Positions 1 to 64,000 of a stretch of 64,000 bases of DNA are shown piece after piece. Position 1 is the stretch's first letter. Each line of letters starts with the position of its first letter. The notes below the pieces were generated by a model. It saw only the letters and a list, made by a program, of their open reading frames with translations, was not told where the DNA came from and made no database searches. Source of the stretch: Vibrio cyclitrophicus (GTDB taxonomy: Bacteria > Pseudomonadota > Gammaproteobacteria > Enterobacterales > Vibrionaceae); NCBI RefSeq assembly GCF_024347435.1, contig NZ_AP025480.1, positions 2,046,001-2,110,000 on the forward strand. Reading direction: 5' to 3'. Made by a program: the position numbers and the translations under genes.

Positions 1-810
1 ACCTCGCGTTTAATTTACGTGATCTTGGCGCTTATGGGCCTAAGCTTAGCCGCGCTTGATAACCTAGGTAGCAACCTGCAGACAATCCTTCTTTATACTG
101 TCACTTTCTTTGTTTGCTTGGGTGCTTGTAACCTAATGGCACTGCCTGCTATTGATAAATTACTGCCACTTCAAACTGACAGCAGCAAAAAGAAGCTCCC
201 TCTGTCCTCTATGGCGATGGAATCGGCCAAGCTAATCTTAGTGGTGGGCTCTGGCCTTATCGCTGGCTTGGTGTTGCCTATCGGCCTGGATTGGGTCGAT
301 ACCGCCAGTGAATGGATTTTGTTTGTACTTCTGTTCTTCATCGGCATCCAACTTCGTAATAGCGGACTAACGCTTCGGCAAATCTTGCTCAACAAGCACG
401 GCATGGTTATCGCGGTAACAATCGTAATCACCTCATTGGTAGGTGGCGTTATCGCGGCTTATCTTCTTGATATACCTCTGTTCAAAGCTTTGGCGATGTC
501 TTCAGGTTTTGGTTGGTACTCATTGGCCGGTATTTTGATGGGTGACGCCTTTGGTCCAGTCTATGGGGGGGCGTCCTTCATGCTTGAGCTGCTAAGAGAA
601 CTGGTTGCCTTGGTATTGATTCCAGTTCTGATTCGTAGCTATCCATGCACCTCGATTGGTTATGCGGGGGCAACGGCGATGGACTTCACCTTACCTGTGA
701 TTCAAACCACAGGAGGCGTTCGATGCGTTCCTATCGCGATTGTCAGTGGCTTTATTTTAAGCTTGCTTGTCCCGATTTTGATGTTGTTCTTTGTATCTCT
801 TGCTAACTAG
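1..810 (+). CDS. lysO: L-lysine exporter LysO, 5' end cut by window
   Basis: LysO (YbjE, DUF340 family) exports L-lysine across the inner membrane. The reading frame is open from the first base of the window, so roughly 30 N-terminal residues are probably missing; an apparent GTG start at 19 is internal. The visible 269 residues hold several hydrophobic segments and family motifs: a conserved FIGIQLRNSG stretch, SGFGWYSL followed by a GP turn, and GATAMDFTLPVIQ near the C-terminus. These match E. coli LysO closely from memory. In E. coli lysO also lies near grxA and ybjL, and all three are present here. Any upstream lysine riboswitch or ArgP site would lie outside the window. Confidence 0.9.
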   Translation, partial: TSRLIYVILALMGLSLAALDNLGSNLQTILLYTVTFFVCLGACNLMALPAIDKLLPLQTDSSKKKLPLSSMAMESAKLILVVGSGLIAGLVLPIGLDWVDTASEWILFVLLFFIGIQLRNSGLTLRQILLNKHGMVIAVTIVITSLVGGVIAAYLLDIPLFKALAMSSGFGWYSLAGILMGDAFGPVYGGASFMLELLRELVALVLIPVLIRSYPCTSIGYAGATAMDFTLPVIQTTGGVRCVPIAIVSGFILSLLVPILMLFFVSLAN

Positions 811-984
811 ATCGCAGGAATAGTAATTGTTTTAGATTAGAATGCATCTCGAATTGAAATGCCCAAGATACCGATACAGTTACCGAAATAAAAAGACACG
901 AAGTGTCATTGCTCAACAAATAATGATCACGGTACTCTGTAACGACAAAGTTATAAAAAGAATAAACTTACAAAAGGAACCACT

Positions 985-1512
985 ATGAAACGCCTTTGCG
1001 TCGCATTACTGCTAGCTTCAACTTCTACTTTCTCTTTTGCAGCAGATTCTATGTCTGAAACAAATCAGTGCCAAGCAACAAAATATGATGCGTACATCGA
1101 CGCTTCTTTGAATTGGTATGCCGACCTTGCTGCTTTAACGTCTGAACAGTACCCAGAGTTAACAGAAGTCAGTGAGTGGTTCCTAGAAGGTCGTAAACAC
1201 CACTTTGAACTTAATCGTGCCGCGGTCAATTACTACCTAGTTAACGACTCAAGTAAAGTCGCTACTGAGCAGCCAGTTGAAGGTTGGTTGCAATTAGAAC
1301 AACACGACATTAAGACACTTTCAACGCGTAATGATGAGCTTGGCCAAATCGCAAAAACAACGTTCGATGACCGCCAATCAACGCCTCACGCTCAAAACTA
1401 CGAACTACGTTCAGCGTTTGCAGAATTGCTTAGTCACCCTAAGCAGATCGACACAGCACTGCAGCGCTACAACCAGTCAATTGCTAAACTTGAAGCGATT
1501 AAATGTAAATAA
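985..1512 (+). CDS. secreted protein of unknown function
   Basis: A 175-residue protein with a clear signal peptide (basic MKR start, hydrophobic core, cleavage expected near SFAAD at about residue 20-21), so it is probably periplasmic. The ATG follows a good ribosome site (AAGGAA, 7 nt upstream). The mature part is hydrophilic and probably helical. It has two cysteines, one near each end of the mature chain (Cys28 and Cys174), which could form a disulfide. I do not recognise a family. It stands alone: a terminator follows at 1560 and panP starts after that. Confidence 0.75.
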   Translation: MKRLCVALLLASTSTFSFAADSMSETNQCQATKYDAYIDASLNWYADLAALTSEQYPELTEVSEWFLEGRKHHFELNRAAVNYYLVNDSSKVATEQPVEGWLQLEQHDIKTLSTRNDELGQIAKTTFDDRQSTPHAQNYELRSAFAELLSHPKQIDTALQRYNQSIAKLEAIKCK

Positions 1513-1559
1513 CCCCTCATTTAATATGCTTTTTTGAGAAGTTGGATTTCATAATTAAG

Positions 1560-1584
1560 ACGGGACATTGTTCCCGTTTTCGTT
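1560..1584 (+). terminator. intrinsic terminator after the secreted-protein gene
   Basis: A 6-bp stem, ACGGGA / TCCCGT, with loop CATTGT, is followed by TTTCGTTT. It lies 47 bases after the stop of the 985-1512 gene. It also argues against the panP start at 1542, since that start would put the hairpin inside the coding region. Confidence 0.65.
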
Positions 1585-1631
1585 TAGATTGTCCCGCTCG
1601 CGTCAATATAAAAAAAAATAACTCGCTTGCT

Positions 1632-3275
1632 ATGGTTACGGAACAAAAAACAGCAGATGTTAGCTTCGACAGTCTTTTACGTATCTTCACGGTACCTGAA
1701 GGCCCAGATTCAACACTCACTCAAATTGAAGACAAACTTTCACGAAACCTGAATCAATTCTTACGTGAACACATTGTGGCTGAAGAAAAGCCGCTGCGTG
1801 AAATTGAGAAAGATTTTTCAAATGCTCATATCCCTGAGCAGCCTGAATTTGTTTCTGAACATACTGAGCATCTACTCGATTCTCTCGTGTCTCATTCGGT
1901 ACATACGTCGTCGCCAAGTTTTATTGGCCACATGACTTCTGCCCTGCCGTATTTCTTGATGCCGCTTTCTAAGATAATGATTGCCCTCAATCAGAATCTA
2001 GTAAAAATCGAGACCTCAAAAGCTTTTACTCCCCTAGAACGTCAAGTTCTGGGCATGCTACATCGCTTGATTTATCAAGATAGTGATCAGTTTTACTCTC
2101 GTTGGATGCACAGCGCAAACCACTCTCTAGGTGCGTTTTGTTCTGGAGGTACCATCGCGAACATTACTGCGCTTTGGGTTGCACGTAACAATGCACTGAA
2201 AGCACAAGGTTCGTTCAAAGGTGTCGAGAAAGAAGGCTTATTCAAAGCCATGAAGCACTACGACTATGAAGGCCTTGCCATCTTAGTCTCTGAACGTGGT
2301 CACTACTCTCTTAAAAAAGCCGCTGATGTACTCGGTATCGGTCAAGAAGGCCTAGTGTCTGTTAAAACCGACAACAACAACCGAATTTGCACAGACGATC
2401 TAAGACTGAAAATAGAACAACTCAAGCAGAACAAGATAAAACCTTTCGCTGTTATTGGCGTAGCGGGTACAACAGAAACCGGTAATATCGATCCGTTAAG
2501 AGACATTGCCGAGGTATGTGCTGAATCTGATTGCCACTTCCATGTGGATGCTGCTTGGGGCGGCGCGACTTTAATGTCGAATAATTATCGCCACCTGCTT
2601 GATGGCATTGAGCTGGCGGATTCAGTTACGATTGATGCACATAAACAGCTTTATATCCCTATGGGTGCGGGTATGGTTCTGTTTAAAAAACCAGACGCAA
2701 TGACTGCTATTGAACATCATGCTCAATATATTTTGCGTAAAGGATCTAAAGATCTCGGCAGCCATACGTTAGAAGGCTCTCGCTCAGGCATGGCCATGCT
2801 GGTTTATGCTTCGATGCACATCATCAGTCGTCCAGGTTATGAGCTACTGATCGACCAGAGTATTAACAAAGCGCGCTACTTTGCCGACCTGATCAAGCAA
2901 CAAAACGATTTTGAATTGGTATCAGAGCCTGAACTTTGCCTACTGACTTACCGCTATGTGCCTGAATCAGTTAAAGCCGCCCTACTTAAAGCCGATGCAA
3001 AAGAACGTATTGAACTGAATGAGTTACTGAACGAGCTCACTAAGTTCATTCAGAAAAAACAACGTGAAACAGGTCGATCTTTTGTTTCAAGAACTCGTTT
3101 GAACCCTGAAGTTTGGGCGCATCAACCAATCATCGTTTTCCGTGTTGTGTTAGCGAACCCACTAACAGGCAACGACATTCTTTCTTCGGTACTTGAAGAA
3201 CAGCGCGAAATATCGACACTAGCCCCTAACTTGATGGGTAAAATCACCAAGTTGGTTACGCAAATCAACACATAG
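1632..3275 (+). CDS. panP: pyridoxal-phosphate aspartate 1-decarboxylase PanP
   Basis: Group II PLP decarboxylase of 547 residues, the length known for PanP. It makes beta-alanine from L-aspartate for pantothenate and CoA, replacing the pyruvoyl enzyme PanD in vibrios and relatives. The family motif DAHKQLYIPMGAG contains the PLP-binding lysine, Lys338 from this start; HVDAAWGGA upstream holds the aspartate that contacts the cofactor ring. The frame is open back to 1542, but the first 30 codons cover a terminator hairpin and poly-A, so ATG 1632 is preferred although its ribosome site is weak. The gene is next to hexR, a common Vibrio arrangement. Older annotation often calls it glutamate decarboxylase. 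Confidence 0.88.
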   Translation: MVTEQKTADVSFDSLLRIFTVPEGPDSTLTQIEDKLSRNLNQFLREHIVAEEKPLREIEKDFSNAHIPEQPEFVSEHTEHLLDSLVSHSVHTSSPSFIGHMTSALPYFLMPLSKIMIALNQNLVKIETSKAFTPLERQVLGMLHRLIYQDSDQFYSRWMHSANHSLGAFCSGGTIANITALWVARNNALKAQGSFKGVEKEGLFKAMKHYDYEGLAILVSERGHYSLKKAADVLGIGQEGLVSVKTDNNNRICTDDLRLKIEQLKQNKIKPFAVIGVAGTTETGNIDPLRDIAEVCAESDCHFHVDAAWGGATLMSNNYRHLLDGIELADSVTIDAHKQLYIPMGAGMVLFKKPDAMTAIEHHAQYILRKGSKDLGSHTLEGSRSGMAMLVYASMHIISRPGYELLIDQSINKARYFADLIKQQNDFELVSEPELCLLTYRYVPESVKAALLKADAKERIELNELLNELTKFIQKKQRETGRSFVSRTRLNPEVWAHQPIIVFRVVLANPLTGNDILSSVLEEQREISTLAPNLMGKITKLVTQINT

Positions 3276-3634
3276 CCATTCAATTTTAGTTGCATCAAAT
3301 TGAAAATTTCTTTCTTTTTGATGTAACTAAGCTGTCAGTTCGTACTCAATTTGCACTCTTTTTACTCAAAATCTCTTCCAGTTCTGTAGTTTTCTAAAAT
3401 TTTGTTGAGGTTTGTCATATTCTTAAGCATTCATGCCGTGTTTTTGTATTAGTAAATAGTATGTTGGGTTTATACTGACTATATGGTGCTAGTTAGCTTG
3501 ATATCTATTTGAAGCAGCGGTATTTACATGCAAAAAAATATTTTGAGTCATGTTTTACTGATATTTGTTTCAGCCATACCCCCTGGTAAAAAGATATTAA
3601 CTAGCAAGTTGTTCTCTATACCCTTGTGAACACT
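3276..3634. other. panP-hexR intergenic region
   Basis: This 359-bp AT-rich stretch contains the long inverted repeat at 3286-3329 and, presumably, the hexR promoter. I see no convincing open reading frame. I did not find a clear copy of the HexR palindrome (TGTAATTAAATTACA type). Confidence 0.5.
3286..3329. repeat. 14-bp stem inverted repeat after panP
   Basis: TTAGTTGCATCAAA pairs with TTTGATGTAACTAA across a loop of about 16 nt, with a single G-U pair. It begins about ten bases after the panP stop. No run of T follows the stem, so it may be a 3' stabilising hairpin or a weak terminator. Confidence 0.55.
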
Positions 3635-4489
3635 ATGAATACATTAGAAAAAATACAAAAAAACCTGGAAAATTTCAGCAAGTCTGAGCGTAAGGTAGCC
3701 GAAGTAATTATGGCTTCCCCTCAAACTGCAATTCATTCTAGCATTGCTACCTTAGCTAAAATGGCTGACGTGAGTGAGCCAACAGTTAACCGCTTCTGTC
3801 GTCGTTTAGACACAAAAGGCTTTCCTGACTTTAAACTTCACCTAGCTCAAAGCTTGGCGAACGGTACACCTTACGTGAACCGTAACGTTGAAGAAGATGA
3901 TGGCCCAGATGCTTATACACACAAGATTTTCGAATCGACTATGGCTTGTTTAGACGTTGCTAAAAACAGTCTCGACGCGATGCAGGTAAACCGTGCGGTT
4001 GACTTGCTGACTCAAGCAAAACGCATTTCGTTCTTCGGACTGGGTGCCTCTTCTGCTGTAGCCAAAGATGCTCAAAACAAGTTCATCCGTTTTAATATTC
4101 CGATCACATGTTTCGAAGACATCGTGATGCAACGAATGAGCTGCATTAACTGCAGTGATAACGACGTTATTGTTCTTATCTCTCATACAGGCCGAACTAA
4201 AAGCCAAGTTGAGATCGCGAACTTAGCGCGTGAAAACGGTGCGACAGTTATTGCTATCACAGCAAAAGATTCTCCACTAGATAAAGCGAGTTCACTGTCT
4301 ATCTCATTGGATGTACCGGAAGACACAGACGTTTACATGCCAATGGCAAGCCGTGTCGTTCAAATGACGGTTATCGATGTGCTAGCAACAGGCTTTACGC
4401 TTCGTCGTGGCTCTGGTTTCAGAGAGAACCTAAAACGCGTTAAAGAGTCACTTCGTGATTCACGTTACGAGAAGTACTCTCAGTTCTAA
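3635..4489 (+). CDS. hexR: HexR, central-carbon transcriptional regulator
   Basis: RpiR-family regulator of 284 residues. HexR controls glycolytic, Entner-Doudoroff and gluconeogenic genes and senses 2-keto-3-deoxy-6-phosphogluconate. An N-terminal helix-turn-helix (about residues 1-75, with the motif SEPTVNRFCRRL) precedes a sugar-isomerase (SIS) domain from about residue 125, with GLGASSAVAKDA and SHTGRTKS phosphosugar-binding loops. A GTG at 3626 would add three residues, but ATG 3635 gives the usual MNTLEKIQ start and family length. A strong terminator follows at 4542. Confidence 0.92.
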   Translation: MNTLEKIQKNLENFSKSERKVAEVIMASPQTAIHSSIATLAKMADVSEPTVNRFCRRLDTKGFPDFKLHLAQSLANGTPYVNRNVEEDDGPDAYTHKIFESTMACLDVAKNSLDAMQVNRAVDLLTQAKRISFFGLGASSAVAKDAQNKFIRFNIPITCFEDIVMQRMSCINCSDNDVIVLISHTGRTKSQVEIANLARENGATVIAITAKDSPLDKASSLSISLDVPEDTDVYMPMASRVVQMTVIDVLATGFTLRRGSGFRENLKRVKESLRDSRYEKYSQF

Positions 4490-4541
4490 CCTGCTAAGAC
4501 ATGAACAGAAAGCACATGACTTGAGAACAAGTCGAATTAAA

Positions 4542-4567
4542 AAAACGGAGCCTAGTGCTCCGTTTTT
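4542..4567 (+). terminator. intrinsic terminator after hexR
   Basis: The stem AAACGGAGC / GCTCCGTTT closes a CTAGT loop and runs into a T tract. It lies about 50 bases beyond the hexR stop and about 55 bases before the convergent alcohol dehydrogenase stop, so it may serve both genes. Confidence 0.85.
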
Positions 4568-4621
4568 ATTTGTCTTTCCGAAAGAATCTTTTTAATGTTC
4601 TCTTTACCAAAACAAATACGG

Positions 4622-5914
4622 TTAAATAGTCCAACTATTGCCTTTTTCAACCACTCCGTTTTCAGACGCATAAGAATTAATATATGTAAAACTCGACTCA
4701 ACCTCTTGAGATCGATCTTTTTGATTCAATAAAGCGTTCTTATCAGAGCTCTGATCACAACAGCACTCCTCACAAACTTGCTGTAAAATATGTACTAACC
4801 TTTCTCGATTCAGCGGTAGCGGATTGCCTTTAATTGCGACCGATTTTAATGCATCGGCTGACACTTCATCAAACTGAGCGGCACACACACCAAATTCGAG
4901 TAGACTTGGTAACTGGAGAGTATTTAATGTTCCAGATAACCAAGAAACGGCCTCTTCCTCTTTAGCCTCTATATTATACGTCACTATTTGAGCAATTCGT
5001 TTATAACGTACTAAGATGTCGTCTCGTTTCTGTTCTCTTGCTACGGCAATGTTTTCTAACATTACATATGGCGCTAACCGAGCCGTAATAATACTGTGTG
5101 GCGCAGAAATTTTACCACCTAGCGCAGACGCTAAACCATGAGCAGCACCAAGCTTAGCATTAGTGATTGCCATTCCACCAAGCATGGAGGCAAACGCTAG
5201 ATCACAACGTGCTTGTGGCTCATCATCAATACATGCCCGAACCACAGATGAACTCAATTTACGCAGCCCTTCCTCGCAAATCATATCGGTCAGCGGGTTA
5301 GGTTCACCACACACATAGGCTTCCATTAAATGAGTAAATGCATCCATCGCACCACGCCCCGATAGATACAGATTGGTGCCATGAGTTAAAGTAGGGTCAA
5401 CAATCGCAACGTTCGCCAGCATGTCTGGGCTTCTAAGGCTAACCTTGACTTGATCTTGGCCTGATTTAAGCACCGCATTCTTAGTTACTTCTGCCCCCGT
5501 ACTAGCCGTTGTTGGAATAGCGATAAACGGAATAGGTTTGGTTTTCAAAGGAACATTACGACCAACCACTTCTACATAGTCGTATAAATTACCTTGATTA
5601 GGTAGAACCGCCGCTAAAGCTTTCCCCATATCAATCGCACTGCCTCCACCCATGGCCACTACCATGTCAGGTTTAAATCGACGAGCAGAAATGGCGGCTT
5701 CTTCTACCATTTTTATGTTGGGTTCACCTGAGACCGCAATGTGTTGATAACGTATGCTTTGCGCATCAAAGTAATCGGTGACGATTGAAGTTCGTTCTAA
5801 CGTATTACCAGTAACCAATAGAACACTGTAGCCATATTGATTAAAGAGAGACAATGAAGCCTTTAATGCCCCATCACCAAAGATGATCTTTGTAGATGTC
5901 ATAAACTGAAACAT
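4622..5914 (-). CDS. iron-containing alcohol dehydrogenase with extra Cys-rich tail
   Basis: Class III (iron) NAD(P)-dependent alcohol dehydrogenase, 430 residues. The dinucleotide loop MGGGSAIDMGKA is at about residues 88-99. The metal ligands can be placed by family spacing: Asp191, His195, His259 and His273. The start has a strong ribosome site (AGGAGG). Family members are usually about 380-390 residues, so the last ~50 residues (381-430) are extra. They open with a cysteine cluster, CEECCCD, followed by a polar tail. The substrate cannot be told from sequence: fuco-type, ethanol and threonine-dehydrogenase-like members share these motifs. It is a single gene, convergent with hexR. Confidence 0.85.
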   Translation of the reverse strand: MFQFMTSTKIIFGDGALKASLSLFNQYGYSVLLVTGNTLERTSIVTDYFDAQSIRYQHIAVSGEPNIKMVEEAAISARRFKPDMVVAMGGGSAIDMGKALAAVLPNQGNLYDYVEVVGRNVPLKTKPIPFIAIPTTASTGAEVTKNAVLKSGQDQVKVSLRSPDMLANVAIVDPTLTHGTNLYLSGRGAMDAFTHLMEAYVCGEPNPLTDMICEEGLRKLSSSVVRACIDDEPQARCDLAFASMLGGMAITNAKLGAAHGLASALGGKISAPHSIITARLAPYVMLENIAVAREQKRDDILVRYKRIAQIVTYNIEAKEEEAVSWLSGTLNTLQLPSLLEFGVCAAQFDEVSADALKSVAIKGNPLPLNRERLVHILQQVCEECCCDQSSDKNALLNQKDRSQEVESSFTYINSYASENGVVEKGNSWTI

Positions 5915-6384
5915 GGTGCCTCCTGCGCCTATTTATGACTAAACAAAACTGCGAACTCTTGGTATTTGGAATATGACGTTTGTGTTTCAAACATAACCAC
6001 GATATTGACGTAGTAACATCAGCGAAGAATACAGAGTGTGGTTCTATATCTGTTTCTAAGATGCCTCGTTCTGCAGCTGATTTTTTTGACGAGGTGCAAC
6101 TTGTCGTATTAAAGACAGATTAAAGTCCTATTTTTAGGGGTAATTCACATTCTTATAGTAAGGGTACTCATCGTCAACATTCACAAGAGACCAGCCATGT
6201 TCTTTTTTATGAACATTATTTGCTCTGATAGGCAAAACCTATTGTATTAAGAGGCAATTCCATCTTTATTTCCCTAAGGCATTAGGGCATAGTTGGTTTC
6301 AAGAATTTTTGAGTCGTATTCAGTTTAAGAATAGTTGACATATTTTAGGTTAACGAGCCTCATCCCGTATTTAGGAGAAATGAA
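5915..6384. other. divergent promoter region, alcohol dehydrogenase / grxA
   Basis: This 470-bp non-coding region lies between two divergent genes. It contains a small palindrome, ATGTTC...GAACAT (6197-6216), and an OxyR-like site (6228-6264). No convincing coding region was found in it. Confidence 0.55.
6228..6264. promoter_or_regulatory. candidate OxyR operator upstream of grxA
   Basis: OxyR binds four spaced half-sites, ATAG-N7-CTAT-N7-ATAG-N7-CTAT. Here ATAG (6228), 7 nt, then CTAT (6239) are exact; another 7 nt leads to AGAG (6250, 3 of 4), and the fourth element CATC (6261) is poor. The centre is about 140 bp before the grxA start. grxA is a classic OxyR target in E. coli. The motif is seen; the binding is inferred. 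Confidence 0.5.
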
Positions 6385-6648
6385 ATGTTTGTAGTTATTT
6401 TTGGTCGCCCAGCTTGCCCATTCTGTGTTCGTGCAAAAGAGCATGCTGAAACTCTTAAAGCGAAGCGTGATGATTTCAACTACCGTTATGTTGATATTCA
6501 CGCTGAAGGCATCAGCAAAGCTGACCTGGAAAAAACTGTAGGTAAGCCGGTAGATACAGTGCCACAAATTTTCATCGACCAAGACCACATTGGCGGTTGC
6601 ACAGAATTTGAAGCATACGCAAAAGAAAAATTAGGCCTTTTTGACTAA
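6385..6648 (+). CDS. grxA: glutaredoxin 1
   Basis: An 87-residue glutaredoxin that reduces disulfides, for example in ribonucleotide reductase and OxyR, using glutathione. The active site is Cys11-Pro-Phe-Cys14 (GrxA usually has CPYC), followed by the cis-proline region DTVPQIFID and the GGCTEF glutathione-binding turn. Length and order match GrxA. The start has a good ribosome site (AGGAGA). Its own terminator hairpin at about 6728-6746 has been split by the insertion sequence that follows. Confidence 0.93.
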   Translation: MFVVIFGRPACPFCVRAKEHAETLKAKRDDFNYRYVDIHAEGISKADLEKTVGKPVDTVPQIFIDQDHIGGCTEFEAYAKEKLGLFD

Positions 6649-6734
6649 GATAAATTGTCTCTTACGAGCATCGAGGTTAAAGCCTTAAGCAGCTAACCAG
6701 TTTACCGTTAGACTGTCAGATTTATATAAAGCCC

Positions 6735-6746
6735 GCTCCCTGTAGC
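6735..6746. repeat. left target duplication of IS copy 1
   Basis: GCTCCCTGTAGC, repeated exactly at 8188-8199. It is the 6-nt loop CCCTGT plus three stem base pairs on each side of the former grxA terminator. Confidence 0.9.
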
Positions 6747-6755
6747 CAACACCTA

Positions 6756-8093
6756 TCATTTAAGGTGTTTAGATCGCACAGTGTAGCGAGTCTTACTAAA
6801 ACGAACGGTCCTACCTTTGGGCCGTTTTTGTTTTTCGGGCAAAATATAACGTTTCACTCGCTCTCTCATAGCTCGCAGCTTTTTGGGAATAGAACCTGGA
6901 GAAGCGATAGCACACCACATTAGCTCATCTTGAATATCTCGAAGTGCCATCGTAAAGCTTATCCTAAGTGGTGAGACTTCTGCCTCTTTTGCTATTCGGC
7001 TAATCTCCAGACGGATTAAGTTATACGCGATAAGGATACCCCATATCTCTTGCTTTACACCCTCTACAGATTGACTGCGGAGCAGAATTTCATCTTCAAG
7101 CATGTCATGCTTAATCTCGCCATAACTCTTCTCGATTTCCCACCTTTCGAAGTACACGTCTAATAATGATTTTAAACTGTATTTTCTATCTGTTAGAGAA
7201 GTCAGCAGCCCTTGTATATGATTGGGTTGTTGTTCACCATCATCGGGGTATAGAGCCAGCCTAGCTTTCCACGTTTCCGGGAGGCTCGGGTCTTGCTTTC
7301 TAGCTTGTGGAGAGACTTTCATCTCTACAATCAGATCTCGCCCATCATCATCGAGTTGCTCGATGGTTTCATACTTCACATTCGACTTTATGGGCGTCAT
7401 CCAGTGACTTGTCCCATGCTCTCGTTGCCAGTTAAGCATAAGCTCTGCGCTCAGGTAGCAACGGTCAAAAATGGTCAATGAATTCGGGACAGCTGATGAA
7501 ATTAAATCTTTTGCATAGCTAATTTCACCTTTAGAACTTTCCCCAAAAGCCACATCATGAATAAGTCGACTCCGTAGGGATGTGAGTGCGCACATTCGAA
7601 CGATTGGATATTCAGTGTGCCTGTCTTTTCGGTAGTAAACATATTGATAATGCTCAGCTAAGCTTGGGTTATCGTGCGTTCTAAACTGTGTGCCATCAAT
7701 TGAAAATAGGCTCAAACCATTCCATTTATCACCCGCATCTTCCGACTGTGTCCAGTGCTTTGCTGTGATTGAGAATAATGACTCTAAAGGTTTAGCGGTG
7801 AGGCGCTTTCTCGCCTGGGGAATCGCACTAGGTGCAATAGACTCACCCAATGAGTTAGACAATTTGAGGTCGAGTTTATCGAGTACATCGGTAATCGGTC
7901 TATCTCGATAGAGACCAATACCAACGACTAACCATACAACAAGTTCGGCAGGTAACTTTCTACGACGCATACTCGCTTTGTTCGTTTCAGATAAAGCTTG
8001 GTTTATCCAATCTAGCGGAAGGTCTTTTTGGAACAAAGAAAGAGATTCTGGATTAGCAAAATCGTCAACATCGATTAACCAGTGTGACAGCAT
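6756..8093 (-). CDS. IS4-family DDE transposase, copy 1
   Basis: A 445-residue transposase when started at the ATG just after the leader hairpin; the frame is open 15 codons further up, but those codons lie within the hairpin. An N-terminal IS4 domain (motif RRRKLPAELVVWLVVG) precedes a DDE catalytic domain. The likely catalytic residues are Asp133 (SIDGTQF), Asp210 (FDRCY) and Glu321, the last in the IS4 signature Y-x2-R-x3-E-x6-K. The frame is intact, so the element may be active. It has Ile where copy 2 has Val (KQE-I/V-WGI). It is transcribed towards grxA. Confidence 0.9.
   Translation of the reverse strand: MLSHWLIDVDDFANPESLSLFQKDLPLDWINQALSETNKASMRRRKLPAELVVWLVVGIGLYRDRPITDVLDKLDLKLSNSLGESIAPSAIPQARKRLTAKPLESLFSITAKHWTQSEDAGDKWNGLSLFSIDGTQFRTHDNPSLAEHYQYVYYRKDRHTEYPIVRMCALTSLRSRLIHDVAFGESSKGEISYAKDLISSAVPNSLTIFDRCYLSAELMLNWQREHGTSHWMTPIKSNVKYETIEQLDDDGRDLIVEMKVSPQARKQDPSLPETWKARLALYPDDGEQQPNHIQGLLTSLTDRKYSLKSLLDVYFERWEIEKSYGEIKHDMLEDEILLRSQSVEGVKQEIWGILIAYNLIRLEISRIAKEAEVSPLRISFTMALRDIQDELMWCAIASPGSIPKKLRAMRERVKRYILPEKQKRPKGRTVRFSKTRYTVRSKHLK
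6804..6835 (+). terminator. terminator-like hairpin in the IS right end, copy 1
   Basis: AACGGTCC pairs with GGGCCGTT (one G-U pair) around a 7-nt loop, followed by a T-rich tract, TTTTTGTTTTT. It lies within the last codons of the transposase but is oriented to stop transcripts entering from grxA, whose own terminator was split. The function is inferred from structure. Confidence 0.6.
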
Positions 8094-8097
8094 AAAA

Positions 8098-8129
8098 AAT
8101 ACCCTTAAACAGAAGTGCTTAAGGGTATT
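8098..8129 (-). promoter_or_regulatory. leader hairpin sequestering the transposase ribosome site, copy 1
   Basis: A perfect 11-bp stem (AATACCCTTAA / TTAAGGGTATT, 10-nt loop) followed by T residues ends four bases before the transposase ATG. The only ribosome-site-like bases, AAGGG, are in its 3' arm. A transcript entering from outside should terminate there or fold with the start site hidden. See copy 2 at 11706-11737. Confidence 0.6.
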
Positions 8130-8187
8130 GTCAACCATCTGCAGGATCGTTCAACTGATCAGGAAAATGCTTAAATGATCAGTGTTA

Positions 8188-8199
8188 GCTCCCTGTAGC
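8188..8199. repeat. right target duplication of IS copy 1
   Basis: An exact copy of 6735-6746 (GCTCCCTGTAGC). The bases GGGCTTTTT that follow are the remaining 3' arm and T tract of the former grxA terminator. Confidence 0.9.
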
Positions 8200-8349
8200 G
8201 GGCTTTTTCATAACAAGTTTTCGTACCGAATAAGAATCAGGTCAAAATCAAGTAAAATAGCAAAATATCGCTTATAATTTATTTATATTTAGATACAATT
8301 CACCTCTCAAACTTACCCTGTGTTTCACGCCAATTATTGAGCGACCACT

Positions 8350-10032
8350 GTGAATATCGACGTTGTTTTTCTGCTAGAACAAAACCCTATCCTTCTCATC
8401 TTTGTTGTTTTATCGATTGGTTTAGCCATTGGTAAAATTCGTTTCGGTAGCCTCCAACTCGGCAACTCAATCGGTGTTCTGATTACTTCCCTTATCATGG
8501 GACATCTGGGTTTTTCGTTTAATGCAGATGCGCTCACTATTGGCTTTATGCTCTTCATTTACTGTGTTGGTATCGAAGCCGGGCCTAATTTCTTCGGTAT
8601 CTTCTTCAGAGACGGTAAGCATTACCTTATTCTTAGCCTTGTCGTACTCTCTACCGCAATTGCTTTAACGTATTTCAGCAGCCACTACCTTGGTTTAGAC
8701 TTTGGCTTATCAGCAGGCATGATGGCGGGAGCCCTAACGGCAACGCCGATATTAGTTGGTGCTCAAGATGCTCTCAATTCTGGGATTGCAGAATTACCAA
8801 GAAATATGGATTTAGGTTTGATCATCGAAAACCTTTCTGTGGGTTATGCGATGGCTTACTTAGTCGGCTTAATCAGTATGATTATGTTCGCTCGCCTCAT
8901 TCCAAAACTTCAAAAAGTAAACCTGCATGACTCAGCAGAGCAAATCGCTCAAGAACGCGGTCTAGGGGCATCTGGCCAACGTAAGGTTTATCTTCCAATA
9001 ATTCGTGCTTACCGCGTGGGACCAGAGCTTATATCTTGGACAGACGGTAAGAACCTGCGTGAACTAGGTATCTATCGTCAAACGGGTTGTTACATTGAAC
9101 GTATTCGCCGTAACGGTATTCTCGCCCACCCTGATGGTGACGCAATTTTGCAAGAAGGCGATGAGATTGCATTGGTAGGCTTCCCTGATAGCCACGCTCG
9201 TCTCGACCCAAGCTTCCGTAATGGTAAAGAAGTTTTCGACCGTAACCTTCTCGATCTACGAATCGTAGAAGAAGAGATCGTCGTTAAAAGTGACAATATC
9301 GCAGGTAAACGTCTTTCAGATCTCAATCTGTCTGAGTATGGCTGTTTCCTTAACCGCGTAGTTCGAGCTCAAATTGAAATGCCGATGGACTTAAACATCG
9401 TGCTTTCCAAAGGCGACGTGCTGCAAGTGAGTGGTGAAAAGAGTCGTGTTCACGGCTTAGCTGAGAAAATTGGTTTCATCTCGATCCACAGCCAAATGGC
9501 AGACTTGATGGCTTTCTGTAGCTTCTTCATTCTGGGCATTTTGTTTGGTTTGATCACCATGACATTCGGTCAGGTTTCGTTTGGCTTAGGCAATGCAGTC
9601 GGCCTGCTATTGTCGGGGATCATGCTTGGCTTCTTAAGAGCAAACCACCCTACCTTTGGTTACGTACCTCAGGGTGCGTTAAACATGGTCAAAGACCTCG
9701 GTTTGATGTTCTTTATGGTCGGTATAGGTTTAAGCGCCGGTGGCAAGATATTCGAGCACTTAACCCAAGTTGGACCACAGGTCATTGGTATTGCTCTGGT
9801 GGTGAGTGTTCTACCAGTATTCTTCGCCTACTTGGTCGGCGCTTATGTGCTGAAGATGAACCGAGCTTTATTATTTGGAGCCATCATTGGCGCTCGAACC
9901 TGCGCGCCTGCGATGGATATCGTAAACGACCACGCTCGCTCAACCATTCCGGCTCTGGGTTATGCAGGTACCTATGCGATAGCCAATATATTGATGACCT
10001 TAGCGGGTACCTTCATCATCATTATTAGCTAA
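8350..10032 (+). CDS. ybjL: YbjL-type aspartate:alanine exchanger family transporter
   Basis: A 560-residue inner-membrane protein of the AspT/YidE/YbjL family. Two hydrophobic AspT-type halves (about residues 10-185 and 380-560) flank a soluble part containing two RCK/TrkA-C-like domains (about 205-375). Each membrane half has a conserved acidic or glycine-rich turn ([21 protein letters not shown]), a sign of internal duplication. The sequence resembles E. coli YbjL along its length. AspT itself exchanges aspartate and alanine; the substrate of YbjL orthologues is not established. It starts with GTG. In E. coli it also neighbours grxA; here an insertion sequence separates them. Confidence 0.85.
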
Positions 10033-10070
10033 TCTCTTAGGTGTTAAGAGCGCTTTAGGTTAGATATTTT

Positions 10071-10108
10071 TAATGCACTAATTCACCTTTGGATTAGTGC
10101 ATTTTTAT
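10071..10108 (+). terminator. intrinsic terminator after ybjL
   Basis: An 11-bp stem, AATGCACTAAT / ATTAGTGCATT, with a 10-nt loop and a following T tract (TTTATTA). It lies about 40 bases after the ybjL stop. Confidence 0.85.
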
Positions 10109-10203
10109 TACTCGTTATATTCTTCTCTTTCCCTATCTTTCTCATCTGTCTTTTAGCTCTCTGCGCATATCAAATCAGCTCGTCATTTTTCTCAAACTAC
10201 AGA

Positions 10204-10237
10204 TAAAAAAATAGGCGCTCAATGAGCGCCTATTTCG
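10204..10237 (-). terminator. intrinsic terminator after fabV
   Basis: The stem AAATAGGCGCTCA / TGAGCGCCTATTT with a very short loop has a run of T on the minus strand, about 20 bases beyond the fabV stop. Confidence 0.85.
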
Positions 10238-10256
10238 TTTTATTCGATTGTTCGAA

Positions 10257-11459
10257 TTAGATGTCAGCTACATCAAATTCAACCGCTGTATCAACGTCGG
10301 CTTCGTAATCCACACCTTCAACACCAAAACCGAATAACTTCAAGAACTCTTCTTTGTACTCGACGTAGTCTGTCAGTTCTTTTAGGTTTTCAGTTGTGAT
10401 TTGAGGCCATAGGTTACGGCAATGTTCTTGGATGTCGTCACGAAGTTCTAGGTCGTCTAGGCGTAGACGGTTCACTTCATCAACTTCTGCAGCGCTACCG
10501 TCTTCTTTGTATAGACGTTGGCTGAACATGCGGAAGATCTGTTCCATACAACCTTCGTGGATACCTTCTTCACGCATCTTCTTGAACACCATAGCGATGT
10601 AAAGAGGCATAACAGGGATAGCCGAGCTTGCTTGAGTCACAACAGACTTAAGAACAGCAACGTTTGCTGTACCGCCAGTTTGGCCTAGCTTCTCGTTTAG
10701 CACTGATGCTGCACGGTCTAGATCCATCTTCGCTTTACCTAGCGCGCCATCCCAGTAGATTGGCCACGTTAGTTCAGTACCGATGTAGCTGTAAGCAACT
10801 GTCTTACAACCGTCAGCTAGAACACCAGCTTCTGAAAGTGCGTTGATCCAAAGTTCCCAATCTTCACCGCCCATTACAGTAACAGTGTCTTTAATCTCTT
10901 CTTCAGTAGCAGGCTCTACGCTTGCTTCAATGATCAGGTCTTTGTTCGTATCAACAGCCGTTGATGTGTATGTTTCACCGATAGGTTTTAGAGCTGAACG
11001 AATCACTTCACCAGTCTCTGGCATTTTACGCACTGGAGATGCCAGTGAGTACACAACCATATCGATTTGGCCTAGATCTTCTTTGATCAGGTCAATTGTT
11101 TTCTGTTTCGCTTCGTTAGAGAAAGCATCACCATTAAGGCTCTTTGAATACAGGCCTTCTTCTTTAGCAAGCTTGTCGAACGCTGCTGAGTTGTAATAAC
11201 CAGCTGTGCCCGGCTTTTTCTCAGTACCGGCTTTCTCGAAGAAAACACCGATAGTTGAAGCGCCGCCACCAAATGCAGCCGCAATACGTGAAGACAAGCC
11301 GTAGCCACTTGAAGAGCCAACAACTAATACACGTTTAGGTGCGTTTGCGATTGGGCCTTGAGCTTTTGTGTAAGCAATTTGTTCTTTTACATTAGCTTCA
11401 CAACCGACTGGATGTGTTGTAGTACAGATGAATCCGCGAATTCGAGGTTTGATGATCAT
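10257..11459 (-). CDS. fabV: enoyl-ACP reductase FabV
   Basis: NADH-dependent trans-2-enoyl-ACP reductase that catalyses the last step of each fatty-acid elongation cycle. The 400-residue protein opens with [20 protein letters not shown], has the NAD-binding turn [22 protein letters not shown], and carries the FabV active site Y-x8-K. From the ATG at 11459 these residues are Tyr235 and Lys244, the numbering published for V. cholerae FabV, which supports this start over the TTG at 11465. The ribosome site GGAAG lies 6 nt upstream. FabV enzymes are generally insensitive to triclosan. The second IS copy ends 188 bp upstream, leaving a short promoter region. Confidence 0.93.
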
Positions 11460-11637
11460 ATTCAACTTCCTTAAAAAATCAGGTTAAGGATAAAAGTTTC
11501 GTACGCAAATGGCATCTAATTTCTGTAAAAATGTGGTGAAAATGCAAGTGGTTGGAGCACTCAACTGATATTTGCTGACTAAGTCACCATTTGTTAACGC
11601 ATCTATTGCGACTTCTGCGACAAAAACAAAAAAGGCA

Positions 11638-11647
11638 CCTTATTAGG
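11638..11647. repeat. left target duplication of IS copy 2
   Basis: CCTTATTAGG, repeated at 13089-13098. It equals the 4-nt loop TATT plus three stem base pairs on each side of the former fadE terminator. Confidence 0.9.
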
Positions 11648-11705
11648 TAACACTGATCATTTAAGCATTTTCCTGATCAGTTGAACGATCCTGCAGATGG
11701 TTGAC

Positions 11706-11737
11706 AATACCCTTAAGCACTTCTGTTTAAGGGTATT
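11706..11737 (+). promoter_or_regulatory. leader hairpin sequestering the transposase ribosome site, copy 2
   Basis: A perfect 11-bp stem (AATACCCTTAA / TTAAGGGTATT), loop GCACTTCTGT, followed by TTTT and then ATG at 11742. The AAGGG ribosome site (11729-11733) lies in the 3' arm, 8 nt before the ATG. A TTGACA box at 11701 lies just outside the stem and may be the -35 of a native promoter whose transcript would start inside or after the hairpin; its -10 is not clear. Confidence 0.6.
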
Positions 11738-11741
11738 TTTT

Positions 11742-13079
11742 ATGCTGTCACACTGGTTAATCGATGTTGACGATTTTGCTAATCCAGAATCTCTTTCTTT
11801 GTTCCAAAAAGACCTTCCGCTAGATTGGATAAACCAAGCTTTATCTGAAACGAACAAAGCGAGTATGCGTCGTAGAAAGTTACCTGCCGAACTTGTTGTA
11901 TGGTTAGTCGTTGGTATTGGTCTCTATCGAGATAGACCGATTACCGATGTACTCGATAAACTCGACCTCAAATTGTCTAACTCATTGGGTGAGTCTATTG
12001 CACCTAGTGCGATTCCCCAGGCGAGAAAGCGCCTCACCGCTAAACCTTTAGAGTCATTATTCTCAATCACAGCAAAGCACTGGACACAGTCGGAAGATGC
12101 GGGTGATAAATGGAATGGTTTGAGCCTATTTTCAATTGATGGCACACAGTTTAGAACGCACGATAACCCAAGCTTAGCTGAGCATTATCAATATGTTTAC
12201 TACCGAAAAGACAGGCACACTGAATATCCAATCGTTCGAATGTGCGCACTCACATCCCTACGGAGTCGACTTATTCATGATGTGGCTTTTGGGGAAAGTT
12301 CTAAAGGTGAAATTAGCTATGCAAAAGATTTAATTTCATCAGCTGTCCCGAATTCATTGACCATTTTTGACCGTTGCTACCTGAGCGCAGAGCTTATGCT
12401 TAACTGGCAACGAGAGCATGGGACAAGTCACTGGATGACGCCCATAAAGTCGAATGTGAAGTATGAAACCATCGAGCAACTCGATGATGATGGGCGAGAT
12501 CTGATTGTAGAGATGAAAGTCTCTCCACAAGCTAGAAAGCAAGACCCGAGCCTCCCGGAAACGTGGAAAGCGAGGCTGGCTCTATACCCCGATGATGGTG
12601 AACAACAACCCAATCATATACAAGGGCTGCTGACTTCTCTAACAGATAGAAAATACAGTTTAAAATCATTATTAGACGTGTACTTCGAAAGGTGGGAAAT
12701 CGAGAAGAGTTATGGCGAGATTAAGCATGACATGCTTGAAGATGAAATTCTGCTCCGCAGTCAATCTGTAGAGGGTGTAAAGCAAGAGGTATGGGGTATC
12801 CTTATCGCGTATAACTTAATCCGTCTGGAGATTAGCCGAATAGCAAAAGAGGCAGAAGTCTCACCACTTAGGATAAGCTTTACGATGGCACTTCGAGATA
12901 TTCAAGATGAGCTAATGTGGTGTGCTATCGCTTCTCCAGGTTCTATTCCCAAAAAGCTGCGAGCTATGAGAGAGCGAGTGAAACGTTATATTTTGCCCGA
13001 AAAACAAAAACGGCCCAAAGGTAGGACCGTTCGTTTTAGTAAGACTCGCTACACTGTGCGATCTAAACACCTTAAATGA
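11742..13079 (+). CDS. IS4-family DDE transposase, copy 2
   Basis: A 445-residue intact transposase, identical to copy 1 except for one Ile-to-Val change. It has an N-terminal IS4 domain, then catalytic Asp133, Asp210 and Glu321 with the Y-x2-R-x3-E-x6-K signature. It is transcribed towards the 3' end of fadE. The ATG at 11742 follows the leader hairpin; the longer frame from 11697 would be translated through that hairpin and lacks a ribosome site. Confidence 0.9.
   Translation: MLSHWLIDVDDFANPESLSLFQKDLPLDWINQALSETNKASMRRRKLPAELVVWLVVGIGLYRDRPITDVLDKLDLKLSNSLGESIAPSAIPQARKRLTAKPLESLFSITAKHWTQSEDAGDKWNGLSLFSIDGTQFRTHDNPSLAEHYQYVYYRKDRHTEYPIVRMCALTSLRSRLIHDVAFGESSKGEISYAKDLISSAVPNSLTIFDRCYLSAELMLNWQREHGTSHWMTPIKSNVKYETIEQLDDDGRDLIVEMKVSPQARKQDPSLPETWKARLALYPDDGEQQPNHIQGLLTSLTDRKYSLKSLLDVYFERWEIEKSYGEIKHDMLEDEILLRSQSVEGVKQEVWGILIAYNLIRLEISRIAKEAEVSPLRISFTMALRDIQDELMWCAIASPGSIPKKLRAMRERVKRYILPEKQKRPKGRTVRFSKTRYTVRSKHLK
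13000..13031 (-). terminator. terminator-like hairpin in the IS right end, copy 2
   Basis: The same structure as at 6804-6835: AACGGTCC / GGGCCGTT plus a T-rich tract, read on the minus strand. It meets transcripts running out of fadE and could replace the fadE terminator broken by this insertion. Confidence 0.6.
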
Positions 13080-13088
13080 TAGGTGTTG

Positions 13089-13098
13089 CCTTATTAGG
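13089..13098. repeat. right target duplication of IS copy 2
   Basis: An exact copy of 11638-11647 (CCTTATTAGG), followed by TGCCTTTT, the other arm of the former fadE terminator. Confidence 0.9.
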
Positions 13099-13119
13099 TG
13101 CCTTTTATCGTTTCTTTAT

Positions 13120-15402
13120 CTAAGCAACGCTATTTAGCTTAGGTTTTAACTCTTTTCGCGTCAAAGTTTCACTAAAGTCATGACTGAAGTGGTCAACTTG
13201 AATCGCGGTGTAACGCAGTTTATCAGCAGCGACAATTTGGTCGACTTCTTCTTGCGTTAGAACATCGGCAGCAAGTGCTTGAGCCAGTTTGTCGGCCAGC
13301 AAGCCTTTACGAGCCACTTTGCCTTCTTTCACTGCTTTGAAGATCTTACGTTCCAGAGGCTTGATGCTGTACATCGCGTTAAAAGCGTTCTCCATAAGAC
13401 CAATACTGTCATCCTCTTCCTTGCCGATGTAGCAAAGATGAGTCAGACGTTCACGGTGCGCTCCCGGAGTCATCAAGCTTTCAGCTAATTGAACCGTTAG
13501 ATTGTCACTCGGTTTTTCAAAGTGGTTACCTACAGGGAAAACTAAACCTTTCAGCACTTTCCCAACCATCTTGTTAGGGAAGTTACGGTACGCTTCTTGT
13601 AGTGACTTAGCCGCATTGTGGAAACAGTGTTGAACTGCGTAGTGTACGTAGTCTAGATCAGCTTGTTGACGACCTTCATCCTCGTACTTCTTAAGCGCAG
13701 CCGAAGCCATGTATAGGTAACTTAGGCCATCGCCCAAACGTGCAGAGATAAGTTCTTTACGTTTCAGCTCACCACCTAGCGTCAGCATTGCGAAATCCGC
13801 ACTGACAGCAAGCGCACGGCTCAAACGAGTTAGATCTTGGTAGTAAGGTTTCGTTGGACCACTCATGTCGGCTTTAATAAATTTAGAGCCAGTTAATGCT
13901 GCACCAAAAGCACCGAATGTGTTCTTAGTTGCGTGTGAGATATGCTTGAACAACAAGCTATCAAAGTCTTTTGCACCTTGCTTCTCATCTGGGTTCGCAG
14001 CCGCTTCCATTTCGCTCAATACGTATGGGTGACAACGTGTCGCACCTTGACCGAAGATCATCAGGTTACGAGTTAGAATGTTCGCACCTTCTACTGTGAT
14101 TGCAACTGGAATACCTAGGTAAGGCGCAGCCAAGTAGTTCATTGGGCCATCTTGAATTGCACGACCTGAATGGGTATCCATTGAGTCATTCAAAATAGTA
14201 CGTGCCATTTCTGTCATGTGATATTTCGCGATAGCCGTTACGATACCCGGCTTCTCTTTCATATCAAGTGAAGTGGTTGTCAGTGTACGAGTCGCTTCTA
14301 ATAGATACGTTAAGCCACCAATACGGCCTAGGCTCTCTGCAACACCTTCAAACTTACCAATCGACATACCGAACTGCTTACGAACATAAGCGTACGCACC
14401 GGTCGTTTTCGCTGTTAGGTGGCCCATCGCCGTGCCAAGTGCGGGTAATGAGATACCGCGACCTGCAGACAGACATTCCACCAGCATACGCCAGCCTTTA
14501 CCTGCGTAATCTGCGCCACCGATTAGCCATTCCATAGGAATAAATACATCGTGACCGCGTGTTGGACCATTCATAAACGCAAGACCAAGTGGATCATGAC
14601 GCTCACCGATCACAACACCTTCGTGGTCTGCTGGGATAAGCGCACAAGTGATACCGATGTCTTCTTTGTCACCCAGTAGCTTTTCTGGATCGTGCAGTTT
14701 GAAAGCCAGGCCAAGTACCGTAGCCACTGGTGCTAGCGTAATGTAACGCTTGTTCCAGTTAAGCTTGATGCCAAGTGTCTCTTTGCCTTCGTGCATACCC
14801 ATACACACAGTGCCTACATCAGGGATACCGCCTGCATCAGAACCCGCTTCAGGGCCTGTTAATGCGAAACATGGTATATCTGTACCGTCAGCTAGACGTG
14901 GAAGCCAGTAATCTTTTTGAGCTTGAGTACCGTAGTGAGACAGTAGCTCACCAGGCCCAAGAGAGTTTGGAACCATTACCGAAACCGCAGTACTGATACT
15001 GCGAGTCGCAATCTTAGTTACGATAGTAGAGTTTGCGTGCGCTGAAAATTCACGACCGCCGTATCCTTTCGCAATAATTAACGAGAAGAAACGCTCTTTG
15101 CGTAAGAAGTTCCAAACTTCCTCGGGAAGGTCTCGGTCTTCTTTTACAATTTGGTGGTCATCAAGCATAGCGAGCAGGGTCTCAAGTTCATTGTCCATGA
15201 ACGATTGCTCTTCTGCTGTTAGCTGAGGTTTTGGATATTGATGCAGCTTAGTGAAATCTGGTTTACCAGAAAACAGCTCTCCGTCCCACCAAACACTACC
15301 CGCTTCCATCGCTTCTTTCTCGGTGCTAGATAGTGGTGGTAGTACTTTTTTAAAGAGTTTAAAAGCTGGGTCACTTACCCATTTTTGTCTTAGAGAGCTC
15401 AT
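13120..15402 (-). CDS. fadE: acyl-CoA dehydrogenase FadE
   Basis: FAD-dependent acyl-CoA dehydrogenase that starts each beta-oxidation cycle by forming the trans-2 double bond. The 760-residue protein has the acyl-CoA dehydrogenase core (FALTGPEAGSDAGG flavin/substrate loop at about 178-191, then the helical C-terminal domain) and a long extra C-terminal region typical of FadE (DUF1974). E. coli FadE is about 814 residues; this form is shorter and lacks the N-terminal hydrophobic segments. The ribosome site AAGGATC supports ATG 15402. An imperfect inverted repeat, TTCAC-N10-GTGAA (15419-15438), lies just before the start. It lies 55 bp downstream of a TetR gene on the same strand, a probable operon. 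Confidence 0.92.
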   Translation of the reverse strand: MSSLRQKWVSDPAFKLFKKVLPPLSSTEKEAMEAGSVWWDGELFSGKPDFTKLHQYPKPQLTAEEQSFMDNELETLLAMLDDHQIVKEDRDLPEEVWNFLRKERFFSLIIAKGYGGREFSAHANSTIVTKIATRSISTAVSVMVPNSLGPGELLSHYGTQAQKDYWLPRLADGTDIPCFALTGPEAGSDAGGIPDVGTVCMGMHEGKETLGIKLNWNKRYITLAPVATVLGLAFKLHDPEKLLGDKEDIGITCALIPADHEGVVIGERHDPLGLAFMNGPTRGHDVFIPMEWLIGGADYAGKGWRMLVECLSAGRGISLPALGTAMGHLTAKTTGAYAYVRKQFGMSIGKFEGVAESLGRIGGLTYLLEATRTLTTTSLDMKEKPGIVTAIAKYHMTEMARTILNDSMDTHSGRAIQDGPMNYLAAPYLGIPVAITVEGANILTRNLMIFGQGATRCHPYVLSEMEAAANPDEKQGAKDFDSLLFKHISHATKNTFGAFGAALTGSKFIKADMSGPTKPYYQDLTRLSRALAVSADFAMLTLGGELKRKELISARLGDGLSYLYMASAALKKYEDEGRQQADLDYVHYAVQHCFHNAAKSLQEAYRNFPNKMVGKVLKGLVFPVGNHFEKPSDNLTVQLAESLMTPGAHRERLTHLCYIGKEEDDSIGLMENAFNAMYSIKPLERKIFKAVKEGKVARKGLLADKLAQALAADVLTQEEVDQIVAADKLRYTAIQVDHFSHDFSETLTRKELKPKLNSVA

Positions 15403-15457
15403 AGTTCAGATCCTTTTGTTCACTATATTGTTTGTGAATATTTTACTTTTTATTGTT

Positions 15458-16087
15458 TTATTCTTTTGCTGACATACCAGCGGCTAAATATGGAATGAGA
15501 ATATCGACCACTGATTTCGCATCTATCTTTCTGTCATAGTCATTCTCTGCAATTTCTATGAGGGCTTGGCTAGATGCCATGGTGAACACACAAGTCCCTA
15601 GGGTGAAGTGCAATCGCCAAAATAACTGTTCTTGAGTAAGGTTCGGATTCGCCTTCATTACTGATGTCGTAAACAAAGAAAGTACTTCGCTATAACGAGT
15701 AGTAATAAACCAACGCAGGTGCCCTTGCACATCCGTATAGCCTCTACCGATAAGCAACATGAAGCGACTCGTACCGTTTGGTCTAACATCGTTGAGTGCT
15801 CTTAATGGCTGTCTTAAAGACTCAAACACGTCACTCATAGAATACGTTTCGTTCAAGTTTAAGTTCACTAGCGCATCTTGTAGAGCTGGCATGAATGCCT
15901 CTAAGTACCGATTGAGTACCGCACGAACCAGAGTTTTCTTATCGCCAAAGTGGTAATTCACTGAAGCTAAATTGACATTGGCTTTACCCGTAATGGTACG
16001 TAAAGAGGTGTCATTAAAACCGTGCTCAGCGAATAAGCCTTCAGCCACATCTAAGATTTTGTCTTTGGTTGTACTTCTTGGTGCCAT
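15458..16087 (-). CDS. TetR-family regulator, PsrA-like
   Basis: A 209-residue one-domain repressor, probably controlling fadE and itself in response to a fatty acyl ligand. The helix-turn-helix is near residues 25-50 (TSLRTITGKANVNLASVNYHFGDKK). The sequence and the fadE neighbour resemble PsrA-type fatty-acid regulators. The frame can begin at GTG 16096, but ATG 16087 gives the common MAPRSTTKDKI start; neither has a strong ribosome site. A PsrA-like operator overlaps its promoter region (16103-16116). The ligand assignment is inference. Confidence 0.75.
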   Translation of the reverse strand: MAPRSTTKDKILDVAEGLFAEHGFNDTSLRTITGKANVNLASVNYHFGDKKTLVRAVLNRYLEAFMPALQDALVNLNLNETYSMSDVFESLRQPLRALNDVRPNGTSRFMLLIGRGYTDVQGHLRWFITTRYSEVLSLFTTSVMKANPNLTQEQLFWRLHFTLGTCVFTMASSQALIEIAENDYDRKIDAKSVVDILIPYLAAGMSAKE

Positions 16088-16102
16088 TTCAATCACTCGT
16101 AT

Positions 16103-16116
16103 TAAACAACTGTTTG
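16103..16116 (-). promoter_or_regulatory. candidate PsrA-type operator
   Basis: On the minus strand CAAAC-AGTT-GTTTA matches the described PsrA pattern (G/C)AAAC-N2-4-GTTT(G/C) except for the last base. It lies 15 bases upstream of the TetR start, where autorepression would be expected. The operator role is inferred. Confidence 0.5.
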
Positions 16117-16245
16117 AAATATACTCTTAGTACATTTATTTAACAAGCAAGCAACATCACATTTTCACAAATTGGTCGTACCAGTTGGAAGAAGTCGACA
16201 CTAACCAATTGAATCGATGTGTGTTTACAAAAAAAGGAAAAATTA

Positions 16246-16311
16246 ATGAATTTTCTTGGAACTGAAATAGAAATGGAGGGTCATAAATTAAGTAGAAAAC
16301 AGAGTATTTAG
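16246..16311 (+). CDS. possible 21-residue small ORF
   Basis: ATG follows AAAGGAAA at good spacing and encodes 21 residues (starting MNFLGTEIEMEG, ending KQSI). A strong terminator lies 83 bases downstream. It could be a small protein, or just part of a small RNA. No family recognised, and chance is a real alternative. Confidence 0.25.
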   Translation: MNFLGTEIEMEGHKLSRKQSI

Positions 16312-16393
16312 AAGTTTAACAGGCCGTCAAACTTGTTCTTCTCACTGCTTTCTTAATTACTGCATTTTCCTTATTAACTCCTATACTTGTATC

Positions 16394-16425
16394 CGCCCAA
16401 ACCGTGTTGGTTTGGGCTTTTTTTT
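16394..16425 (+). terminator. orphan intrinsic terminator, possible sRNA 3' end
   Basis: A 9-bp stem, GCCCAAACC / GGTTTGGGC, with loop GTGTT and a tract of eight T. The nearest upstream gene (the TetR gene) runs in the other direction, so this terminator must end a transcript that starts within about 300 bases upstream. Confidence 0.75.
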
Positions 16426-16842
16426 GTTTGTTGTTTAGAGTGAAACCTTACTTGCCCTTCTTCACAGCTACAACTACAAACTAAACAGCGCGATCGATTC
16501 TTTATATATTGTCATTTTTTACTGAAAATCGAACTACCACGCTTGGCACATTGCTATCACTGAGATACGTATTTCAAACAACCCCCTAACCAACGTTTAT
16601 CAATCTCTGCCCAAGCCGAATTCTAGCCTTGCATTTATTTTCAACACATCTACTCGAAGCTTACCACCTGTCACAACTGGTAAATTAATCAATAGCGATA
16701 GAGACTTACATTCGAAATAAAGCCAACAAACTTAGCAATTTCTAGCAGATGTCCTAAGCTTCGTTTAATACCCTTCTCAATTAAGTAGTTAAACGCTAGT
16801 TGAGAGGAGGCGGGAGCTTTTAAAAGTAGAAGGAGACCTACT

Positions 16843-18150
16843 TTGAGACTGTTTAAATTACCCATCATCTGTTGCTTAGCTATTGCAACCCCACTCTCTG
16901 CTCAGACTTTAGAACAGGCCGTTGCCATTACCTTGGCTACCAATCCTGAGATAAAAAGTATTTTTAATGAGTTTGTGAGTGTACAAAAACGAAACGATGC
17001 CGCAGGTGGTGCTTATAGGCCGAGTATCGATCTTGATGCTGGTATTGGCTATGAAGGCATAAACCCTGCGCCAAACAACGGTCCTGATACCGATCTCACA
17101 CGAAAGGAAGCCACCATATCCCTCACTCAGTTGTTGTGGGATGGTTCGTCGACTCTCAATGATATTGACCGTACTGCCGCAGAAGCGGAATCGGTTCGCT
17201 TACAATTACTCGCAGATGCCGAAGACAAAGCGCTAGAGGTCACACAGATCTACCTGGATGCAGTCAAAGCAACTGAAGTTTTAGCCCTTTCGGAAAGTAA
17301 CCTTGCTATCCACAAGAAAATCTATAAAGACATCAAAAAACGAGCAGCCTCAGGCATAGGCTCAACCGCAGATGTATCTCAAGTAGAAGCTAGGATTGCA
17401 AAAGCGCACGGCAATTTATTAGCCGCACAGAACAACCTAATTGATACCCACACTCAATTTAGAAGAATAGTGGGTCAAGAACCGCTTGGCTTAGTTTACC
17501 CAAGAGCCGATATTTCTATGATTCCTCTGTCATTATCAGACGCCCTTGTTAATGCTCTGGACCAACACCCGGTAATCAAAGTCGCAACTGCAGATGTCGA
17601 TTCGGCGCACTTCCAGTACAAACAATCAAAAGGGGTTAACTACCCGACTTTCTCTATCGAGGCATCTCAATCATGGCGCGATGATGCGGGAGGCGATGAA
17701 GGTTCGAGCCAAGAGACGTTGGCAATGTTAAGAATGCGATACAACCTCTACAACGGTGGTACCGATAGTGCTAATTCAGAAGCTGCAGCTTACCAACTTA
17801 ATAAAGCGAAGGATCTAAGAGATCGTGCTTATCGACAAGTGGAAGAAGGCCTTCGCCTATCTTGGAGTGCATTGGATCTGACGTTGCAACAAAAGAACTT
17901 CTTGTCTGATCACGTGGATTCGGCGTCAGAAACCGTTATCGCTTATGAGAAACAATATCGAATCGGCAAACGTACACTCCTTGACCTGCTTAACACTGAA
18001 AACGAATTGTTTGAAGCCCGTAAAGATTACTTAGATGCGCATTACTCTGAACAGTACGCTAAATACCGTGTAATGAACGCGACAGGCTCTCTATTGAACG
18101 CTCTACTGGTCGACATTCCAGACGAGTGGACAACGGCCGTGGAGTATTAA
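16843..18150 (+). CDS. TolC-family outer-membrane efflux/secretion protein
   Basis: A 435-residue outer-membrane channel protein. A signal peptide (MRLFKLPIICCLAIATPLSA) precedes two repeated outer-membrane efflux domains (about 22-215 and 225-420). The sequence is closer to the LapE/AggA group used by type I secretion of large adhesins than to E. coli TolC. The start is TTG with a good ribosome site (AAGGAGA). The next gene, an OmpA-like lipoprotein, overlaps its stop codon (TAATG). The inner-membrane ABC and adaptor components usually encoded beside such genes are absent here. Confidence 0.85.
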   Translation: MRLFKLPIICCLAIATPLSAQTLEQAVAITLATNPEIKSIFNEFVSVQKRNDAAGGAYRPSIDLDAGIGYEGINPAPNNGPDTDLTRKEATISLTQLLWDGSSTLNDIDRTAAEAESVRLQLLADAEDKALEVTQIYLDAVKATEVLALSESNLAIHKKIYKDIKKRAASGIGSTADVSQVEARIAKAHGNLLAAQNNLIDTHTQFRRIVGQEPLGLVYPRADISMIPLSLSDALVNALDQHPVIKVATADVDSAHFQYKQSKGVNYPTFSIEASQSWRDDAGGDEGSSQETLAMLRMRYNLYNGGTDSANSEAAAYQLNKAKDLRDRAYRQVEEGLRLSWSALDLTLQQKNFLSDHVDSASETVIAYEKQYRIGKRTLLDLLNTENELFEARKDYLDAHYSEQYAKYRVMNATGSLLNALLVDIPDEWTTAVEY

Positions 18151-18761
18151 TGATGAAAATACCTTACTTATTGCTTTCCGCATTAACGATAACGCTATGT
18201 GCATGCTCTAGCCAAAATGAAGAGCCCTATATAGAAACGCCAGAAGCGGAGCAAATTTCAGACCTGCAAGACGATGATAATGATGGGGTGGTCAATGCAC
18301 GAGATACCTGCCCAAGTACACCTAGAGCGTCATTAGTTGATAATGAAGGTTGTGGCGAGACTATACGCTCAGAAGAAATCAGACAGCTGAACATCCTTTT
18401 CGCCAATGACTCTTATGAAGTTAACCCTATCTTCTCAGATCAAATCACTACCATGGCTGAGTTCTTAGAAACCTACCAAAGTGCATCGATAGAAATTCAA
18501 GGTTACGCCAGTAAAGTCGGCGCGAGTGAATACAACTTAGAGTTATCAAAGAAGCGCGCTCACCACGTTGAAGATGAATTATTGTCGAATGGTATAGACC
18601 CGAGCCGAGTAAGAGCTGTCGGTTACGGTGAAAACCGCTTAGAGAGCGATGGCAACGATGCTACTTCTCATGCACTGAACCGTCGAGTAACAGCAACGGT
18701 TGTCGGGCTCAATGAGCAGATCGTCGAGGAGTGGACCATATTTACCACGCTAGAAAAATAA
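18150..18761 (+). CDS. OmpA-family lipoprotein
   Basis: A 203-residue lipoprotein; the signal sequence ends in a lipobox, TLCAC, with Cys about 18 the lipidation site. A short calcium-binding-type thrombospondin repeat (DDDNDGVVNARDTCPSTP) is followed by an OmpA C-terminal peptidoglycan-binding domain (about residues 75-190; motifs IEIQGYASKVG and NRRVTATV). It is translationally coupled to the TolC gene (the start overlaps the stop), so the two probably act together, linking the channel to the wall. The GTG start at 18126 is less likely because it would spoil the signal peptide. Confidence 0.85.
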   Translation: MMKIPYLLLSALTITLCACSSQNEEPYIETPEAEQISDLQDDDNDGVVNARDTCPSTPRASLVDNEGCGETIRSEEIRQLNILFANDSYEVNPIFSDQITTMAEFLETYQSASIEIQGYASKVGASEYNLELSKKRAHHVEDELLSNGIDPSRVRAVGYGENRLESDGNDATSHALNRRVTATVVGLNEQIVEEWTIFTTLEK

Positions 18762-18889
18762 CATGACACTGTCACTCTGGTCATCCAAAACGATCCGCAA
18801 TTCATGCCGATCAAAATAATGAGTTGAATCTAGGAGTTTTAGATCATCAATAACTAACCAAAGTAAAAATACTAGCAGTTAGGATCAAT

Positions 18890-18924
18890 AAAGCCGTGAT
18901 AGGAAACCCTATCACGGCTTTTTT
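18890..18924 (+). terminator. intrinsic terminator after the tolC-ompA pair
   Basis: A 13-bp perfect stem, AAGCCGTGATAGG / CCTATCACGGCTT, with a tiny loop and a T tract. Confidence 0.9.
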
Positions 18925-18990
18925 GTTCTTTGCTGTCACATGAATCGGGGAGGATGATTCTGTGACTCGTCTTGCTACTCAGAAGTTAGC

Positions 18991-19036
18991 TTGTTAATCA
19001 GTGAATAGGCTCGCCGTTAAACGAGCCTACCGCTGA
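18991..19036 (-). terminator. hairpin after nhaA, possible terminator
   Basis: TAGGCTCG / CGAGCCTA form the inner stem and AATCAG / CTGATT extend it. The hairpin begins immediately after the nhaA stop, but the T tract on the minus strand is poor, so termination is uncertain. Confidence 0.45.
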
Positions 19037-20203
19037 TTATAGTTTTACTTCTTGTTGCTTTGCTGTTTTCGGTAAAGAAACGCTTAGCAGGAAGTAACCT
19101 AGAATTGCAGCTGTTGTAGATCCCATCAGGATGCCTAGTCGAGCTAGTGTGTCAAACTCTACATTCGTTGGGCCAAACGCTAACGAAGAGATAAAGATAG
19201 ACATTGTAAAACCAATACCACACAGGACAGATACTGCGAAGATGTTCATAAAGTTCACACCTTCAGGGAGCTTAGCAACACCCAATTTCACCGCACCCCA
19301 GCTGAATGCAAAGATACCAAGAGGCTTACCAATCAATAGACCCATAGCGATACCAAGCGGTAGCATACCTGTTAGGCTTGAGATTGAGATACCTTCCAAT
19401 GAAATACCTGCGTTTGCAAAAGCAAAGACTGGCAAGATTGCAAAAGCGACGTATGGGTGCAGAGCATGTTCTAGATGCTTCAGCGGAGAATGTTCACCTT
19501 TATTGCCTTTCAGTGGGATAGCAAAACCAATCACTACACCAGCCAGCGTTGCATGAACACCAGACTTCAATACTGCAAACCACAGAATTGCACCAACAAT
19601 GAGATACACACTCAGCTTAGTTACATGCTTGTTGTTTAGCATGAACAGCACACCCGTTGCGATGAAACCAACCGTTAGCGCAAGCGTTGATAGGTCGCCT
19701 GAGTAGAACAGTGCAATGATAACAACAACGCCAAGGTCATCGATAATTGCTAAAGCCAATAGGAACACCTTCAAGCTAACCGGTACACGGTTACCAAGAA
19801 GCGCCATGATACCTAATGCGAATGCAATATCAGTTGCCGCTGGGATAGCCCAACCTTGAAGCGCTTCTGGGTTACTTGAGTTAAATAGCACGTAAATAAG
19901 TGCCGGAGCTAGCATACCGCCAACGGCTGCGATAGCTGGGAAGATTGCTGTCTCTTTAGATTTTAATGCACCTTCTAAAAGCTCACGCTTAACCTCTAAG
20001 CCGATTAGAAGGAAGAACACTGCCATTAAGCCATCGTTAATCCAGTGAGACACAGACATACCCAAAACGTAACTATGTAATACGCCTTGGTACATTTCGT
20101 TCAGTGGTGAGTTTGCTACAAACATTGCGATCGCCGCAGCGATGACTAGTATGATGCCGCCAGCAGATTCCATTTTAAAGAAGTCACGGATGACGTCGGT
20201 CAT
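19037..20203 (-). CDS. nhaA: Na+/H+ antiporter NhaA
   Basis: Inner-membrane electrogenic antiporter that exports sodium in exchange for protons and supports life in salt. The 388-residue protein has about 12 hydrophobic segments and the ion-binding pair DD in the motif [11 protein letters not shown], plus the N-terminal [10 protein letters not shown] helix typical of NhaA. ATG 20203 has the ribosome site AAGGG; the frame is open to 20245 but those codons look like leader. No nhaR regulator is adjacent. Confidence 0.95.
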
Positions 20204-20442
20204 GATTTCGCCCTTATATTTATTATTTAAATAAACGAATAACAAAGAATAGCCATGAGTTTATATCCAAGCTTTCTCGATAGATAATCACTTCTTCGGA
20301 TGTTTAACTTCGGTTTTTCCTACAAATACTAAACAATACGTCGTATATTCCATAATGTTATTATGTCACATAAATTAAGTATAGATGAGATAGCCGAGTC
20401 TGTATGCACATTTAGTTTAAGCTTTTTAGAAACCTCAAGCAT

Positions 20443-20470
20443 AAAAAAGGCTATCAAATGATAGCCTTAG
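20443..20470 (-). terminator. intrinsic terminator of the attH-like operon
   Basis: The stem AAGGCTATC / GATAGCCTT with a 4-nt loop is followed on the minus strand by TTTTTT. It lies just past the stop of the lipocalin-like gene. Confidence 0.85.
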
Positions 20471-20477
20471 GTGTTTT

Positions 20478-21626
20478 TCAGTAGCCGGTTAACTGCATAA
20501 AGCCCGTCGCTTCATGGCTTCCGCTGGCCATTATTGGCCCTTCCCAATATGGTATGACAAATGGAAGCCACATATCTCTGCGTTTAATGCGCGTCGTGAG
20601 ATTGATATTGTGCTGTGGCACGTTGATTATCCATTGAAGGGGCATTCTTCTGCCATTCAATAACGTTGTGTTCTGCAGAGGCTTGATAGAGATATCAGAG
20701 TCTGTTAAGTGATAAACCTTACCTGAGCGAGTTGCCAATGTACCAAAAACATAAGGCAATTGTTGGTTGTGACGATAGCGATTGATACTTAACGCGGTGC
20801 CATCATCAAGATTAAACACAAACCAATCCCAACCTTGTTGACCCACTCCAAGTAAGCCACTGCCCCACTCTTTATGCACCCACGCCGTACCTTCAACTTC
20901 TTTGGTAACACCATCAAGGTTCAACACTCCACTCAATGATAAAAAGGGTGCGCTAAAGTTGTAAGAAGCGACAGGTAGTAGATCGTGTTTTTTCTGATAG
21001 CCATTGTCCCCGTTAAGCACGTATGGCCCTTTAGCCACAGTGTCCAACTCGAGACCAAATGTATCGGTTTTGACTTGAAGACGGCCAGGAAACGGCGTAT
21101 TACCCAATGCTCGCCAGTTCCAATTATCAATCCAAATTCTAAACGGTCGATTTGTCATTCCCGCTTGACCAATGCCACCACGAGCTAAACGTTGCTCTTT
21201 CCAAACTTTCATCTCAGAAGAGATCACTACATTTGAAATATAGATTTGCGGGCTTTGCCACCCCGGAGTTTCGCGTTCATCTGTTGCGATACGAAAGAAA
21301 CTCCATTGAACCGAGTACTTTTTACCATCTTTCCCTTTTAGGGACGCAAAATAATGCCACCATTCGTGTTGAAACTCTGGATGAAATTGGAAATCTCGCG
21401 GCAGAGAAACCGTTCTATCGGGTAACACTGGTTCAAATACATTGAAATGCTCACTGACCAGTACCGAGTTAACTTCATTGACGCCCTTTTCACCGACGTC
21501 AACGAAATAGGAGTAGTAAGCCCAGATACTTAAAAGCGCACCAAAGAAGCAGATCAACAATACAGAAGAGATCAATCGGTGCCTGAATTTAATTGAATTA
21601 TCGCGTTGAAGCATATTAAAGCGCAT
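20478..21626 (-). CDS. AttH/CrtC lipocalin-like protein
   Basis: A 382-residue protein with one N-terminal membrane anchor or uncleaved signal (about residues 17-40) and a large exported AttH-type (two-lipocalin) domain; visible motifs are HEWWHYFASL, YISNVVIS and the tryptophan-rich HKEWGSG...GWDWFVF. Such proteins are encoded with an ABC transporter of the FtsX/LolE kind in the AttEFGH arrangement. The start ATG overlaps the end of the permease gene by 11 bases, so translation is coupled. The exported substrate is unknown; the upstream ATPase gene carries a stop. Confidence 0.8.
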   Translation of the reverse strand: MRFNMLQRDNSIKFRHRLISSVLLICFFGALLSIWAYYSYFVDVGEKGVNEVNSVLVSEHFNVFEPVLPDRTVSLPRDFQFHPEFQHEWWHYFASLKGKDGKKYSVQWSFFRIATDERETPGWQSPQIYISNVVISSEMKVWKEQRLARGGIGQAGMTNRPFRIWIDNWNWRALGNTPFPGRLQVKTDTFGLELDTVAKGPYVLNGDNGYQKKHDLLPVASYNFSAPFLSLSGVLNLDGVTKEVEGTAWVHKEWGSGLLGVGQQGWDWFVFNLDDGTALSINRYRHNQQLPYVFGTLATRSGKVYHLTDSDISIKPLQNTTLLNGRRMPLQWIINVPQHNINLTTRIKRRDMWLPFVIPYWEGPIMASGSHEATGFMQLTGY

Positions 21627-24069
21627 CCCTTAATGATTTCATCGGTGTGTTCCGAATCATTCTCATCACCGGTAAAGCACCAGCAAGCATTAATGCTGCC
21701 ATGGCCCATGCAAATGTCACTAAATAATCCCATGGAATCACTTGTAACTCGAGTGACCAACCAAAAGATTGCTTAATCACGATATCCACGATCAAGCTCG
21801 CTAACGCTAAGCCAAGCGGAATGGCGATTAGTGAGGAAATAAGTCCAAATACAAACAACTGTAAACTACCAGTTAGGATCAGCTCTTTAGCCGAAACTCC
21901 CAAACAACGCTGTAATGAAATATGCCTTTGACGCGATACCTCGCCCGCAACAGTCGCAAAGAAGATACCGAAAACCGCAATCACTAAAGTGATGTTGCCT
22001 AGAGTGTCGGCAATAGCGAAAGTTCTATCAAACACACGCATCGCTTGGCTATGGATATTGTTATTATCGAAAATACGTTCCGACCCCAGCCTGAATACAT
22101 TCTCTAGTCGGCTACGTAAGCCTATTGCATTCACGTCGTCTTTTAAAATGACGCCAAGCCCCACATTACCCCTGCCAGCAAAACCATACAGCCAGTTTCG
22201 ATGGGACATCATTACTTGATGGTAAGGATTACCATAATCGTAATACACACCCACAACCTGCCAACCAGAGCCTAGGCTGTCATAAAGATCAATGTAGTCA
22301 CCAGGACGAATACCCAGTTTCAAAGACATAGATTCACTGATCAATACGCCTTTAGAATGATGCAAGTGATACCAATAATTCGGAATACCTAACTTAATCG
22401 TTAGTGCTTCTAGTTCACCTTCTGATGGGCCAGTACTAACAACTTGAATACTGCCTACAGGTGAAGCGACGTCTTTTTCCCAACGCCACCACACAGAATC
22501 CACTTCAGGTTGATCTGACAACCAGTTGCTCATGCGAGCAGCGGCATTGTTAGTTGGGTATATATAGAGATCAGCGGCCAAACGCTGCGTTAGCCATTTA
22601 TCCGTAGTATCTCTGAAACTGCCCACCATGGTTTCAACGCCAATATTAGCTGTTAACGCCAACATAAAGGCCATTGTCGCCACACCACGATAGCTCATAC
22701 TCGAGGCTGCATCAGCAAAGAACCAACGAGCACGAACCCAACGCAAAGAGTAAGACAAACTATTGAACAGCTTCCACATCAAGAATGGCGTAAACAACGC
22801 GACACTCACCAGCATCAGGGCAATAATTGCAAAACCCGTTTCTTGGGTTTGGGGCGCTTGATACACAGCAACCGCAGCGACACAGAACCCACAACCCATT
22901 AAGGCTTGCCAAGTAAACTCGGTGCCAGCGAAGCGCATTAATGACAGTCGAGAGGTCAAACGAATAGGCTGAGATTTAAGCAAACGTACCAACGGCCAAG
23001 CGCACGCTAAGAATGCCCCAAGTAATGCCATTAATAAGCTGTAACCACTCCAACGCCAACTCCAGCTCAGCGTTAAGCCCACATTAGCATCATAAAGATC
23101 GCCCAAGCTTGAAGAAACTGCAGGTAACAGTTGATTCGCGAGCATCAAGCCAAAAATATTGCCGCATATCCAGCTGAGTAAAACTAAGATCAATAGCTCT
23201 AAACAAAGCGCTTTCGCAAGTTGCCAACCGGACACACCTGTTTGTCTTAATATTCCAACTAACGGCTGACGTTGAATAAATGAAAGCGACATCGCTTGAT
23301 AAAAAATAAACAAGCCCACCACAAACGACAACATACCCATGGCGGTTAAGTTCAAGTGGAAGGCACTGGTAAGAGATTCCAGCTCCGCCTTTGAACTACG
23401 AGTAATCGTTAATCCATTTGGTAGCATGTTCTTAAGACGCTCAAACTTTTCAGTTGGCATATCTGAACACGCAATCACCGAAAGCCCTGCACTGCGTTTT
23501 AGCATTCTGAGCAATGAGATATCCGCAATCAGGCGAGTACCATTAATAATATTGTCTTGATCGACAGCCACTGGCCCTAACTCAGATCCATCCATCAGAT
23601 GGATGTAGTCGCCGTGTTTCCATTCCATGTGTTCAGCGAGATCATCACTGACTAGGATCGGGTATGGCGGTTTCATTAGATTTAAGGTAGTGAGATCTTT
23701 TAATGCAACACCCGGCTGTAGCTGAAGCATAGACACAGGGTCTAAGCCAATTAGCATGAAGTTCGCGCCGTTTTCATCAGTGATACGATGGTGGTCAAAA
23801 GGAGAGCACTGTTGAAAGCCTTCACGGCGAAGTTGGATATAAAAACCTTGCGGGATTTTATTAGCGTTGTGTTTTGGTCGAATACGATAAGGAAGAGGAT
23901 TCGAAAAAAGTTTCTCGCCATGCGCATAGCTTTGCTTGGCGTGTTGGTTGATGGCAGTAACACCAACCAAAAGTGATACGCCAAGGGTTAAACCAAGCCA
24001 TACCAAAATAATCTGAAGTGGGTAACGTCGATAGTGACCGAGTAGTGCCTTAACTACGGGCCATGACAT
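21616..24069 (-). CDS. FtsX-type ABC transporter permease (AttFG-like)
   Basis: An 817-residue permease from ATG 24069, which has a strong ribosome site (GGAGG); upstream codons to 24102 overlap the ATPase gene and are not needed. A first transmembrane segment (about 19-40), a periplasmic domain, then clusters of membrane segments in the middle and C-terminal parts fit a protein with two fused FtsX domains. The C-terminal motif ISLQRCLGVSAKELILTG is typical of FtsX coupling helices. The frame is open and intact, unlike its ATPase partner. Confidence 0.82.
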   Translation of the reverse strand: MSWPVVKALLGHYRRYPLQIILVWLGLTLGVSLLVGVTAINQHAKQSYAHGEKLFSNPLPYRIRPKHNANKIPQGFYIQLRREGFQQCSPFDHHRITDENGANFMLIGLDPVSMLQLQPGVALKDLTTLNLMKPPYPILVSDDLAEHMEWKHGDYIHLMDGSELGPVAVDQDNIINGTRLIADISLLRMLKRSAGLSVIACSDMPTEKFERLKNMLPNGLTITRSSKAELESLTSAFHLNLTAMGMLSFVVGLFIFYQAMSLSFIQRQPLVGILRQTGVSGWQLAKALCLELLILVLLSWICGNIFGLMLANQLLPAVSSSLGDLYDANVGLTLSWSWRWSGYSLLMALLGAFLACAWPLVRLLKSQPIRLTSRLSLMRFAGTEFTWQALMGCGFCVAAVAVYQAPQTQETGFAIIALMLVSVALFTPFLMWKLFNSLSYSLRWVRARWFFADAASSMSYRGVATMAFMLALTANIGVETMVGSFRDTTDKWLTQRLAADLYIYPTNNAAARMSNWLSDQPEVDSVWWRWEKDVASPVGSIQVVSTGPSEGELEALTIKLGIPNYWYHLHHSKGVLISESMSLKLGIRPGDYIDLYDSLGSGWQVVGVYYDYGNPYHQVMMSHRNWLYGFAGRGNVGLGVILKDDVNAIGLRSRLENVFRLGSERIFDNNNIHSQAMRVFDRTFAIADTLGNITLVIAVFGIFFATVAGEVSRQRHISLQRCLGVSAKELILTGSLQLFVFGLISSLIAIPLGLALASLIVDIVIKQSFGWSLELQVIPWDYLVTFAWAMAALMLAGALPVMRMIRNTPMKSLRDAL

Positions 24070-24721
24070 GCAGTTGCCCTCCTTGTAGACGGATACGACC
24101 ATCCATATGGAGCGCTACTTTTTCACTGTGCGTCACCAATAATAAGGTACACTCTAACTGACGAGCCAAAGAAGTAAGCAAACGCATTACCGCTTCCGCA
24201 TTACGTTCATCTAAGCTTCCTGTTGGTTCATCGGCCAACAAAATTTTAGGTTCCATATACAAAGCACGAGCAATTGCCGCACGTTGTTGTTGGCCACCAG
24301 ACGCCTCTTCAGGATAACGCCCCAGTAAAGGCATAAGGTCTAAAGCAGAAAGAATTTGTCTCCAGAGTCCTTTATCTTCTGGTAAACCCTTTAATTGACG
24401 GCAAAAGCGAATGTTATCGGCAATATTAAGCGTTGGCAGTAAGTTGAATTACTGGAAGATATGGCCAATATTATTTCGGCGATAAGCAGTACGATCACGT
24501 TCAGTGGAGGCGTGCATGTTGAAATGAGGAAAAGCAATTTCACCTGAGTCTGCTAGGTCTAAACCCGCGATAAGATTCAATAATGTACTTTTCCCTGAAC
24601 CGCTTTCTCCCATTAATGCGAGTTGATCGCCTTGGTTTAATGTTAACTCAGCACCTTGCAAAACAGGGTGGAACTCCCCCCCGTCGACATAGCCTTTACA
24701 TAGGTCTGACAGCTTTAACAT
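24050..24721 (-). pseudogene. ABC transporter ATPase (AttE-like), interrupted by a stop codon
   Basis: The ATP-binding subunit for the downstream permease. The N-terminal part has the Walker A motif GESGSGKST and ends at HIFQ; an in-frame TAA at 24449-24451 follows, where the family expects a second Gln (HIFQQFNLLP). A single C-to-T change of CAA explains it. The same frame then continues with the signature SGGQQQR and Walker B ILLADEPTGS to the stop at 24050, so there is no frameshift. The C-terminal part alone lacks Walker A and cannot be a working ATPase. It is a recent loss, a sequencing error, or a case of readthrough; the permease and AttH-like genes are intact. Confidence 0.85.
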
Positions 24722-24843
24722 TAAACAGCTCACATTAGTTAGAATTTGGAAGGAGAATCTACACTAATTCCCTGTTAGGAGGAAGTATTTTGAAAGATAG
24801 ATCACACGCCAACGAGAAAGTCATTAGATTGATGCGCCTCACT

Positions 24844-26217
24844 TCAACTTCCTATTAAGTTCTTAATCCATTTTCTTGTTTTCATTCGATAGAGCGAACC
24901 GCCCCACTTTATGACTTCTTCGGTAAGAAACAGTAAATACACCCATTCAGGCGGGAACTTGAAATAAATAGCAGCGATCGCGGCCAATGGAATGCCAATC
25001 ACCCACTGAGCGATTAAGTCTTGATAGAGGCAGAACTTAACATCACCACCCGCTCTCAATACACCTACAATCACTGTCATTGGGATAGAACGGATAACAA
25101 TTCCGACACTTAAAATGAGAATAAACTTCTCTGAGAGCGCTCTGGTTTCTTCAGTCAACGCGCTGAACGCATTAAGTATTGGTACTTGCACAAAATAAAG
25201 GAAGACCGCCACAACAATACTGGTCAAGAAACACAAAATGGTTAGGCCGAGAGCTTGATAGTAAACCGCTTCATTATTCTTTGCGCCAAGTTGATTCCCG
25301 ACCAAAACAGAAGCTGCATTCGACATGCCAATCAATAGACTCAACGAGATAGACTCAACCGGCGTCATTACTGACAGTGCCGCCAAACCTTGTACACCTG
25401 ATTGCCCCATGATTGCGTGATAAGCAAAAAGACCACCAGCCCAAGCTAAGAAATTAAACGTCGTCGGCAACGATAACTTCAAAAAGCGAATCACTTTTTC
25501 AACGGTCGCTGCCGCTTTGATATCACAGAATTTAAAGGCTAATAAATGTTTAGAGAAATAGAGGTAACCAAACAAGGTTGCTACTTCAATAGCCCCACTC
25601 ATTACCGTCGCAATCGCTGCGCCTTTTATTCCAAGAGCAGGAAAGCCCCAATTACCAAAGATCAGTACCCAGTTTAAGAACACATTAGAAAGGATGCCAA
25701 TACCACTAAAGAAAGTACTGAGCCCTGGTTTATGCATCGCTCTCAAGCCAACAGCCATACTGCTCACACAGGATACCGCCAACATGCTAAATGAAGTGAT
25801 AACGATGTATTCCATACCCAAGTTAATGACTTCTTGAGAGTCTGTCGTCACACCCATGATTTGCGCTGGGAAAGAGACAAAGAAAACAATAGTCAGTAAG
25901 GCAAACAACGTCGAAACCAACCAGGTCAGAGCGGTACTTTCTCTCACACCTTGTTTGTCCCCCGCTCCCCAGTATTGTGCCGTCAACAACGCGCCACCCG
26001 TGGTAACACCAACTAACATAATGGTCGTCACAAACATCGCACGGCTTGCTACTCCAACCGCCGCAATGTCTGCTTCTCCAAGCTGACCCAACATCAACAC
26101 ATCCACTAAGCCTCGGCTTGAAAACATAATGCTCTGCAAAGTGATAGGCAAAGCAATCGCAATAAGCCTACGAACAAAATCACCGCGAGTGTGATGAAGA
26201 ATGGAAGAGAGCAACAT
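24844..26217 (-). CDS. MATE-family efflux transporter
   Basis: A 457-residue inner-membrane protein with about 12 hydrophobic segments and two repeated MatE domains (about 15-175 and 240-400). Motifs typical of the NorM branch are seen, for example GLVDVLMLGQLGEADIAAVG and SVLVGNQLGAKN. Such proteins expel cationic drugs by Na+ or H+ antiport. It is monocistronic, with its start close to and divergent from the SDR gene at 26314. Its particular substrate cannot be told. Confidence 0.85.
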   Translation of the reverse strand: MLLSSILHHTRGDFVRRLIAIALPITLQSIMFSSRGLVDVLMLGQLGEADIAAVGVASRAMFVTTIMLVGVTTGGALLTAQYWGAGDKQGVRESTALTWLVSTLFALLTIVFFVSFPAQIMGVTTDSQEVINLGMEYIVITSFSMLAVSCVSSMAVGLRAMHKPGLSTFFSGIGILSNVFLNWVLIFGNWGFPALGIKGAAIATVMSGAIEVATLFGYLYFSKHLLAFKFCDIKAAATVEKVIRFLKLSLPTTFNFLAWAGGLFAYHAIMGQSGVQGLAALSVMTPVESISLSLLIGMSNAASVLVGNQLGAKNNEAVYYQALGLTILCFLTSIVVAVFLYFVQVPILNAFSALTEETRALSEKFILILSVGIVIRSIPMTVIVGVLRAGGDVKFCLYQDLIAQWVIGIPLAAIAAIYFKFPPEWVYLLFLTEEVIKWGGSLYRMKTRKWIKNLIGS

Positions 26218-26313
26218 AGAGATACCTAAACGGAACGTATTGATGAATAAAGATAAATATCACGCTATTATATCAATGTTCGGTTTTTAACCACAGATAT
26301 AAATGGAGTAACA

Positions 26314-27753
26314 ATGAAGAAAGTACTGGTTTTAGGCGCTTCTGGATATGTTGGTTCACAGCTCCTCCCCCTCCTGCTTGAACAAGGCTATCAAGTTACT
26401 GCAGCAGCAAGGCATATCGACTATTTAAAGGCACGAACAGAACCTCACGACAACTTGTCACTGGAATACCTTGATCTCGCAGATCAAGCGGCGACACAAG
26501 CATTGGTACCCGATTTTGATCTTATCTTCTTTCTAGTTCATGGCATGGCAGAAGGCCATGATTTCATTGATTACGAGCTCAACTTGGCGCGTAACTTTGT
26601 TTCGGCACTTGGACCGAAGAATCAACACATTATCTATCTCAGTTCTCTTCAGCCTCAAACGGGCGATTCAGAACACCTTCAAGCTAGAAAAAAAACCGGA
26701 CAGCTACTTCGAAAAGGCCCCGTTCCAGTAACCGAACTCCAAGCCGGTGTTATTATCGGTCCAGGCTCCGCAGCATTCGAGATCATGCGAGATTTCGTTT
26801 ACAACCTACCCATAATGATTGCGCCAATATGGGTGGACTCCAAAGCCAACCCTATCGCCTTGCAGAACCTTAACCATTACTTGCTGAAACTCGCACAGGA
26901 CACACCCAATGAAAGCCAAACGTTTGAGGTTGGCGGACCTGATATTGTCTCTTACCGAAACCAGTTTGCTCATATAGCCAAAACAGCCGATCGCCCACTC
27001 AGGCTTTGGGCAACGTCATTACTAACGCCTCAAATCGCTTCCTATTGGTTAGGGGTAGTCACCTCCGTCCCTTCTAACATCGGCAGAGCGCTTCTCGCAG
27101 GCTTAAAGCATGACTTCATTGCCAGTTCGACCACCATTAGAGAAAAGTACCCTCAAAAGCTTATATCGTTCGAGAGCATGGTTGAGCAAGCCATTCACGC
27201 TGAAGGAAATTTCGTTAAAAGTAATGTCTGGGGCTTTGATAAAACCGCGTTCAAACGATGGCAAGCTGGATATGGCTACTACCCCAAGAAAACCGGTGCA
27301 AGCATCACTTCAACCGCGTCACTGGAATCACTGTGGAATGTCGCACAGCAGATAGGAAGCCCCAAGCAAGGTTACTTCTTTGCTAACGCTTTATGGCGCA
27401 CACGAGAATGGCTAGATGTTCTGTTTGGTGGCGGTATACCGGTTCGACAAATGCCTGAAGGCCCAAACTTAAAAGTGGGTGACAAAATCGACTCGTGGAA
27501 AGTGATCCGTTGCGAAGAGAATCAGTTCTTATCTCTGCTTTTCGGAATGAAAGGCCCTGGTTTAGGTCGGCTGGAAATTACCGTATCTGACCACGGAGAA
27601 GCTCGTGAACTGAATATCTCAGCTTGGTGGCATCCAAAGGGCTTTCTAGGATTACTGTATTGGTTTGCGATGATGCCAGCCCACCTGTTTATCTTTAAAG
27701 GCATGGTAAAGGCGATAGAAAAGCAGGCTAAAAAAGCTGATAAAAAACCATAA
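26314..27753 (+). CDS. SDR-family NAD(P)-binding protein with DUF2867
   Basis: A 479-residue fusion. The N-terminus is an atypical short-chain-dehydrogenase/NmrA-like Rossmann fold (LGASGYVGSQLL at about 7-18). The C-terminal part (about 330-470) is DUF2867, with FGGGIPVRQ and AWWHPKGFLGLLYW. The active-site Tyr-x3-Lys of classical SDRs is not obvious, so it may bind nucleotide without being a classical dehydrogenase. The ribosome site GGAG precedes ATG 26314. Function unknown. Confidence 0.75.
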   Translation: MKKVLVLGASGYVGSQLLPLLLEQGYQVTAAARHIDYLKARTEPHDNLSLEYLDLADQAATQALVPDFDLIFFLVHGMAEGHDFIDYELNLARNFVSALGPKNQHIIYLSSLQPQTGDSEHLQARKKTGQLLRKGPVPVTELQAGVIIGPGSAAFEIMRDFVYNLPIMIAPIWVDSKANPIALQNLNHYLLKLAQDTPNESQTFEVGGPDIVSYRNQFAHIAKTADRPLRLWATSLLTPQIASYWLGVVTSVPSNIGRALLAGLKHDFIASSTTIREKYPQKLISFESMVEQAIHAEGNFVKSNVWGFDKTAFKRWQAGYGYYPKKTGASITSTASLESLWNVAQQIGSPKQGYFFANALWRTREWLDVLFGGGIPVRQMPEGPNLKVGDKIDSWKVIRCEENQFLSLLFGMKGPGLGRLEITVSDHGEARELNISAWWHPKGFLGLLYWFAMMPAHLFIFKGMVKAIEKQAKKADKKP

Positions 27754-27825
27754 CAGCACATGAAGTATTAGAGTAAAGAGATGCTAAGACAGTAAAAACG
27801 AATGATGTAGCCCGTTGCTATCATT

Positions 27826-27857
27826 AAAAAAAAGACCGCCAATTCGGCGGTCTTTTG
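27826..27857 (-). terminator. bidirectional terminator
   Basis: AAAAGACCGCC / GGCGGTCTTTT with a 5-nt loop. On the minus strand it ends in a long T tract, so it serves the DUF2913 operon; on the plus strand it may also stop the SDR gene. Confidence 0.85.
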
Positions 27858-27879
27858 ATAAATATCGAGAGTCACTTAG

Positions 27880-28539
27880 TTAACCAATAACACTGATTGG
27901 AATTTCCGCTAACTGATTACCTTGGTTGGCAGGGTACACGATGTATTCACCGTGGTACTTCACCGCTGACTTATAGTCTGTAACTTTGTGAAGCATAAAG
28001 CCTGCTTCCATCGCTGCTTGAATAAACTCTGCGTGATTACCACGCACAAACCAGTTCATCGGCTTAACCATCAACTCACCGTTGAAAGAGTCGTCACACT
28101 GTTTACCACACAAGGCAAAAGAATGTTCGCCATCGGTGAAGAATTGAATCTTACCGCCAGTGGTCAGTTCATCTTCACTCGATACGCTCCAACCCATCTC
28201 ATACATTTTGTCCATAAATGCTTCAACATCACTGTCTTTTAGCGCTTTAGGCTCTTCGCCTTCAGGGAAAAAACGTCCGTAAAACGCAGAAATACGTTTG
28301 AAGGTAAAAGTTAAATCAGAGTTGTTGCCTTTTGAGCGACCCTGTTTCTGCCAGCGAACCAAGTCAGGCACAATCACGCGATCATAAGCTTGAGATTTAA
28401 TCGCCTTTGTTACCCAACGAACAAGGTAAAGGTTGTTCGCGATAGGTGCGTCAATGGCCTTGCCAGATTTATGTAAAGCATATAGCTCGCCTAGCGCATC
28501 ATTCACTAACTTCTGAATTTCAATATAGTATTTTGACAT
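27880..28539 (-). CDS. DUF2913 family protein
   Basis: A 219-residue, soluble-looking protein that resembles the DUF2913 family known from vibrios and enterobacteria (N-terminal pattern NNLYLVRWVTKAIKSQ). ATG 28539 shares a base with the stop codon of the upstream Bcr/CflA exporter gene (TAATG) and has a GAAGG ribosome site, so it is translationally coupled to it. No known activity. The family call is from memory of its N-terminal pattern. Confidence 0.65.
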   Translation of the reverse strand: MSKYYIEIQKLVNDALGELYALHKSGKAIDAPIANNLYLVRWVTKAIKSQAYDRVIVPDLVRWQKQGRSKGNNSDLTFTFKRISAFYGRFFPEGEEPKALKDSDVEAFMDKMYEMGWSVSSEDELTTGGKIQFFTDGEHSFALCGKQCDDSFNGELMVKPMNWFVRGNHAEFIQAAMEAGFMLHKVTDYKSAVKYHGEYIVYPANQGNQLAEIPISVIG

Positions 28540-29756
28540 TATGCCTTCTTTCCTAATGTCCAATATAGTAATGCTGACATTACTGCACACGCAGCCATTA
28601 CCATAGCCATAGACCCAGCACTGTCACTTGGTAGCATCGCAACGATCGCTCCAACGACAGAACCAGTACCAAATCTCAATGTTCCCGCAAGCGATGAAGC
28701 CGTGCCTGCCATATTAGGGTAACCACTTAGCAGTAGACCCATAGAGTTACTGCCAATCGTAGAAATAGTGCCGATAAACAGCATCACAAACGGTACAATA
28801 CCCCAAAGCCCGAGATCCAATGCCCAACCAGCCAGTAAACCCACACCAGCCAGTAATTGAATGACCAGCGCTGCTCTCAGCATGGTATGAGAACCGACCT
28901 TCTTAACGATTCGACCATTGATTGTCGTCATCAGAATCATCGCAACAATGTTCAAGCCAAATAAGTAACCAAACAAATCAGGACGTACGCCATAAATGTC
29001 GATATAAACAAAAGAGCCTGCGGTTAAGAATGCAAACATCCCAGAAAAAGAGAATGCACCAGAGAAAATCAGGCCCATAGCCGTAGGGTTTTTACATAAA
29101 CGAGCGTAATTACGAATCGTCGTTTTAAAGCGCAGTGGCTGGCGATTTTCAACAGGCAGTGTCTCAGGGATTTTGATTATTACCGCGAGAATCACAATCA
29201 CCGCAAAAATGGCCAAGACCCAAAAGATTGAACGCCAGCCAAACCACAATGCCAAGTAACCACCAATCATAGGTGCGATAAGTGGCGCAACCGTCATCAC
29301 CAAGGTAACGAACGACATGGTTCTTGCAAAATCTTCACGGTCGAACATATCACGCACAACGGCCTGGATAATGACCGCTGCCGCTGCCCCTGCGAAACCT
29401 TGAGCAGTACGAACTAACGTTAGCGCTTCAATGCCATGAGTAGTAGCACTCACAACAGACGCAATTGCAAAGAAGAAGACACCAATCAGTAAAACAGGCT
29501 TGCGACCATAACTGTCGGCTAACGGGCCATGTAACAACTGACCTAACGCAAAACCTGCGGTGTACGCTGTGAGTGTGATTTGTACTTCACCCGCTGTTAC
29601 GCCGAGATCTTTGGCGATCGTTGGCATTGCGGGCAGGTACATATCGATGGCGAGTGGTGTCAGTGCACCAATCGCCCCCAGAACCAAAAATAGCATCCAA
29701 CCTAACTGAGGAGTTTGTGGTTGTGATTTTGGGGTCTGTTGGGTAGACGTTTGCAT
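28539..29756 (-). CDS. bcr: Bcr/CflA-family multidrug exporter
   Basis: A 405-residue major-facilitator protein with 12 expected membrane segments. The first loop has LAIDMYLPAMPTIAKDL and the family motif GPLADSYGRKPVLL (about 80-93). Bcr-type proteins expel bicyclomycin, sulfonamides or chloramphenicol-like drugs by proton antiport. It sits next to rsuA, as in E. coli (bcr-rsuA-yejH), which supports orthology. Confidence 0.85.
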   Translation of the reverse strand: MQTSTQQTPKSQPQTPQLGWMLFLVLGAIGALTPLAIDMYLPAMPTIAKDLGVTAGEVQITLTAYTAGFALGQLLHGPLADSYGRKPVLLIGVFFFAIASVVSATTHGIEALTLVRTAQGFAGAAAAVIIQAVVRDMFDREDFARTMSFVTLVMTVAPLIAPMIGGYLALWFGWRSIFWVLAIFAVIVILAVIIKIPETLPVENRQPLRFKTTIRNYARLCKNPTAMGLIFSGAFSFSGMFAFLTAGSFVYIDIYGVRPDLFGYLFGLNIVAMILMTTINGRIVKKVGSHTMLRAALVIQLLAGVGLLAGWALDLGLWGIVPFVMLFIGTISTIGSNSMGLLLSGYPNMAGTASSLAGTLRFGTGSVVGAIVAMLPSDSAGSMAMVMAACAVMSALLYWTLGKKA

Positions 29757-29935
29757 AACTCTCCGACTAAGTACTAGGTTTTATGTGAGCATGAACATGC
29801 ACACAGTGATACGCGAATATACACATAGCGATATATAAATACGCAAATAGTAATAATGGCTGAAACTGTCCTAGTACCAGTCACAATAATCAGCCGACGC
29901 TATCCTTGGTCGGCCACATTTTACAATAGAAAAAA

Positions 29936-30631
29936 CTACTTCCAGATAGAGTCGACTTCTTCTTGTGTTAGATAACGGTATTCACCCAACTCCAGAGATT
30001 CGTCCATCTCGATTTCACCGATACGCTCGCGATGCAATGCTTCAACCTTGTTACCAAGCGCCGCAAACATGCGTTTTACTTGATGGTATTTGCCTTCGTG
30101 AATCGTTAAAAGCACTTCACGCTCAGCACGTACATCAAGGTGTGCAGGAAGTGTTAGGCCATCTTCGCTCTTAAGCTGAATGCCTTCTTTGAATTTTTCA
30201 ACGTAGTCCGCTTCAACAGGTTCAACAAGCCATACACGGTATGTTTTTTCGCACTTGTGCTTTGGCGACGTGATGCGGTGAGACCACTTACCATCGTCAG
30301 TAATCAATACAAGACCAGTGGTATCAACATCGAGACGACCTGCAAAGTGCAGCTTGTCCATTTTGATTTCATCAAGCAATTCAAACGCAATACGATTTGC
30401 GCCATCTTCATGCGAACAAACAAAGCCTTCTGGCTTATAAAGCATGATGTAACGTGGGCCGTGAACGTGAAGTTCATTGCCTTGCCATTCCACAACGCAC
30501 TCTTCAGTTACCTTAAGTGAGCCGCTTTTTTGAATGACATCATTAACAGTCACTGCTTTTGATTTTAATAAGTGTGTTGCTTCTCTTCGAGTGACGCCTA
30601 ACGCATCGCACAGAAATTTATCTAAACGCAT
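29936..30631 (-). CDS. rsuA: 16S rRNA pseudouridine synthase RsuA
   Basis: Makes pseudouridine 516 in 16S rRNA. The 231-residue protein has an N-terminal S4 RNA-binding domain (MRLDKFLCDALGVTRREA) and a catalytic domain with GRLDVDTTG, in which Asp101 is the nucleophile, and KYHQVKRMF near the C-terminus. ATG 30631 gives the standard MRLDKFL start with GAGG upstream; the longer frame to 30679 is not needed. It is divergent from radD. Confidence 0.93.
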   Translation of the reverse strand: MRLDKFLCDALGVTRREATHLLKSKAVTVNDVIQKSGSLKVTEECVVEWQGNELHVHGPRYIMLYKPEGFVCSHEDGANRIAFELLDEIKMDKLHFAGRLDVDTTGLVLITDDGKWSHRITSPKHKCEKTYRVWLVEPVEADYVEKFKEGIQLKSEDGLTLPAHLDVRAEREVLLTIHEGKYHQVKRMFAALGNKVEALHRERIGEIEMDESLELGEYRYLTQEEVDSIWK

Positions 30632-30728
30632 GAATACCTCAACTAATCTAAGTCGGGTATTATAGTCACCTTTGCTCAATTAGTTGAGCTATTTCACACT
30701 ATTTGTTTTTCACCATACAAGACTCGAT

Positions 30729-32471
30729 ATGTATACACTCCGCCCATACCAAGCTGACTCCGTAAAATCAGTGATACATTACTTCAGAAAACACCAAACT
30801 CCAGCAGTTTTGGTGCTGCCAACGGGTGCAGGAAAAAGCCTAGTCATTGCAGAGCTAGCAAGGCTTGCCAAAGGCCGCGTTTTGGTGCTTGCTCACGTTA
30901 AAGAGTTAGTAGAGCAAAACCATGAAAAATATGAAGGTTATGGGTTAAAAGGTTCGATTTTTTCTGCCGGTTTAGGCCGTAAAGAAACCGACCAGCAAGT
31001 GGTATTCGCGTCGGTTCAATCCGTGGTTCGCAATCTCGATTCATTTTCTAATCAGTTTTCATTATTGGTTATCGATGAATGCCACCGTGTACCGGATGAA
31101 AAGACCAGTAGCTACCAGAAAGTGATCACTCACTTGCGCGAGAACAATCCAGGTATCAAAGTGCTTGGGCTGACTGCAACCCCATATCGTCTTGGTATGG
31201 GTTGGCTTTATCAATACCACACACGTGGCCAAGTGCGTTCTGAAGAACCGAGATTTTTCAGAGACTGTATTTTCGAACTGCCGATCCGCTACTTATTAGA
31301 CGAAGGCTTTCTTACGCCAGCACGCATGATTGATGCTCCGGTTTTGAGTTATGACTTCTCTCAGTTAAAACCAGCAAGCACTGGTCGCTATAAAGAAGCT
31401 GAGCTCGATATGGTGATCGAACAATCGAAACGCGCCACGCCACAAATTGTCGACCAAATCATTGAGCTGGCCAAAGACAAACTCGGCATCATGGTATTCG
31501 CTGCAACCGTTAGACACGCACAAGAGATCCTGAGCTTACTCCCTGAAGGTGAATCATCCATCGTGATTGGTGACACACCTACGCTAGAGCGCGACCAAAT
31601 CATCAACGATTTCAAAGAACGTAAAATCAAATTCTTAGTTAACGTATCGGTATTAACCACAGGTTTTGACGCGCCACATGTGGATTTAATCGCAATTTTA
31701 CGACCGACAGAGTCCATCAGTTTATATCAACAAATTGTTGGTCGTGGATTACGTTTGTCTCCAGGCAAAAAAGAGTGTTTGGTATTAGATTATGCAGGCA
31801 ACAGTTACGACCTCTACCAACCTGAAGTCGGCGATCCTAAGCCGGATTCAGACAGTGAGATCATCACCATTCCCTGCCCTGCTTGCGGCTTCAATAATAA
31901 CTTCTGGGGCAAGCTAGACAGCAACGGCTTCTTACTCGAACACTTTGGGCGAAAATGCCAAGGCTACTTTACCGATGAAGACACAGGGGAGCGCGAGCAC
32001 TGTAACTATCGCTTTAGAGCTAAATATTGCGGTGAATGCGGCGCGGACAACGACATTGCCGCACGTATTTGCCACGAATGCGATGCCACCTTAGTTGACC
32101 CAGATAAAAAACTTAAAGAAGCGTTAAACCTCAAAGATGCGTTGGTGTTTGAGTGTTTAGAAATGGACCTTAACGTTCTCAAGGACGAAAAAGGCAAGTC
32201 GCAGCTTAAGGTCACTTACCGTGGAGAAAACCAAGCACAAGTGCATGAGTTTTGGTCATTAACCACCAAGAAACAGAAGCAGAATTTTAAGGATCAGTTT
32301 GTTCGCCCTCACCTTGCCGACAGACACAGACCGTTTGAGGAAGCGTCACCAACCAAAGTTGTTGCTCACCAACATCGATTTCGCCCGCCTCAATTTGTGA
32401 TTGCACGTAAAGTGGGACGCTTTTGGAAAATGAGAGACAAGATATTCGAAGACGAGCTTCAACAGCGCTAA
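30729..32471 (+). CDS. radD: RadD-type superfamily 2 helicase
   Basis: RadD (YejH) helps process branched DNA intermediates with RecA and SSB. The 580-residue protein has TLRPYQADSV, Walker A LPTGAGKS, a DECH box, motif III GLTATP, and helicase C-terminal motifs (TTGFDAPHVD, QIVGRGLRLS). Its C-terminal part has zinc-binding cysteines: CPACG and later CGECG...CHECD. ATG 30729 gives the family start. It is divergent from rsuA, as in E. coli. In E. coli rplY follows directly; here about 5.9 kb of other genes intervene. Confidence 0.92.
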   Translation: MYTLRPYQADSVKSVIHYFRKHQTPAVLVLPTGAGKSLVIAELARLAKGRVLVLAHVKELVEQNHEKYEGYGLKGSIFSAGLGRKETDQQVVFASVQSVVRNLDSFSNQFSLLVIDECHRVPDEKTSSYQKVITHLRENNPGIKVLGLTATPYRLGMGWLYQYHTRGQVRSEEPRFFRDCIFELPIRYLLDEGFLTPARMIDAPVLSYDFSQLKPASTGRYKEAELDMVIEQSKRATPQIVDQIIELAKDKLGIMVFAATVRHAQEILSLLPEGESSIVIGDTPTLERDQIINDFKERKIKFLVNVSVLTTGFDAPHVDLIAILRPTESISLYQQIVGRGLRLSPGKKECLVLDYAGNSYDLYQPEVGDPKPDSDSEIITIPCPACGFNNNFWGKLDSNGFLLEHFGRKCQGYFTDEDTGEREHCNYRFRAKYCGECGADNDIAARICHECDATLVDPDKKLKEALNLKDALVFECLEMDLNVLKDEKGKSQLKVTYRGENQAQVHEFWSLTTKKQKQNFKDQFVRPHLADRHRPFEEASPTKVVAHQHRFRPPQFVIARKVGRFWKMRDKIFEDELQQR

Positions 32472-32575
32472 TACCTCATTTTTTGAGAACCTAAAGCTCA
32501 TAATTAATCAGGTTCACTTTCTGTTCAGAATTACTTTTTTATACTGAACGCTATCAACCTTCTCTAGGATTCGCT

Positions 32576-32974
32576 ATGTTTAGTAAAGCTATGATTTCTT
32601 TGTTTTCTATAAGCTTCGGCTTATTGGTTTCTGCCAGTGTCTGGGCCGACTCTGATCATAACGGTCATGACCTCGTACAAGATGTCCACAAAGCAGGAAC
32701 TCGTATCGAATTTGAAGAAGATCAAGACGAAGTCTACGACGCAGTACAAGAAGGCTATATCCGCCCTTTCTCAGAAATGTACGCGGCAGTGGAAAACGAT
32801 CTGCATGGTCGAATCATTAAAGTAGAGCTTGAAGAAGATGACGACGTTTGGGTTTACGAACTCAAAATTAATCATCAAAACAACATTATCAAAGTCGAAT
32901 ACAACGCTGAAACGCTAGAAATGTTAATGATAAAAGGCCGAAACTTTAAAGACGCTATAAAAAGCGCTAATTAG
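32576..32974 (+). CDS. PepSY-domain periplasmic protein
   Basis: A 132-residue exported protein. The signal peptide ends at about VWADS (residue 24-25). The mature part is very acidic (EEDQDE, ELEEDDD) and ends in a PepSY domain (about 75-130; motif IIKVELEEDDDVWVYELKI...VEYNAET). It lies 27 bases upstream of a response regulator and kinase, a pairing common in proteobacteria, where the PepSY protein may bind divalent cations or influence the sensor. The pairing with the kinase is inferred. Confidence 0.8.
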   Translation: MFSKAMISLFSISFGLLVSASVWADSDHNGHDLVQDVHKAGTRIEFEEDQDEVYDAVQEGYIRPFSEMYAAVENDLHGRIIKVELEEDDDVWVYELKINHQNNIIKVEYNAETLEMLMIKGRNFKDAIKSAN

Positions 32975-33001
32975 TAGTTCATAAAAATAAGAAGAGTAAA
33001 C

Positions 33002-33661
33002 ATGAAAATTTTAGTCGTTGAAGACGAACCTCGTTTAGGCCAACAAATTATTGAAACACTTGAGGGAGCCGACTGGGTACCCGAGCTTTCTCAAGATGGT
33101 ATTGACGCACTGTATCGGGCAACATCTGAAGAGTGGGACGTGATTGTTCTCGACTTAGGCTTACCAAAATTAGATGGCTTAACCGTATTGAAAGGCATTC
33201 GAGACGAAAACATCAATACACCCGTAGTTATTTTAAGTGCTAGAGACACATTAACTCAACGAGTAGAAGGCTTGAATGCTGGCGCTGACGATTATCTAAC
33301 CAAGCCATTTGAAATGGTAGAGCTGATTGCTCGAATCCGCGCTCAGTTACGCCGAGCATCTGGCAGTGCCGCTCCAGTGCTACAGATTGGCGATCTCAGC
33401 TTAGACACGCGCAGTTCAAAAGTTTTGTGGCAAGGTCAAGCTGTCAGCTTAACCGCACTCGAATACAAAGTAGTCGCGTATTTCATGCATAACCAAAACA
33501 AGGTTATTTCACGTACGGAATTGGTTGAACACATTTACAAACAAGATTTTGACCGCGATTCAAACACCGTGGAAGTGTTTATCGGGCGTATTCGTAAGAA
33601 AATCGCACCAAAGATCATAAAAACCGTTCGTGGCCTCGGCTACCAACTGAATGCTGAATAG
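33002..33661 (+). CDS. OmpR-family response regulator
   Basis: A 219-residue two-domain regulator: a receiver domain with phosphoacceptor Asp51 (VIVLDLGLPKLDG) and Lys of LTKPFE, and a winged-helix DNA-binding domain (about 125-217; RTELVEHIYKQDFDRDSNTVEVFIGRIRKK). With the upstream PepSY gene and downstream kinase it resembles the CarRS/VprAB (V. cholerae) and PhoPQ/QseBC systems, which sense cations or peptides and adjust the outer membrane; which one it matches best I cannot tell without a search. Confidence 0.85.
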   Translation: MKILVVEDEPRLGQQIIETLEGADWVPELSQDGIDALYRATSEEWDVIVLDLGLPKLDGLTVLKGIRDENINTPVVILSARDTLTQRVEGLNAGADDYLTKPFEMVELIARIRAQLRRASGSAAPVLQIGDLSLDTRSSKVLWQGQAVSLTALEYKVVAYFMHNQNKVISRTELVEHIYKQDFDRDSNTVEVFIGRIRKKIAPKIIKTVRGLGYQLNAE

Positions 33662-33779
33662 CGCGATCGTCAATTAACAAGCGCCATCATTAATCAAATA
33701 CACATCAAATAAGTGGATAGCCTGTTCTGATCACCGTAATACTGATAAATCGCAACGAGCAAAGGCAGGCTAGAAATGC

Positions 33780-35129
33780 ATGAATCTAAAAAAAAGAACG
33801 CTTAAAAACATCAGTCTAAAAAGCCGCTTGCTTCTCGCTGCGGCTTTTTGGTTGGGTGCAATGATACTTGCTGCTGGTATCGGTATACCAAAATTGGTTA
33901 ATGATTACTTGGTCGATGACGTAAAGCAGCAATTGAGTCTTACTATGGACGAGTTAACTGCAAACATCGAAACAAGTAACAGCGGCAACCTTATCATGGC
34001 CGAACGTCTTTCCGATCCAAGATTCAACCAACCGTACAGCGGGATCTATTGGCGTGCATCCACTCAAGATCAGATCATTCGTTCTCGTTCTCTATGGGAT
34101 AAAGATCTTACCATCAAGCGTTCACCCATTCACACCTCCGTTAAGGGACCTCAAGACGATAAGTTGATTTACATCGAGCAAGACATTTACTTACCTGAAC
34201 TGAGTGAGCCTGTCACCATTACTATTGGCCTCGATGAAGACCCACTAGAGTCAACACTCAATCAGTTAACACGCCAGGTTTGGCTTATTTTGATGTTGTT
34301 GTTTGTAGGGGTGCTACTGCTCATCGGCATTCAAGTCAGTTGGTCACTACTGCCACTAAGTAAAATGCAGCGCGAACTGGTGATGCTAAGAAAAGGCGAA
34401 CAACAAGGGTTAAGTGATAACTACCCGAAAGAAGTGTCTCCGCTAGTCTCTGACCTTAATGCCCTACTCTTCCATTACCAAGAGCTATTGGAGCGAGCTC
34501 GAAACCACGCAGGTAACCTTTCTCACGCGTTAAAAACACCGTTATCGGTTTTGAAAAATGAGATAGAAATGCTTCCCGATAACGAGAAGAAACTCTTACA
34601 GCAACCCATTTATCAAATTCAAAGCCAAATTGACTATCACCTTGGCCGCGCACGCATGGCGGGTGCAATGAATATCCTTTCCGTGAAGTCATCACCTTGT
34701 GAACGTGTCGAAGCTATCGCGATGGCTTTTGATAAAGTCTATGCCGCTAACGACGTCACCATGATCAATGAGCTGGATTCTGAACTTGAAGTCGCCGTAG
34801 AAAAAACTGACCTAGATGAAATGGTCGGCAACCTGCTTGAAAATAGCTATAAATGGGCGAGCAGTATTATTCGAGTTCACGCCAACGCGCTTGCAGACGG
34901 TAATATTGAATTGGTCATTGAAGATGACGGAAAAGGCATTCCTGAAGAGAAACTCGCGCAAGTCACCAAGCGAGGCGTTCGACTTGACGAAACAACGCCA
35001 GGTACAGGTTTGGGGCTCAATATAGTGAACGAAATGGCCCACAGCTATCGAGGCAGTTTAACTCTAAGCAAGAGCTCTATGGGGGGGTTAAAAGCCTCTC
35101 TCATTCTAAAGGCCTCTCAAGCTTCTTAG
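33780..35129 (+). CDS. sensor histidine kinase
   Basis: A 449-residue inner-membrane kinase: membrane segments at about 17-39 and 165-187 enclose a periplasmic sensor of about 125 residues. A HAMP-like linker, an H-box with phospho-accepting His249 (GNLSHALKTPLSVL, of the PhoQ/QseC type), an N-box (EMVGNLLENSYKWA), and G-boxes DDGKGIP and GTGLGLNI follow. It lies 118 bases after the response regulator gene; the pair is probably one unit. The stop codon lies in a 9-bp tandem repeat (35121-35155). Confidence 0.85.
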   Translation: MNLKKRTLKNISLKSRLLLAAAFWLGAMILAAGIGIPKLVNDYLVDDVKQQLSLTMDELTANIETSNSGNLIMAERLSDPRFNQPYSGIYWRASTQDQIIRSRSLWDKDLTIKRSPIHTSVKGPQDDKLIYIEQDIYLPELSEPVTITIGLDEDPLESTLNQLTRQVWLILMLLFVGVLLLIGIQVSWSLLPLSKMQRELVMLRKGEQQGLSDNYPKEVSPLVSDLNALLFHYQELLERARNHAGNLSHALKTPLSVLKNEIEMLPDNEKKLLQQPIYQIQSQIDYHLGRARMAGAMNILSVKSSPCERVEAIAMAFDKVYAANDVTMINELDSELEVAVEKTDLDEMVGNLLENSYKWASSIIRVHANALADGNIELVIEDDGKGIPEEKLAQVTKRGVRLDETTPGTGLGLNIVNEMAHSYRGSLTLSKSSMGGLKASLILKASQAS

Positions 35130-35155
35130 GCTTCTTAGGCTTCTTAGGCTTCTTA
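35121..35155. repeat. 9-bp tandem repeat over the kinase stop codon
   Basis: GCTTCTTAG is present three times and a fourth copy is cut to GCTTCTTA. In the kinase frame each unit reads Ala-Ser-stop, so the first unit ends the protein and gain or loss of units would not change it. Confidence 0.85.
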
Positions 35156-35181
35156 AAAACAATAAAGCTTCTGGGCGCGAA

Positions 35182-35226
35182 AAGCAGGCGTTTGCCTATC
35201 ATTTGCAAACTCCTGCTCTTTTTTCT
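35182..35226 (+). terminator. intrinsic terminator after the kinase gene
   Basis: AGCAGG-C-GTTTGC pairs with GCAAAC-T-CCTGCT, with one mismatch and an 8-nt loop, followed by TTTTTT. Confidence 0.75.
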
Positions 35227-35245
35227 TACTTAATGAGAGCTCACT

Positions 35246-35626
35246 TTAACTCATAGAATGCAACCCTATCGTATTGCCCTCAGTATCACTGACAACACTA
35301 ATGAAACCATGTTGACCAATGGCCATTTTGGGCACTTGTAAGGCACCACCATTCGCTGCTGCTAAGCTCGCTTCGGTCTCACAGTCTTCACAAGAGAAAT
35401 AAACCATCGTGCTGTTACCACCAGCTTTGACACCAGACATAGAACACAGCGCCCCTGTTGCACCGTAACTGTCCATCTCACAAGGAAATACCCACATTTC
35501 AATGTCGATTTCAGTTTCGTTATCTAACTTCTCTAGCCTCACTTTAAACACAGCTTCGTAAAAAGCCTTCGCTCTCGCCATATCATCGACATAAATTTCA
35601 AACCAACCAATCGGATTCATTTGCAT
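35246..35626 (-). CDS. VOC-family (glyoxalase-like) protein
   Basis: A 126-residue single-domain protein of the vicinal-oxygen-chelate fold: the N-terminal strand WFEIYVDDMARAKAFYEAVF and a C-terminal strand GFISVVSDTEGNTIGLHS. Such small proteins bind metal or act in detoxification. The first metal-ligand position is not clear and the substrate cannot be inferred. The start has GGAC upstream; the second Met (position 3) is an alternative. Confidence 0.75.
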   Translation of the reverse strand: MQMNPIGWFEIYVDDMARAKAFYEAVFKVRLEKLDNETEIDIEMWVFPCEMDSYGATGALCSMSGVKAGGNSTMVYFSCEDCETEASLAAANGGALQVPKMAIGQHGFISVVSDTEGNTIGLHSMS

Positions 35627-35946
35627 AACGTTGTCCTTGGCTTTCGCCGCTTACTCGCCCTTAATTAGCATAGACAAAGAAAACAGATTATCGCTGAGAA
35701 GTAGCTTATAAGAGGGTTAAGTTACTTAACTTAAAATAAGCGCTGAAGAAAAGGCAAGGCCCTGTTCGATTTAAGAATTAAACAAGGCTCATATTATTGG
35801 CTGTTCTAGGATGGGTAGACCAGAAAGAAGCGAGAGAAAGATAAGCAGTTAGGTAACTACTATATGGGTGCATATCACTAGAACGATGGATAATGAGCCA
35901 AAAGCCAAAGCAACAGGTTTCCTTTAACAAGCTTTGTACCACTCTC
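35627..35946. other. intergenic region with a small palindrome
   Basis: 320 bp between two minus-strand genes. It contains the palindrome GTTAAG-TTA-CTTAAC (35716-35730) and an imperfect inverted repeat around 35759-35792. No gene seen. Confidence 0.4.
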
Positions 35947-37254
35947 CTATATATCGTTCACTGCCACATTTAAAGCTGGCGATTTAACGCCGTACGTCGT
36001 TGCTCCAATCATCAGAATTTTGCCATCAGTATAATAATCGTGATTATCATTCAAAGCTTCTGCGTTAGCGAGTGGCAAGTGCACCAAACCAATATTTGGA
36101 TAAGTCGATTTGATCTGTTTGGCAAACCTATCGCGTTCTTCATCTACATTCGGGTCAATTTTATGAAGTATGGTGACAATACCTGAGTACGGCGTCACTT
36201 TAAGCCCATCATCGTAGCTGATTGCCCCTAACCACTTAAGTTGATTGCTATTACTGTCTAGCCCTGCGTTCCACCAACGTATGTGGCTTCTTTTCATTAG
36301 GTTTCCAGGCAATTGAAATGCCATATCTTGAGGCTGATTTCGCCAATACAAGTCAGAAACCGGAGGAGTATTCGCTTTTAACAAGGCTAAATAATGTGTC
36401 CATTCAATCTCATGTCGAGAAAATGTTTGGTTCTCTATCCAACCAAGTTGATTCATCAATTCACGGGGGGACTCCCCGACATACACAACATTGATCGCTT
36501 GTGCATCGTAAACGGGAGACAAGCCAGGAAATGCTTTATAAATCACTTGCTCTAAGTCAATAGAGGCCGTTTCTTCTGGCGCTTGTTGAGTTTGAAAATC
36601 ATCGGCCTTCCAGAAGAAGTGCGCGTAATTTGCGTAGCATAACCAAACGACCAAAAGTGTACTGGTCTTCAGCGTCAGTCTGCGCCACTTGAACTTATAT
36701 CCGATTGTGACAAAGGCAATAACGACGACCAAGCCAATCATTAAGCTTTGATGTTCAGTAAGAAAAACCTTAACAGTATTCAATAATGGAAACTGTTCAA
36801 CTCCATGTGCCAATAACATGCCCCATGCAATAAATTGTCCACCACCAAGCAACAACCCAATCGATGAAAGCAGCGTAAAGCTACTCCACTTAACGCGATG
36901 AGAGCCCGCAATAAAAGGTACGACCCAAGCAATAGGTCCAAGAAGGCGAGCAGCCACAATAATGTAATTGCCCTTCTTTGCGATTAGGTAACGGCATCGA
37001 GCCATAAGCCTTTTGGTTTTAGGGCGGAATTTTATAAGTTTCTTTTGTGCGGTTGCACCCCATTTTGATCCAATAAAATAGCTCAACTGGTCTCCGATGA
37101 AGCCACCCAACATCACTAGCACCAACGCCATCCATGCACCTGAATACAGTTGAAAGCCCGCAGCGATAAAAAAGGGCTCTCCCGGTACAAATAGGTTCGG
37201 GCCAATGAGTGCGTCACCTAATGCACCCAAAAACAGCCCTAGTCCATCAAACAT
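35947..37254 (-). CDS. DedA-LssY fusion membrane protein
   Basis: A 435-residue protein. The N-terminal half is a DedA/SNARE-associated membrane domain (about 1-200; GEPFFIAAGF, the conserved GDQLSYFIGSKWG, and RLLGPIAWVVPFIAG). DedA proteins include undecaprenyl-phosphate or lipid flippases. The C-terminal part (about 225-420) resembles the LssY C-terminal domain (RSHIRWW, and a segment before it). It is 14 bases downstream of a glycosyltransferase gene on the same strand, so they may act in one envelope pathway. The function is not known. Confidence 0.75.
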   Translation of the reverse strand: MFDGLGLFLGALGDALIGPNLFVPGEPFFIAAGFQLYSGAWMALVLVMLGGFIGDQLSYFIGSKWGATAQKKLIKFRPKTKRLMARCRYLIAKKGNYIIVAARLLGPIAWVVPFIAGSHRVKWSSFTLLSSIGLLLGGGQFIAWGMLLAHGVEQFPLLNTVKVFLTEHQSLMIGLVVVIAFVTIGYKFKWRRLTLKTSTLLVVWLCYANYAHFFWKADDFQTQQAPEETASIDLEQVIYKAFPGLSPVYDAQAINVVYVGESPRELMNQLGWIENQTFSRHEIEWTHYLALLKANTPPVSDLYWRNQPQDMAFQLPGNLMKRSHIRWWNAGLDSNSNQLKWLGAISYDDGLKVTPYSGIVTILHKIDPNVDEERDRFAKQIKSTYPNIGLVHLPLANAEALNDNHDYYTDGKILMIGATTYGVKSPALNVAVNDI

Positions 37255-37268
37255 AACAACCTCAGCGC

Positions 37269-37997
37269 TTACTGTTCTTTATAATGACCAAACTTGTAGT
37301 TCATCTCGTTGTTACGCATTTCACCCTTAAAGAAACGTCTTACATTGGCTTTAAGGTAAGTTGATCCCGTTTTAACAACACCGTCTTGGTCTAACCGACG
37401 AGGGTCAAAACCAAAAGTCATATTCAGGAATCTAAATCGCCATGTCTTGCTCGCACGTTTTACGTAATCACAGTCTTCGCACAATACAATTTCTTCATCG
37501 AACCCGCCGATTTCATCGTGTACTCGCTTAGTCGAGAAAATACACGCGCCAATCGCTGTTGGAAAAAAGAACTGAGTGGCAAATAGCCCGGCGTTAAACC
37601 CCCCATAACCAAACTTGTGAACAAGCGGCAAACCCTTAGAGCTCATGTACACGCCTGCGACTTCAAGTCTCTTCTCGTCCAATTCATAAAGCGCTTTGGC
37701 AAGAAAGTTTCGAGGTAAGCTTACATCAGCGTCTAAAAAGAGGATTCTGTTGTACTGAGCCAAAGAAGCTCCCGTGTTTCTGCCCAAGCTCACACCACGT
37801 GTTTCCATGTGGTGAACCGTTAAGTTTGGCAATGCACTTTCATAGGCCTGCGCCACTTCTCTTGTGTTGTCTTCGCTGTTTGAATCGACAACGATAACTT
37901 CAAACTCCTGATGGGTTTGGACGCTCAACTCTTCCATCAAGCGTCCAATGCGTTTTTCTTCGTTTAAAGTAATAACGATAATGCTAACCGGTTCCAT
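37269..37997 (-). CDS. family 2 glycosyltransferase
   Basis: A 242-residue GT-A-fold enzyme with the nucleotide-binding N-terminus VSIIVITLNEEKRIGRLMEEL, a DAD metal-binding motif (FLDADVSL, about residue 92-94) and a C-terminal CEDCDY acidic motif that may hold the catalytic base. It has no clear transmembrane segment. With the following DedA-LssY gene it forms a likely two-gene operon, so it may build a lipid-linked sugar, but the donor and acceptor are unknown. Confidence 0.8.
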   Translation of the reverse strand: MEPVSIIVITLNEEKRIGRLMEELSVQTHQEFEVIVVDSNSEDNTREVAQAYESALPNLTVHHMETRGVSLGRNTGASLAQYNRILFLDADVSLPRNFLAKALYELDEKRLEVAGVYMSSKGLPLVHKFGYGGFNAGLFATQFFFPTAIGACIFSTKRVHDEIGGFDEEIVLCEDCDYVKRASKTWRFRFLNMTFGFDPRRLDQDGVVKTGSTYLKANVRRFFKGEMRNNEMNYKFGHYKEQ

Positions 37998-38352
37998 ATG
38001 TTCACCTATTTATTCTGCTGTTTAATTAACACTAAGATTAACTAACAGAGTCTTAACCAATCCTTAGTTGAACATTCATTTTCCGTTCATTAGCTGATGA
38101 TATAAATAGATAAGGTCTGTGATACAAAGGGCGAGAAAGGCAGAAATGAAGACCAATGAACGTTTTATCGTCAAACGAGCTGAATATCGAAGGAATTTCC
38201 CTTTGCGATAGGCTTCTGACTTGCTCCGATTTGAATGTAATGTTAGTATCCGCGCTCGCTTAAGCATGAACTCGTTTATGCATAAGCATTACCACATACT
38301 CAAGGTCGCATTGAGGTGTGAAGTTAATTTTTACTAATTTGAGAGTAAAACT
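37998..38352. other. region upstream of rplY
   Basis: 355 bp between a divergent pair. It should hold promoters for both genes. An open frame of 63 codons on the minus strand lacks a good ribosome site and looks like chance. No operator or riboswitch recognised. Confidence 0.4.
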
Positions 38353-38631
38353 ATGAAATTTGAAGCAGTAGTACGTACTGAACTAGGTAAAGGTGCGAGC
38401 CGCCGCCTACGTCACGCTGGTAAATTCCCAGCTGTAATCTACGGTGGCGAAGCAGCAGCTGTAGCTATCGAACTTGTTCACGCTGACGTGATCAACCAAA
38501 TGGATAAGCCTGAATTCTACGAAGCAATCACTCTACTGATTGACGGCGCAGAAGTTAAGGTTAAGCCGCAAGACGTTCAACGTCACGCGTTCAAGCCTAA
38601 AGTTGAGCACATGGACTTCATCCGTATCTAA
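38353..38631 (+). CDS. rplY: 50S ribosomal protein L25
   Basis: The 92-residue short form of L25, which binds 5S rRNA. The sequence is a close match to E. coli L25 from memory ([41 protein letters not shown]). ATG 38353 is preceded by GAGAG. It is followed by a strong terminator at 38719. In E. coli it is next to radD; in this window it is separated by accessory genes. Confidence 0.96.
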
Positions 38632-38718
38632 TTCCCTACCAAGGAATAAGATTGGATTAATCCAAGCCTTCTGCATAGAAAAGATAATCGATCTTACCAG
38701 TCGAGAAATCTAGAAATT

Positions 38719-38760
38719 CGAAACCCCGATGCTACCAACATCGGGGTTTCACCGTTTTTG
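38719..38760 (+). terminator. intrinsic terminator after rplY
   Basis: A 12-bp stem, GAAACCCCGATG / CATCGGGGTTTC, with a 7-nt loop, then ACCGTTTTT. Confidence 0.8.
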
Positions 38761-38880
38761 AGCCCTGAAAAACGTCGTAAATCTCGCGTAATACACTGAA
38801 ACAATTACTGCCTCTTTGTACCTACCTTTCTGTCGGGATATTTATAGTAAGAAGGATTGAAGACTTACGTGTTTTGCCCC

Positions 38881-39261
38881 CTATTCCAAGTTCTCCAACC
38901 CTGATGTATCGATACCTTTCAATGCTTCTTTTGCTACATCATCAGAGCTCGTCGATTTAGTCTTTTGTGGATAACTACCTGCTAAACCTTTACCAATCGA
39001 AGTTGCTTCATCTTGAAGTTTTTTACCCTCAGACTCGCCCGCAAGCCAGCCTTGTTTGTAGTCGGTATCTGAATTGAAACGCTTTTCATCTTTTATATAG
39101 TCTTCGAAGTCATTACCAGTTTCTTGCATTCCGCTGTGTCTACCGTCATGGAAACCTTGTATGTAAGATTCGTTATGGCCACTCTTCATTAAAGCACTGT
39201 CACTGGTTCCGCAACCAGTAGAAATAAGCATAAACAATATTACCAATACAAACCTTGTCAT
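38881..39261 (-). CDS. putative lipoprotein, unknown function
   Basis: A 126-residue protein whose signal sequence ends in a lipobox, STGC (Cys17). The mature part is polar and contains two short repeats of an aromatic-glycine pattern (YIQGFHDGRHSG; YKQGWLAGESEG), reminiscent of the small glycine-zipper/'YxxG' repeats in surface lipoproteins. No family recognised. Single gene. Confidence 0.7.
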   Translation of the reverse strand: MTRFVLVILFMLISTGCGTSDSALMKSGHNESYIQGFHDGRHSGMQETGNDFEDYIKDEKRFNSDTDYKQGWLAGESEGKKLQDEATSIGKGLAGSYPQKTKSTSSDDVAKEALKGIDTSGLENLE

Positions 39262-39375
39262 TTCCGAACCCTCAACTAAGTATCACTGTAACTTAACAAT
39301 AGTCTAATATTTCAAGCATATAAATACTGTGGTAATAGATAGTTAACGACAGTTCGAAGTGAACCTAATGTGTAA

Positions 39376-39792
39376 GGATATCCACTTGTCCATCCACGCA
39401 CCAAACAAGTTCACTGCTCGTCTAGTTCGTGGAAATACCGTTCGCCTCAAGCAACAAACTCTGCAGCGATTGACCCTGTATTTTCGATATCCTCAATTCA
39501 AGACGAACAAGGAAAGCTTAACTACCCTGCATTTTGGAGTAACACGACTCACCTCCGCGTTGGTCCAAAGTCACAATCACAAGCTGCCTACTTCTGCTTC
39601 GACGAATGCTTAGGTTATATGAAGAGACCAAAATCAAAAACGTGCACTCTACTTGATGTACATGGCGCGGGCGCTCAACGCGCAGAACCGAAAACAGGCA
39701 ACGCGAAAGATTACCCTAACGGGTACGGACCTCAAGGTGATGTCATTCGGATTGAAAACGACGTTCGTGCTGTTCGTCATTTGTCTTCTTAA
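39376..39792 (+). pseudogene. C-terminal remnant of a DUF1566 (Lcl) protein
   Basis: This frame has no start codon near its beginning, yet from about 39430 it encodes a clear C-terminal end of a DUF1566/Lcl-type protein: YRSPQATNSAAIDPVF, then FWSNTTH, RVGPKSQSQAAYF, DVHGAGAQRAEPKTG, DYPNGYGPQGDVIRI and a final VRAVR before the stop. The upstream part of the gene is missing; the frame runs back to a stop at 39373 through unrelated sequence. About 120 codons are left. It is a 5'-truncated gene or a relic of gene transfer. Overlapping open frames in other phases (from 39359 and 39653) look like shadows. Confidence 0.75.
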
Positions 39793-39998
39793 CTTATCTT
39801 CGATATTTGTTAAAAGTATTAAGGAAATAAAATCGCACACAGTGATGGTTAAGTCTTCTTTGAAAGCTGTGAACAAAATGGTTAAGCGCAAAGCCAACTG
39901 ACCTTTAATTCAGTTTGATAGATTAGTGTGGATGAATTCATCATCCACTAAGCTGTACAAATTCAAGCGCGATAACACAGCGCTAAGGTATGAACACT

Positions 39999-40250
39999 CT
40001 AACGCTGCTTATACTGGGTCGGGCAATAACCTCTCGAAACATCCGACCTACGAAGCTTTAAATGCTTTGTTGATCGCCCGGAAACACGCGACCGCCACAA
40101 CTTGAAACTCCCCAGCTTTAATTTGGCACGCATAAAGCGAATCACTTCAGATTCATTCAAACCAAATTGTAACTCAATGGCCTCAAATGGCGTTCTGTCT
40201 TCCCACGCCATCTCTATAATTCTTGATTCACTTTCTCTCGATAACTTCAT
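39999..40250 (-). CDS. TIGR03643 family protein
   Basis: An 83-residue basic protein of the TIGR03643/DUF2805 family; the motif IIEMAWEDRTPFEAIELQFGLNESEVIRFMR resembles a helix-turn-helix, followed by LWRSRVSGRSTKH. It may bind nucleic acid, but no role is known. Start ATG 40250. Confidence 0.85.
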   Translation of the reverse strand: MKLSRESESRIIEMAWEDRTPFEAIELQFGLNESEVIRFMRAKLKLGSFKLWRSRVSGRSTKHLKLRRSDVSRGYCPTQYKQR

Positions 40251-40336
40251 TGCACACTCATCCTAGTTAAACTAGACAAAAATACGCTCGTTCTCGATTT
40301 TTAGATCAAAGAGTTATCCGTTATATTTACAAGTCG

Positions 40337-40858
40337 TTAATGGCGTTCCAACCACTCACAACGCAACAGGCCATACTTAACTGAATCATAATACTCGCCT
40401 TTATAAAAGCGTACTTTTCTTAGTCTCGCTTCCTGTTGAAAACCCAACTTCAACGCCAGTGACATCATCCGCGGATTACCCGACCAAGTCGTTAAACCCA
40501 CACGCTCTATCTGCTTATTTTCGAATAAATAAGAGACCCAAAAAGGAAGTGCTAACGCTGCAATGCCCTTACCCCAATATTTAGAATCATAAATAACAAC
40601 GCCAGCTTCAAGCCAATGGGTCTCTTCACACTCCCAATAACAATTGACGGTTCCTACAGGCACACCGTCTACAACCACCAGCTGTAAATCAGCTCCATTG
40701 AGTAACCGTCGGAACGAACAACTTTCAAACTGTTCAAATGATGGGTGGGAGTACGGGAAATAAGGGCCGTTAAACTTCGTCCACTCATCGTTTGAGGTGA
40801 CCAAAGCATAAATAGCGGCCAATTCACTTGGCATGGCGGGCCTAATAGTGACTTTCAT
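40337..40858 (-). CDS. GNAT-family N-acetyltransferase
   Basis: A 173-residue acetyltransferase using acetyl-CoA. Features: an N-terminal MKVTIRPAMPSELAAIY strand-helix, a central VVDGVPVGTVNCYWE sheet, and GVVIYDSKYWGKGIAALAL (pyrophosphate-binding loop, about residue 100), then NPRMMSLALKLGFQQEARLRKVRFYKGEYYDSVKYGLL typical of the RimJ/RimL branch. ATG 40858 has GGAAAG upstream. The acceptor is unknown. Confidence 0.85.
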   Translation of the reverse strand: MKVTIRPAMPSELAAIYALVTSNDEWTKFNGPYFPYSHPSFEQFESCSFRRLLNGADLQLVVVDGVPVGTVNCYWECEETHWLEAGVVIYDSKYWGKGIAALALPFWVSYLFENKQIERVGLTTWSGNPRMMSLALKLGFQQEARLRKVRFYKGEYYDSVKYGLLRCEWLERH

Positions 40859-41092
40859 ATACTTTCCAAACCTGATTAAAAGGGTTATCAATCTCAACGA
40901 TAACTATCATTAGGAGCCAATGTAAACCGTACAGTTCAAATCCCAGCCTAGAAATTGAATATAGTCCCTTTGACGTTTTAACAATCACTACATCTAAGAA
41001 CAAAACCAAATCATAAATGCCACAACTCAAGAATCATACGAATAACAATCGTTGTTAAATAATGGAATACTTTATTCATGCTATTCAGAAAA

Positions 41093-41129
41093 CAAAAAGC
41101 TCGTCAAATAATGACGAGCTTTTTGTTTT
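41093..41129. terminator. bidirectional terminator
   Basis: AAAAAGCTCGTCA / TGACGAGCTTTTT with a 5-nt loop, with A/T tracts on both sides. It follows the minus-strand membrane-protein gene that ends at 41175. Confidence 0.85.
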
Positions 41130-41174
41130 CACAAGCGTAGTTAGAGTGATGCTATCTACAGTACGAAAACTAGT

Positions 41175-41603
41175 TTACGAATAAACCTGGTCACGTAACT
41201 CCAACTCAACGTTTTTCAAGACTTTGAATTCTTCGCGAGTACAACCACGAGCGACAGACACCCAATGATCGCCCGTTTCATCTGACCCTTTAAACTCTAC
41301 ACGCAACTCATATCTTCGCCATGAGATAAAGGCCAAAATAAAAGTCAGTGCAAGCATAGGCAAACCAAACTGAGGTACAAATGCCCAAGTAGCAGCGGAA
41401 AGCACCAAAGCCAATGAAACGATATTGATTGCGTTTTCTTTAAGGCCTAACTGACGAACTTCTAACTGTTTAATTTTCCGTAAGCTATAAACGTCCTTCT
41501 TAACTCGTAATTCACTGTCATTTACAAGAAAATCAGTCTCCTTATAAGACTTACGAAATCGCATTATATTCGCCAACCTATTGCGCTTATGGTTCTTATT
41601 CAT
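41175..41603 (-). CDS. small membrane protein with two helices
   Basis: A 142-residue protein with two membrane segments (about 58-77 and 80-95) between a basic N-terminal part and a C-terminal cytoplasmic domain. The N-terminal LVNDSELRVKKDVYSLRKIKQLEVRQ resembles the DUF6232 family, but this is uncertain. The start ATG has a GGAGAA ribosome site. Single gene of unknown role. Confidence 0.65.
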   Translation of the reverse strand: MNKNHKRNRLANIMRFRKSYKETDFLVNDSELRVKKDVYSLRKIKQLEVRQLGLKENAINIVSLALVLSAATWAFVPQFGLPMLALTFILAFISWRRYELRVEFKGSDETGDHWVSVARGCTREEFKVLKNVELELRDQVYS

Positions 41604-42083
41604 CGCTTTTCTCCATGTTATTAAAGGTTAGTAAAAGCTAATATAATCATGAAGTTATTAATGAACGGTGAATTTATAAATCAAGCCAATATTAAAATCA
41701 AGCTTATATGGTTAATAACATTTATCATAATTAGAAGGGGCCTGAGCATTAGTGACACCCATGTAATGCTTCACCCGAACTACCGCTGAGTATCAGATTA
41801 ATGCACAGATGATATTAGCCTGCAAAACCTACAACTTTGTAAGCATATGTTTCACTCATAATTATACTGGTTGCTAAAACGCACAAAGCCGCTTGAAGCC
41901 ACATCACAAAATTCTTGAAATTCAATAAGTAAACGTAAAAAAAACACCCCGTTCTATCACAATAAAACATACCTGAATAATACTAAACAACACATTAACC
42001 ATGACTGTCTATTAAGCAATTGATCTCATAAATTGGAAGCTGTACCTTTGCTTTATGCATACGGTTACTCAAGGGAAATAATA
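41604..42083. other. AT-rich intergenic region
   Basis: 480 bp, AT-rich, divergent between the membrane protein and a small ORF. It presumably contains two promoters. I see no clear structure or gene. Confidence 0.4.
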
Positions 42084-42275
42084 ATGGACAAGCTACTGAC
42101 AAACGCAATGGAACAAAAACAACGCACAATTGTGACGAGCTTATTCGCAAGAAATGGATTTAAAATTGCGACAACAGATTTTGATGATGTGACTTTTAAA
42201 CGTGAAGATGTACTTGTTAATGTTCGCTTCGACCTATCTTCAAATGTTGAGTCAATCTCAGTAGTGAATAACTAA
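42084..42275 (+). CDS. small protein of unknown function
   Basis: A 63-residue protein starting at ATG 42084 behind an AAGGGA ribosome site; the frame is open to 42033 but those codons are leader. It is polar (MDKLLTNAMEQKQRTI at the N-terminus) with an alternating hydrophobic C-terminal half (DVLVNVRFDLSSNVESISVV). No family recognised. The strong ribosome site supports translation. Confidence 0.55.
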   Translation: MDKLLTNAMEQKQRTIVTSLFARNGFKIATTDFDDVTFKREDVLVNVRFDLSSNVESISVVNN

Positions 42276-42547
42276 ATATTAGATTCAATTACTTAGATGG
42301 TGGGCTTAGATAATATAGCTCACCGTTTATTGATTAGAGATAAAAGCATGACTCTGCACTTCACCTGCTTCCGCCTTCTCGTGATAAGCGCTACTTATTA
42401 TTCATATTCAAACCACTAGTTAGCCAGTTGTAAACATCGCAAATACTATACATCTATCAATGGAAAGTTATCGATAAGCCATCATTGAAAGATAATGCTT
42501 GTCACATAGTTAGGATACTTTTTTCTAAAGTAGAGAGTAGTTTCAAA

Positions 42548-43288
42548 ATGAAAAGAACAGCTTTATTTGCCTCCTTAATAGCGGCGTTACTGACCGGATG
42601 TAACAGCTCAAATGATTCTAATTCAGTTGATGGTTCAGCACCTCATAACCCTGAAAAACCGATCTTACCACCAGAAGGCGGCGATGGCTCTGCGGGCGAT
42701 CAAACCAATCCTGATGAAGATACAGACTTAAATCCATCTAAAGACGCGTTAATAGTTGAAGCAGCCCAACGCTGGGGAACAAGTTACGACGAGATGTACA
42801 ATGCGTGTCAACTTTGGAGCTGCAACCTTGCGGACATACAAGAAAGAATCATATTTACTATAGAGCGTGAAACACAATTATTAGAAGGCTCAGCTAAAGT
42901 GACCTTCATTCTTTCTCATAACACCGCTGACTTATGGCCTACTTACGTATTTTACAGTGATTTAATTGGAAATACCGAAATCGAAATTGAACACTCTTCA
43001 TCAAGTTTTCATTACATTGATGACGATAAAATCGTAAGTGAAGGCTCTACACTATTGGGTTGGAAGACTGGATTTGGCAGTTGGGCCACTCAAAACCCAC
43101 GAAATTGTATCGACGCTTATTGTGCCGAATTCAAGACCTCTTGGTTAGAAACCGGCACCTACTCAAGTGCTATGGCTGTATACCGAGAAAATGGAGAAGT
43201 CATCAAGACTCAACGTGGCTACCTTAGCCAAGATGAGCTGAGAGCACTCTACCCTGTATTTAGTCCGACATTCCCTGGTCACTACTAA
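42548..43288 (+). CDS. putative lipoprotein, unknown function
   Basis: A 246-residue lipoprotein. Signal peptide with lipobox LTGC (Cys18) is followed by a Pro/Gly/Asp-rich linker (about 20-65) and a globular domain holding four cysteines (CQLWSC; CIDAYC), probably paired in disulfides outside the cytoplasm. No family recognised. ATG 42548 is chosen over the longer frame at 42485 because it gives a proper signal peptide. Confidence 0.7.
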   Translation: MKRTALFASLIAALLTGCNSSNDSNSVDGSAPHNPEKPILPPEGGDGSAGDQTNPDEDTDLNPSKDALIVEAAQRWGTSYDEMYNACQLWSCNLADIQERIIFTIERETQLLEGSAKVTFILSHNTADLWPTYVFYSDLIGNTEIEIEHSSSSFHYIDDDKIVSEGSTLLGWKTGFGSWATQNPRNCIDAYCAEFKTSWLETGTYSSAMAVYRENGEVIKTQRGYLSQDELRALYPVFSPTFPGHY

Positions 43289-43311
43289 CGTCAGTCTAAA
43301 TATCATGAAAA

Positions 43312-43348
43312 GTGAACAAGGAGTATTGTTATGATACTCCTTGTTCAT
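43312..43348. terminator. strong hairpin, possible terminator
   Basis: GAACAAGGAGTAT pairs with ATACTCCTTGTTC (13 bp, short loop). The T tract is poor on both strands, so it may be a processing or stabilising hairpin. Confidence 0.5.
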
Positions 43349-43495
43349 AAAATTCCGCACTAACAAGCCAATTAGATTCTGATAATTACTGACTAATCAA
43401 TCATTAGAACACCCTGTTTTGTCGCTGAATTCGCAATTCCATCAACTTGGCTTATATTTGTAGGTAACCTTTAAACAAAAATTGAAGTGGTGTTT

Positions 43496-43915
43496 ATGTT
43501 CCTAACTCGGTTGATTTATGTCAGTACGCTTTGCGAAAGTTGCGACGCCAAAGCTTTAGATGATATTTTGGATATTTCCCGTGACCACAATAAACAAAGC
43601 CATTTAACTGGGCTACTTAGTCATAATCAAAAGTATTTTCTTCAGTGTATAGAGGGGTCGAGAGATGCGGTCAATCATACCTACAACCATATTCTCAATG
43701 ACCATCGCCACAACAACGTGACAATTCTCTATTACAAAGAAATTGATAGCCGACAGTTTGGTGATTGGTCAATGGGTGATATTCCCCAATCTAGCTTGAC
43801 TGAATTGTTGAACTTACAATTTTCGGCCTCTAACCAATTTAACCCATATGAAATGTCTGGGGAAAGCGCGTATCAAATGTTATTAGAGCTGAAGCAGAAC
43901 CTGCCATCTGAGTAA
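43496..43915 (+). CDS. stand-alone BLUF-domain blue-light sensor
   Basis: A 139-residue short BLUF protein that should bind FAD and sense blue light. The residues that matter can be aligned with AppA: Tyr8 (AppA Tyr21), Asn32 (Asn45), Gln50 (Gln63), Trp91 (Trp104) and Met93 (Met106), at constant offset 13. It has no attached EAL, GGDEF or DNA-binding domain; the ~40 residues after the BLUF core could be a helical cap for a partner protein. Start ATG 43496 is chosen over GTG 43487. No obvious partner gene; the next gene is a convergent LysR regulator. Confidence 0.88.
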   Translation: MFLTRLIYVSTLCESCDAKALDDILDISRDHNKQSHLTGLLSHNQKYFLQCIEGSRDAVNHTYNHILNDHRHNNVTILYYKEIDSRQFGDWSMGDIPQSSLTELLNLQFSASNQFNPYEMSGESAYQMLLELKQNLPSE

Positions 43916-43965
43916 TCTCCCTTAACATCGAGTAGACGGTTATTAAGATGAAAACCTCACACCAA

Positions 43966-44832
43966 TTAAATGAAGTCATTTTTGAGTCTATCTTCCAATG
44001 CTTGAACACATAGTTTAATGGCGATCGGTGTGTTTGCAGCGAATGGGGTTAACGCATAGACCGTGTTAGTTGGCAATTGAAAGTTCGGTATGACATCGAC
44101 CACATCATCGGATAGCTGATGAAGGTAGAAATCTGGTATTACACCAATACCAACGCCTGATTTGATTAAGGCAAGACAGCTGTGGAATGAGTTAGTGGTG
44201 CAACTGGCTTGTTGTTGGTAAACAAAGTCTTGCTCACTGTTAGAAGTGAAAGAATGAGTCACCTGCTTTCCCTGCCACGAGTTTGCAATGTATGGAATAG
44301 AAGTAAGTTCACTATCTCGCATACTTTCGACGCCACATAACACGTCTTTGAACTCACCCAAACGCTTCTGCTTAAGGTTACTGTCACGTGAGCTTCCCAC
44401 TCGTACCGCGAGATCAATATCGTGCTCCATGAAGTCCAAGTGCTGGTCATCACCAATCAGTTCTGGTTCTAATTTCGGGTATTGCTTCATTAGCTCTGCA
44501 ATAACAGGCGCGACGAGCAAGTCCATCAGCGCATTCGGCGCCGTGATTCTAATCCGACCTTGTGGCTCTTCTAATTCTGCTTTCGCCATATCCCAAGCAG
44601 AGTCAGCGATCACGTTGATGTCTTTACAGCTTAGATAAAAACGCTCCCCCATACTGGTCAGGATCTGTCTCCGCGTTGTTCGTTTAAGAAGTGAGGCGCC
44701 TAACTCTTGTTCCAGTATTTTAAGGTGCTGGCTGACGACAGACTTAGATAGTTCAAGCTTTTCAGCCGCCGCTGATACTGAACCCTGCTCTACAATATGA
44801 GCGAAAATAGACATCTGCTTTAGCTTATTCAT
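43966..44832 (-). CDS. LysR-family transcriptional regulator
   Basis: A 288-residue regulator. The helix-turn-helix at the N-terminus (AHIVEQGSVSAAAEKLELSKSVVSQHLKILEQELG) belongs to the CrgA-like group; a type-2 periplasmic-binding-like sensor domain begins at about 90. It is divergent from a SnoaL-like gene (140 bp apart), its probable target. The ligand is unknown. Confidence 0.88.
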   Translation of the reverse strand: MNKLKQMSIFAHIVEQGSVSAAAEKLELSKSVVSQHLKILEQELGASLLKRTTRRQILTSMGERFYLSCKDINVIADSAWDMAKAELEEPQGRIRITAPNALMDLLVAPVIAELMKQYPKLEPELIGDDQHLDFMEHDIDLAVRVGSSRDSNLKQKRLGEFKDVLCGVESMRDSELTSIPYIANSWQGKQVTHSFTSNSEQDFVYQQQASCTTNSFHSCLALIKSGVGIGVIPDFYLHQLSDDVVDVIPNFQLPTNTVYALTPFAANTPIAIKLCVQALEDRLKNDFI

Positions 44833-44972
44833 TTAATTGTTCTCTTTTTACATACAGTCTTTTTTATTATCTCTGTTTTTCCATTCAATTTATAGAACTA
44901 AACTGAATCCAACTTATCAAGATACCCAAATCAAAACACAGTGTTTGAAAGAAGACTGTTATGGAGAGAATA

Positions 44973-45347
44973 ATGTTAAACAACCAAATATTAGAAGCAT
45001 GCAAGCAAGGCATTGACGCATGGCAGAAAGCATTCAACAGCCAAGATGCCAAAGAGTGTGCAGCTCAATACACTGAAGTATGTGTGATGGAAGCGCGTCC
45101 GTTTGGTGTTTTTGAAGGTCGTGAAGCGATTCAAGCATTTTGGCAGAATATTATTGACCAAGGCTTCAAAGACGTTGATTACACAGACGTGACGTGGGCA
45201 GAACACCCAGAAGGTGGTTACATCCTGACTGCAAGCTGGACGATGAACAAGGCATTCGGTGTCGTGCACCGTGAGCACTGGGCTTTGGAAGGCGATGGCC
45301 ATGCTCGCCTAGTAAGCGACTACTTTGAAGTTCAAGGCGAACGCTAG
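44973..45347 (+). CDS. SnoaL-like/NTF2-fold protein
   Basis: A 124-residue single-domain protein of the SnoaL/DUF4440 alpha+beta cone fold, inferred from size and the pattern WQKAFNSQDAKECAAQYTEVCVMEARPFGVFEGREAIQAFWQ followed by GGYILTASWTMNKAFGVVHREHWAL. Members are small isomerases, hydrolases or binding proteins. ATG 44973 has GGAGAG upstream. It is probably controlled by the divergent LysR regulator. Confidence 0.75.
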   Translation: MLNNQILEACKQGIDAWQKAFNSQDAKECAAQYTEVCVMEARPFGVFEGREAIQAFWQNIIDQGFKDVDYTDVTWAEHPEGGYILTASWTMNKAFGVVHREHWALEGDGHARLVSDYFEVQGER

Positions 45348-45369
45348 AAGCTCAAGAGTAAAACAGAAA

Positions 45370-45409
45370 GCAAAAAGCCAGCAGTCCAAATAAGACTGCT
45401 GGCTTTTTT
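45370..45409 (+). terminator. intrinsic terminator after the SnoaL-like gene
   Basis: AAAAAGCCAGCAGTC / GACTGCTGGCTTTTT with a 7-nt loop and a long T tract. Confidence 0.9.
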
Positions 45410-45539
45410 TAGTGATTAACACTTGCCATTGCTTTACTTAATTTGATGGTGATTCGGCGACTCTACACTGGCGCTAAACACGCTCATAATATCAAATTAA
45501 AGGGCCAGATATTGTCTGGACGAATACAAGTAAGTGTTA

Positions 45540-46547
45540 TTAAAGTGCTGCTTTCTTCGATTCTGCAATCCAAGCATCAAACGTACTTTGATTCGCTTTA
45601 ATCCAACCGTTTACATGCGCTTCAATATCAGCAGAGCTGTTTTTGCCTTTGCTCATCATCATGTTCTGAGCACTTACATCGTTGATGTTCAATTTGATGA
45701 TTTCGAAAAGCTTCGCCGCCGCTGGGTTATTCTTAGCAAACTCTTTGTTCGCGATAATGCGCATCGAGTTCATTTGGAAACCGTAGTTTTTACCATTCGA
45801 CAACGTTGTATCGACATCAGCACGATCGCCAGGAAGAGATGAGAATGGTACTTCTAGCCACACTACATCTTCATTTGGAACCAACACGCCACTCACCCAG
45901 TATGGAGTCCAAGTGTAGTAAAGAATCGACTCACCCTTTTGGTAACGCGAAATCGTATCAGCAATAATGGCGGCATAGTTACCTTGGTTATGCGTAACTG
46001 TATCATCAAGTTTGAATGCTGAAAGTTGATGTTCGATAACCATCTCACAACCCCAGCCAGGGTTACAGCCCGTTAAGTCTGCTTTACCATCACCGTTTGC
46101 ATCAAACAGTTTTGCAATTTTCGGGTCGGTCAGTTGGCCAATGTTAGTAATGTTGTACTGTTCTGCCGTTTTTTTATCAATTAGGTAACCTTGTGCCGCG
46201 CCACTTACATACTGACCTTCACGATAGAATTTGTCATCGCCACCAGCCATTTTGTATTTATCAGCATGAAGTGGGAACCAACCTACTGTTAAGAACGTTG
46301 CATCACCTTTTGCGATAGAAGTGTAAGCTACGTTGTAGTCCACTTCTTGTGTCGCTTTTACGTCGTAGCCAAGTTCTTCTAACGCACGGTTTACGATCAA
46401 CGTTTGAAATGTTTCCTCAGCGACAGAAGATTGAACTGGCTGAACAGATACACCTTCACCCGGTAAGCTTGCAGCCCAAAGGTTAGTTGATACTGCTAAT
46501 GTAGAAACGATGCTAACAGCAAGTTTACTCTTCCATGAATTATTCAT
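45540..46547 (-). CDS. proX: glycine betaine/proline ABC transporter, binding protein ProX
   Basis: A 335-residue periplasmic substrate-binding protein for the ProU osmoprotectant importer. The signal peptide ends near WAAS (residue 26). The OpuAC-type domain follows, with [25 protein letters not shown] and [14 protein letters not shown]; the tryptophans in these segments form the betaine cage in this family. The gene overlaps proW by eight bases and is third in the operon. Confidence 0.93.
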
Positions 46548-47643
46548 TGGTTTTTTTCCTTAATTGTAGTTCTGATTTGTTGCCGAGATTGAATGCGTTA
46601 AGTACAAGAGAAACAGGTCCCATCTGATACCAGCGTAATTTTGTGTTGCCTGCGTTAGCGCCTAAAACTTGAGTAATGCGATCAAGCAAGATAGCAAGAA
46701 TAACGATGCCCAGACCGCCGACAGCCGCAAGTCCCATATCTAGACGGCCGATACCTCTCAATACCATCTGGCCTAAACCACCGACTGCGATCATTGACGC
46801 GATAACGACCATAGATAGCGACAGCATCAACGTTTGGTTCACGCCTGCCATGATAGTTGGCAATGCCAATGGCAATTGAATTCGATATAACATCTGCTTT
46901 TTGCTGGCACCAAATGAGTGACCTGCTTCTATCAGCTCTTCAGGTACCTGCTGAATGCCCAAGATGGTCAAACGTACCACTGGTGGCAGTGCAAATATGA
47001 TGGTTACCACTACGCCCGGCACATTACCAATACCAAATAACATAACAATTGGTACCAAATAAACGAAAGCTGGCGTGGTTTGCATAGCATCTAGAATTGG
47101 ACGCACAAATTTAGCAGCAGTATTACTTCGGGCGAGCCAGATACCCATTGGTAAGCCTATCAATAAACAGAAGAATACCGATGTCATAACCAATGAAAGA
47201 GTGGTCATCGCTTCAGACCAAGCACCAATCAAACCGATAAAAGTAAGCGATACTGCAGTCGCAAGACCCAACTTCAAGTTTGAAAACTGCCATGCCAACA
47301 AAAATAGAATGATAAGCATAAACGGGGCTGGCGTAGAAACTAATGCCGTTTCAAATGAACTTAGAATGAAATCGATAGGAATTCGTATTGCCTGAAATAA
47401 CGGACGCCCGTGTTCAACTAACCAATTCAAACCAGATTCAACCCAAGTATCGACAGGCAATACTGCTTCGGCAAATGGGTTAAGTGGGTCAAAAGGTATG
47501 GTTTCTACCGTTTCACTGCTTAACCAATCCGCCGATGGTGAGGTGTCAGTTGCTTGACCCCAAGGATCACTTGATGGCTGGGTCGATTGCTCTGAAACAG
47601 TAGATTGTGACCATGGGTCATTATTCGTTTGTTCTGATGACAT
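46540..47643 (-). CDS. proW: glycine betaine/proline ABC transporter, permease ProW
   Basis: A 367-residue inner-membrane permease. The N-terminal ~40 residues are polar with two similar segments ([14 protein letters not shown]). Six or so membrane helices follow, and the [29 protein letters not shown] cytoplasmic loop contacts ProV. Three bases separate it from proV. Confidence 0.93.
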
Positions 47644-47646
47644 GAT

Positions 47647-48834
47647 CTACCCCTTATCCAATGTTTGTAACAGTCGTGATTTAGTCACCACACCGAAGTA
47701 ATTGCCTTGTTCATCCACAACAGGGACTGAATAAGGCACACCACCAACAAGGCCAAGTACATCATTGATAGGTAAATCTGGGCTCAGCGTTAAACCATCA
47801 TCGAGCTGCGCACTAACCAAAGATTTGTTCTCTTTGTGAGCTTGACGAAGAGAATCGACAGAAACGATGCCTGAGTAAAGGCTGCTTTTATCGATAACGA
47901 TGCCGTATTCACGGTCATTATCCATCAGAATTTGCAGAGCAGAAGCTGGGCCATCGTGTTCCGATTTCTTAAATACTGCAGCCGGTTTCTTACGTGCGAT
48001 ATCTTTCACAGTAAGAACACTTGCTACATTTACGCCTCGGAAAAAGGCTTCAACGTAATCGTTAGCCGGATTGTTAAGAATTTCGTCAGGGGTGCCTACT
48101 TGAACCACTTCACCATTTTGCATAATCGCAATTCGGTCACCAATACGCATTGCTTCATCCAAATCATGCGAAATGAACACAATCGTACGTTTGTCATCGT
48201 TTTGAAGACGAATCAATTCATCCTGCATTTCAGTACGAATCAAAGGGTCGAGTGCAGAAAATGCTTCATCCATTAACAAGATATCTGGGTCACATGCTAG
48301 GGCACGAGCCAAACCAACACGTTGCTTCATACCACCAGATAATTCATCTGGGTAAGATTCCGAATACGGCCCAAGACCTACTCGCTCCAAGGCTTCAAAT
48401 GCAGATTGTTTGCGTTTACTTAGCTCAACACCCGCAAGCTCAAGGCCAAATGCTGCGTTTTCTATCACCGTCATGTGTGGCATCAAAGCGAAATTTTGGA
48501 AAACCATAGAGATGTTGTTGCGGCGAACTTCGCGGAGTTCATCTTCTGAGATGTGGGCAATATCTTTGCCTCGAAGAAGCACATTACCTTTGGTGGGTTC
48601 AATTAAGCGATTAAGAAGGCGTACTAGGGTTGATTTGCCAGATCCTGACAGTCCCATAATTACGAAAATCTCGCCTTCTTTGATACTAAGAGAAACATCG
48701 TTAACGCCGATCGTTAGACCTGTTTCTTCGAAAACTTTGTCTTTGTTTGCGCCTTCACTGATCATCGTAAAAGCACGGTCGGTGTCTTCACCAAACACCT
48801 TGTACAGTCCCTTAACTTCCAGTATGGGATCCAT
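47647..48834 (-). CDS. proV: glycine betaine/proline ABC transporter, ATPase ProV
   Basis: A 395-residue ATPase driving ProU import. Walker [10 protein letters not shown] (about 62-70), Q-loop, signature [10 protein letters not shown] and Walker [14 protein letters not shown] are all present; the C-terminal 120 residues are a pair of CBS domains, which sense ionic strength in related OpuA. First gene of the operon proVWX. A 20-bp tandem repeat begins 20 bases before its start. Osmotic control is expected from the family, not shown. Confidence 0.95.
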
Positions 48835-49493
48835 GAAATCTAATCCTTTGTTAGTTATTTAAACTTAAAAATGGTTATTTAAACTTAAAAATGGTCATCT
48901 AAATTCAAAAAAACAATTAGCACTCTAAGCAATCTAGCAGAGTAAATCAAGGGGTTGCATTCGGTAACAGACGGTAAAAACCACCAAATCACACATAAAA
49001 AACAAGGTTAAAGTAAAAATAACAATTCAATAAAATACTGATAATAAAAGACATTAAGTAATCACAAATGCGCACGGAATTATGTATTACTTACTGACAG
49101 ATTATTGAATATTTATTTTACATTAGTACGAGGAATAGGCTGAACGAACCAAAATTAAGTATAAATAGTTCGTGTACAAATAATTCGAATACAAACTATT
49201 GGTTAAGTTTTTCGGGTGCTTAAAAACTGGAAGTTCAAGCGAACAGAAAAGTGGCAAAATCACGGCATAAAGGGAAAAAGTCGATAAAGCCAATTCTATT
49301 AAGATGAACCCAGGTTGGTCGAAATATCTTCAACCTTTAAAAATACAACACCAGTTGTGATACTTGCTGCAAACTATCAAATATCGATTATCTAGACCAA
49401 AAGACGACTTGTAGAGTACTAGCAGCTGAGCCATTCTTTATGCAAGGCGTCGATCTTTTCTGCCTATCGATTAAAGAAAAAAAAGGGATTCTG
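48835..49493. other. proV / HAD-phosphatase divergent region
   Basis: 659 bp, AT-rich. Apart from the tandem repeat near proV I see no gene. It presumably has the osmoregulated proV promoter and that of the phosphatase gene; curved, AT-rich DNA here would suit H-NS silencing, which is an inference. Confidence 0.4.
48855..48914. repeat. 20-bp tandem repeat in the proV leader
   Basis: The unit TTATTTAAACTTAAAAATGG occurs twice exactly (48855-48874, 48875-48894), and a degenerate third follows (48895-48914). It begins 20 bases upstream of the proV start codon. Confidence 0.9.
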
Positions 49494-50237
49494 ATGATAA
49501 AAATGTTGGTGTGTGACTTTGATGGGACACTTGATGGAGGCTCATCTCATGGAGTAAATCAGTTATCTGACTACTTAGCTGACCAAACAGATATCCGCTT
49601 TATCATTGCGACAGGTAGAACCTTACCTTCCATCAGGGTTGGATTAGCTTCAAACAATTACCCAAAACCCCACAGTATTATCAGCGATGTTGGTACAAGA
49701 ATTCATCACAACCACTCCCAATTGCCTGATCATATTTGGCATAACCAGTTAGAAGCTTCTTGGAACAAATCAAAAGTAGAGTTGGCACTCGCATCACTGA
49801 ATTTCATGGGTGAACGTTTGGAAAACCATCAAGGCGATTACAAAATTACTTTTGAAGGGAAATTATCTGAACCTCAACAAACGCTGATTGGATTGAGCTT
49901 GAAATCGCACGGCCTAGACGTCCATCTCACTTACTCTCACGACTGGTACTTAGATATAACGCCCAAAGGAGTTAATAAAGCCACGGCGATTCGTCATCTG
50001 CTCCAACAGCATGATTTGAGTGTTGAAGAAGTTTGCGTTGCAGGTGATTCTGCGAACGACACATCTATGCTTACTATAGAAGGCGTCAACTCTATATTGG
50101 TGGCGAACCATTATCCGGAAGTTGCTCACCTGTCCGACAGAGAAAATGTTTACACCAGCACAGCAACACACGCCGCGGGCGTTTTAGAGGGGCTGAAGTA
50201 CTGGCAAAAACGAGCATCTGTAAACAAACATCTGTAA
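49494..50237 (+). CDS. HAD-family phosphatase, sucrose-phosphatase-like
   Basis: A 247-residue Mg-dependent phosphatase of HAD subclass IIB. Motif I DFDGTLDGG (Asp nucleophile at about residue 8), motif II IATGRT, and motif IV GDSANDTSML are visible, with a cap domain between. The set resembles sucrose-6-phosphate or mannosylfructose-phosphate phosphatases and Cof-type enzymes. No synthase gene is adjacent, so the substrate is unclear. ATG 49494 follows AAGGG; the frame extends to 49440 but that part is leader. Confidence 0.8.
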   Translation: MIKMLVCDFDGTLDGGSSHGVNQLSDYLADQTDIRFIIATGRTLPSIRVGLASNNYPKPHSIISDVGTRIHHNHSQLPDHIWHNQLEASWNKSKVELALASLNFMGERLENHQGDYKITFEGKLSEPQQTLIGLSLKSHGLDVHLTYSHDWYLDITPKGVNKATAIRHLLQQHDLSVEEVCVAGDSANDTSMLTIEGVNSILVANHYPEVAHLSDRENVYTSTATHAAGVLEGLKYWQKRASVNKHL

Positions 50238-50318
50238 ATAGTGGATAGGTACTAGCTCGTGAGCCACGAACCTGTTTCTTAATCAAGGGAAAAGGCTTCT
50301 CGATTACTTTTCTTACTC

Positions 50319-50531
50319 CTACTTCCAACCAGGGAGCCAATGTTGGTTGTCGGTTAGCTCTCGCCAGTTAATAGCTTCCTCTCGTTTGGTCATCACTGCC
50401 TCTATTAAGCAACGAATTACCTCCCCTTCTTCAAATTCAACCTCTGTGATCATAAAGTGCTTTTCTTTTTTTACTGGGCTAACGGCAGTCCATTTACTGC
50501 GAAGTAATTTCTTTGGATTAATTCGATTCAT
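50319..50531 (-). CDS. TIGR02450 family small Trp-rich protein
   Basis: A 70-residue protein starting MNRINPKKLLRSKWTAVSPVKKEKHF, the hallmark of TIGR02450 proteins, with three tryptophans later in the chain. Function unknown. Found as a conserved small gene in many marine gammaproteobacteria. Confidence 0.85.
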   Translation of the reverse strand: MNRINPKKLLRSKWTAVSPVKKEKHFMITEVEFEEGEVIRCLIEAVMTKREEAINWRELTDNQHWLPGWK

Positions 50532-50700
50532 GGGTTATCTCTCGCTGTGATGTTTCAAACTATAAGTACGCAATAACAAAAGGGATCACTTTAATCTGTA
50601 AGTTGACACTTAAAACTGGGGAGCTCATAACTAAGGTCAATAAATCAAACCATAGGCTTAGTACAATACCTGTTATTGATGAGTCACAAATAAGCTACCC

Positions 50701-50976
50701 ATGAATCAAACAGAGTTCCAACAAAAAATAACGAGCTTCACTTCTATCGAACAAGCGCTTGATTACTTTGAAATTGGGTTTGATAGCAAGTTCATCGACC
50801 AAAACAGAATAGAACTGATGAAGCGTTTTAACGGTTATCTCATTCTGTCAAAGCCCGACGATTGGTTTTCTGGACGAAGAGCATTGAAAAACGCCTACTG
50901 TAAGGTTCAACGTAGTAAGTTAGATCGCCACACACGTTCTGCCTGTCGTGGTTGTACTACTTGCCAACGTCGCTAG
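50701..50976 (+). CDS. small protein, NifW-like, with Cys-rich tail
   Basis: A 91-residue protein. The middle part (LDYFEIGFDSKFIDQNRIELMKRFNGYL) resembles NifW, the nitrogenase-protective protein, though nothing else related to nitrogen fixation is near. The C-terminus ends in CRGCTTC, a C-x2-C-x2-C pattern that could bind a metal. The NifW link is a resemblance from memory. Confidence 0.5.
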   Translation: MNQTEFQQKITSFTSIEQALDYFEIGFDSKFIDQNRIELMKRFNGYLILSKPDDWFSGRRALKNAYCKVQRSKLDRHTRSACRGCTTCQRR

Positions 50977-51113
50977 TTTCAAGTCAGAAAACTCAAAGGT
51001 AGATAATAAGAAATAGATAATTGAAATAACATCTCATTGCGATCTCGCTAGTGGTTTGCTCGAAAAAAAGTGTGCTAGTCTTACGGCAACTCAACTACGA
51101 GATAAAAACTACA

Positions 51114-52238
51114 ATGAAAATTTTCAGCAATTTCGAAAGCGGCAACATTCACGTCGTTTCAGCAGATTCACCACAAAACATTCAACTGACGATCCCAGCA
51201 GACAACCAGACTGAAATCTCTCAATGGTTTCACTTCCGTTTAGAAAGTGAAGATCAACAAGCTCACCACTTTGAAATCGGCCAATTGGCAACATCAGCCT
51301 ATCCTGAAGGCTGGAAAGATTACGATGTTGTTGCATCTTATGATCGTGAAGAGTGGTTCCGTGTTCCATCTCAGTTCGATGGCGATACACTAAGCTTTGA
51401 TATCATTCCTGAACACGATTCAATGTACTTCGCCTATTTCGCGCCTTACTCATATGATCGTCACCAAGATCTCCTGCACAGTGCTCAAACGCACCCGGCT
51501 TGTAAGTTAGAAACGCTGGGTCACACGCTAGACAACAATGACATCACTTTGCTAACCATTGGTGAGCCAAGTGAAGAGAAGAAAAACATCTGGGTTATTG
51601 GTCGCCAACACCCGGGCGAGACTATGGCTGAATGGCTGATCGAAGGCTTGCTGCAACGTTTACTTGATGAAACAGACACAGTAGGTCGTTCTCTTCTAGA
51701 TAACGTTGTTTTCCACGTTGTACCGAACATGAACCCAGATGGCAGTATCCGTGGTCACCTACGTACCAACGCGATTGGCGTTAACCTTAACCGTGAATGG
51801 CAATCGCCATCTCTAGAACGTAGTCCTGAAGTTTTCCTTGTGCGTGAGCGTATGCTAGAAACTGGCGTTGACATGTGTCTAGACATTCACGGCGACGAAG
51901 CAATCCCATATAACTTTGTTGCGGGTAGCGAAGGTACGCCGTCATACAGTGAGCGCATTGAAAAACTAGAGAACCACTTCAAGCAAGCCCTTCTGACTAT
52001 CACTCCCGAATTCCAAGATGAATTTGGTTACGATAAAGACGAACCAGGAAAAGCGAATATGACAGTGGGCACAAACTGGATAAGCGAACAGTTCAAGTGT
52101 TTGGCTTATACAGTGGAGATGCCATTTAAAGACCACATCAGCCACGCTGATGAACTTTACGGTTGGTCTCCAGAGCGTAGCGTTGCATTCGGTCACGACA
52201 TGCTAGCGGCAGTTTGGGCGACAGCAGGCAAACTCTAA
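51114..52238 (+). CDS. M14-family zinc carboxypeptidase
   Basis: A 374-residue cytosolic-carboxypeptidase-like protein (no signal peptide). The N-terminal ~115 residues form a beta domain; the M14 domain then has HPGE with zinc ligands His166 and Glu169, the NPDG and GVNLNREW substrate-carboxylate motifs, and the third ligand His259 (LDIHGDE). The likely catalytic Glu is in YTVEMPFKD. Bacterial relatives of the AGBL/CCP group; the peptide substrate is unknown. ATG 51114 chosen over 51051. Confidence 0.88.
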   Translation: MKIFSNFESGNIHVVSADSPQNIQLTIPADNQTEISQWFHFRLESEDQQAHHFEIGQLATSAYPEGWKDYDVVASYDREEWFRVPSQFDGDTLSFDIIPEHDSMYFAYFAPYSYDRHQDLLHSAQTHPACKLETLGHTLDNNDITLLTIGEPSEEKKNIWVIGRQHPGETMAEWLIEGLLQRLLDETDTVGRSLLDNVVFHVVPNMNPDGSIRGHLRTNAIGVNLNREWQSPSLERSPEVFLVRERMLETGVDMCLDIHGDEAIPYNFVAGSEGTPSYSERIEKLENHFKQALLTITPEFQDEFGYDKDEPGKANMTVGTNWISEQFKCLAYTVEMPFKDHISHADELYGWSPERSVAFGHDMLAAVWATAGKL

Positions 52239-52324
52239 TTGACGTCACGCTAACCTAACCAAAGACATATTTTTTGCGATTTTGGTTAGAAGTGCTGCGT
52301 AAAGATATTGCTATACAAAAACGA

Positions 52325-52358
52325 CAAAGCCCGGTGCATTCAAATGCGCCGGGCTTTT
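52325..52358 (+). terminator. intrinsic terminator after the carboxypeptidase gene
   Basis: AAAGCCCGG / CCGGGCTTT with the inner bases GCATT..AATGC adding further pairing, and a T tract. Confidence 0.88.
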
Positions 52359-52390
52359 TGATTTCTTATCTACTTATCTACTTGTTTAAT

Positions 52391-52430
52391 CTACTAATCT
52401 ACTAATCTACTAATCTACTAATCTACTAAT
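52391..52430. repeat. 8-bp tandem repeat, five units
   Basis: CTACTAAT occurs five times in a row. Two related CTACTTAT-like units lie just before it. It lies four bases beyond the stop of the PilZ gene and after the carboxypeptidase terminator. Confidence 0.9.
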
Positions 52431-52434
52431 TAGC

Positions 52435-52791
52435 TTAGGCCACTCTCAAGTTAGCAAAGAAGACCGGGTATCTCTGCCGAATATGCCTTTGTTCTGACAC
52501 CATATCTTTGAAGCTTGGGCCTTGAGACAATTGAACAATCACTTCATCGCCCTCTTGTCGCAACACAGCCCCACTAATATCAACACTATTGTTGTCGTGT
52601 AGTCTTAACGTTCCCGCCATTGAAAAGCCGCGGTAAACAGGAATGACGTTTTGCATCATTAGACGCACACCCTTTTCAGAAACCTCACTGACATGAAAAA
52701 GCTCATCCTTAATTCGCATCACCGGACGTGCCCTTTTAGGGTACTTTAAACGATAATATTGGCGTTTCTGGGTGAACGATTCTTCACACAT
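52435..52791 (-). CDS. PilZ-domain protein
   Basis: A 118-residue single PilZ domain, the usual c-di-GMP receptor. The RxxxR motif is present (RQYYR, about residue 10-14). The second motif, normally (D/N)xSxxG, is EVSEKG here, with Glu for Asp, so binding may be weaker. Single gene after the tandem repeat. Its target is unknown. Confidence 0.78.
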   Translation of the reverse strand: MCEESFTQKRQYYRLKYPKRARPVMRIKDELFHVSEVSEKGVRLMMQNVIPVYRGFSMAGTLRLHDNNSVDISGAVLRQEGDEVIVQLSQGPSFKDMVSEQRHIRQRYPVFFANLRVA

Positions 52792-53160
52792 CAGTGACTC
52801 CCGTCTCTTTTGATTGATCAGTAATAAGCTATCGATTAGTTTCAGTTAACGCTTTAAAATTGATGTATTCATTGCATTAATATCTAGTAATTATATCGAC
52901 TTAATGAACGAATACTTTAAGTAATTTGAGCTGGGAGCTTGGTATTACCTAAAACTCTGCAAAAACTGAGATGTCGGTCATATACTACGAGCGGAACATC
53001 ATATCTAAACAAAAATCCAAACCTAAATCATTACTCATAAAATATCCTGAACGTTTTTCACACTTATACTCGAAAAGTTTGTCACGAAGATAGCAAAACT
53101 CATTCTCTAACTTTTACAGCCCTGTTAGACTCCACATCCACTTTGATACTTGGTTCATTT
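52792..53160. other. intergenic region, PilZ / helicase
   Basis: 369 bp, divergent, AT-rich. No gene or clear motif seen. It should carry the two promoters. Confidence 0.4.
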
Positions 53161-54399
53161 ATGTCGTTTGATAAACTAACCCTTAACGCAAAAACTGTCG
53201 CAGCCATTCCTTCTCGATTCAATACACCGACTGAGATACAGCAAGCGACCGTACCCAAGATTGTCGCAGGCCAAGATGTTCTTGCGCTCGCGCAGACGGG
53301 CAGTGGAAAAACGTTGGCGTTCGGCTTACCTTTATTGAACAACATCAATATCGACTTGAATGAACTGCAAGCCATCATCATAGTTCCAACTCGTGAACTC
53401 GCATCACAAGTGGCTGAAGCTCTTGAACCCATTGCAACAGAACTCTCAATTAAAACCATCACATTAAGCGGTGGTGTCAACATAGATAATCAGCAACAGC
53501 TGTTATCAGAGAAACCGCAACTTGCTATTGCTACGCCTGGCCGCTTACTCGCTGTGATCCAAACTGGGGAGCTTGAGTTAGCTCGCTGCGTATCTTTGGT
53601 GCTTGATGAAGCAGACCGTTTGCTCGATATGGGTTTCTGGCCCGATATTCAAATCATTACTGATGCTCTTCCAGTGAAACGTCAATCATCGCTGTTTTCA
53701 GCTACGCTTCCCCAAGAACTGGTTAGCCAAGCGGAAGCACTTCTCAGTCATCCAGTAAAAATTGCGGCACACCAAGAGAATAGCGTTGTCTCTGCCATTG
53801 ATGAAACGCTCTATCTCGTGAACAAAGGCAGTAAAGCTCAAGCGCTCCTTGCTCTACTTAATCAGAACGATTGGTCACAGGTTTTGGTGTTTATCGGAGC
53901 AAAAGATAACGCTGACGCACTAACCAAACGTTTAAACAAAGCAAAAATCAGTGTCTGTGCACTGCATGGAAACAAGAACCAAGAAGAACGTACCTTAGCA
54001 CTAGAGAGTTTCAAGAATGGTGAAACACGAGTTCTCATTGCGACCGATGTGATGGCTAGAGGTATTCATATCGAGCAACTGCCGGTCGTGATCAACTTTG
54101 ATTTACCTGCACACTCGGCAACTTACGTACATCGTGTTGGACGAACAGCAAGAGCAGGAAGTGCTGGAGTCGCAATATCTCTTGTTAGTCACAGTGAGAA
54201 TGAATGTTTAAACGCGATTCGTTCTTTGACCAATAAACCGTTATCGTTACAATCACTGGAAGGGTTCCCTGTCACAGACAAGCCAGCGTCAGAAGCAACC
54301 GCTCGTAAGCGCCCGCCCAAAGACAAAATGGCCAACCGCAGAACCGCAAAGAAAAAAAGTGTGAAGCAATTTAAGAGCAAGCCAAATCACACTAAATAG
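53161..54399 (+). CDS. DEAD-box RNA helicase
   Basis: A 412-residue ATP-dependent RNA helicase: Q-motif FNTPTEIQQATVP, Walker A AQTGSGKT, PTREL, DEAD (VLDEADRLLDMGF), SAT, and C-terminal RGIHIEQL and HRVGRTARAG motifs. A basic tail (KRPPKDKMANRRTAKKKSVKQFKSK) follows. It belongs to the RhlE group. ATG 53161 gives the typical start (MSFDKL). Confidence 0.9.
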   Translation: MSFDKLTLNAKTVAAIPSRFNTPTEIQQATVPKIVAGQDVLALAQTGSGKTLAFGLPLLNNINIDLNELQAIIIVPTRELASQVAEALEPIATELSIKTITLSGGVNIDNQQQLLSEKPQLAIATPGRLLAVIQTGELELARCVSLVLDEADRLLDMGFWPDIQIITDALPVKRQSSLFSATLPQELVSQAEALLSHPVKIAAHQENSVVSAIDETLYLVNKGSKAQALLALLNQNDWSQVLVFIGAKDNADALTKRLNKAKISVCALHGNKNQEERTLALESFKNGETRVLIATDVMARGIHIEQLPVVINFDLPAHSATYVHRVGRTARAGSAGVAISLVSHSENECLNAIRSLTNKPLSLQSLEGFPVTDKPASEATARKRPPKDKMANRRTAKKKSVKQFKSKPNHTK

Positions 54400-54426
54400 T
54401 TCCTTGTTCTAAATTGAATCCTCCCA

Positions 54427-54456
54427 TAAGCGCCCAAATTTTTCTGGGCGTTTTTA
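54427..54456 (+). terminator. intrinsic terminator after the helicase gene
   Basis: AAGCGCCCA / TGGGCGTTT with an 8-nt loop and T tract. Confidence 0.85.
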
Positions 54457-54681
54457 CGTTCGCTGTTGAGCTTGAGCAATAAATATTTTAGGAAGAGATA
54501 AGCATTTTTATTGAAGAATAATGCACCTCTGCGCGCCATTTTAAATGACACTTTTGTGAATTATGATGCCAACGTATTGATTCTTGGTTGCTCAAAAAAA
54601 ATACTTTCTGATCACGTTGACGCCCCTATATTTGGCAACTAGATTTTTCTACTAGTGTCTAAAAACCGGGAGGTCATCGAA

Positions 54682-54903
54682 ATGAAACGTGCAAGCTCTA
54701 CATACCGATTACAACTGATTAAGGAAGTGGCTACTCGCCGAGATCGTCAACGTTCGAATGACCCGATGGCAAACTACATACAAAACCTGATAGATAACAA
54801 AGATGAGTGTGATACTTCTGTAGAACGTAACCACAGATTCAGTGGCAGTCATTTTGATGAGCATATTGGTGGTTGGGTTAGCGATCATTGGGGTAGCAAA
54901 TAG
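54682..54903 (+). CDS. small protein of unknown function
   Basis: A 73-residue basic, hydrophilic protein (MKRASSTYRLQLIKEVATRRDRQ at the start). The ATG follows a strong GGGAGG ribosome site, which supports real translation. No family recognised, no motif seen. Confidence 0.6.
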   Translation: MKRASSTYRLQLIKEVATRRDRQRSNDPMANYIQNLIDNKDECDTSVERNHRFSGSHFDEHIGGWVSDHWGSK

Positions 54904-55075
54904 CAGTGTCATTAGGCAAACCCATGTTATTAGGTAAGCTGATCAATAAGAGCACCCAACAAATGAACTAGATTTGTCGCTGTAGAATTTATCTCCGCAT
55001 TAACCTATCATCTGCAACAATTCCCCCTCATTGAGTAAGCAGAAAGTGTCTGAGTTAAAAAGAGAAAAACAAGTG

Positions 55076-55378
55076 ATGGTTGCCTTCCAAGTGATTCCTC
55101 GCGTTAAAGAAGGCAACAATTTCGAAGTGGTTGATAAGGCACTTGAAGTGGTTAAGGCAGCGGATGTTCCTTTCCAAATCGGCGCGATGGAAACCACGAT
55201 GAAAGGTGAACTCAACCAACTACTCGATATAATTAAAAAGGCTGAACAAGCTTGTTACGATGCCGGTGCTGTCGAAGTAATCACAAACATCAAAATTCAC
55301 AGTAAAACCACCGATGCCGATGATACATTCTGTACTTATCATCGTGGTGTAACGAAAGCGAATCACATGTTTGTATAA
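55076..55378 (+). CDS. thiamine-binding protein, MTH1187 family
   Basis: A 100-residue protein of the PF01910/DUF77 family; the fold is ferredoxin-like and members bind thiamine or its relatives. The pattern MVAFQVIPRVKEG...VPFQIGAMETTMKGEL and the later AVEVITNIKIHSK are typical. ATG 55076 gives the family length; the frame is open to TTG 55031 with no ribosome site. Confidence 0.8.
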   Translation: MVAFQVIPRVKEGNNFEVVDKALEVVKAADVPFQIGAMETTMKGELNQLLDIIKKAEQACYDAGAVEVITNIKIHSKTTDADDTFCTYHRGVTKANHMFV

Positions 55379-55450
55379 GTTTACCTATTAGCCATGTTTA
55401 GCCTTTAGGCGATTTTAATCTGTCGAAGAGGTTCTGAAGAATCTGTGATG

Positions 55451-55618
55451 TTATTGAAAAGGCATGTCTGAAAGATGTGAAAGGATTTCCATTCTCTCTT
55501 CTTCGGTCATTGAATGCCAATCACGCGCGCTTTGTTCAGGGTCATCTTTCGCCTCAATAGGTTTTCGATCCAATGCTTTGATTGGTTTCTTTTTGAGTTT
55601 TGCGTGCTTTTTATTCAT
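55451..55618 (-). CDS. small protein of unknown function (55 aa)
   Basis: A 55-residue frame on the minus strand with a GGAGTG ribosome site. It has a Lys-rich start (MNKKHAKLKKKPIKALDRKP) and an acidic end (TEEERMEILSHLSDMP). The composition and start signal look real. The plus-strand frame at the same place (55464-55658) looks like its shadow. No family recognised. Confidence 0.55.
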   Translation of the reverse strand: MNKKHAKLKKKPIKALDRKPIEAKDDPEQSARDWHSMTEEERMEILSHLSDMPFQ

Positions 55619-55727
55619 ACCGACATCACTCCTTCTGGTACAAAGGTACCTACCTTAATATTACACGCCAACCATTATGTAAAGTAATAGTTGCTTTGGA
55701 GTTAAATAAAATATTGATAGTTCCACA

Positions 55728-56033
55728 TTAGCCGAAAAGTTCTCTTTGAGGAGTGGTACTTCCCTCTTCGTCAACTGGCTCACCCTGTGTATTATTTTTA
55801 TTACCAACTAGGTTAGTTTTGCTATCGATTAAGTTCTTTTGCTTCATTATTTTTCTTCTATAACGCTGACGACATAACTTAATAACGTGCAACTGCTCAG
55901 ACGGCGTCATCGCCATCCAGTTAAAGCGCTCCTCTCTTTTGCGCATGCAACCATTGCAATAACCTTTATCATCGCTTGAACACACCCCAACGCAAGGGCT
56001 TGGAACTTGAAAAAACTCTAACTGCTCCACCAT
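55728..56033 (-). CDS. DUF1289 family protein
   Basis: A 101-residue protein: PSPCVGVCSSDDKGYCNGCMRKREERFNW is the DUF1289 signature, with four cysteines likely to bind a metal. The C-terminal 35 residues are a polar extension. Start with AGGAG. Function unknown. Confidence 0.88.
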   Translation of the reverse strand: MVEQLEFFQVPSPCVGVCSSDDKGYCNGCMRKREERFNWMAMTPSEQLHVIKLCRQRYRRKIMKQKNLIDSKTNLVGNKNNTQGEPVDEEGSTTPQRELFG

Positions 56034-56230
56034 GTCTCCTCACTTCCTGAAACAATAAAAGTTAAGCTTACTAATTAAAAAGTAAGCGATTAATTTGTCG
56101 CCTCGCTCATAAAATTCATACTAAACTATGACCTTATACTGACACATATAGTGTTTTGTAAACTATACTTTGAACCCATCAAGTTACACCTTTTTCAGTA
56201 ACTTCGTTTTTTCTTTTGGAGCCTTTTAAT

Positions 56231-56677
56231 ATGAAGTTTAGTTCAAAAAAATTACTAGCAGTAGCCGCTTTACCTATGTTGCTAGCAGCATGCACAACAA
56301 CAGGTGATAACGCGATGCAAGTAACACCAACCGATCTACAGCACCATAACTGGGAACTTGCTCAAATTGATGGCAAGGACATTGAGAAAAGCGAAAACCA
56401 AGCGACTCCTCGTCTGGAAATCGGTGAAAAGATGACTGCGAACGGCATCGCTGGCTGTAACAACTTCTTTGGCCAAGGCGAGCTGAAAGACGGCCAGTTC
56501 CGTATTAAGCAAATGGGCATGACAATGAAGATGTGTCACGGCTCTGCAATGGAAATCGAACAGTCGGTTTCAGCGACTCTTAGCGAGTGGAGTGACGTAA
56601 CCCTAACAAAAGACACACTAGTATTGAAAAACGACGTGCATACGCTAACGTACACCATTCGTGATTGGGTAAACTAG
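56231..56677 (+). CDS. META-domain lipoprotein, HslJ-like
   Basis: A 148-residue lipoprotein (lipobox LAAC, about Cys21) with a META domain (about 40-145), including GIAGCNNFFGQGELKDGQFRIKQMGMTMKMC, whose cysteines may bridge. E. coli HslJ gives novobiocin resistance; others are heat-shock or motility related. ATG 56231 follows TTGGAG. Confidence 0.85.
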   Translation: MKFSSKKLLAVAALPMLLAACTTTGDNAMQVTPTDLQHHNWELAQIDGKDIEKSENQATPRLEIGEKMTANGIAGCNNFFGQGELKDGQFRIKQMGMTMKMCHGSAMEIEQSVSATLSEWSDVTLTKDTLVLKNDVHTLTYTIRDWVN

Positions 56678-56992
56678 CCTCGATTAACAATATACTGTCG
56701 ATACCAGACATTGATCAAAGGAGCCTTATCGGCTCCTTTTTTATTGCTTAAAATCGCCCTTTTCTTCACCAAAACTTTACTTCTCATCGAATTTTCGTAC
56801 TCACGTCCAATAAACATTAAAAATCTCTCATTTAGGTGCAATTAATTCACTGGTTTAACGGTCTGTTGTTAGGATGGCAGAAGCCTCTAATTCACTGTTG
56901 AATTAGAAATTATTTCAGAAACAGATAGAATAACTGTTAGGGAATTCGAAATAGCAAAGCTCTTGCCCGTTCACTACCAAATGGAAAAGTTT
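56678..56992. other. region upstream of ynjB
   Basis: 315 bp. It contains the terminator at 56717 and then the presumed ynjB promoter. No other element seen. Confidence 0.4.
56717..56743 (+). terminator. intrinsic terminator after the META gene
   Basis: AAAGGAGCC / GGCTCCTTT with loop TTATC and a T tract. Confidence 0.88.
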
Positions 56993-58159
56993 ATGAACAA
57001 GATAGTAAGTACGTTAGGAATCATGGCAACCGTTGCATACAGTGCAACTATTTATGCTGATGAAGTAACATCAACAGATAATTGGAACCAAATTGAACAG
57101 CAAGCAGAAGGACAAACTGTTTACTTTCACGCTTGGGGCGGTAGCCAAGAGATCAATCGTTACATACAGTGGGCAGGCAAGCAGTTACAAAATGAGTATG
57201 GTGTCACTTTAAAACACGTAAAAGTAACCGATATCGCAGAAACAACCACGCGTTTGATTGCTGAAAAAGCAGCAGGAAAAAACAGTGAAGGCAGTGTTGA
57301 TATTGTTTGGATCAACGGTGAAAATTTCCGCTCAATGAAAGACAATAGTCTACTCTTTGGGCCGTTTACTCAATCACTTCCAAACTGGCAGTACGTTGAT
57401 AAATCTCTACCAATTGATGTCGACTTCTCTGAACCAACCGAAGGTCTAGAAGCACCTTGGGGTGTAGGGCAACTGGTTTTCATCCATGATCAAGAGACGC
57501 TACACAACCCTCCTCAGTCATTTTCGGAAATGTTGAGTTACGCTCAAGCTTTTCCTAATCGCCTAAGTTACCCTCGACCACCTGAGTTTCACGGTACTAG
57601 CTTTATCAAATCTCTACTCATTGAGTTGACCAACAATAACCCAGCACTATCTAAACCGGTTTCAGAAGACGATTTTCAATCCGTTACCGTTCCACTATGG
57701 GCTTACTTAGATAAATTCCATAAAGTCGCTTGGCGTGGTGGCAAACAGTTCCCGGCTGGTACATCAGAGAGCATTCAACTGCTTGATGACGGGCAGATCG
57801 ACCTTGCGATCACGTTCAATCCAAATGCTGTGTTCTCTGCGCAATCTAGCGGAAAACTGGCAGAAAGCACCAAAGCTTATGCGCTAGAGAGTGGCGCACT
57901 CTCAAACATTCACTTCTTAGCGATCCCTTGGAATGCCAACTCCTCTGCAGGTGCACAAGTAGCCATCAACTTCTTACTCAGCCCAGAAGCACAATCACGT
58001 AAAGGTGACCTGAATATTTGGGGTGACCCTTCAGTATTAAGTAGTAAATACTTAACTGGCAGCGCTAAAAATACTCAGCAATTCAAATCGGTTGATGAAC
58101 CTCACCCTAGTTGGCAAGCTGCACTCGAGAAAGAGTGGCTTAAGCGATACGGTAACTAA
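56993..58159 (+). CDS. ynjB: ABC transporter substrate-binding protein YnjB
   Basis: A 388-residue periplasmic binding protein; signal peptide MNKIVSTLGIMATVAYSATIYA. The mature part has the extracellular-solute-binding fold with YFHAWGGSQEINRYIQW and GLEAPWGVGQLVFIHD, close to E. coli YnjB. It is followed by the permease, ATPase and YnjF genes, as in E. coli. The substrate is not established; thiamine has been suggested for some relatives. Start ATG 56993 is preferred for the signal peptide; 56963 and 56981 are possible. Confidence 0.85.
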   Translation: MNKIVSTLGIMATVAYSATIYADEVTSTDNWNQIEQQAEGQTVYFHAWGGSQEINRYIQWAGKQLQNEYGVTLKHVKVTDIAETTTRLIAEKAAGKNSEGSVDIVWINGENFRSMKDNSLLFGPFTQSLPNWQYVDKSLPIDVDFSEPTEGLEAPWGVGQLVFIHDQETLHNPPQSFSEMLSYAQAFPNRLSYPRPPEFHGTSFIKSLLIELTNNNPALSKPVSEDDFQSVTVPLWAYLDKFHKVAWRGGKQFPAGTSESIQLLDDGQIDLAITFNPNAVFSAQSSGKLAESTKAYALESGALSNIHFLAIPWNANSSAGAQVAINFLLSPEAQSRKGDLNIWGDPSVLSSKYLTGSAKNTQQFKSVDEPHPSWQAALEKEWLKRYGN

Positions 58160-58164
58160 ATTTG

Positions 58165-59865
58165 ATGCTACACGCCCTATATTTTGTTGTTATAGCAGTG
58201 TGCATAATCCCAACGATCCCTGGGGTTGCGGGAGTGGTTGCTTCATCACTAAGCTTTATCCCGCCCTTGGGTCTAGTGGAACCTTCGCTCAACGGTTTTG
58301 AACAAGTCTTTCAATGGGAAGGCGTTTGGCACTCTATTGCTCTGAGTTTATCTTCTGCTTTTGCGAGCAGTTACATCGCCTGCTTTCTCACTTTTTGTAT
58401 TATCCAAGCAACCTGGGGAAAGCCTTTTTGGAAAAAAATTGAGCTAACGTTGTCCCCAATGCTCGCTATTCCGCATGTTGCTTTTGCAATCGGGTTTGCT
58501 TTTTTGTTTAGCCCTACCGGCCTTGGCGCCAGAGCTTTACATCAATTAGTCGGAGAAGCTGGCAACAGTTCTGAGCTTGCATTATTGGTCAAAGACCCTT
58601 ATGCATTCGGGCTGATCATTATGCTCGCAATAAAAGAAATTCCATTTTTATTGCTAATGAGCTTATCGATACTTCAACAGATCGATGTTGAACGCATTAC
58701 TAAAGTCAGTGCTTCATTGGGCTACAGTCGTTCTCAAATTTGGTGGAAGGTTATTTTCCCACAGTGGTTTACCAAGCTTCGCTTCCCAATGCTGGCGGTA
58801 CTCGCTTATAGTTTATCGGTTGTCGACATTGCACTGATTCTCGGGCCAACCAATCCCCCAACTTTTGCAGTATTAGTATGGCAGTGGTTTAACGACCCAG
58901 ATCTGAGCTTATTACCACGCGCTGCGGCTGGTGCTATTGTCTTGTTTGTTTTGGCGTCACTTATCATTGCCACAGCACGACTGATTGAGTGGTCATTGCT
59001 AAAACAGTTCAAGTTTTGGCAGTTTTCTGGTCGCACAGGAATTAACTTACCAGGAAAAACAGTCTTCACGATTCTTGCTGCATTATCGTTACTCATTATC
59101 CCGTTAATGATTATATGGAGCATAGCTCAACGCTGGCGTTTTCCAGACTTATTGCCAAGCCGATATAGCCTAAAATTTTGGGAGTATGAGTGGGACGGTA
59201 TCTTAAGTACCGTCGGACAAAGCTTATGGATTGCTCTTGCTTCAGCGTCAGTTGCATTATTGCTAGCGTTGGTTGCTCATGAATATCGAATCAGGCACAG
59301 ATGGCAAGTGCCAGGTTTTATTATCGCGATCCCAATGTTAATCCCTCAGCTTTCAGTGTTATTCGGACTACAGGTGACAACACTCTATATTGGCAGTAGT
59401 GCTTACGAGCTGTGGGTGATTTGGGCTCATGTTTTCTTTGCCTTCCCGTTTGTTTATTTATCTTTGGATGGCCCATGGAAAAGCTTCAATGATGGCTTGA
59501 TAAAAGCCTCACTCAGCCTAGGAAAATCACCATTTCAGAGTTGGTGCTCAATCAAGCTACCAATCCTGCTCCCTGCTATTGCTTTTGCATGGGCAGTTGG
59601 AATCAGTGTGAGTTTGGCTCAGTACTTGCCAACATTAATGTTAGGCGCTGGCAGAATTAGCACCATTACTACAGAAGCTGTCGCACTTACCAGTGGCTTC
59701 GACCGCAGGGTAACCGCTATTTATGCCATCTGGCAGGCTCTATTACCTCTGTTCTTTTTCTCTTTAGCGATAGTTGTCAGTCGACTTCAACTTAAATATC
59801 GCCGTCTTACTTTTAAAGGTTTTCTCACCAATGAGTCTGTATCTCAACGACCTCGCCATCCATAA
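58165..59865 (+). CDS. ynjC: ABC transporter permease YnjC
   Basis: A 566-residue inner-membrane protein with about 12 hydrophobic segments in two permease halves, each with the EAA-like loop: SASLGYSRSQIWWKVIFPQ and ASLSLGKSPFQSWCSIKLP. A single fused permease is usual for YnjC. It begins five bases after ynjB stops and overlaps ynjD by 35 bases. Confidence 0.87.
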   Translation: MLHALYFVVIAVCIIPTIPGVAGVVASSLSFIPPLGLVEPSLNGFEQVFQWEGVWHSIALSLSSAFASSYIACFLTFCIIQATWGKPFWKKIELTLSPMLAIPHVAFAIGFAFLFSPTGLGARALHQLVGEAGNSSELALLVKDPYAFGLIIMLAIKEIPFLLLMSLSILQQIDVERITKVSASLGYSRSQIWWKVIFPQWFTKLRFPMLAVLAYSLSVVDIALILGPTNPPTFAVLVWQWFNDPDLSLLPRAAAGAIVLFVLASLIIATARLIEWSLLKQFKFWQFSGRTGINLPGKTVFTILAALSLLIIPLMIIWSIAQRWRFPDLLPSRYSLKFWEYEWDGILSTVGQSLWIALASASVALLLALVAHEYRIRHRWQVPGFIIAIPMLIPQLSVLFGLQVTTLYIGSSAYELWVIWAHVFFAFPFVYLSLDGPWKSFNDGLIKASLSLGKSPFQSWCSIKLPILLPAIAFAWAVGISVSLAQYLPTLMLGAGRISTITTEAVALTSGFDRRVTAIYAIWQALLPLFFFSLAIVVSRLQLKYRRLTFKGFLTNESVSQRPRHP

Positions 59866-60481
59866 AAAAGGAGGTGATTCGCTATTTTCAGCGCTAAACG
59901 TAACGCTAGAATCAGGCCAAGTATTGGCTTTGATGGGGCCTAGTGGCTGTGGAAAATCGACCTTATTAGATGCCATCGCTGGACATCTCAATGGCGAGTT
60001 TTCGTATACCGGGAGTGTTGTTTTAAACGACATTCACCTTGATAACATCCCCTCACATCAACGTAAGGTTGGGATATTATTTCAAGACGATTTATTGTTC
60101 CCTCACCTCAAGGTATGGGAAAACTTAGCATTCTCACTTCCAAATTCAATTAGGGGCTCGGCTCGTCAAAATCAAGCGATGAAAGCACTCCAGGATATTG
60201 AACTGACACACTTAGCTGAATCGTTCCCTGACCAAATATCAGGGGGCCAAAGGGCAAGAGTCAGCTTAGCTCGTATGCTATTAGCTAAGCCAAAACTAGC
60301 TCTGCTTGACGAACCGTTCAGTAAGCTAGATCAGGAGTTGAGAGCACAGTTTCGCGATTGGGTGTTTGAGCAACTCAGCAAAGCCAATATACCAACGTTG
60401 ATGGTGACGCACGACGAAACCGATGTACCAAAAGGAGCACAAGTACTTTCTTGGCCGTGGAGGAGTCATCATGCTAGATAA
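59831..60481 (+). CDS. ynjD: ABC transporter ATPase YnjD
   Basis: A 216-residue ATPase: Walker A GPSGCGKST, Q-loop LFQDD, signature ISGGQRAR, Walker B LALLDEPFSKLD and switch His THDE. It pairs with YnjC. Start ATG 59831 lies within the end of ynjC, suggesting coupled translation; the longer frame to 59774 is not needed. Confidence 0.9.
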   Translation: MSLYLNDLAIHKKGGDSLFSALNVTLESGQVLALMGPSGCGKSTLLDAIAGHLNGEFSYTGSVVLNDIHLDNIPSHQRKVGILFQDDLLFPHLKVWENLAFSLPNSIRGSARQNQAMKALQDIELTHLAESFPDQISGGQRARVSLARMLLAKPKLALLDEPFSKLDQELRAQFRDWVFEQLSKANIPTLMVTHDETDVPKGAQVLSWPWRSHHAR

Positions 60482-61088
60482 GTATTCCATCAAGATCATC
60501 AAGTGGCCACTTAACCAATCAGCTAAGCTATTGAATCAAGTAGGCATCACAGCAAACCAAACGACCTTGTTTGGCTTTTTGGTTGGCTGTTTAGCTTTTC
60601 CTGCGCTTGCATTACAACAATACGATTGGGCTTTGGGCTTCATTGTATTGAATAGAGTTTGCGACGGACTGGATGGGGCTTTGGCTCGAATCCAAGGAAT
60701 TAGTGATGCTGGTGGCTTTCTCGATATCAGCTTGGACTTTTTATTCTATTCACTCATCCCTTTTGGCTTTGTTGTTGCCAACCCAGAACACAATGCCATT
60801 GCAGGCGCGTTTTTGATCTTTTCATTTATCGGCACAGGCAGTAGTTTCTTAGCGTTTGCAGTGATGGCAGGCAAACGCGGTATCGAGAACCCAGTCTACA
60901 AACATAAGTCTCTGTACTACATGTCTGGGCTAACCGAAGGCACAGAAACTATCGCTTGTTTTATTGTGTTTTGTATTTTTCCTCAGCACTTTGCCGTTAT
61001 TGCCTATATTTTTGGCGCAGCGTGTTGGCTAACGACGTTCATGCGTATTTATTTTGGTTTTCAGACACTAAAAAACCAAGCTAGTTAA
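60471..61088 (+). CDS. ynjF: YnjF-like CDP-alcohol phosphatidyltransferase
   Basis: A 205-residue inner-membrane enzyme with the CDP-alcohol phosphotransferase motif D-x2-DG-x2-AR-x7-G-x3-D-x3-D (from CDGLDGALAR) and about five to six hydrophobic segments. It would join a CDP-alcohol and an acceptor alcohol in phospholipid-type synthesis. ATG 60471 has a strong GGAGGAG site and overlaps ynjD by 11 bases. E. coli has ynjE (rhodanese) between ynjD and ynjF; it is missing here. A terminator follows. Confidence 0.87.
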   Translation: MLDKYSIKIIKWPLNQSAKLLNQVGITANQTTLFGFLVGCLAFPALALQQYDWALGFIVLNRVCDGLDGALARIQGISDAGGFLDISLDFLFYSLIPFGFVVANPEHNAIAGAFLIFSFIGTGSSFLAFAVMAGKRGIENPVYKHKSLYYMSGLTEGTETIACFIVFCIFPQHFAVIAYIFGAACWLTTFMRIYFGFQTLKNQAS

Positions 61089-61114
61089 TAAATGAGTTAG
61101 TTTCTTGCACCTAT

Positions 61115-61146
61115 AAAAACGCCGCTCATTGTGAGCGGCGTTTTCT
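61115..61146 (+). terminator. intrinsic terminator after ynjF
   Basis: AAAACGCCGCTCA / TGAGCGGCGTTTT with a very small loop and a T tract. Confidence 0.88.
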
Positions 61147-61181
61147 ATATTAGTATGGATAATGCCCACTAAATCATGATA

Positions 61182-62147
61182 TCAAGCTTCAGCTGAAGCC
61201 GTGATTTTAAACCTCAATACCTTCAGGCTTGAATCAAGGTCGACATCGACAAACTCAGGCGGGTTGTCTAAACGTTCAATAAACTCAACGCTTGGCGCTT
61301 CTTCTGCCATCGTTTCAATCAAGAAGTTGGGTGATACTGCTGGTGAGTTAACACAAGCAATCACTTCTCCACCTTCCGTTAGAAGTTCAGGCAAACGACG
61401 TAGGATCTTTTTGTAATCTTTGGTTAAAGCAAAACTGCCTTTCTGGAAAGATGGCGGATCGATGATAACCAACTCGTATGGACCGCCTTTCTTGATTTTC
61501 CCCCACGACTTAAAGATATCGTAACCAAGGAAGTTTACCGAGCGCATATCGTGGTCATTCAAACGATGATTATCACGGCCTTTATTCAATGAACCACGCG
61601 ACATATCAACATTCATACATTGACGAGCGCCACCAGCGATAGCCGCGACAGAGAAACCACAAGTGTATGCGAACAGGTTAAGAACATTCTTATCCTTGGC
61701 ATTATCTTGTACCCACTGACGACCATTACGCATGTCTAGGAACAGACCGAAGTTCTGATTACGGCCAATGTCTAATTGATATTTAAGACCGTGCTCAACC
61801 ACAACGGGTGAGTCATTGAGTTCGCCCCATAAAACCTCTGAAGGCGCGCCATCGGCATAACGGTGTTGCAGAACAATACTTGTGCCCTGTTTTGCTTGCC
61901 AGATGTCTTTATTAGTCAGATCAACCAATCCAGCTTTAAGCGATGATAAGAATTCGCCGTCCACCTCTTTGAATACGTTAACCAATAACTGCCCATCAAC
62001 CCAGTCACATGTCAGTTGTTCTAGGCCCGGCCAAAACTTACCACGACCATGAAAAATACGGCGTAGCTCATTCGGCACTTCATTAAGTTGCTGTTCAATA
62101 TGACTAAAAAACAGAGGTAAAGCTGATGCTTCCATTATTTCACTCAC
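61182..62147 (-). CDS. class I SAM-dependent methyltransferase
   Basis: A 321-residue enzyme resembling the RlmI/YccW group (Methyltrans_SAM). The N-terminal half shows RNQNFGLFLDMRNGRQWV, then the AdoMet site VLNLFAYTCGFSVAAIAGG and the catalytic-type motif IIDPPSFQKG. Such proteins mostly methylate rRNA or tRNA. The start is GTG, overlapping the pseudouridine-synthase stop by four bases (GTGA), so it is coupled; ATG 62135 is an alternative. Its neighbour is another RNA-modifying gene. Confidence 0.83.
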   Translation of the reverse strand: MSEIMEASALPLFFSHIEQQLNEVPNELRRIFHGRGKFWPGLEQLTCDWVDGQLLVNVFKEVDGEFLSSLKAGLVDLTNKDIWQAKQGTSIVLQHRYADGAPSEVLWGELNDSPVVVEHGLKYQLDIGRNQNFGLFLDMRNGRQWVQDNAKDKNVLNLFAYTCGFSVAAIAGGARQCMNVDMSRGSLNKGRDNHRLNDHDMRSVNFLGYDIFKSWGKIKKGGPYELVIIDPPSFQKGSFALTKDYKKILRRLPELLTEGGEVIACVNSPAVSPNFLIETMAEEAPSVEFIERLDNPPEFVDVDLDSSLKVLRFKITASAEA

Positions 62148-62842
62148 TTAGTATTTAGCTTCGGCCAAGTTAATGACCAAGGTTCAAGCCAACTGTCTAA
62201 ACCATTAGACACGGTTTCTTGATGCCACTTCTCATCCAAGGAATCAAGGTTCCTCGGGTCACAGACATATTCATAGGCTTGGGATTGATAGGTAAATCGA
62301 ATCGCGAAAGCGTGCAGATAGCCTCTGTCAGCCTCACTCGATGGATTATAAATAGGGTCACCAACAATAGCGGAGCCGATCGACTTCATCGCGACACGGA
62401 TCTGATGCGTCCTTCCTGTATAGGGCTTACATAATAGCAAACGCTCGCCGGGTTCTGCCGTTGCCGATAAAAACTGGGTAATCGCTGGGTTGTCTTTGGA
62501 TGTCAGAAGCTTCCAACTAGAACGTCTTGAACGTTCCATATCACCTGAAATCAAACCCTGCTTTTTCTTTGGCTTTTTAGAACCAATCGCAAGGTAATAT
62601 TTCTCAACCTCACGCTTTGCGAACAACTGCGAAAGCTCGCTTGCTGCCGAAGCATTCTTTGCTAGCAGTAGAATACCTGAAGTCATTTTATCAAGGCGAT
62701 GTACAAGATATAACTTAGGCTCGTTAATCGCTTTAACAACTTCTTGAAGCAACATGGTATCGCCATCGTCTTTATGAACGCTGACGCCAGGATGCTTGTT
62801 AATAAGTAAAAAATCAGGATGGTTCAGAAGGATATCGAACAT
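62144..62842 (-). CDS. RluA-family pseudouridine synthase (TIGR01621-like)
   Basis: A 232-residue pseudouridine synthase: DFLLINKHPGVSVHKDD at the N-terminus, the catalytic motif HRLDKMTSGILLLAK (Asp nucleophile), and the GRTHQIRVAM loop. It has no S4 domain. It resembles the TIGR01621 group; the target RNA base is unknown. ATG 62842 is the family-like start; the frame is open to 62932. Coupled with the methyltransferase gene downstream. Confidence 0.83.
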   Translation of the reverse strand: MFDILLNHPDFLLINKHPGVSVHKDDGDTMLLQEVVKAINEPKLYLVHRLDKMTSGILLLAKNASAASELSQLFAKREVEKYYLAIGSKKPKKKQGLISGDMERSRRSSWKLLTSKDNPAITQFLSATAEPGERLLLCKPYTGRTHQIRVAMKSIGSAIVGDPIYNPSSEADRGYLHAFAIRFTYQSQAYEYVCDPRNLDSLDEKWHQETVSNGLDSWLEPWSLTWPKLNTK

Positions 62843-63007
62843 GTAAAGGCTAGCTCCATTGTAGAACGGGGAGTATACCGCGTCTGAACCCAGATTCCAG
62901 CTAGGAAAAAGCCCAATCGACTCAATAAACATTGAATAATTGGGCTCATTTTTCGTCTGACTGTTTAGGTGATGAATCTTTAATCTCTATCCAACACGTA
63001 CTAACCG

Positions 63008-64000
63008 CTAAGCCAGTTTAAACTTACCGACTAATGCTTCGAGCTCAGCAACCTTAGCGTTCAGGCCTGAAGTGTTTTCAGAACTGCGCGTCGCTAGCTG
63101 CAAGGATTGCTCAGATATATCACTGATTGCCGTAATGTCCGCTGCAATTTCTTTGGTTACAGCTGTCTGCTCTTCTGCTGCAGTAGCAATAGAGTTGACC
63201 ATGCTTTGTACGTTACCAGCGCCGCTAACAATCGCTTCCAATGCTGAAACCGCACCTGAACTTTTCTCTACGCCAATCTCAACTAACCGACAGTTATCCT
63301 GCGTGTAAGTAACGGCTTCTTGCGTACCAGATTGAATTGATTGAATAATGCCCGACACTTCTTGTGTCGCTTTGGTTGTTCTCTCTGCCAACGCTCTCAC
63401 TTCATCAGCAACTACAGCAAACCCACGCCCAAACTCGCCAGCACGCGCAGCCTCAATCGCAGCATTCAGAGCTAATAAGTTGGTTTGCCCAGCAATGTCC
63501 TCAATCACTTTAATAACGCTACCAATCTGCTCACCATGTGAACCGAGCGTATTCATTTGCACCGACATATCACTCATTTGAGCCGACACTTGCTCGATAC
63601 TCGCAACCATTTCGACGATGACATTACGGCCATCTTCAGCCGAAGTTTCTGAACGACGTGCTTCTTCATAAGTCGAAGTGCCCTGCTGTGCTACCTCAGA
63701 AATAGTTAAGCTTAGTTCTTCAGCCGCTGTCGCTATCAGGTTTGCTTTGTCCGCTTGAGCAGATGCGCCAGAAACGATGTCTTGGCTAATTGACGACAAC
63801 TCGCCTGTCACTGATTGGACTTGGTGAGTCACCGAAGAGATAGAACCTAGAAGGTCAACCAGCGATTTCTGCATCTGATTAATTGACTTAGCTAGGTCGG
63901 CTAACTCATCACCTGACTCATCAACAATATCCCCAGTAGTAAGGTCGCCATTTGCTACGCGTCGTGCCACTTGTTCAACGCGAGTTAAGCGGTTGGTAAT
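63008..64000 (-). CDS. methyl-accepting chemotaxis protein, 5' part outside the window
   Basis: The frame is open to the last base, so the sensor and membrane part lie beyond the window. The visible ~330 residues start in a HAMP domain ([19 protein letters not shown]) and continue with the signalling domain: methylation-type helices and the conserved hairpin tip [51 protein letters not shown]. It interacts with CheA and CheW. No C-terminal CheR pentapeptide is seen. The ligand cannot be told. Confidence 0.92.

Follow-up and report, generated by a model that had tools for sequence, protein, structure and literature searches.

A probably active IS4-subgroup insertion sequence in terminator hairpins of Vibrio cyclitrophicus: duplication length is best read as half-site spacing

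An insertion sequence (IS) of Vibrio cyclitrophicus, present twice in the window (the whole 64,000-nucleotide stretch of contig NZ_AP025480.1 analysed here), inserts into hairpins predicted to be intrinsic terminators. The length of its target duplication is best explained by how far apart two inverted half-sites lie; such half-sites are found in the terminators, and extruded hairpins need not be invoked. The first-pass annotation of this DNA was right that terminators are targeted and that the variable duplication length is not mere looseness, but the evidence does not support the loop or an extruded hairpin as the cause of that length.

The two copies and their family

The two 1441-bp copies lie in opposite orientation and mismatch at 2 of 1441 positions. 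Their features, in window positions, are as follows.

6385..6648, + strand: grxA (glutaredoxin), 3′ end toward copy 1
6728..6734, + strand: left outer arm of the grxA-side split terminator, AAAGCCC, which is also the half-site, with C at -2
6735..6746: left target duplication of copy 1, GCTCCCTGTAGC, 12 bp
6747..8187, - strand: IS copy 1, IS4 subgroup, 1441 bp
6756..8093, - strand: transposase gene of copy 1, 445 aa from the ATG after a T-run (position transferred from copy 2)
6803..6827, + strand: inward terminator-like hairpin of copy 1, far end (position from copy 2, letters checked in copy 1)
8098..8129, - strand: inward terminator-like hairpin of copy 1, transposase-gene side (position transferred from copy 2)
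8188..8199: right target duplication of copy 1, GCTCCCTGTAGC, 12 bp
8200..8208, + strand: right outer arm of the grxA-side split terminator, GGGCTTTTT
11630..11637, + strand: left outer arm of the split terminator 3′ of the fadE-like gene, AAAAGGCA
11638..11647: left target duplication of copy 2, CCTTATTAGG, 10 bp
11648..13088, + strand: IS copy 2, 1441 bp
11706..11737, + strand: inward terminator-like hairpin of copy 2, transposase-gene end, 14 pairs then TTTT ATG
11742..13079, + strand: transposase gene of copy 2, Nterm_IS4 and DDE_Tnp_1
13008..13032, - strand: inward terminator-like hairpin of copy 2, far end, 9 pairs then TTGTTTTT
13089..13098: right target duplication of copy 2, CCTTATTAGG, 10 bp
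13099..13106, + strand: right outer arm of the split terminator 3′ of the fadE-like gene, TGCCTTTT
13120..15402, - strand: fadE-like acyl-CoA dehydrogenase gene, 3′ end toward copy 2

The transposase of copy 1 also has a longer 460-aa form starting at 8138, and the far-end hairpin of copy 2 overlaps the end of its transposase gene. A sigma-70 scan of 11500-13200 returned two promoter-like sites, against 3.5 expected.

The element is an insertion sequence of the IS4 subgroup and is probably active. The IS4 family, to which this subgroup belongs, is defined by De Palmenaer et al. 2008 (PMC2266710). The catalytic residues D133, D210 and E321 (copy 2), with spacers of 76 and 110, fit the IS4-family pattern D(60-110)D(100-150)E of PMC2266710, and the Y(2)R(3)E(6)K signature is present as YFERWEIEKSYGEIK at residue 314. 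The one-ORF transposase matches the profiles Nterm_IS4 (93.3 bits, cut-off 25), DDE_Tnp_1 (75.9, cut-off 23) and NF033592, IS4 family transposase (250.7, cut-off 115). The duplications of the 13 copies in this genome (home copies) measure about one helical turn, as in the IS4 family: 10 bp in six, 11 bp in five, and 12 and 13 bp in one each. The element ends, TAACACTGATCATTTAAG and CAACACCTATCATTTAAG, are identical at 15 of 18 positions; they are IS4-like with a relaxed first base, their likeness being judged by eye against IS4 itself (E. coli IS4 end TAATGCCGATCAGTTAAG).

Insertion into terminator hairpins

Reconstruction of the empty sites confirms to the base that each window copy splits an intrinsic-terminator hairpin, as first described. 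Among five sister genomes aligned at the copy 1 locus, three keep the stem intact with one or two loop bases changed, a fourth has a different hairpin, and the fifth alignment ends before the site. At the copy 2 locus the stem is intact in all four aligned sister genomes, and loop bases are changed in two.

The suggested preference for terminator stem-loops extends beyond the window. A strong hairpin marks the insertion centre of every home copy (13 of 13) and of 77 of 90 resolved IS4-subgroup copies from several genera; within the query class (the element and relatives at least 65% identical to it) the count is 46/57. For real sites and random positions alike, the search tolerated an offset of up to 1.5 bases between hairpin and duplication centres; the two coincide exactly in 59 of the 77 strong sites. 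The same hairpin test calls a centre at 157 of 20,000 positions drawn at random from this genome and at 68 of 5,000 drawn from non-coding DNA, and the targeting is therefore not due to chance. The terminator function of the host hairpins is predicted.

ORF prediction places all 13 home copies in intergenic DNA adjoining at least one gene 3′ end. This placement is what would be expected if insertion were random and copies persisted only at harmless 3′ intergenic sites. Such survival bias would leave the rarity of hairpin centres among non-coding positions unexplained, and it fits poorly with the single-base precision of the sites and their nearly invariant C at -2 (see below). Copies of three other IS types from two of these genomes also argue against it: none of the 15 resolved copies, out of 20 taken, lies at a strong hairpin; the other 5 were not resolved, and for two of the three types the element ends are uncertain. 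The non-coding and other-IS controls refute survival bias as the sole cause, and we regard this account as extremely improbable.

The home targets are 13 different terminators, not members of a repeated extragenic palindrome (REP) family. The one element seen to target such a family is the relative relC, which shows no preference for terminators and inserts into a REP-like palindrome at its midpoint. Nine wider plasmid relatives, kept outside the main counts, were tallied separately by eye: five occupy terminator sites (L219, L221, L224, L226 and L227), L220, L222 and L225 do not, and L223 is weak. For L219 the duplication was not found, and terminator arms flank the element. E. coli IS4 is present in two lambda-like phages, and a search of viral contigs (IMG/VR) for relatives found none.

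The counts exclude 14 rows with recognisable ends and no matching duplication (for example L078, L021, L157, L158, L160, L164 and L172), among them one relD copy and three relC copies, as well as many fragments and contig-edge copies. The E. coli sample comprises 16 of the 40 matches listed among 2,706 records and, together with the two phages, yields 12 distinct sites; the K-12 site is counted once for six records, and the eno terminator twice, for two alleles.

Half-site spacing and duplication length

When the flanks are aligned at the duplication edges, a half-site AAAA(R)CC^GC emerges, read from outside to inside. The C at -2 is found in 112 of the 114 query-class half-sites, among them 21 of the 22 at weak-hairpin sites, and in all 26 home half-sites. 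In the half-sites of strong sites (n=92), A stands at -5 in 90 and at -6 in 89. For the element and its near relatives the half-sites are spaced 10-13 bp apart, and 15 bp once: at the weak-hairpin site L104, AAGCC and GGCTT lie 15 bp apart and the duplication is 15 bp.

Both window duplications do consist of the loop plus three pairs per side, as the first-pass annotation proposed, but this does not hold as a general rule. Loop plus six gives the exact length in 6 of 13 home copies and in 25 of the 46 strong query-class sites (rho 0.46), and as a law it is ruled out. A matrix built from the 11 weak-hairpin sites only, several of which are partly palindromic, predicts the exact length in 36 of the same 46 sites (rho 0.84). 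It also places 78 of 92 edges exactly, against 54 of 92 for the loop plus three pairs. Conversely, when the 11 weak-hairpin sites are scored by a matrix from the strong sites, nine outscore no fewer than 99.9% of 100,000 random pairs; for the remaining two the figure is about 99.2%. Over 464 kb of this genome, a matrix trained on other genomes singles out 17 places, and 15 of these are strong hairpins. The half-sites of targeted terminators score far higher (median 21.8) than those of 105 further terminator-like hairpins (median -3.0; p 1.6e-8).

Cross-training is uneven. With the 13 home sites alone for training, 43 of 66 half-sites in other genomes are placed exactly, versus 39 of 66 for loop plus three, and both edges are exact in 16 of 33 sites, versus 18 of 33. 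Sequence and structure are largely confounded because most targets are hairpins. The half-site is looser among the 20 sites of the IS4-like class, where -2 is C or G, and across the 10 relB sites the length shows no significant correlation with either half-site spacing or loop.

Alternatively, the transposase might recognise a hairpin-prone site, or an extruded hairpin or cruciform, and make its cuts at a set distance in base pairs beneath the loop. The frequency and exact centring of strong hairpins would agree with this, as would the partial success of the loop in setting edges and length, and the position of relC at a palindrome centre in spite of its indifference to terminators. Against it, the duplication exceeds the loop by anything from 4 to 8 bases among the 46 strong query-class sites, the weak-hairpin sites keep their C and out-predict the loop for cuts in hairpins, and the targeted terminators stand apart from other terminators in half-site quality. 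We consider hairpin reading unlikely. The first idea of palindrome symmetry with a fixed place of cutting nevertheless came near to the result, which is two inverted half-sites, read however as sequence.

Guidance of the transposase by transcription machinery paused at terminators, and not by DNA sequence, would suit home sites that are terminators 3′ of genes. The half-sites at weak-hairpin sites and the closeness with which the cuts track sequence speak against it, and make it a quite improbable account.

End hairpins, proposed mechanism and known systems

The element carries terminator-like hairpins of its own. Inward hairpins scoring at least 8 are found at the transposase end in 16 and at the other end in 18 of 19 representative elements, which were chosen by ungapped comparison and include at least two near-duplicate pairs (L001/L012 and L050/L064). 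The nine wider relatives all have inward hairpins of such a score at both ends. Random starts reach this score in 32 of 1,500 cases, the control windows being the first 100 nt and the element scan extending up to 260, with the element matches of score at least 8 falling within about 93 nt. For the left hairpin the per-element folds are relied on, as a MAFFT alignment misaligns distant hairpins. The median folding energy of host hairpins is -17.1 kcal/mol, that of the remnants of the split hairpins -3.7 and -6.1, and that of the element's end hairpins -17.2 and -13.6 kcal/mol. By prediction, the end hairpins roughly match the broken host terminator in strength. The REP-targeting relative has no strong inward end hairpin.

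We favour, as a likely explanation of the whole, a transposase that picks its targets by sequence, namely paired inverted half-sites, and an element equipped with inward end hairpins. Insertions of the element and its near relatives occur between the two half-sites, one element end being joined at each; since the duplication is the stretch between them, its length follows their spacing. Paired half-sites occur in this genome mostly in the arms of near-symmetric terminators, laid out as A-tract, GC stem and T-tract, so the element lands there, centred on the loop. Each active site may take the position of its strand transfer from its own half-site, the target DNA being double-stranded and bent or flexed enough to allow one helical turn, give or take about 1-2 bp. 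The inward hairpins, predicted terminators themselves, would stop transcription entering from either side. This would silence the transposase gene and replace the destroyed terminator, and the insertion would thereby be nearly neutral.

A wider reading, to which we give about even chances, joins a terminator-specialised IS lineage, a duplication length read from the target, replacement inward terminators, and a trait of the whole IS4 subgroup that was lost in the REP branch. The enzyme would not fix the duplication length, and the two half-sites would position strand transfer independently; matched inward terminators would let the element spread through gene ends at low cost. The trait would range over Vibrio, Photobacterium, Shewanella and E. 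coli IS4, and also, as isolated instances, over Acinetobacter, Burkholderia, Pantoea and Klebsiella; the REP-targeting branch would have lost it along with strong end terminators.

DDE transposases are usually described as having a fixed stagger, with variable duplications regarded as looseness. That target sequence accounts for most of the variation here gives a testable rule for the independent positioning of two active sites. A widespread IS group, E. coli IS4 included, tends toward gene ends, and the proposed putting back of terminators suggests how the element may spare its host from harm. These points matter for annotating split terminators and for interpreting changes in expression linked to IS elements, and they may also be relevant to programmable insertion at the ends of genes.

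The element shares with the IS4 subgroup (PMC2266710) the transposase family, the ends, the one-ORF layout and duplications of about one helical turn. In the available text of that account the word "terminator" is absent and variable length is not tied to half-site spacing; the half-site motif may already be present in the target-arm consensus of its Figure 3. ISRm22 (Tobes and Pareja 2006, PMC1525189), likewise of the IS4 family, inserts in palindromes, but according to the available text these are REP repeats and not terminators, and relC behaves like ISRm22. The precedent first offered, IS1397 and ISKpn1 of the IS3 family, is apt in that their available descriptions also have them inserting into palindromic repeats, but their enzymes are unrelated and ISRm22 is nearer, belonging to the same family as the element. 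The available text of PMC9208149, on IS neighbourhoods, has no bearing on terminator insertion. Among the titles and abstract openings searched, mostly outside subscription journals, no description of IS4-type insertion into terminators was found.

Symmetric G+C half-sites at the duplication edges are also known for IS231A (GGG-N5-CCC, bent target) and IS10 (NGCTNAGCN), and IS186 (GGGG-N6-8-CCCC) has symmetric G+C half-sites with variable spacing, as here; in all three the motif is shorter. We know of no terminator targeting by IS231A, IS10 or IS186. Group IIC introns likewise insert at terminators, but with unrelated enzymes and by RNA pairing. New in the present element and its relatives are the inward hairpins, predicted to be terminator-like and usually found at both element ends.

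The element and its insertion sites

Two copies of one insertion sequence, which differ at 2 positions, lie in the window:

6747-8187, minus strand: copy 1, 1441 bp
11648-13088, plus strand: copy 2, 1441 bp

The home genome (GCF_024347435.1) carries 13 full copies of this query element. Its 445-aa transposase, with the domains Nterm_IS4 and DDE_Tnp_1, matches the NCBI IS4 family model and displays both the D-D-E spacing and the YREK signature of the family. The element belongs to the IS4 subgroup of the IS4 family. A query-like copy in another genome (G029:C1:2850907-2853749; L112, L049) is in two pieces, which match element nt 1-1165 and 1156-1441 with ~1.4 kb between them, and was apparently broken by another insertion.

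Removal of the element and one target-site duplication restores an intrinsic-terminator hairpin at 13/13 home sites. The first-pass annotation had claimed that the two window copies split terminators, and this is borne out: both empty sites are terminator hairpins, and sister genomes carry uninterrupted stems. Nine loci were aligned among those fetched. Of the five for copy 1, which is preceded by grxA, three have the same stem unbroken with 1-2 loop changes, one has a different hairpin, and one alignment ends before the site; all four for copy 2, which is preceded by a fadE-like gene, have the unbroken stem, with loop changes in two. Judged by ORF prediction only, at least one adjoining ORF has its 3′ end toward the element at 13/13 home sites, and both do at 6/13.

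Overlapping searches covered 227 genomes at genus level, 329 at family level and 394 at order level, together with a collection of genome contigs, E. coli genomes, plasmids and phages. They resolved 90 distinct sites, each with a matching duplication (10-15 bp). These are 57 sites of the query class (the element plus relatives whose transposases are about 65% identical or more), 20 of an IS4-like class (12 in E. coli and its phages together, the other 8 in the Vibrio-group genome G029), and 10, 2 and 1 of the more distant relatives relB (about 45% identity), relC and relD. When the copies were checked for lying inside or outside hairpins, a hairpin scoring 7 or more (termed strong), with its centre at most 1.5 bases from that of the duplication, was found at 77/90 sites: query 46/57, IS4-like 18/20, relB 10/10, relC 2/2 and relD 1/1. 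The two centres coincide exactly in 59 of the 77 and are at most 1 base apart in the remainder. The same search gave 157/20,000 random genome positions and 68/5,000 random non-coding positions. In two of these genomes, 20 copies belonging to three further IS types (ends uncertain for two of them) were checked as well; 0/15 resolved copies lay on such a hairpin. The flanks of L078, L021, L157, L158, L160, L164 and L172 share no common duplication, and many halves are still terminator-like; these copies are probably products of recombination between copies.

Half-site sequence and duplication length

It had also been proposed that the duplication equals the hairpin loop plus three stem pairs on each side (loop+3 per edge, loop+6 in length). 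If the loop is taken as what maximal pairing leaves unpaired (at least 3 bases), the rule fits both window copies. However, among the 46 strong query sites the difference between duplication and loop length is 6 at 25, 8 at 12, 7 at 4, 4 at 3 and 5 at 2; among the 13 home sites it is 6 at 6, 8 at 3, 7 at 2, and 4 and 5 at one site each. Given this spread from 4 to 8, loop+6 is not the law.

Arms of the 46 strong query sites, aligned at the duplication edge from outside to inside (negative positions outside), follow AAAA(R)CC^GC. Of these 92 half-sites, 89 have A at -6, 90 have A at -5, 91 have C at -2 and 81 have C at +2. C at -2 occurs in 112/114 half-sites of the whole query class and in 21/22 of the 11 weak-hairpin sites, which are a natural experiment. 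A matrix trained on these 11 alone placed the exact edge in 78/92 hairpin-site half-sites, against 54/92 for loop+3, and gave the exact length in 36/46 (rho 0.84), against 25/46 (rho 0.46) for loop+6. Scored against 100,000 random pairs with the strong-site matrix, 9/11 weak-hairpin sites rank above at least 99.9%, and L056 and L080 above about 99.2%. Training on other genomes recovered 20/26 home edges (loop+3, 15/26) and both edges at 9/13 sites (6/13). As counter-evidence, the matrix trained on the 13 home sites found 43 of 66 edges in other genomes versus 39 for loop+3, and both edges at 16/33 sites versus 18/33.

In the IS4-like class, where the motif is looser, length tracks the A-tract to T-tract distance (rho 0.77, n=15); its correlation with loop size is not significant (rho 0.23). 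For relB (n=10) length correlates significantly with neither.

A scan of 464 kb of the home genome with the matrix from other genomes, thresholded at the 10th percentile of home-hit scores, picked 17 places, 15 of them strong hairpins. The best half-site pair has a median score of 21.8 in hit terminators versus -3.0 in 105 other terminator-like hairpins, 40 of which have C(-2)/G(+2) in that pair. The element is selective even among terminators. The mostly strong hairpins picked and the better half-sites of hit terminators suggest that sequence both directs the element to terminators and selects among them. The earlier idea of an extruded hairpin or cruciform is therefore dispensable: half-site sequence learned from weak-hairpin sites predicts the cuts better than the loop, and the transposase need not read pairing.

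The terminator with GCTCATTGAGC carries the query element at L012 and L015, in two different genomes, and relB at L108, in another. This terminator and that of L068/L117, each entered by different elements in different genomes, are insertion hot spots.

Inward hairpins at the element ends

An independent terminator scan around copy 2 found 3 against 1.5 expected, the third being a weaker inner site. The other two face inward:

11706-11737, plus strand: 14-pair hairpin and T-run, directly before ATG
13032-13008, minus strand: 9-pair hairpin

Among 19 representative elements, including at least two near-duplicate pairs, an inward hairpin with T-run (score at least 8) occurs at the transposase end in 16/19 and at the other end in 18/19 (control, 32/1,500 random starts). 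Both are present in 9/9 wider plasmid relatives. The stem sequence varies between lineages; the layout is constant. Two of the three transposase-end misses, L018 and L137, fold into a hairpin of this type whose loop is longer or whose T-run is weaker. The third, relC, has only a weak hairpin there (score 5.4), with nothing at the opposite end, and so lacks the strong end terminators typical of terminator-targeting kin.

At the 13 home sites the predicted folding energy of host hairpins has a median of -17.1 kcal/mol; after insertion the remnants have -3.7 and -6.1, and the element's own hairpins -17.2 and -13.6 kcal/mol. The predicted pair would take over termination from the broken host terminator and may shield the transposase gene from outside transcription. 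Since a Shine-Dalgarno-like AAGGG forms part of the end hairpin's 3′ arm (window 11706-11742), this hairpin could possibly also hide the transposase translation start in outside transcripts.

Comparison with known elements

Target-arm specificity of the IS4 subgroup was noted in 2008 (PMC2266710), and the word "terminator" is absent from the accessible portion of that text. A literature search, with most subscription journals outside its coverage, found no published terminator targeting by IS4-subgroup elements and no published half-site spacing rule.

An rve-type element of 384 aa (L240, L242, L244-L250), from a different genome of the Vibrio group, has the near-constant target CCCTGT|TCCG, with a duplication of apparently 2 bp.

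The relative relC (38% identity), in genome G304, apparently Photobacterium sp. GJ3, is inserted at the centre of the REP-like palindrome ATTCC[CGCCTGCGCG]GGAAT with a 10-bp duplication:

L148, L151, L152 and, without an exact duplication, L142, L145, L154: relC copies at the REP-like palindrome

ISRm22 is reported to lie in REPs (PMC1525189); like relC, it is an IS4-family element with REP-type targets. Inverted target arms therefore seem to be general in this part of the IS4 family, with the arm sequence varying by lineage.
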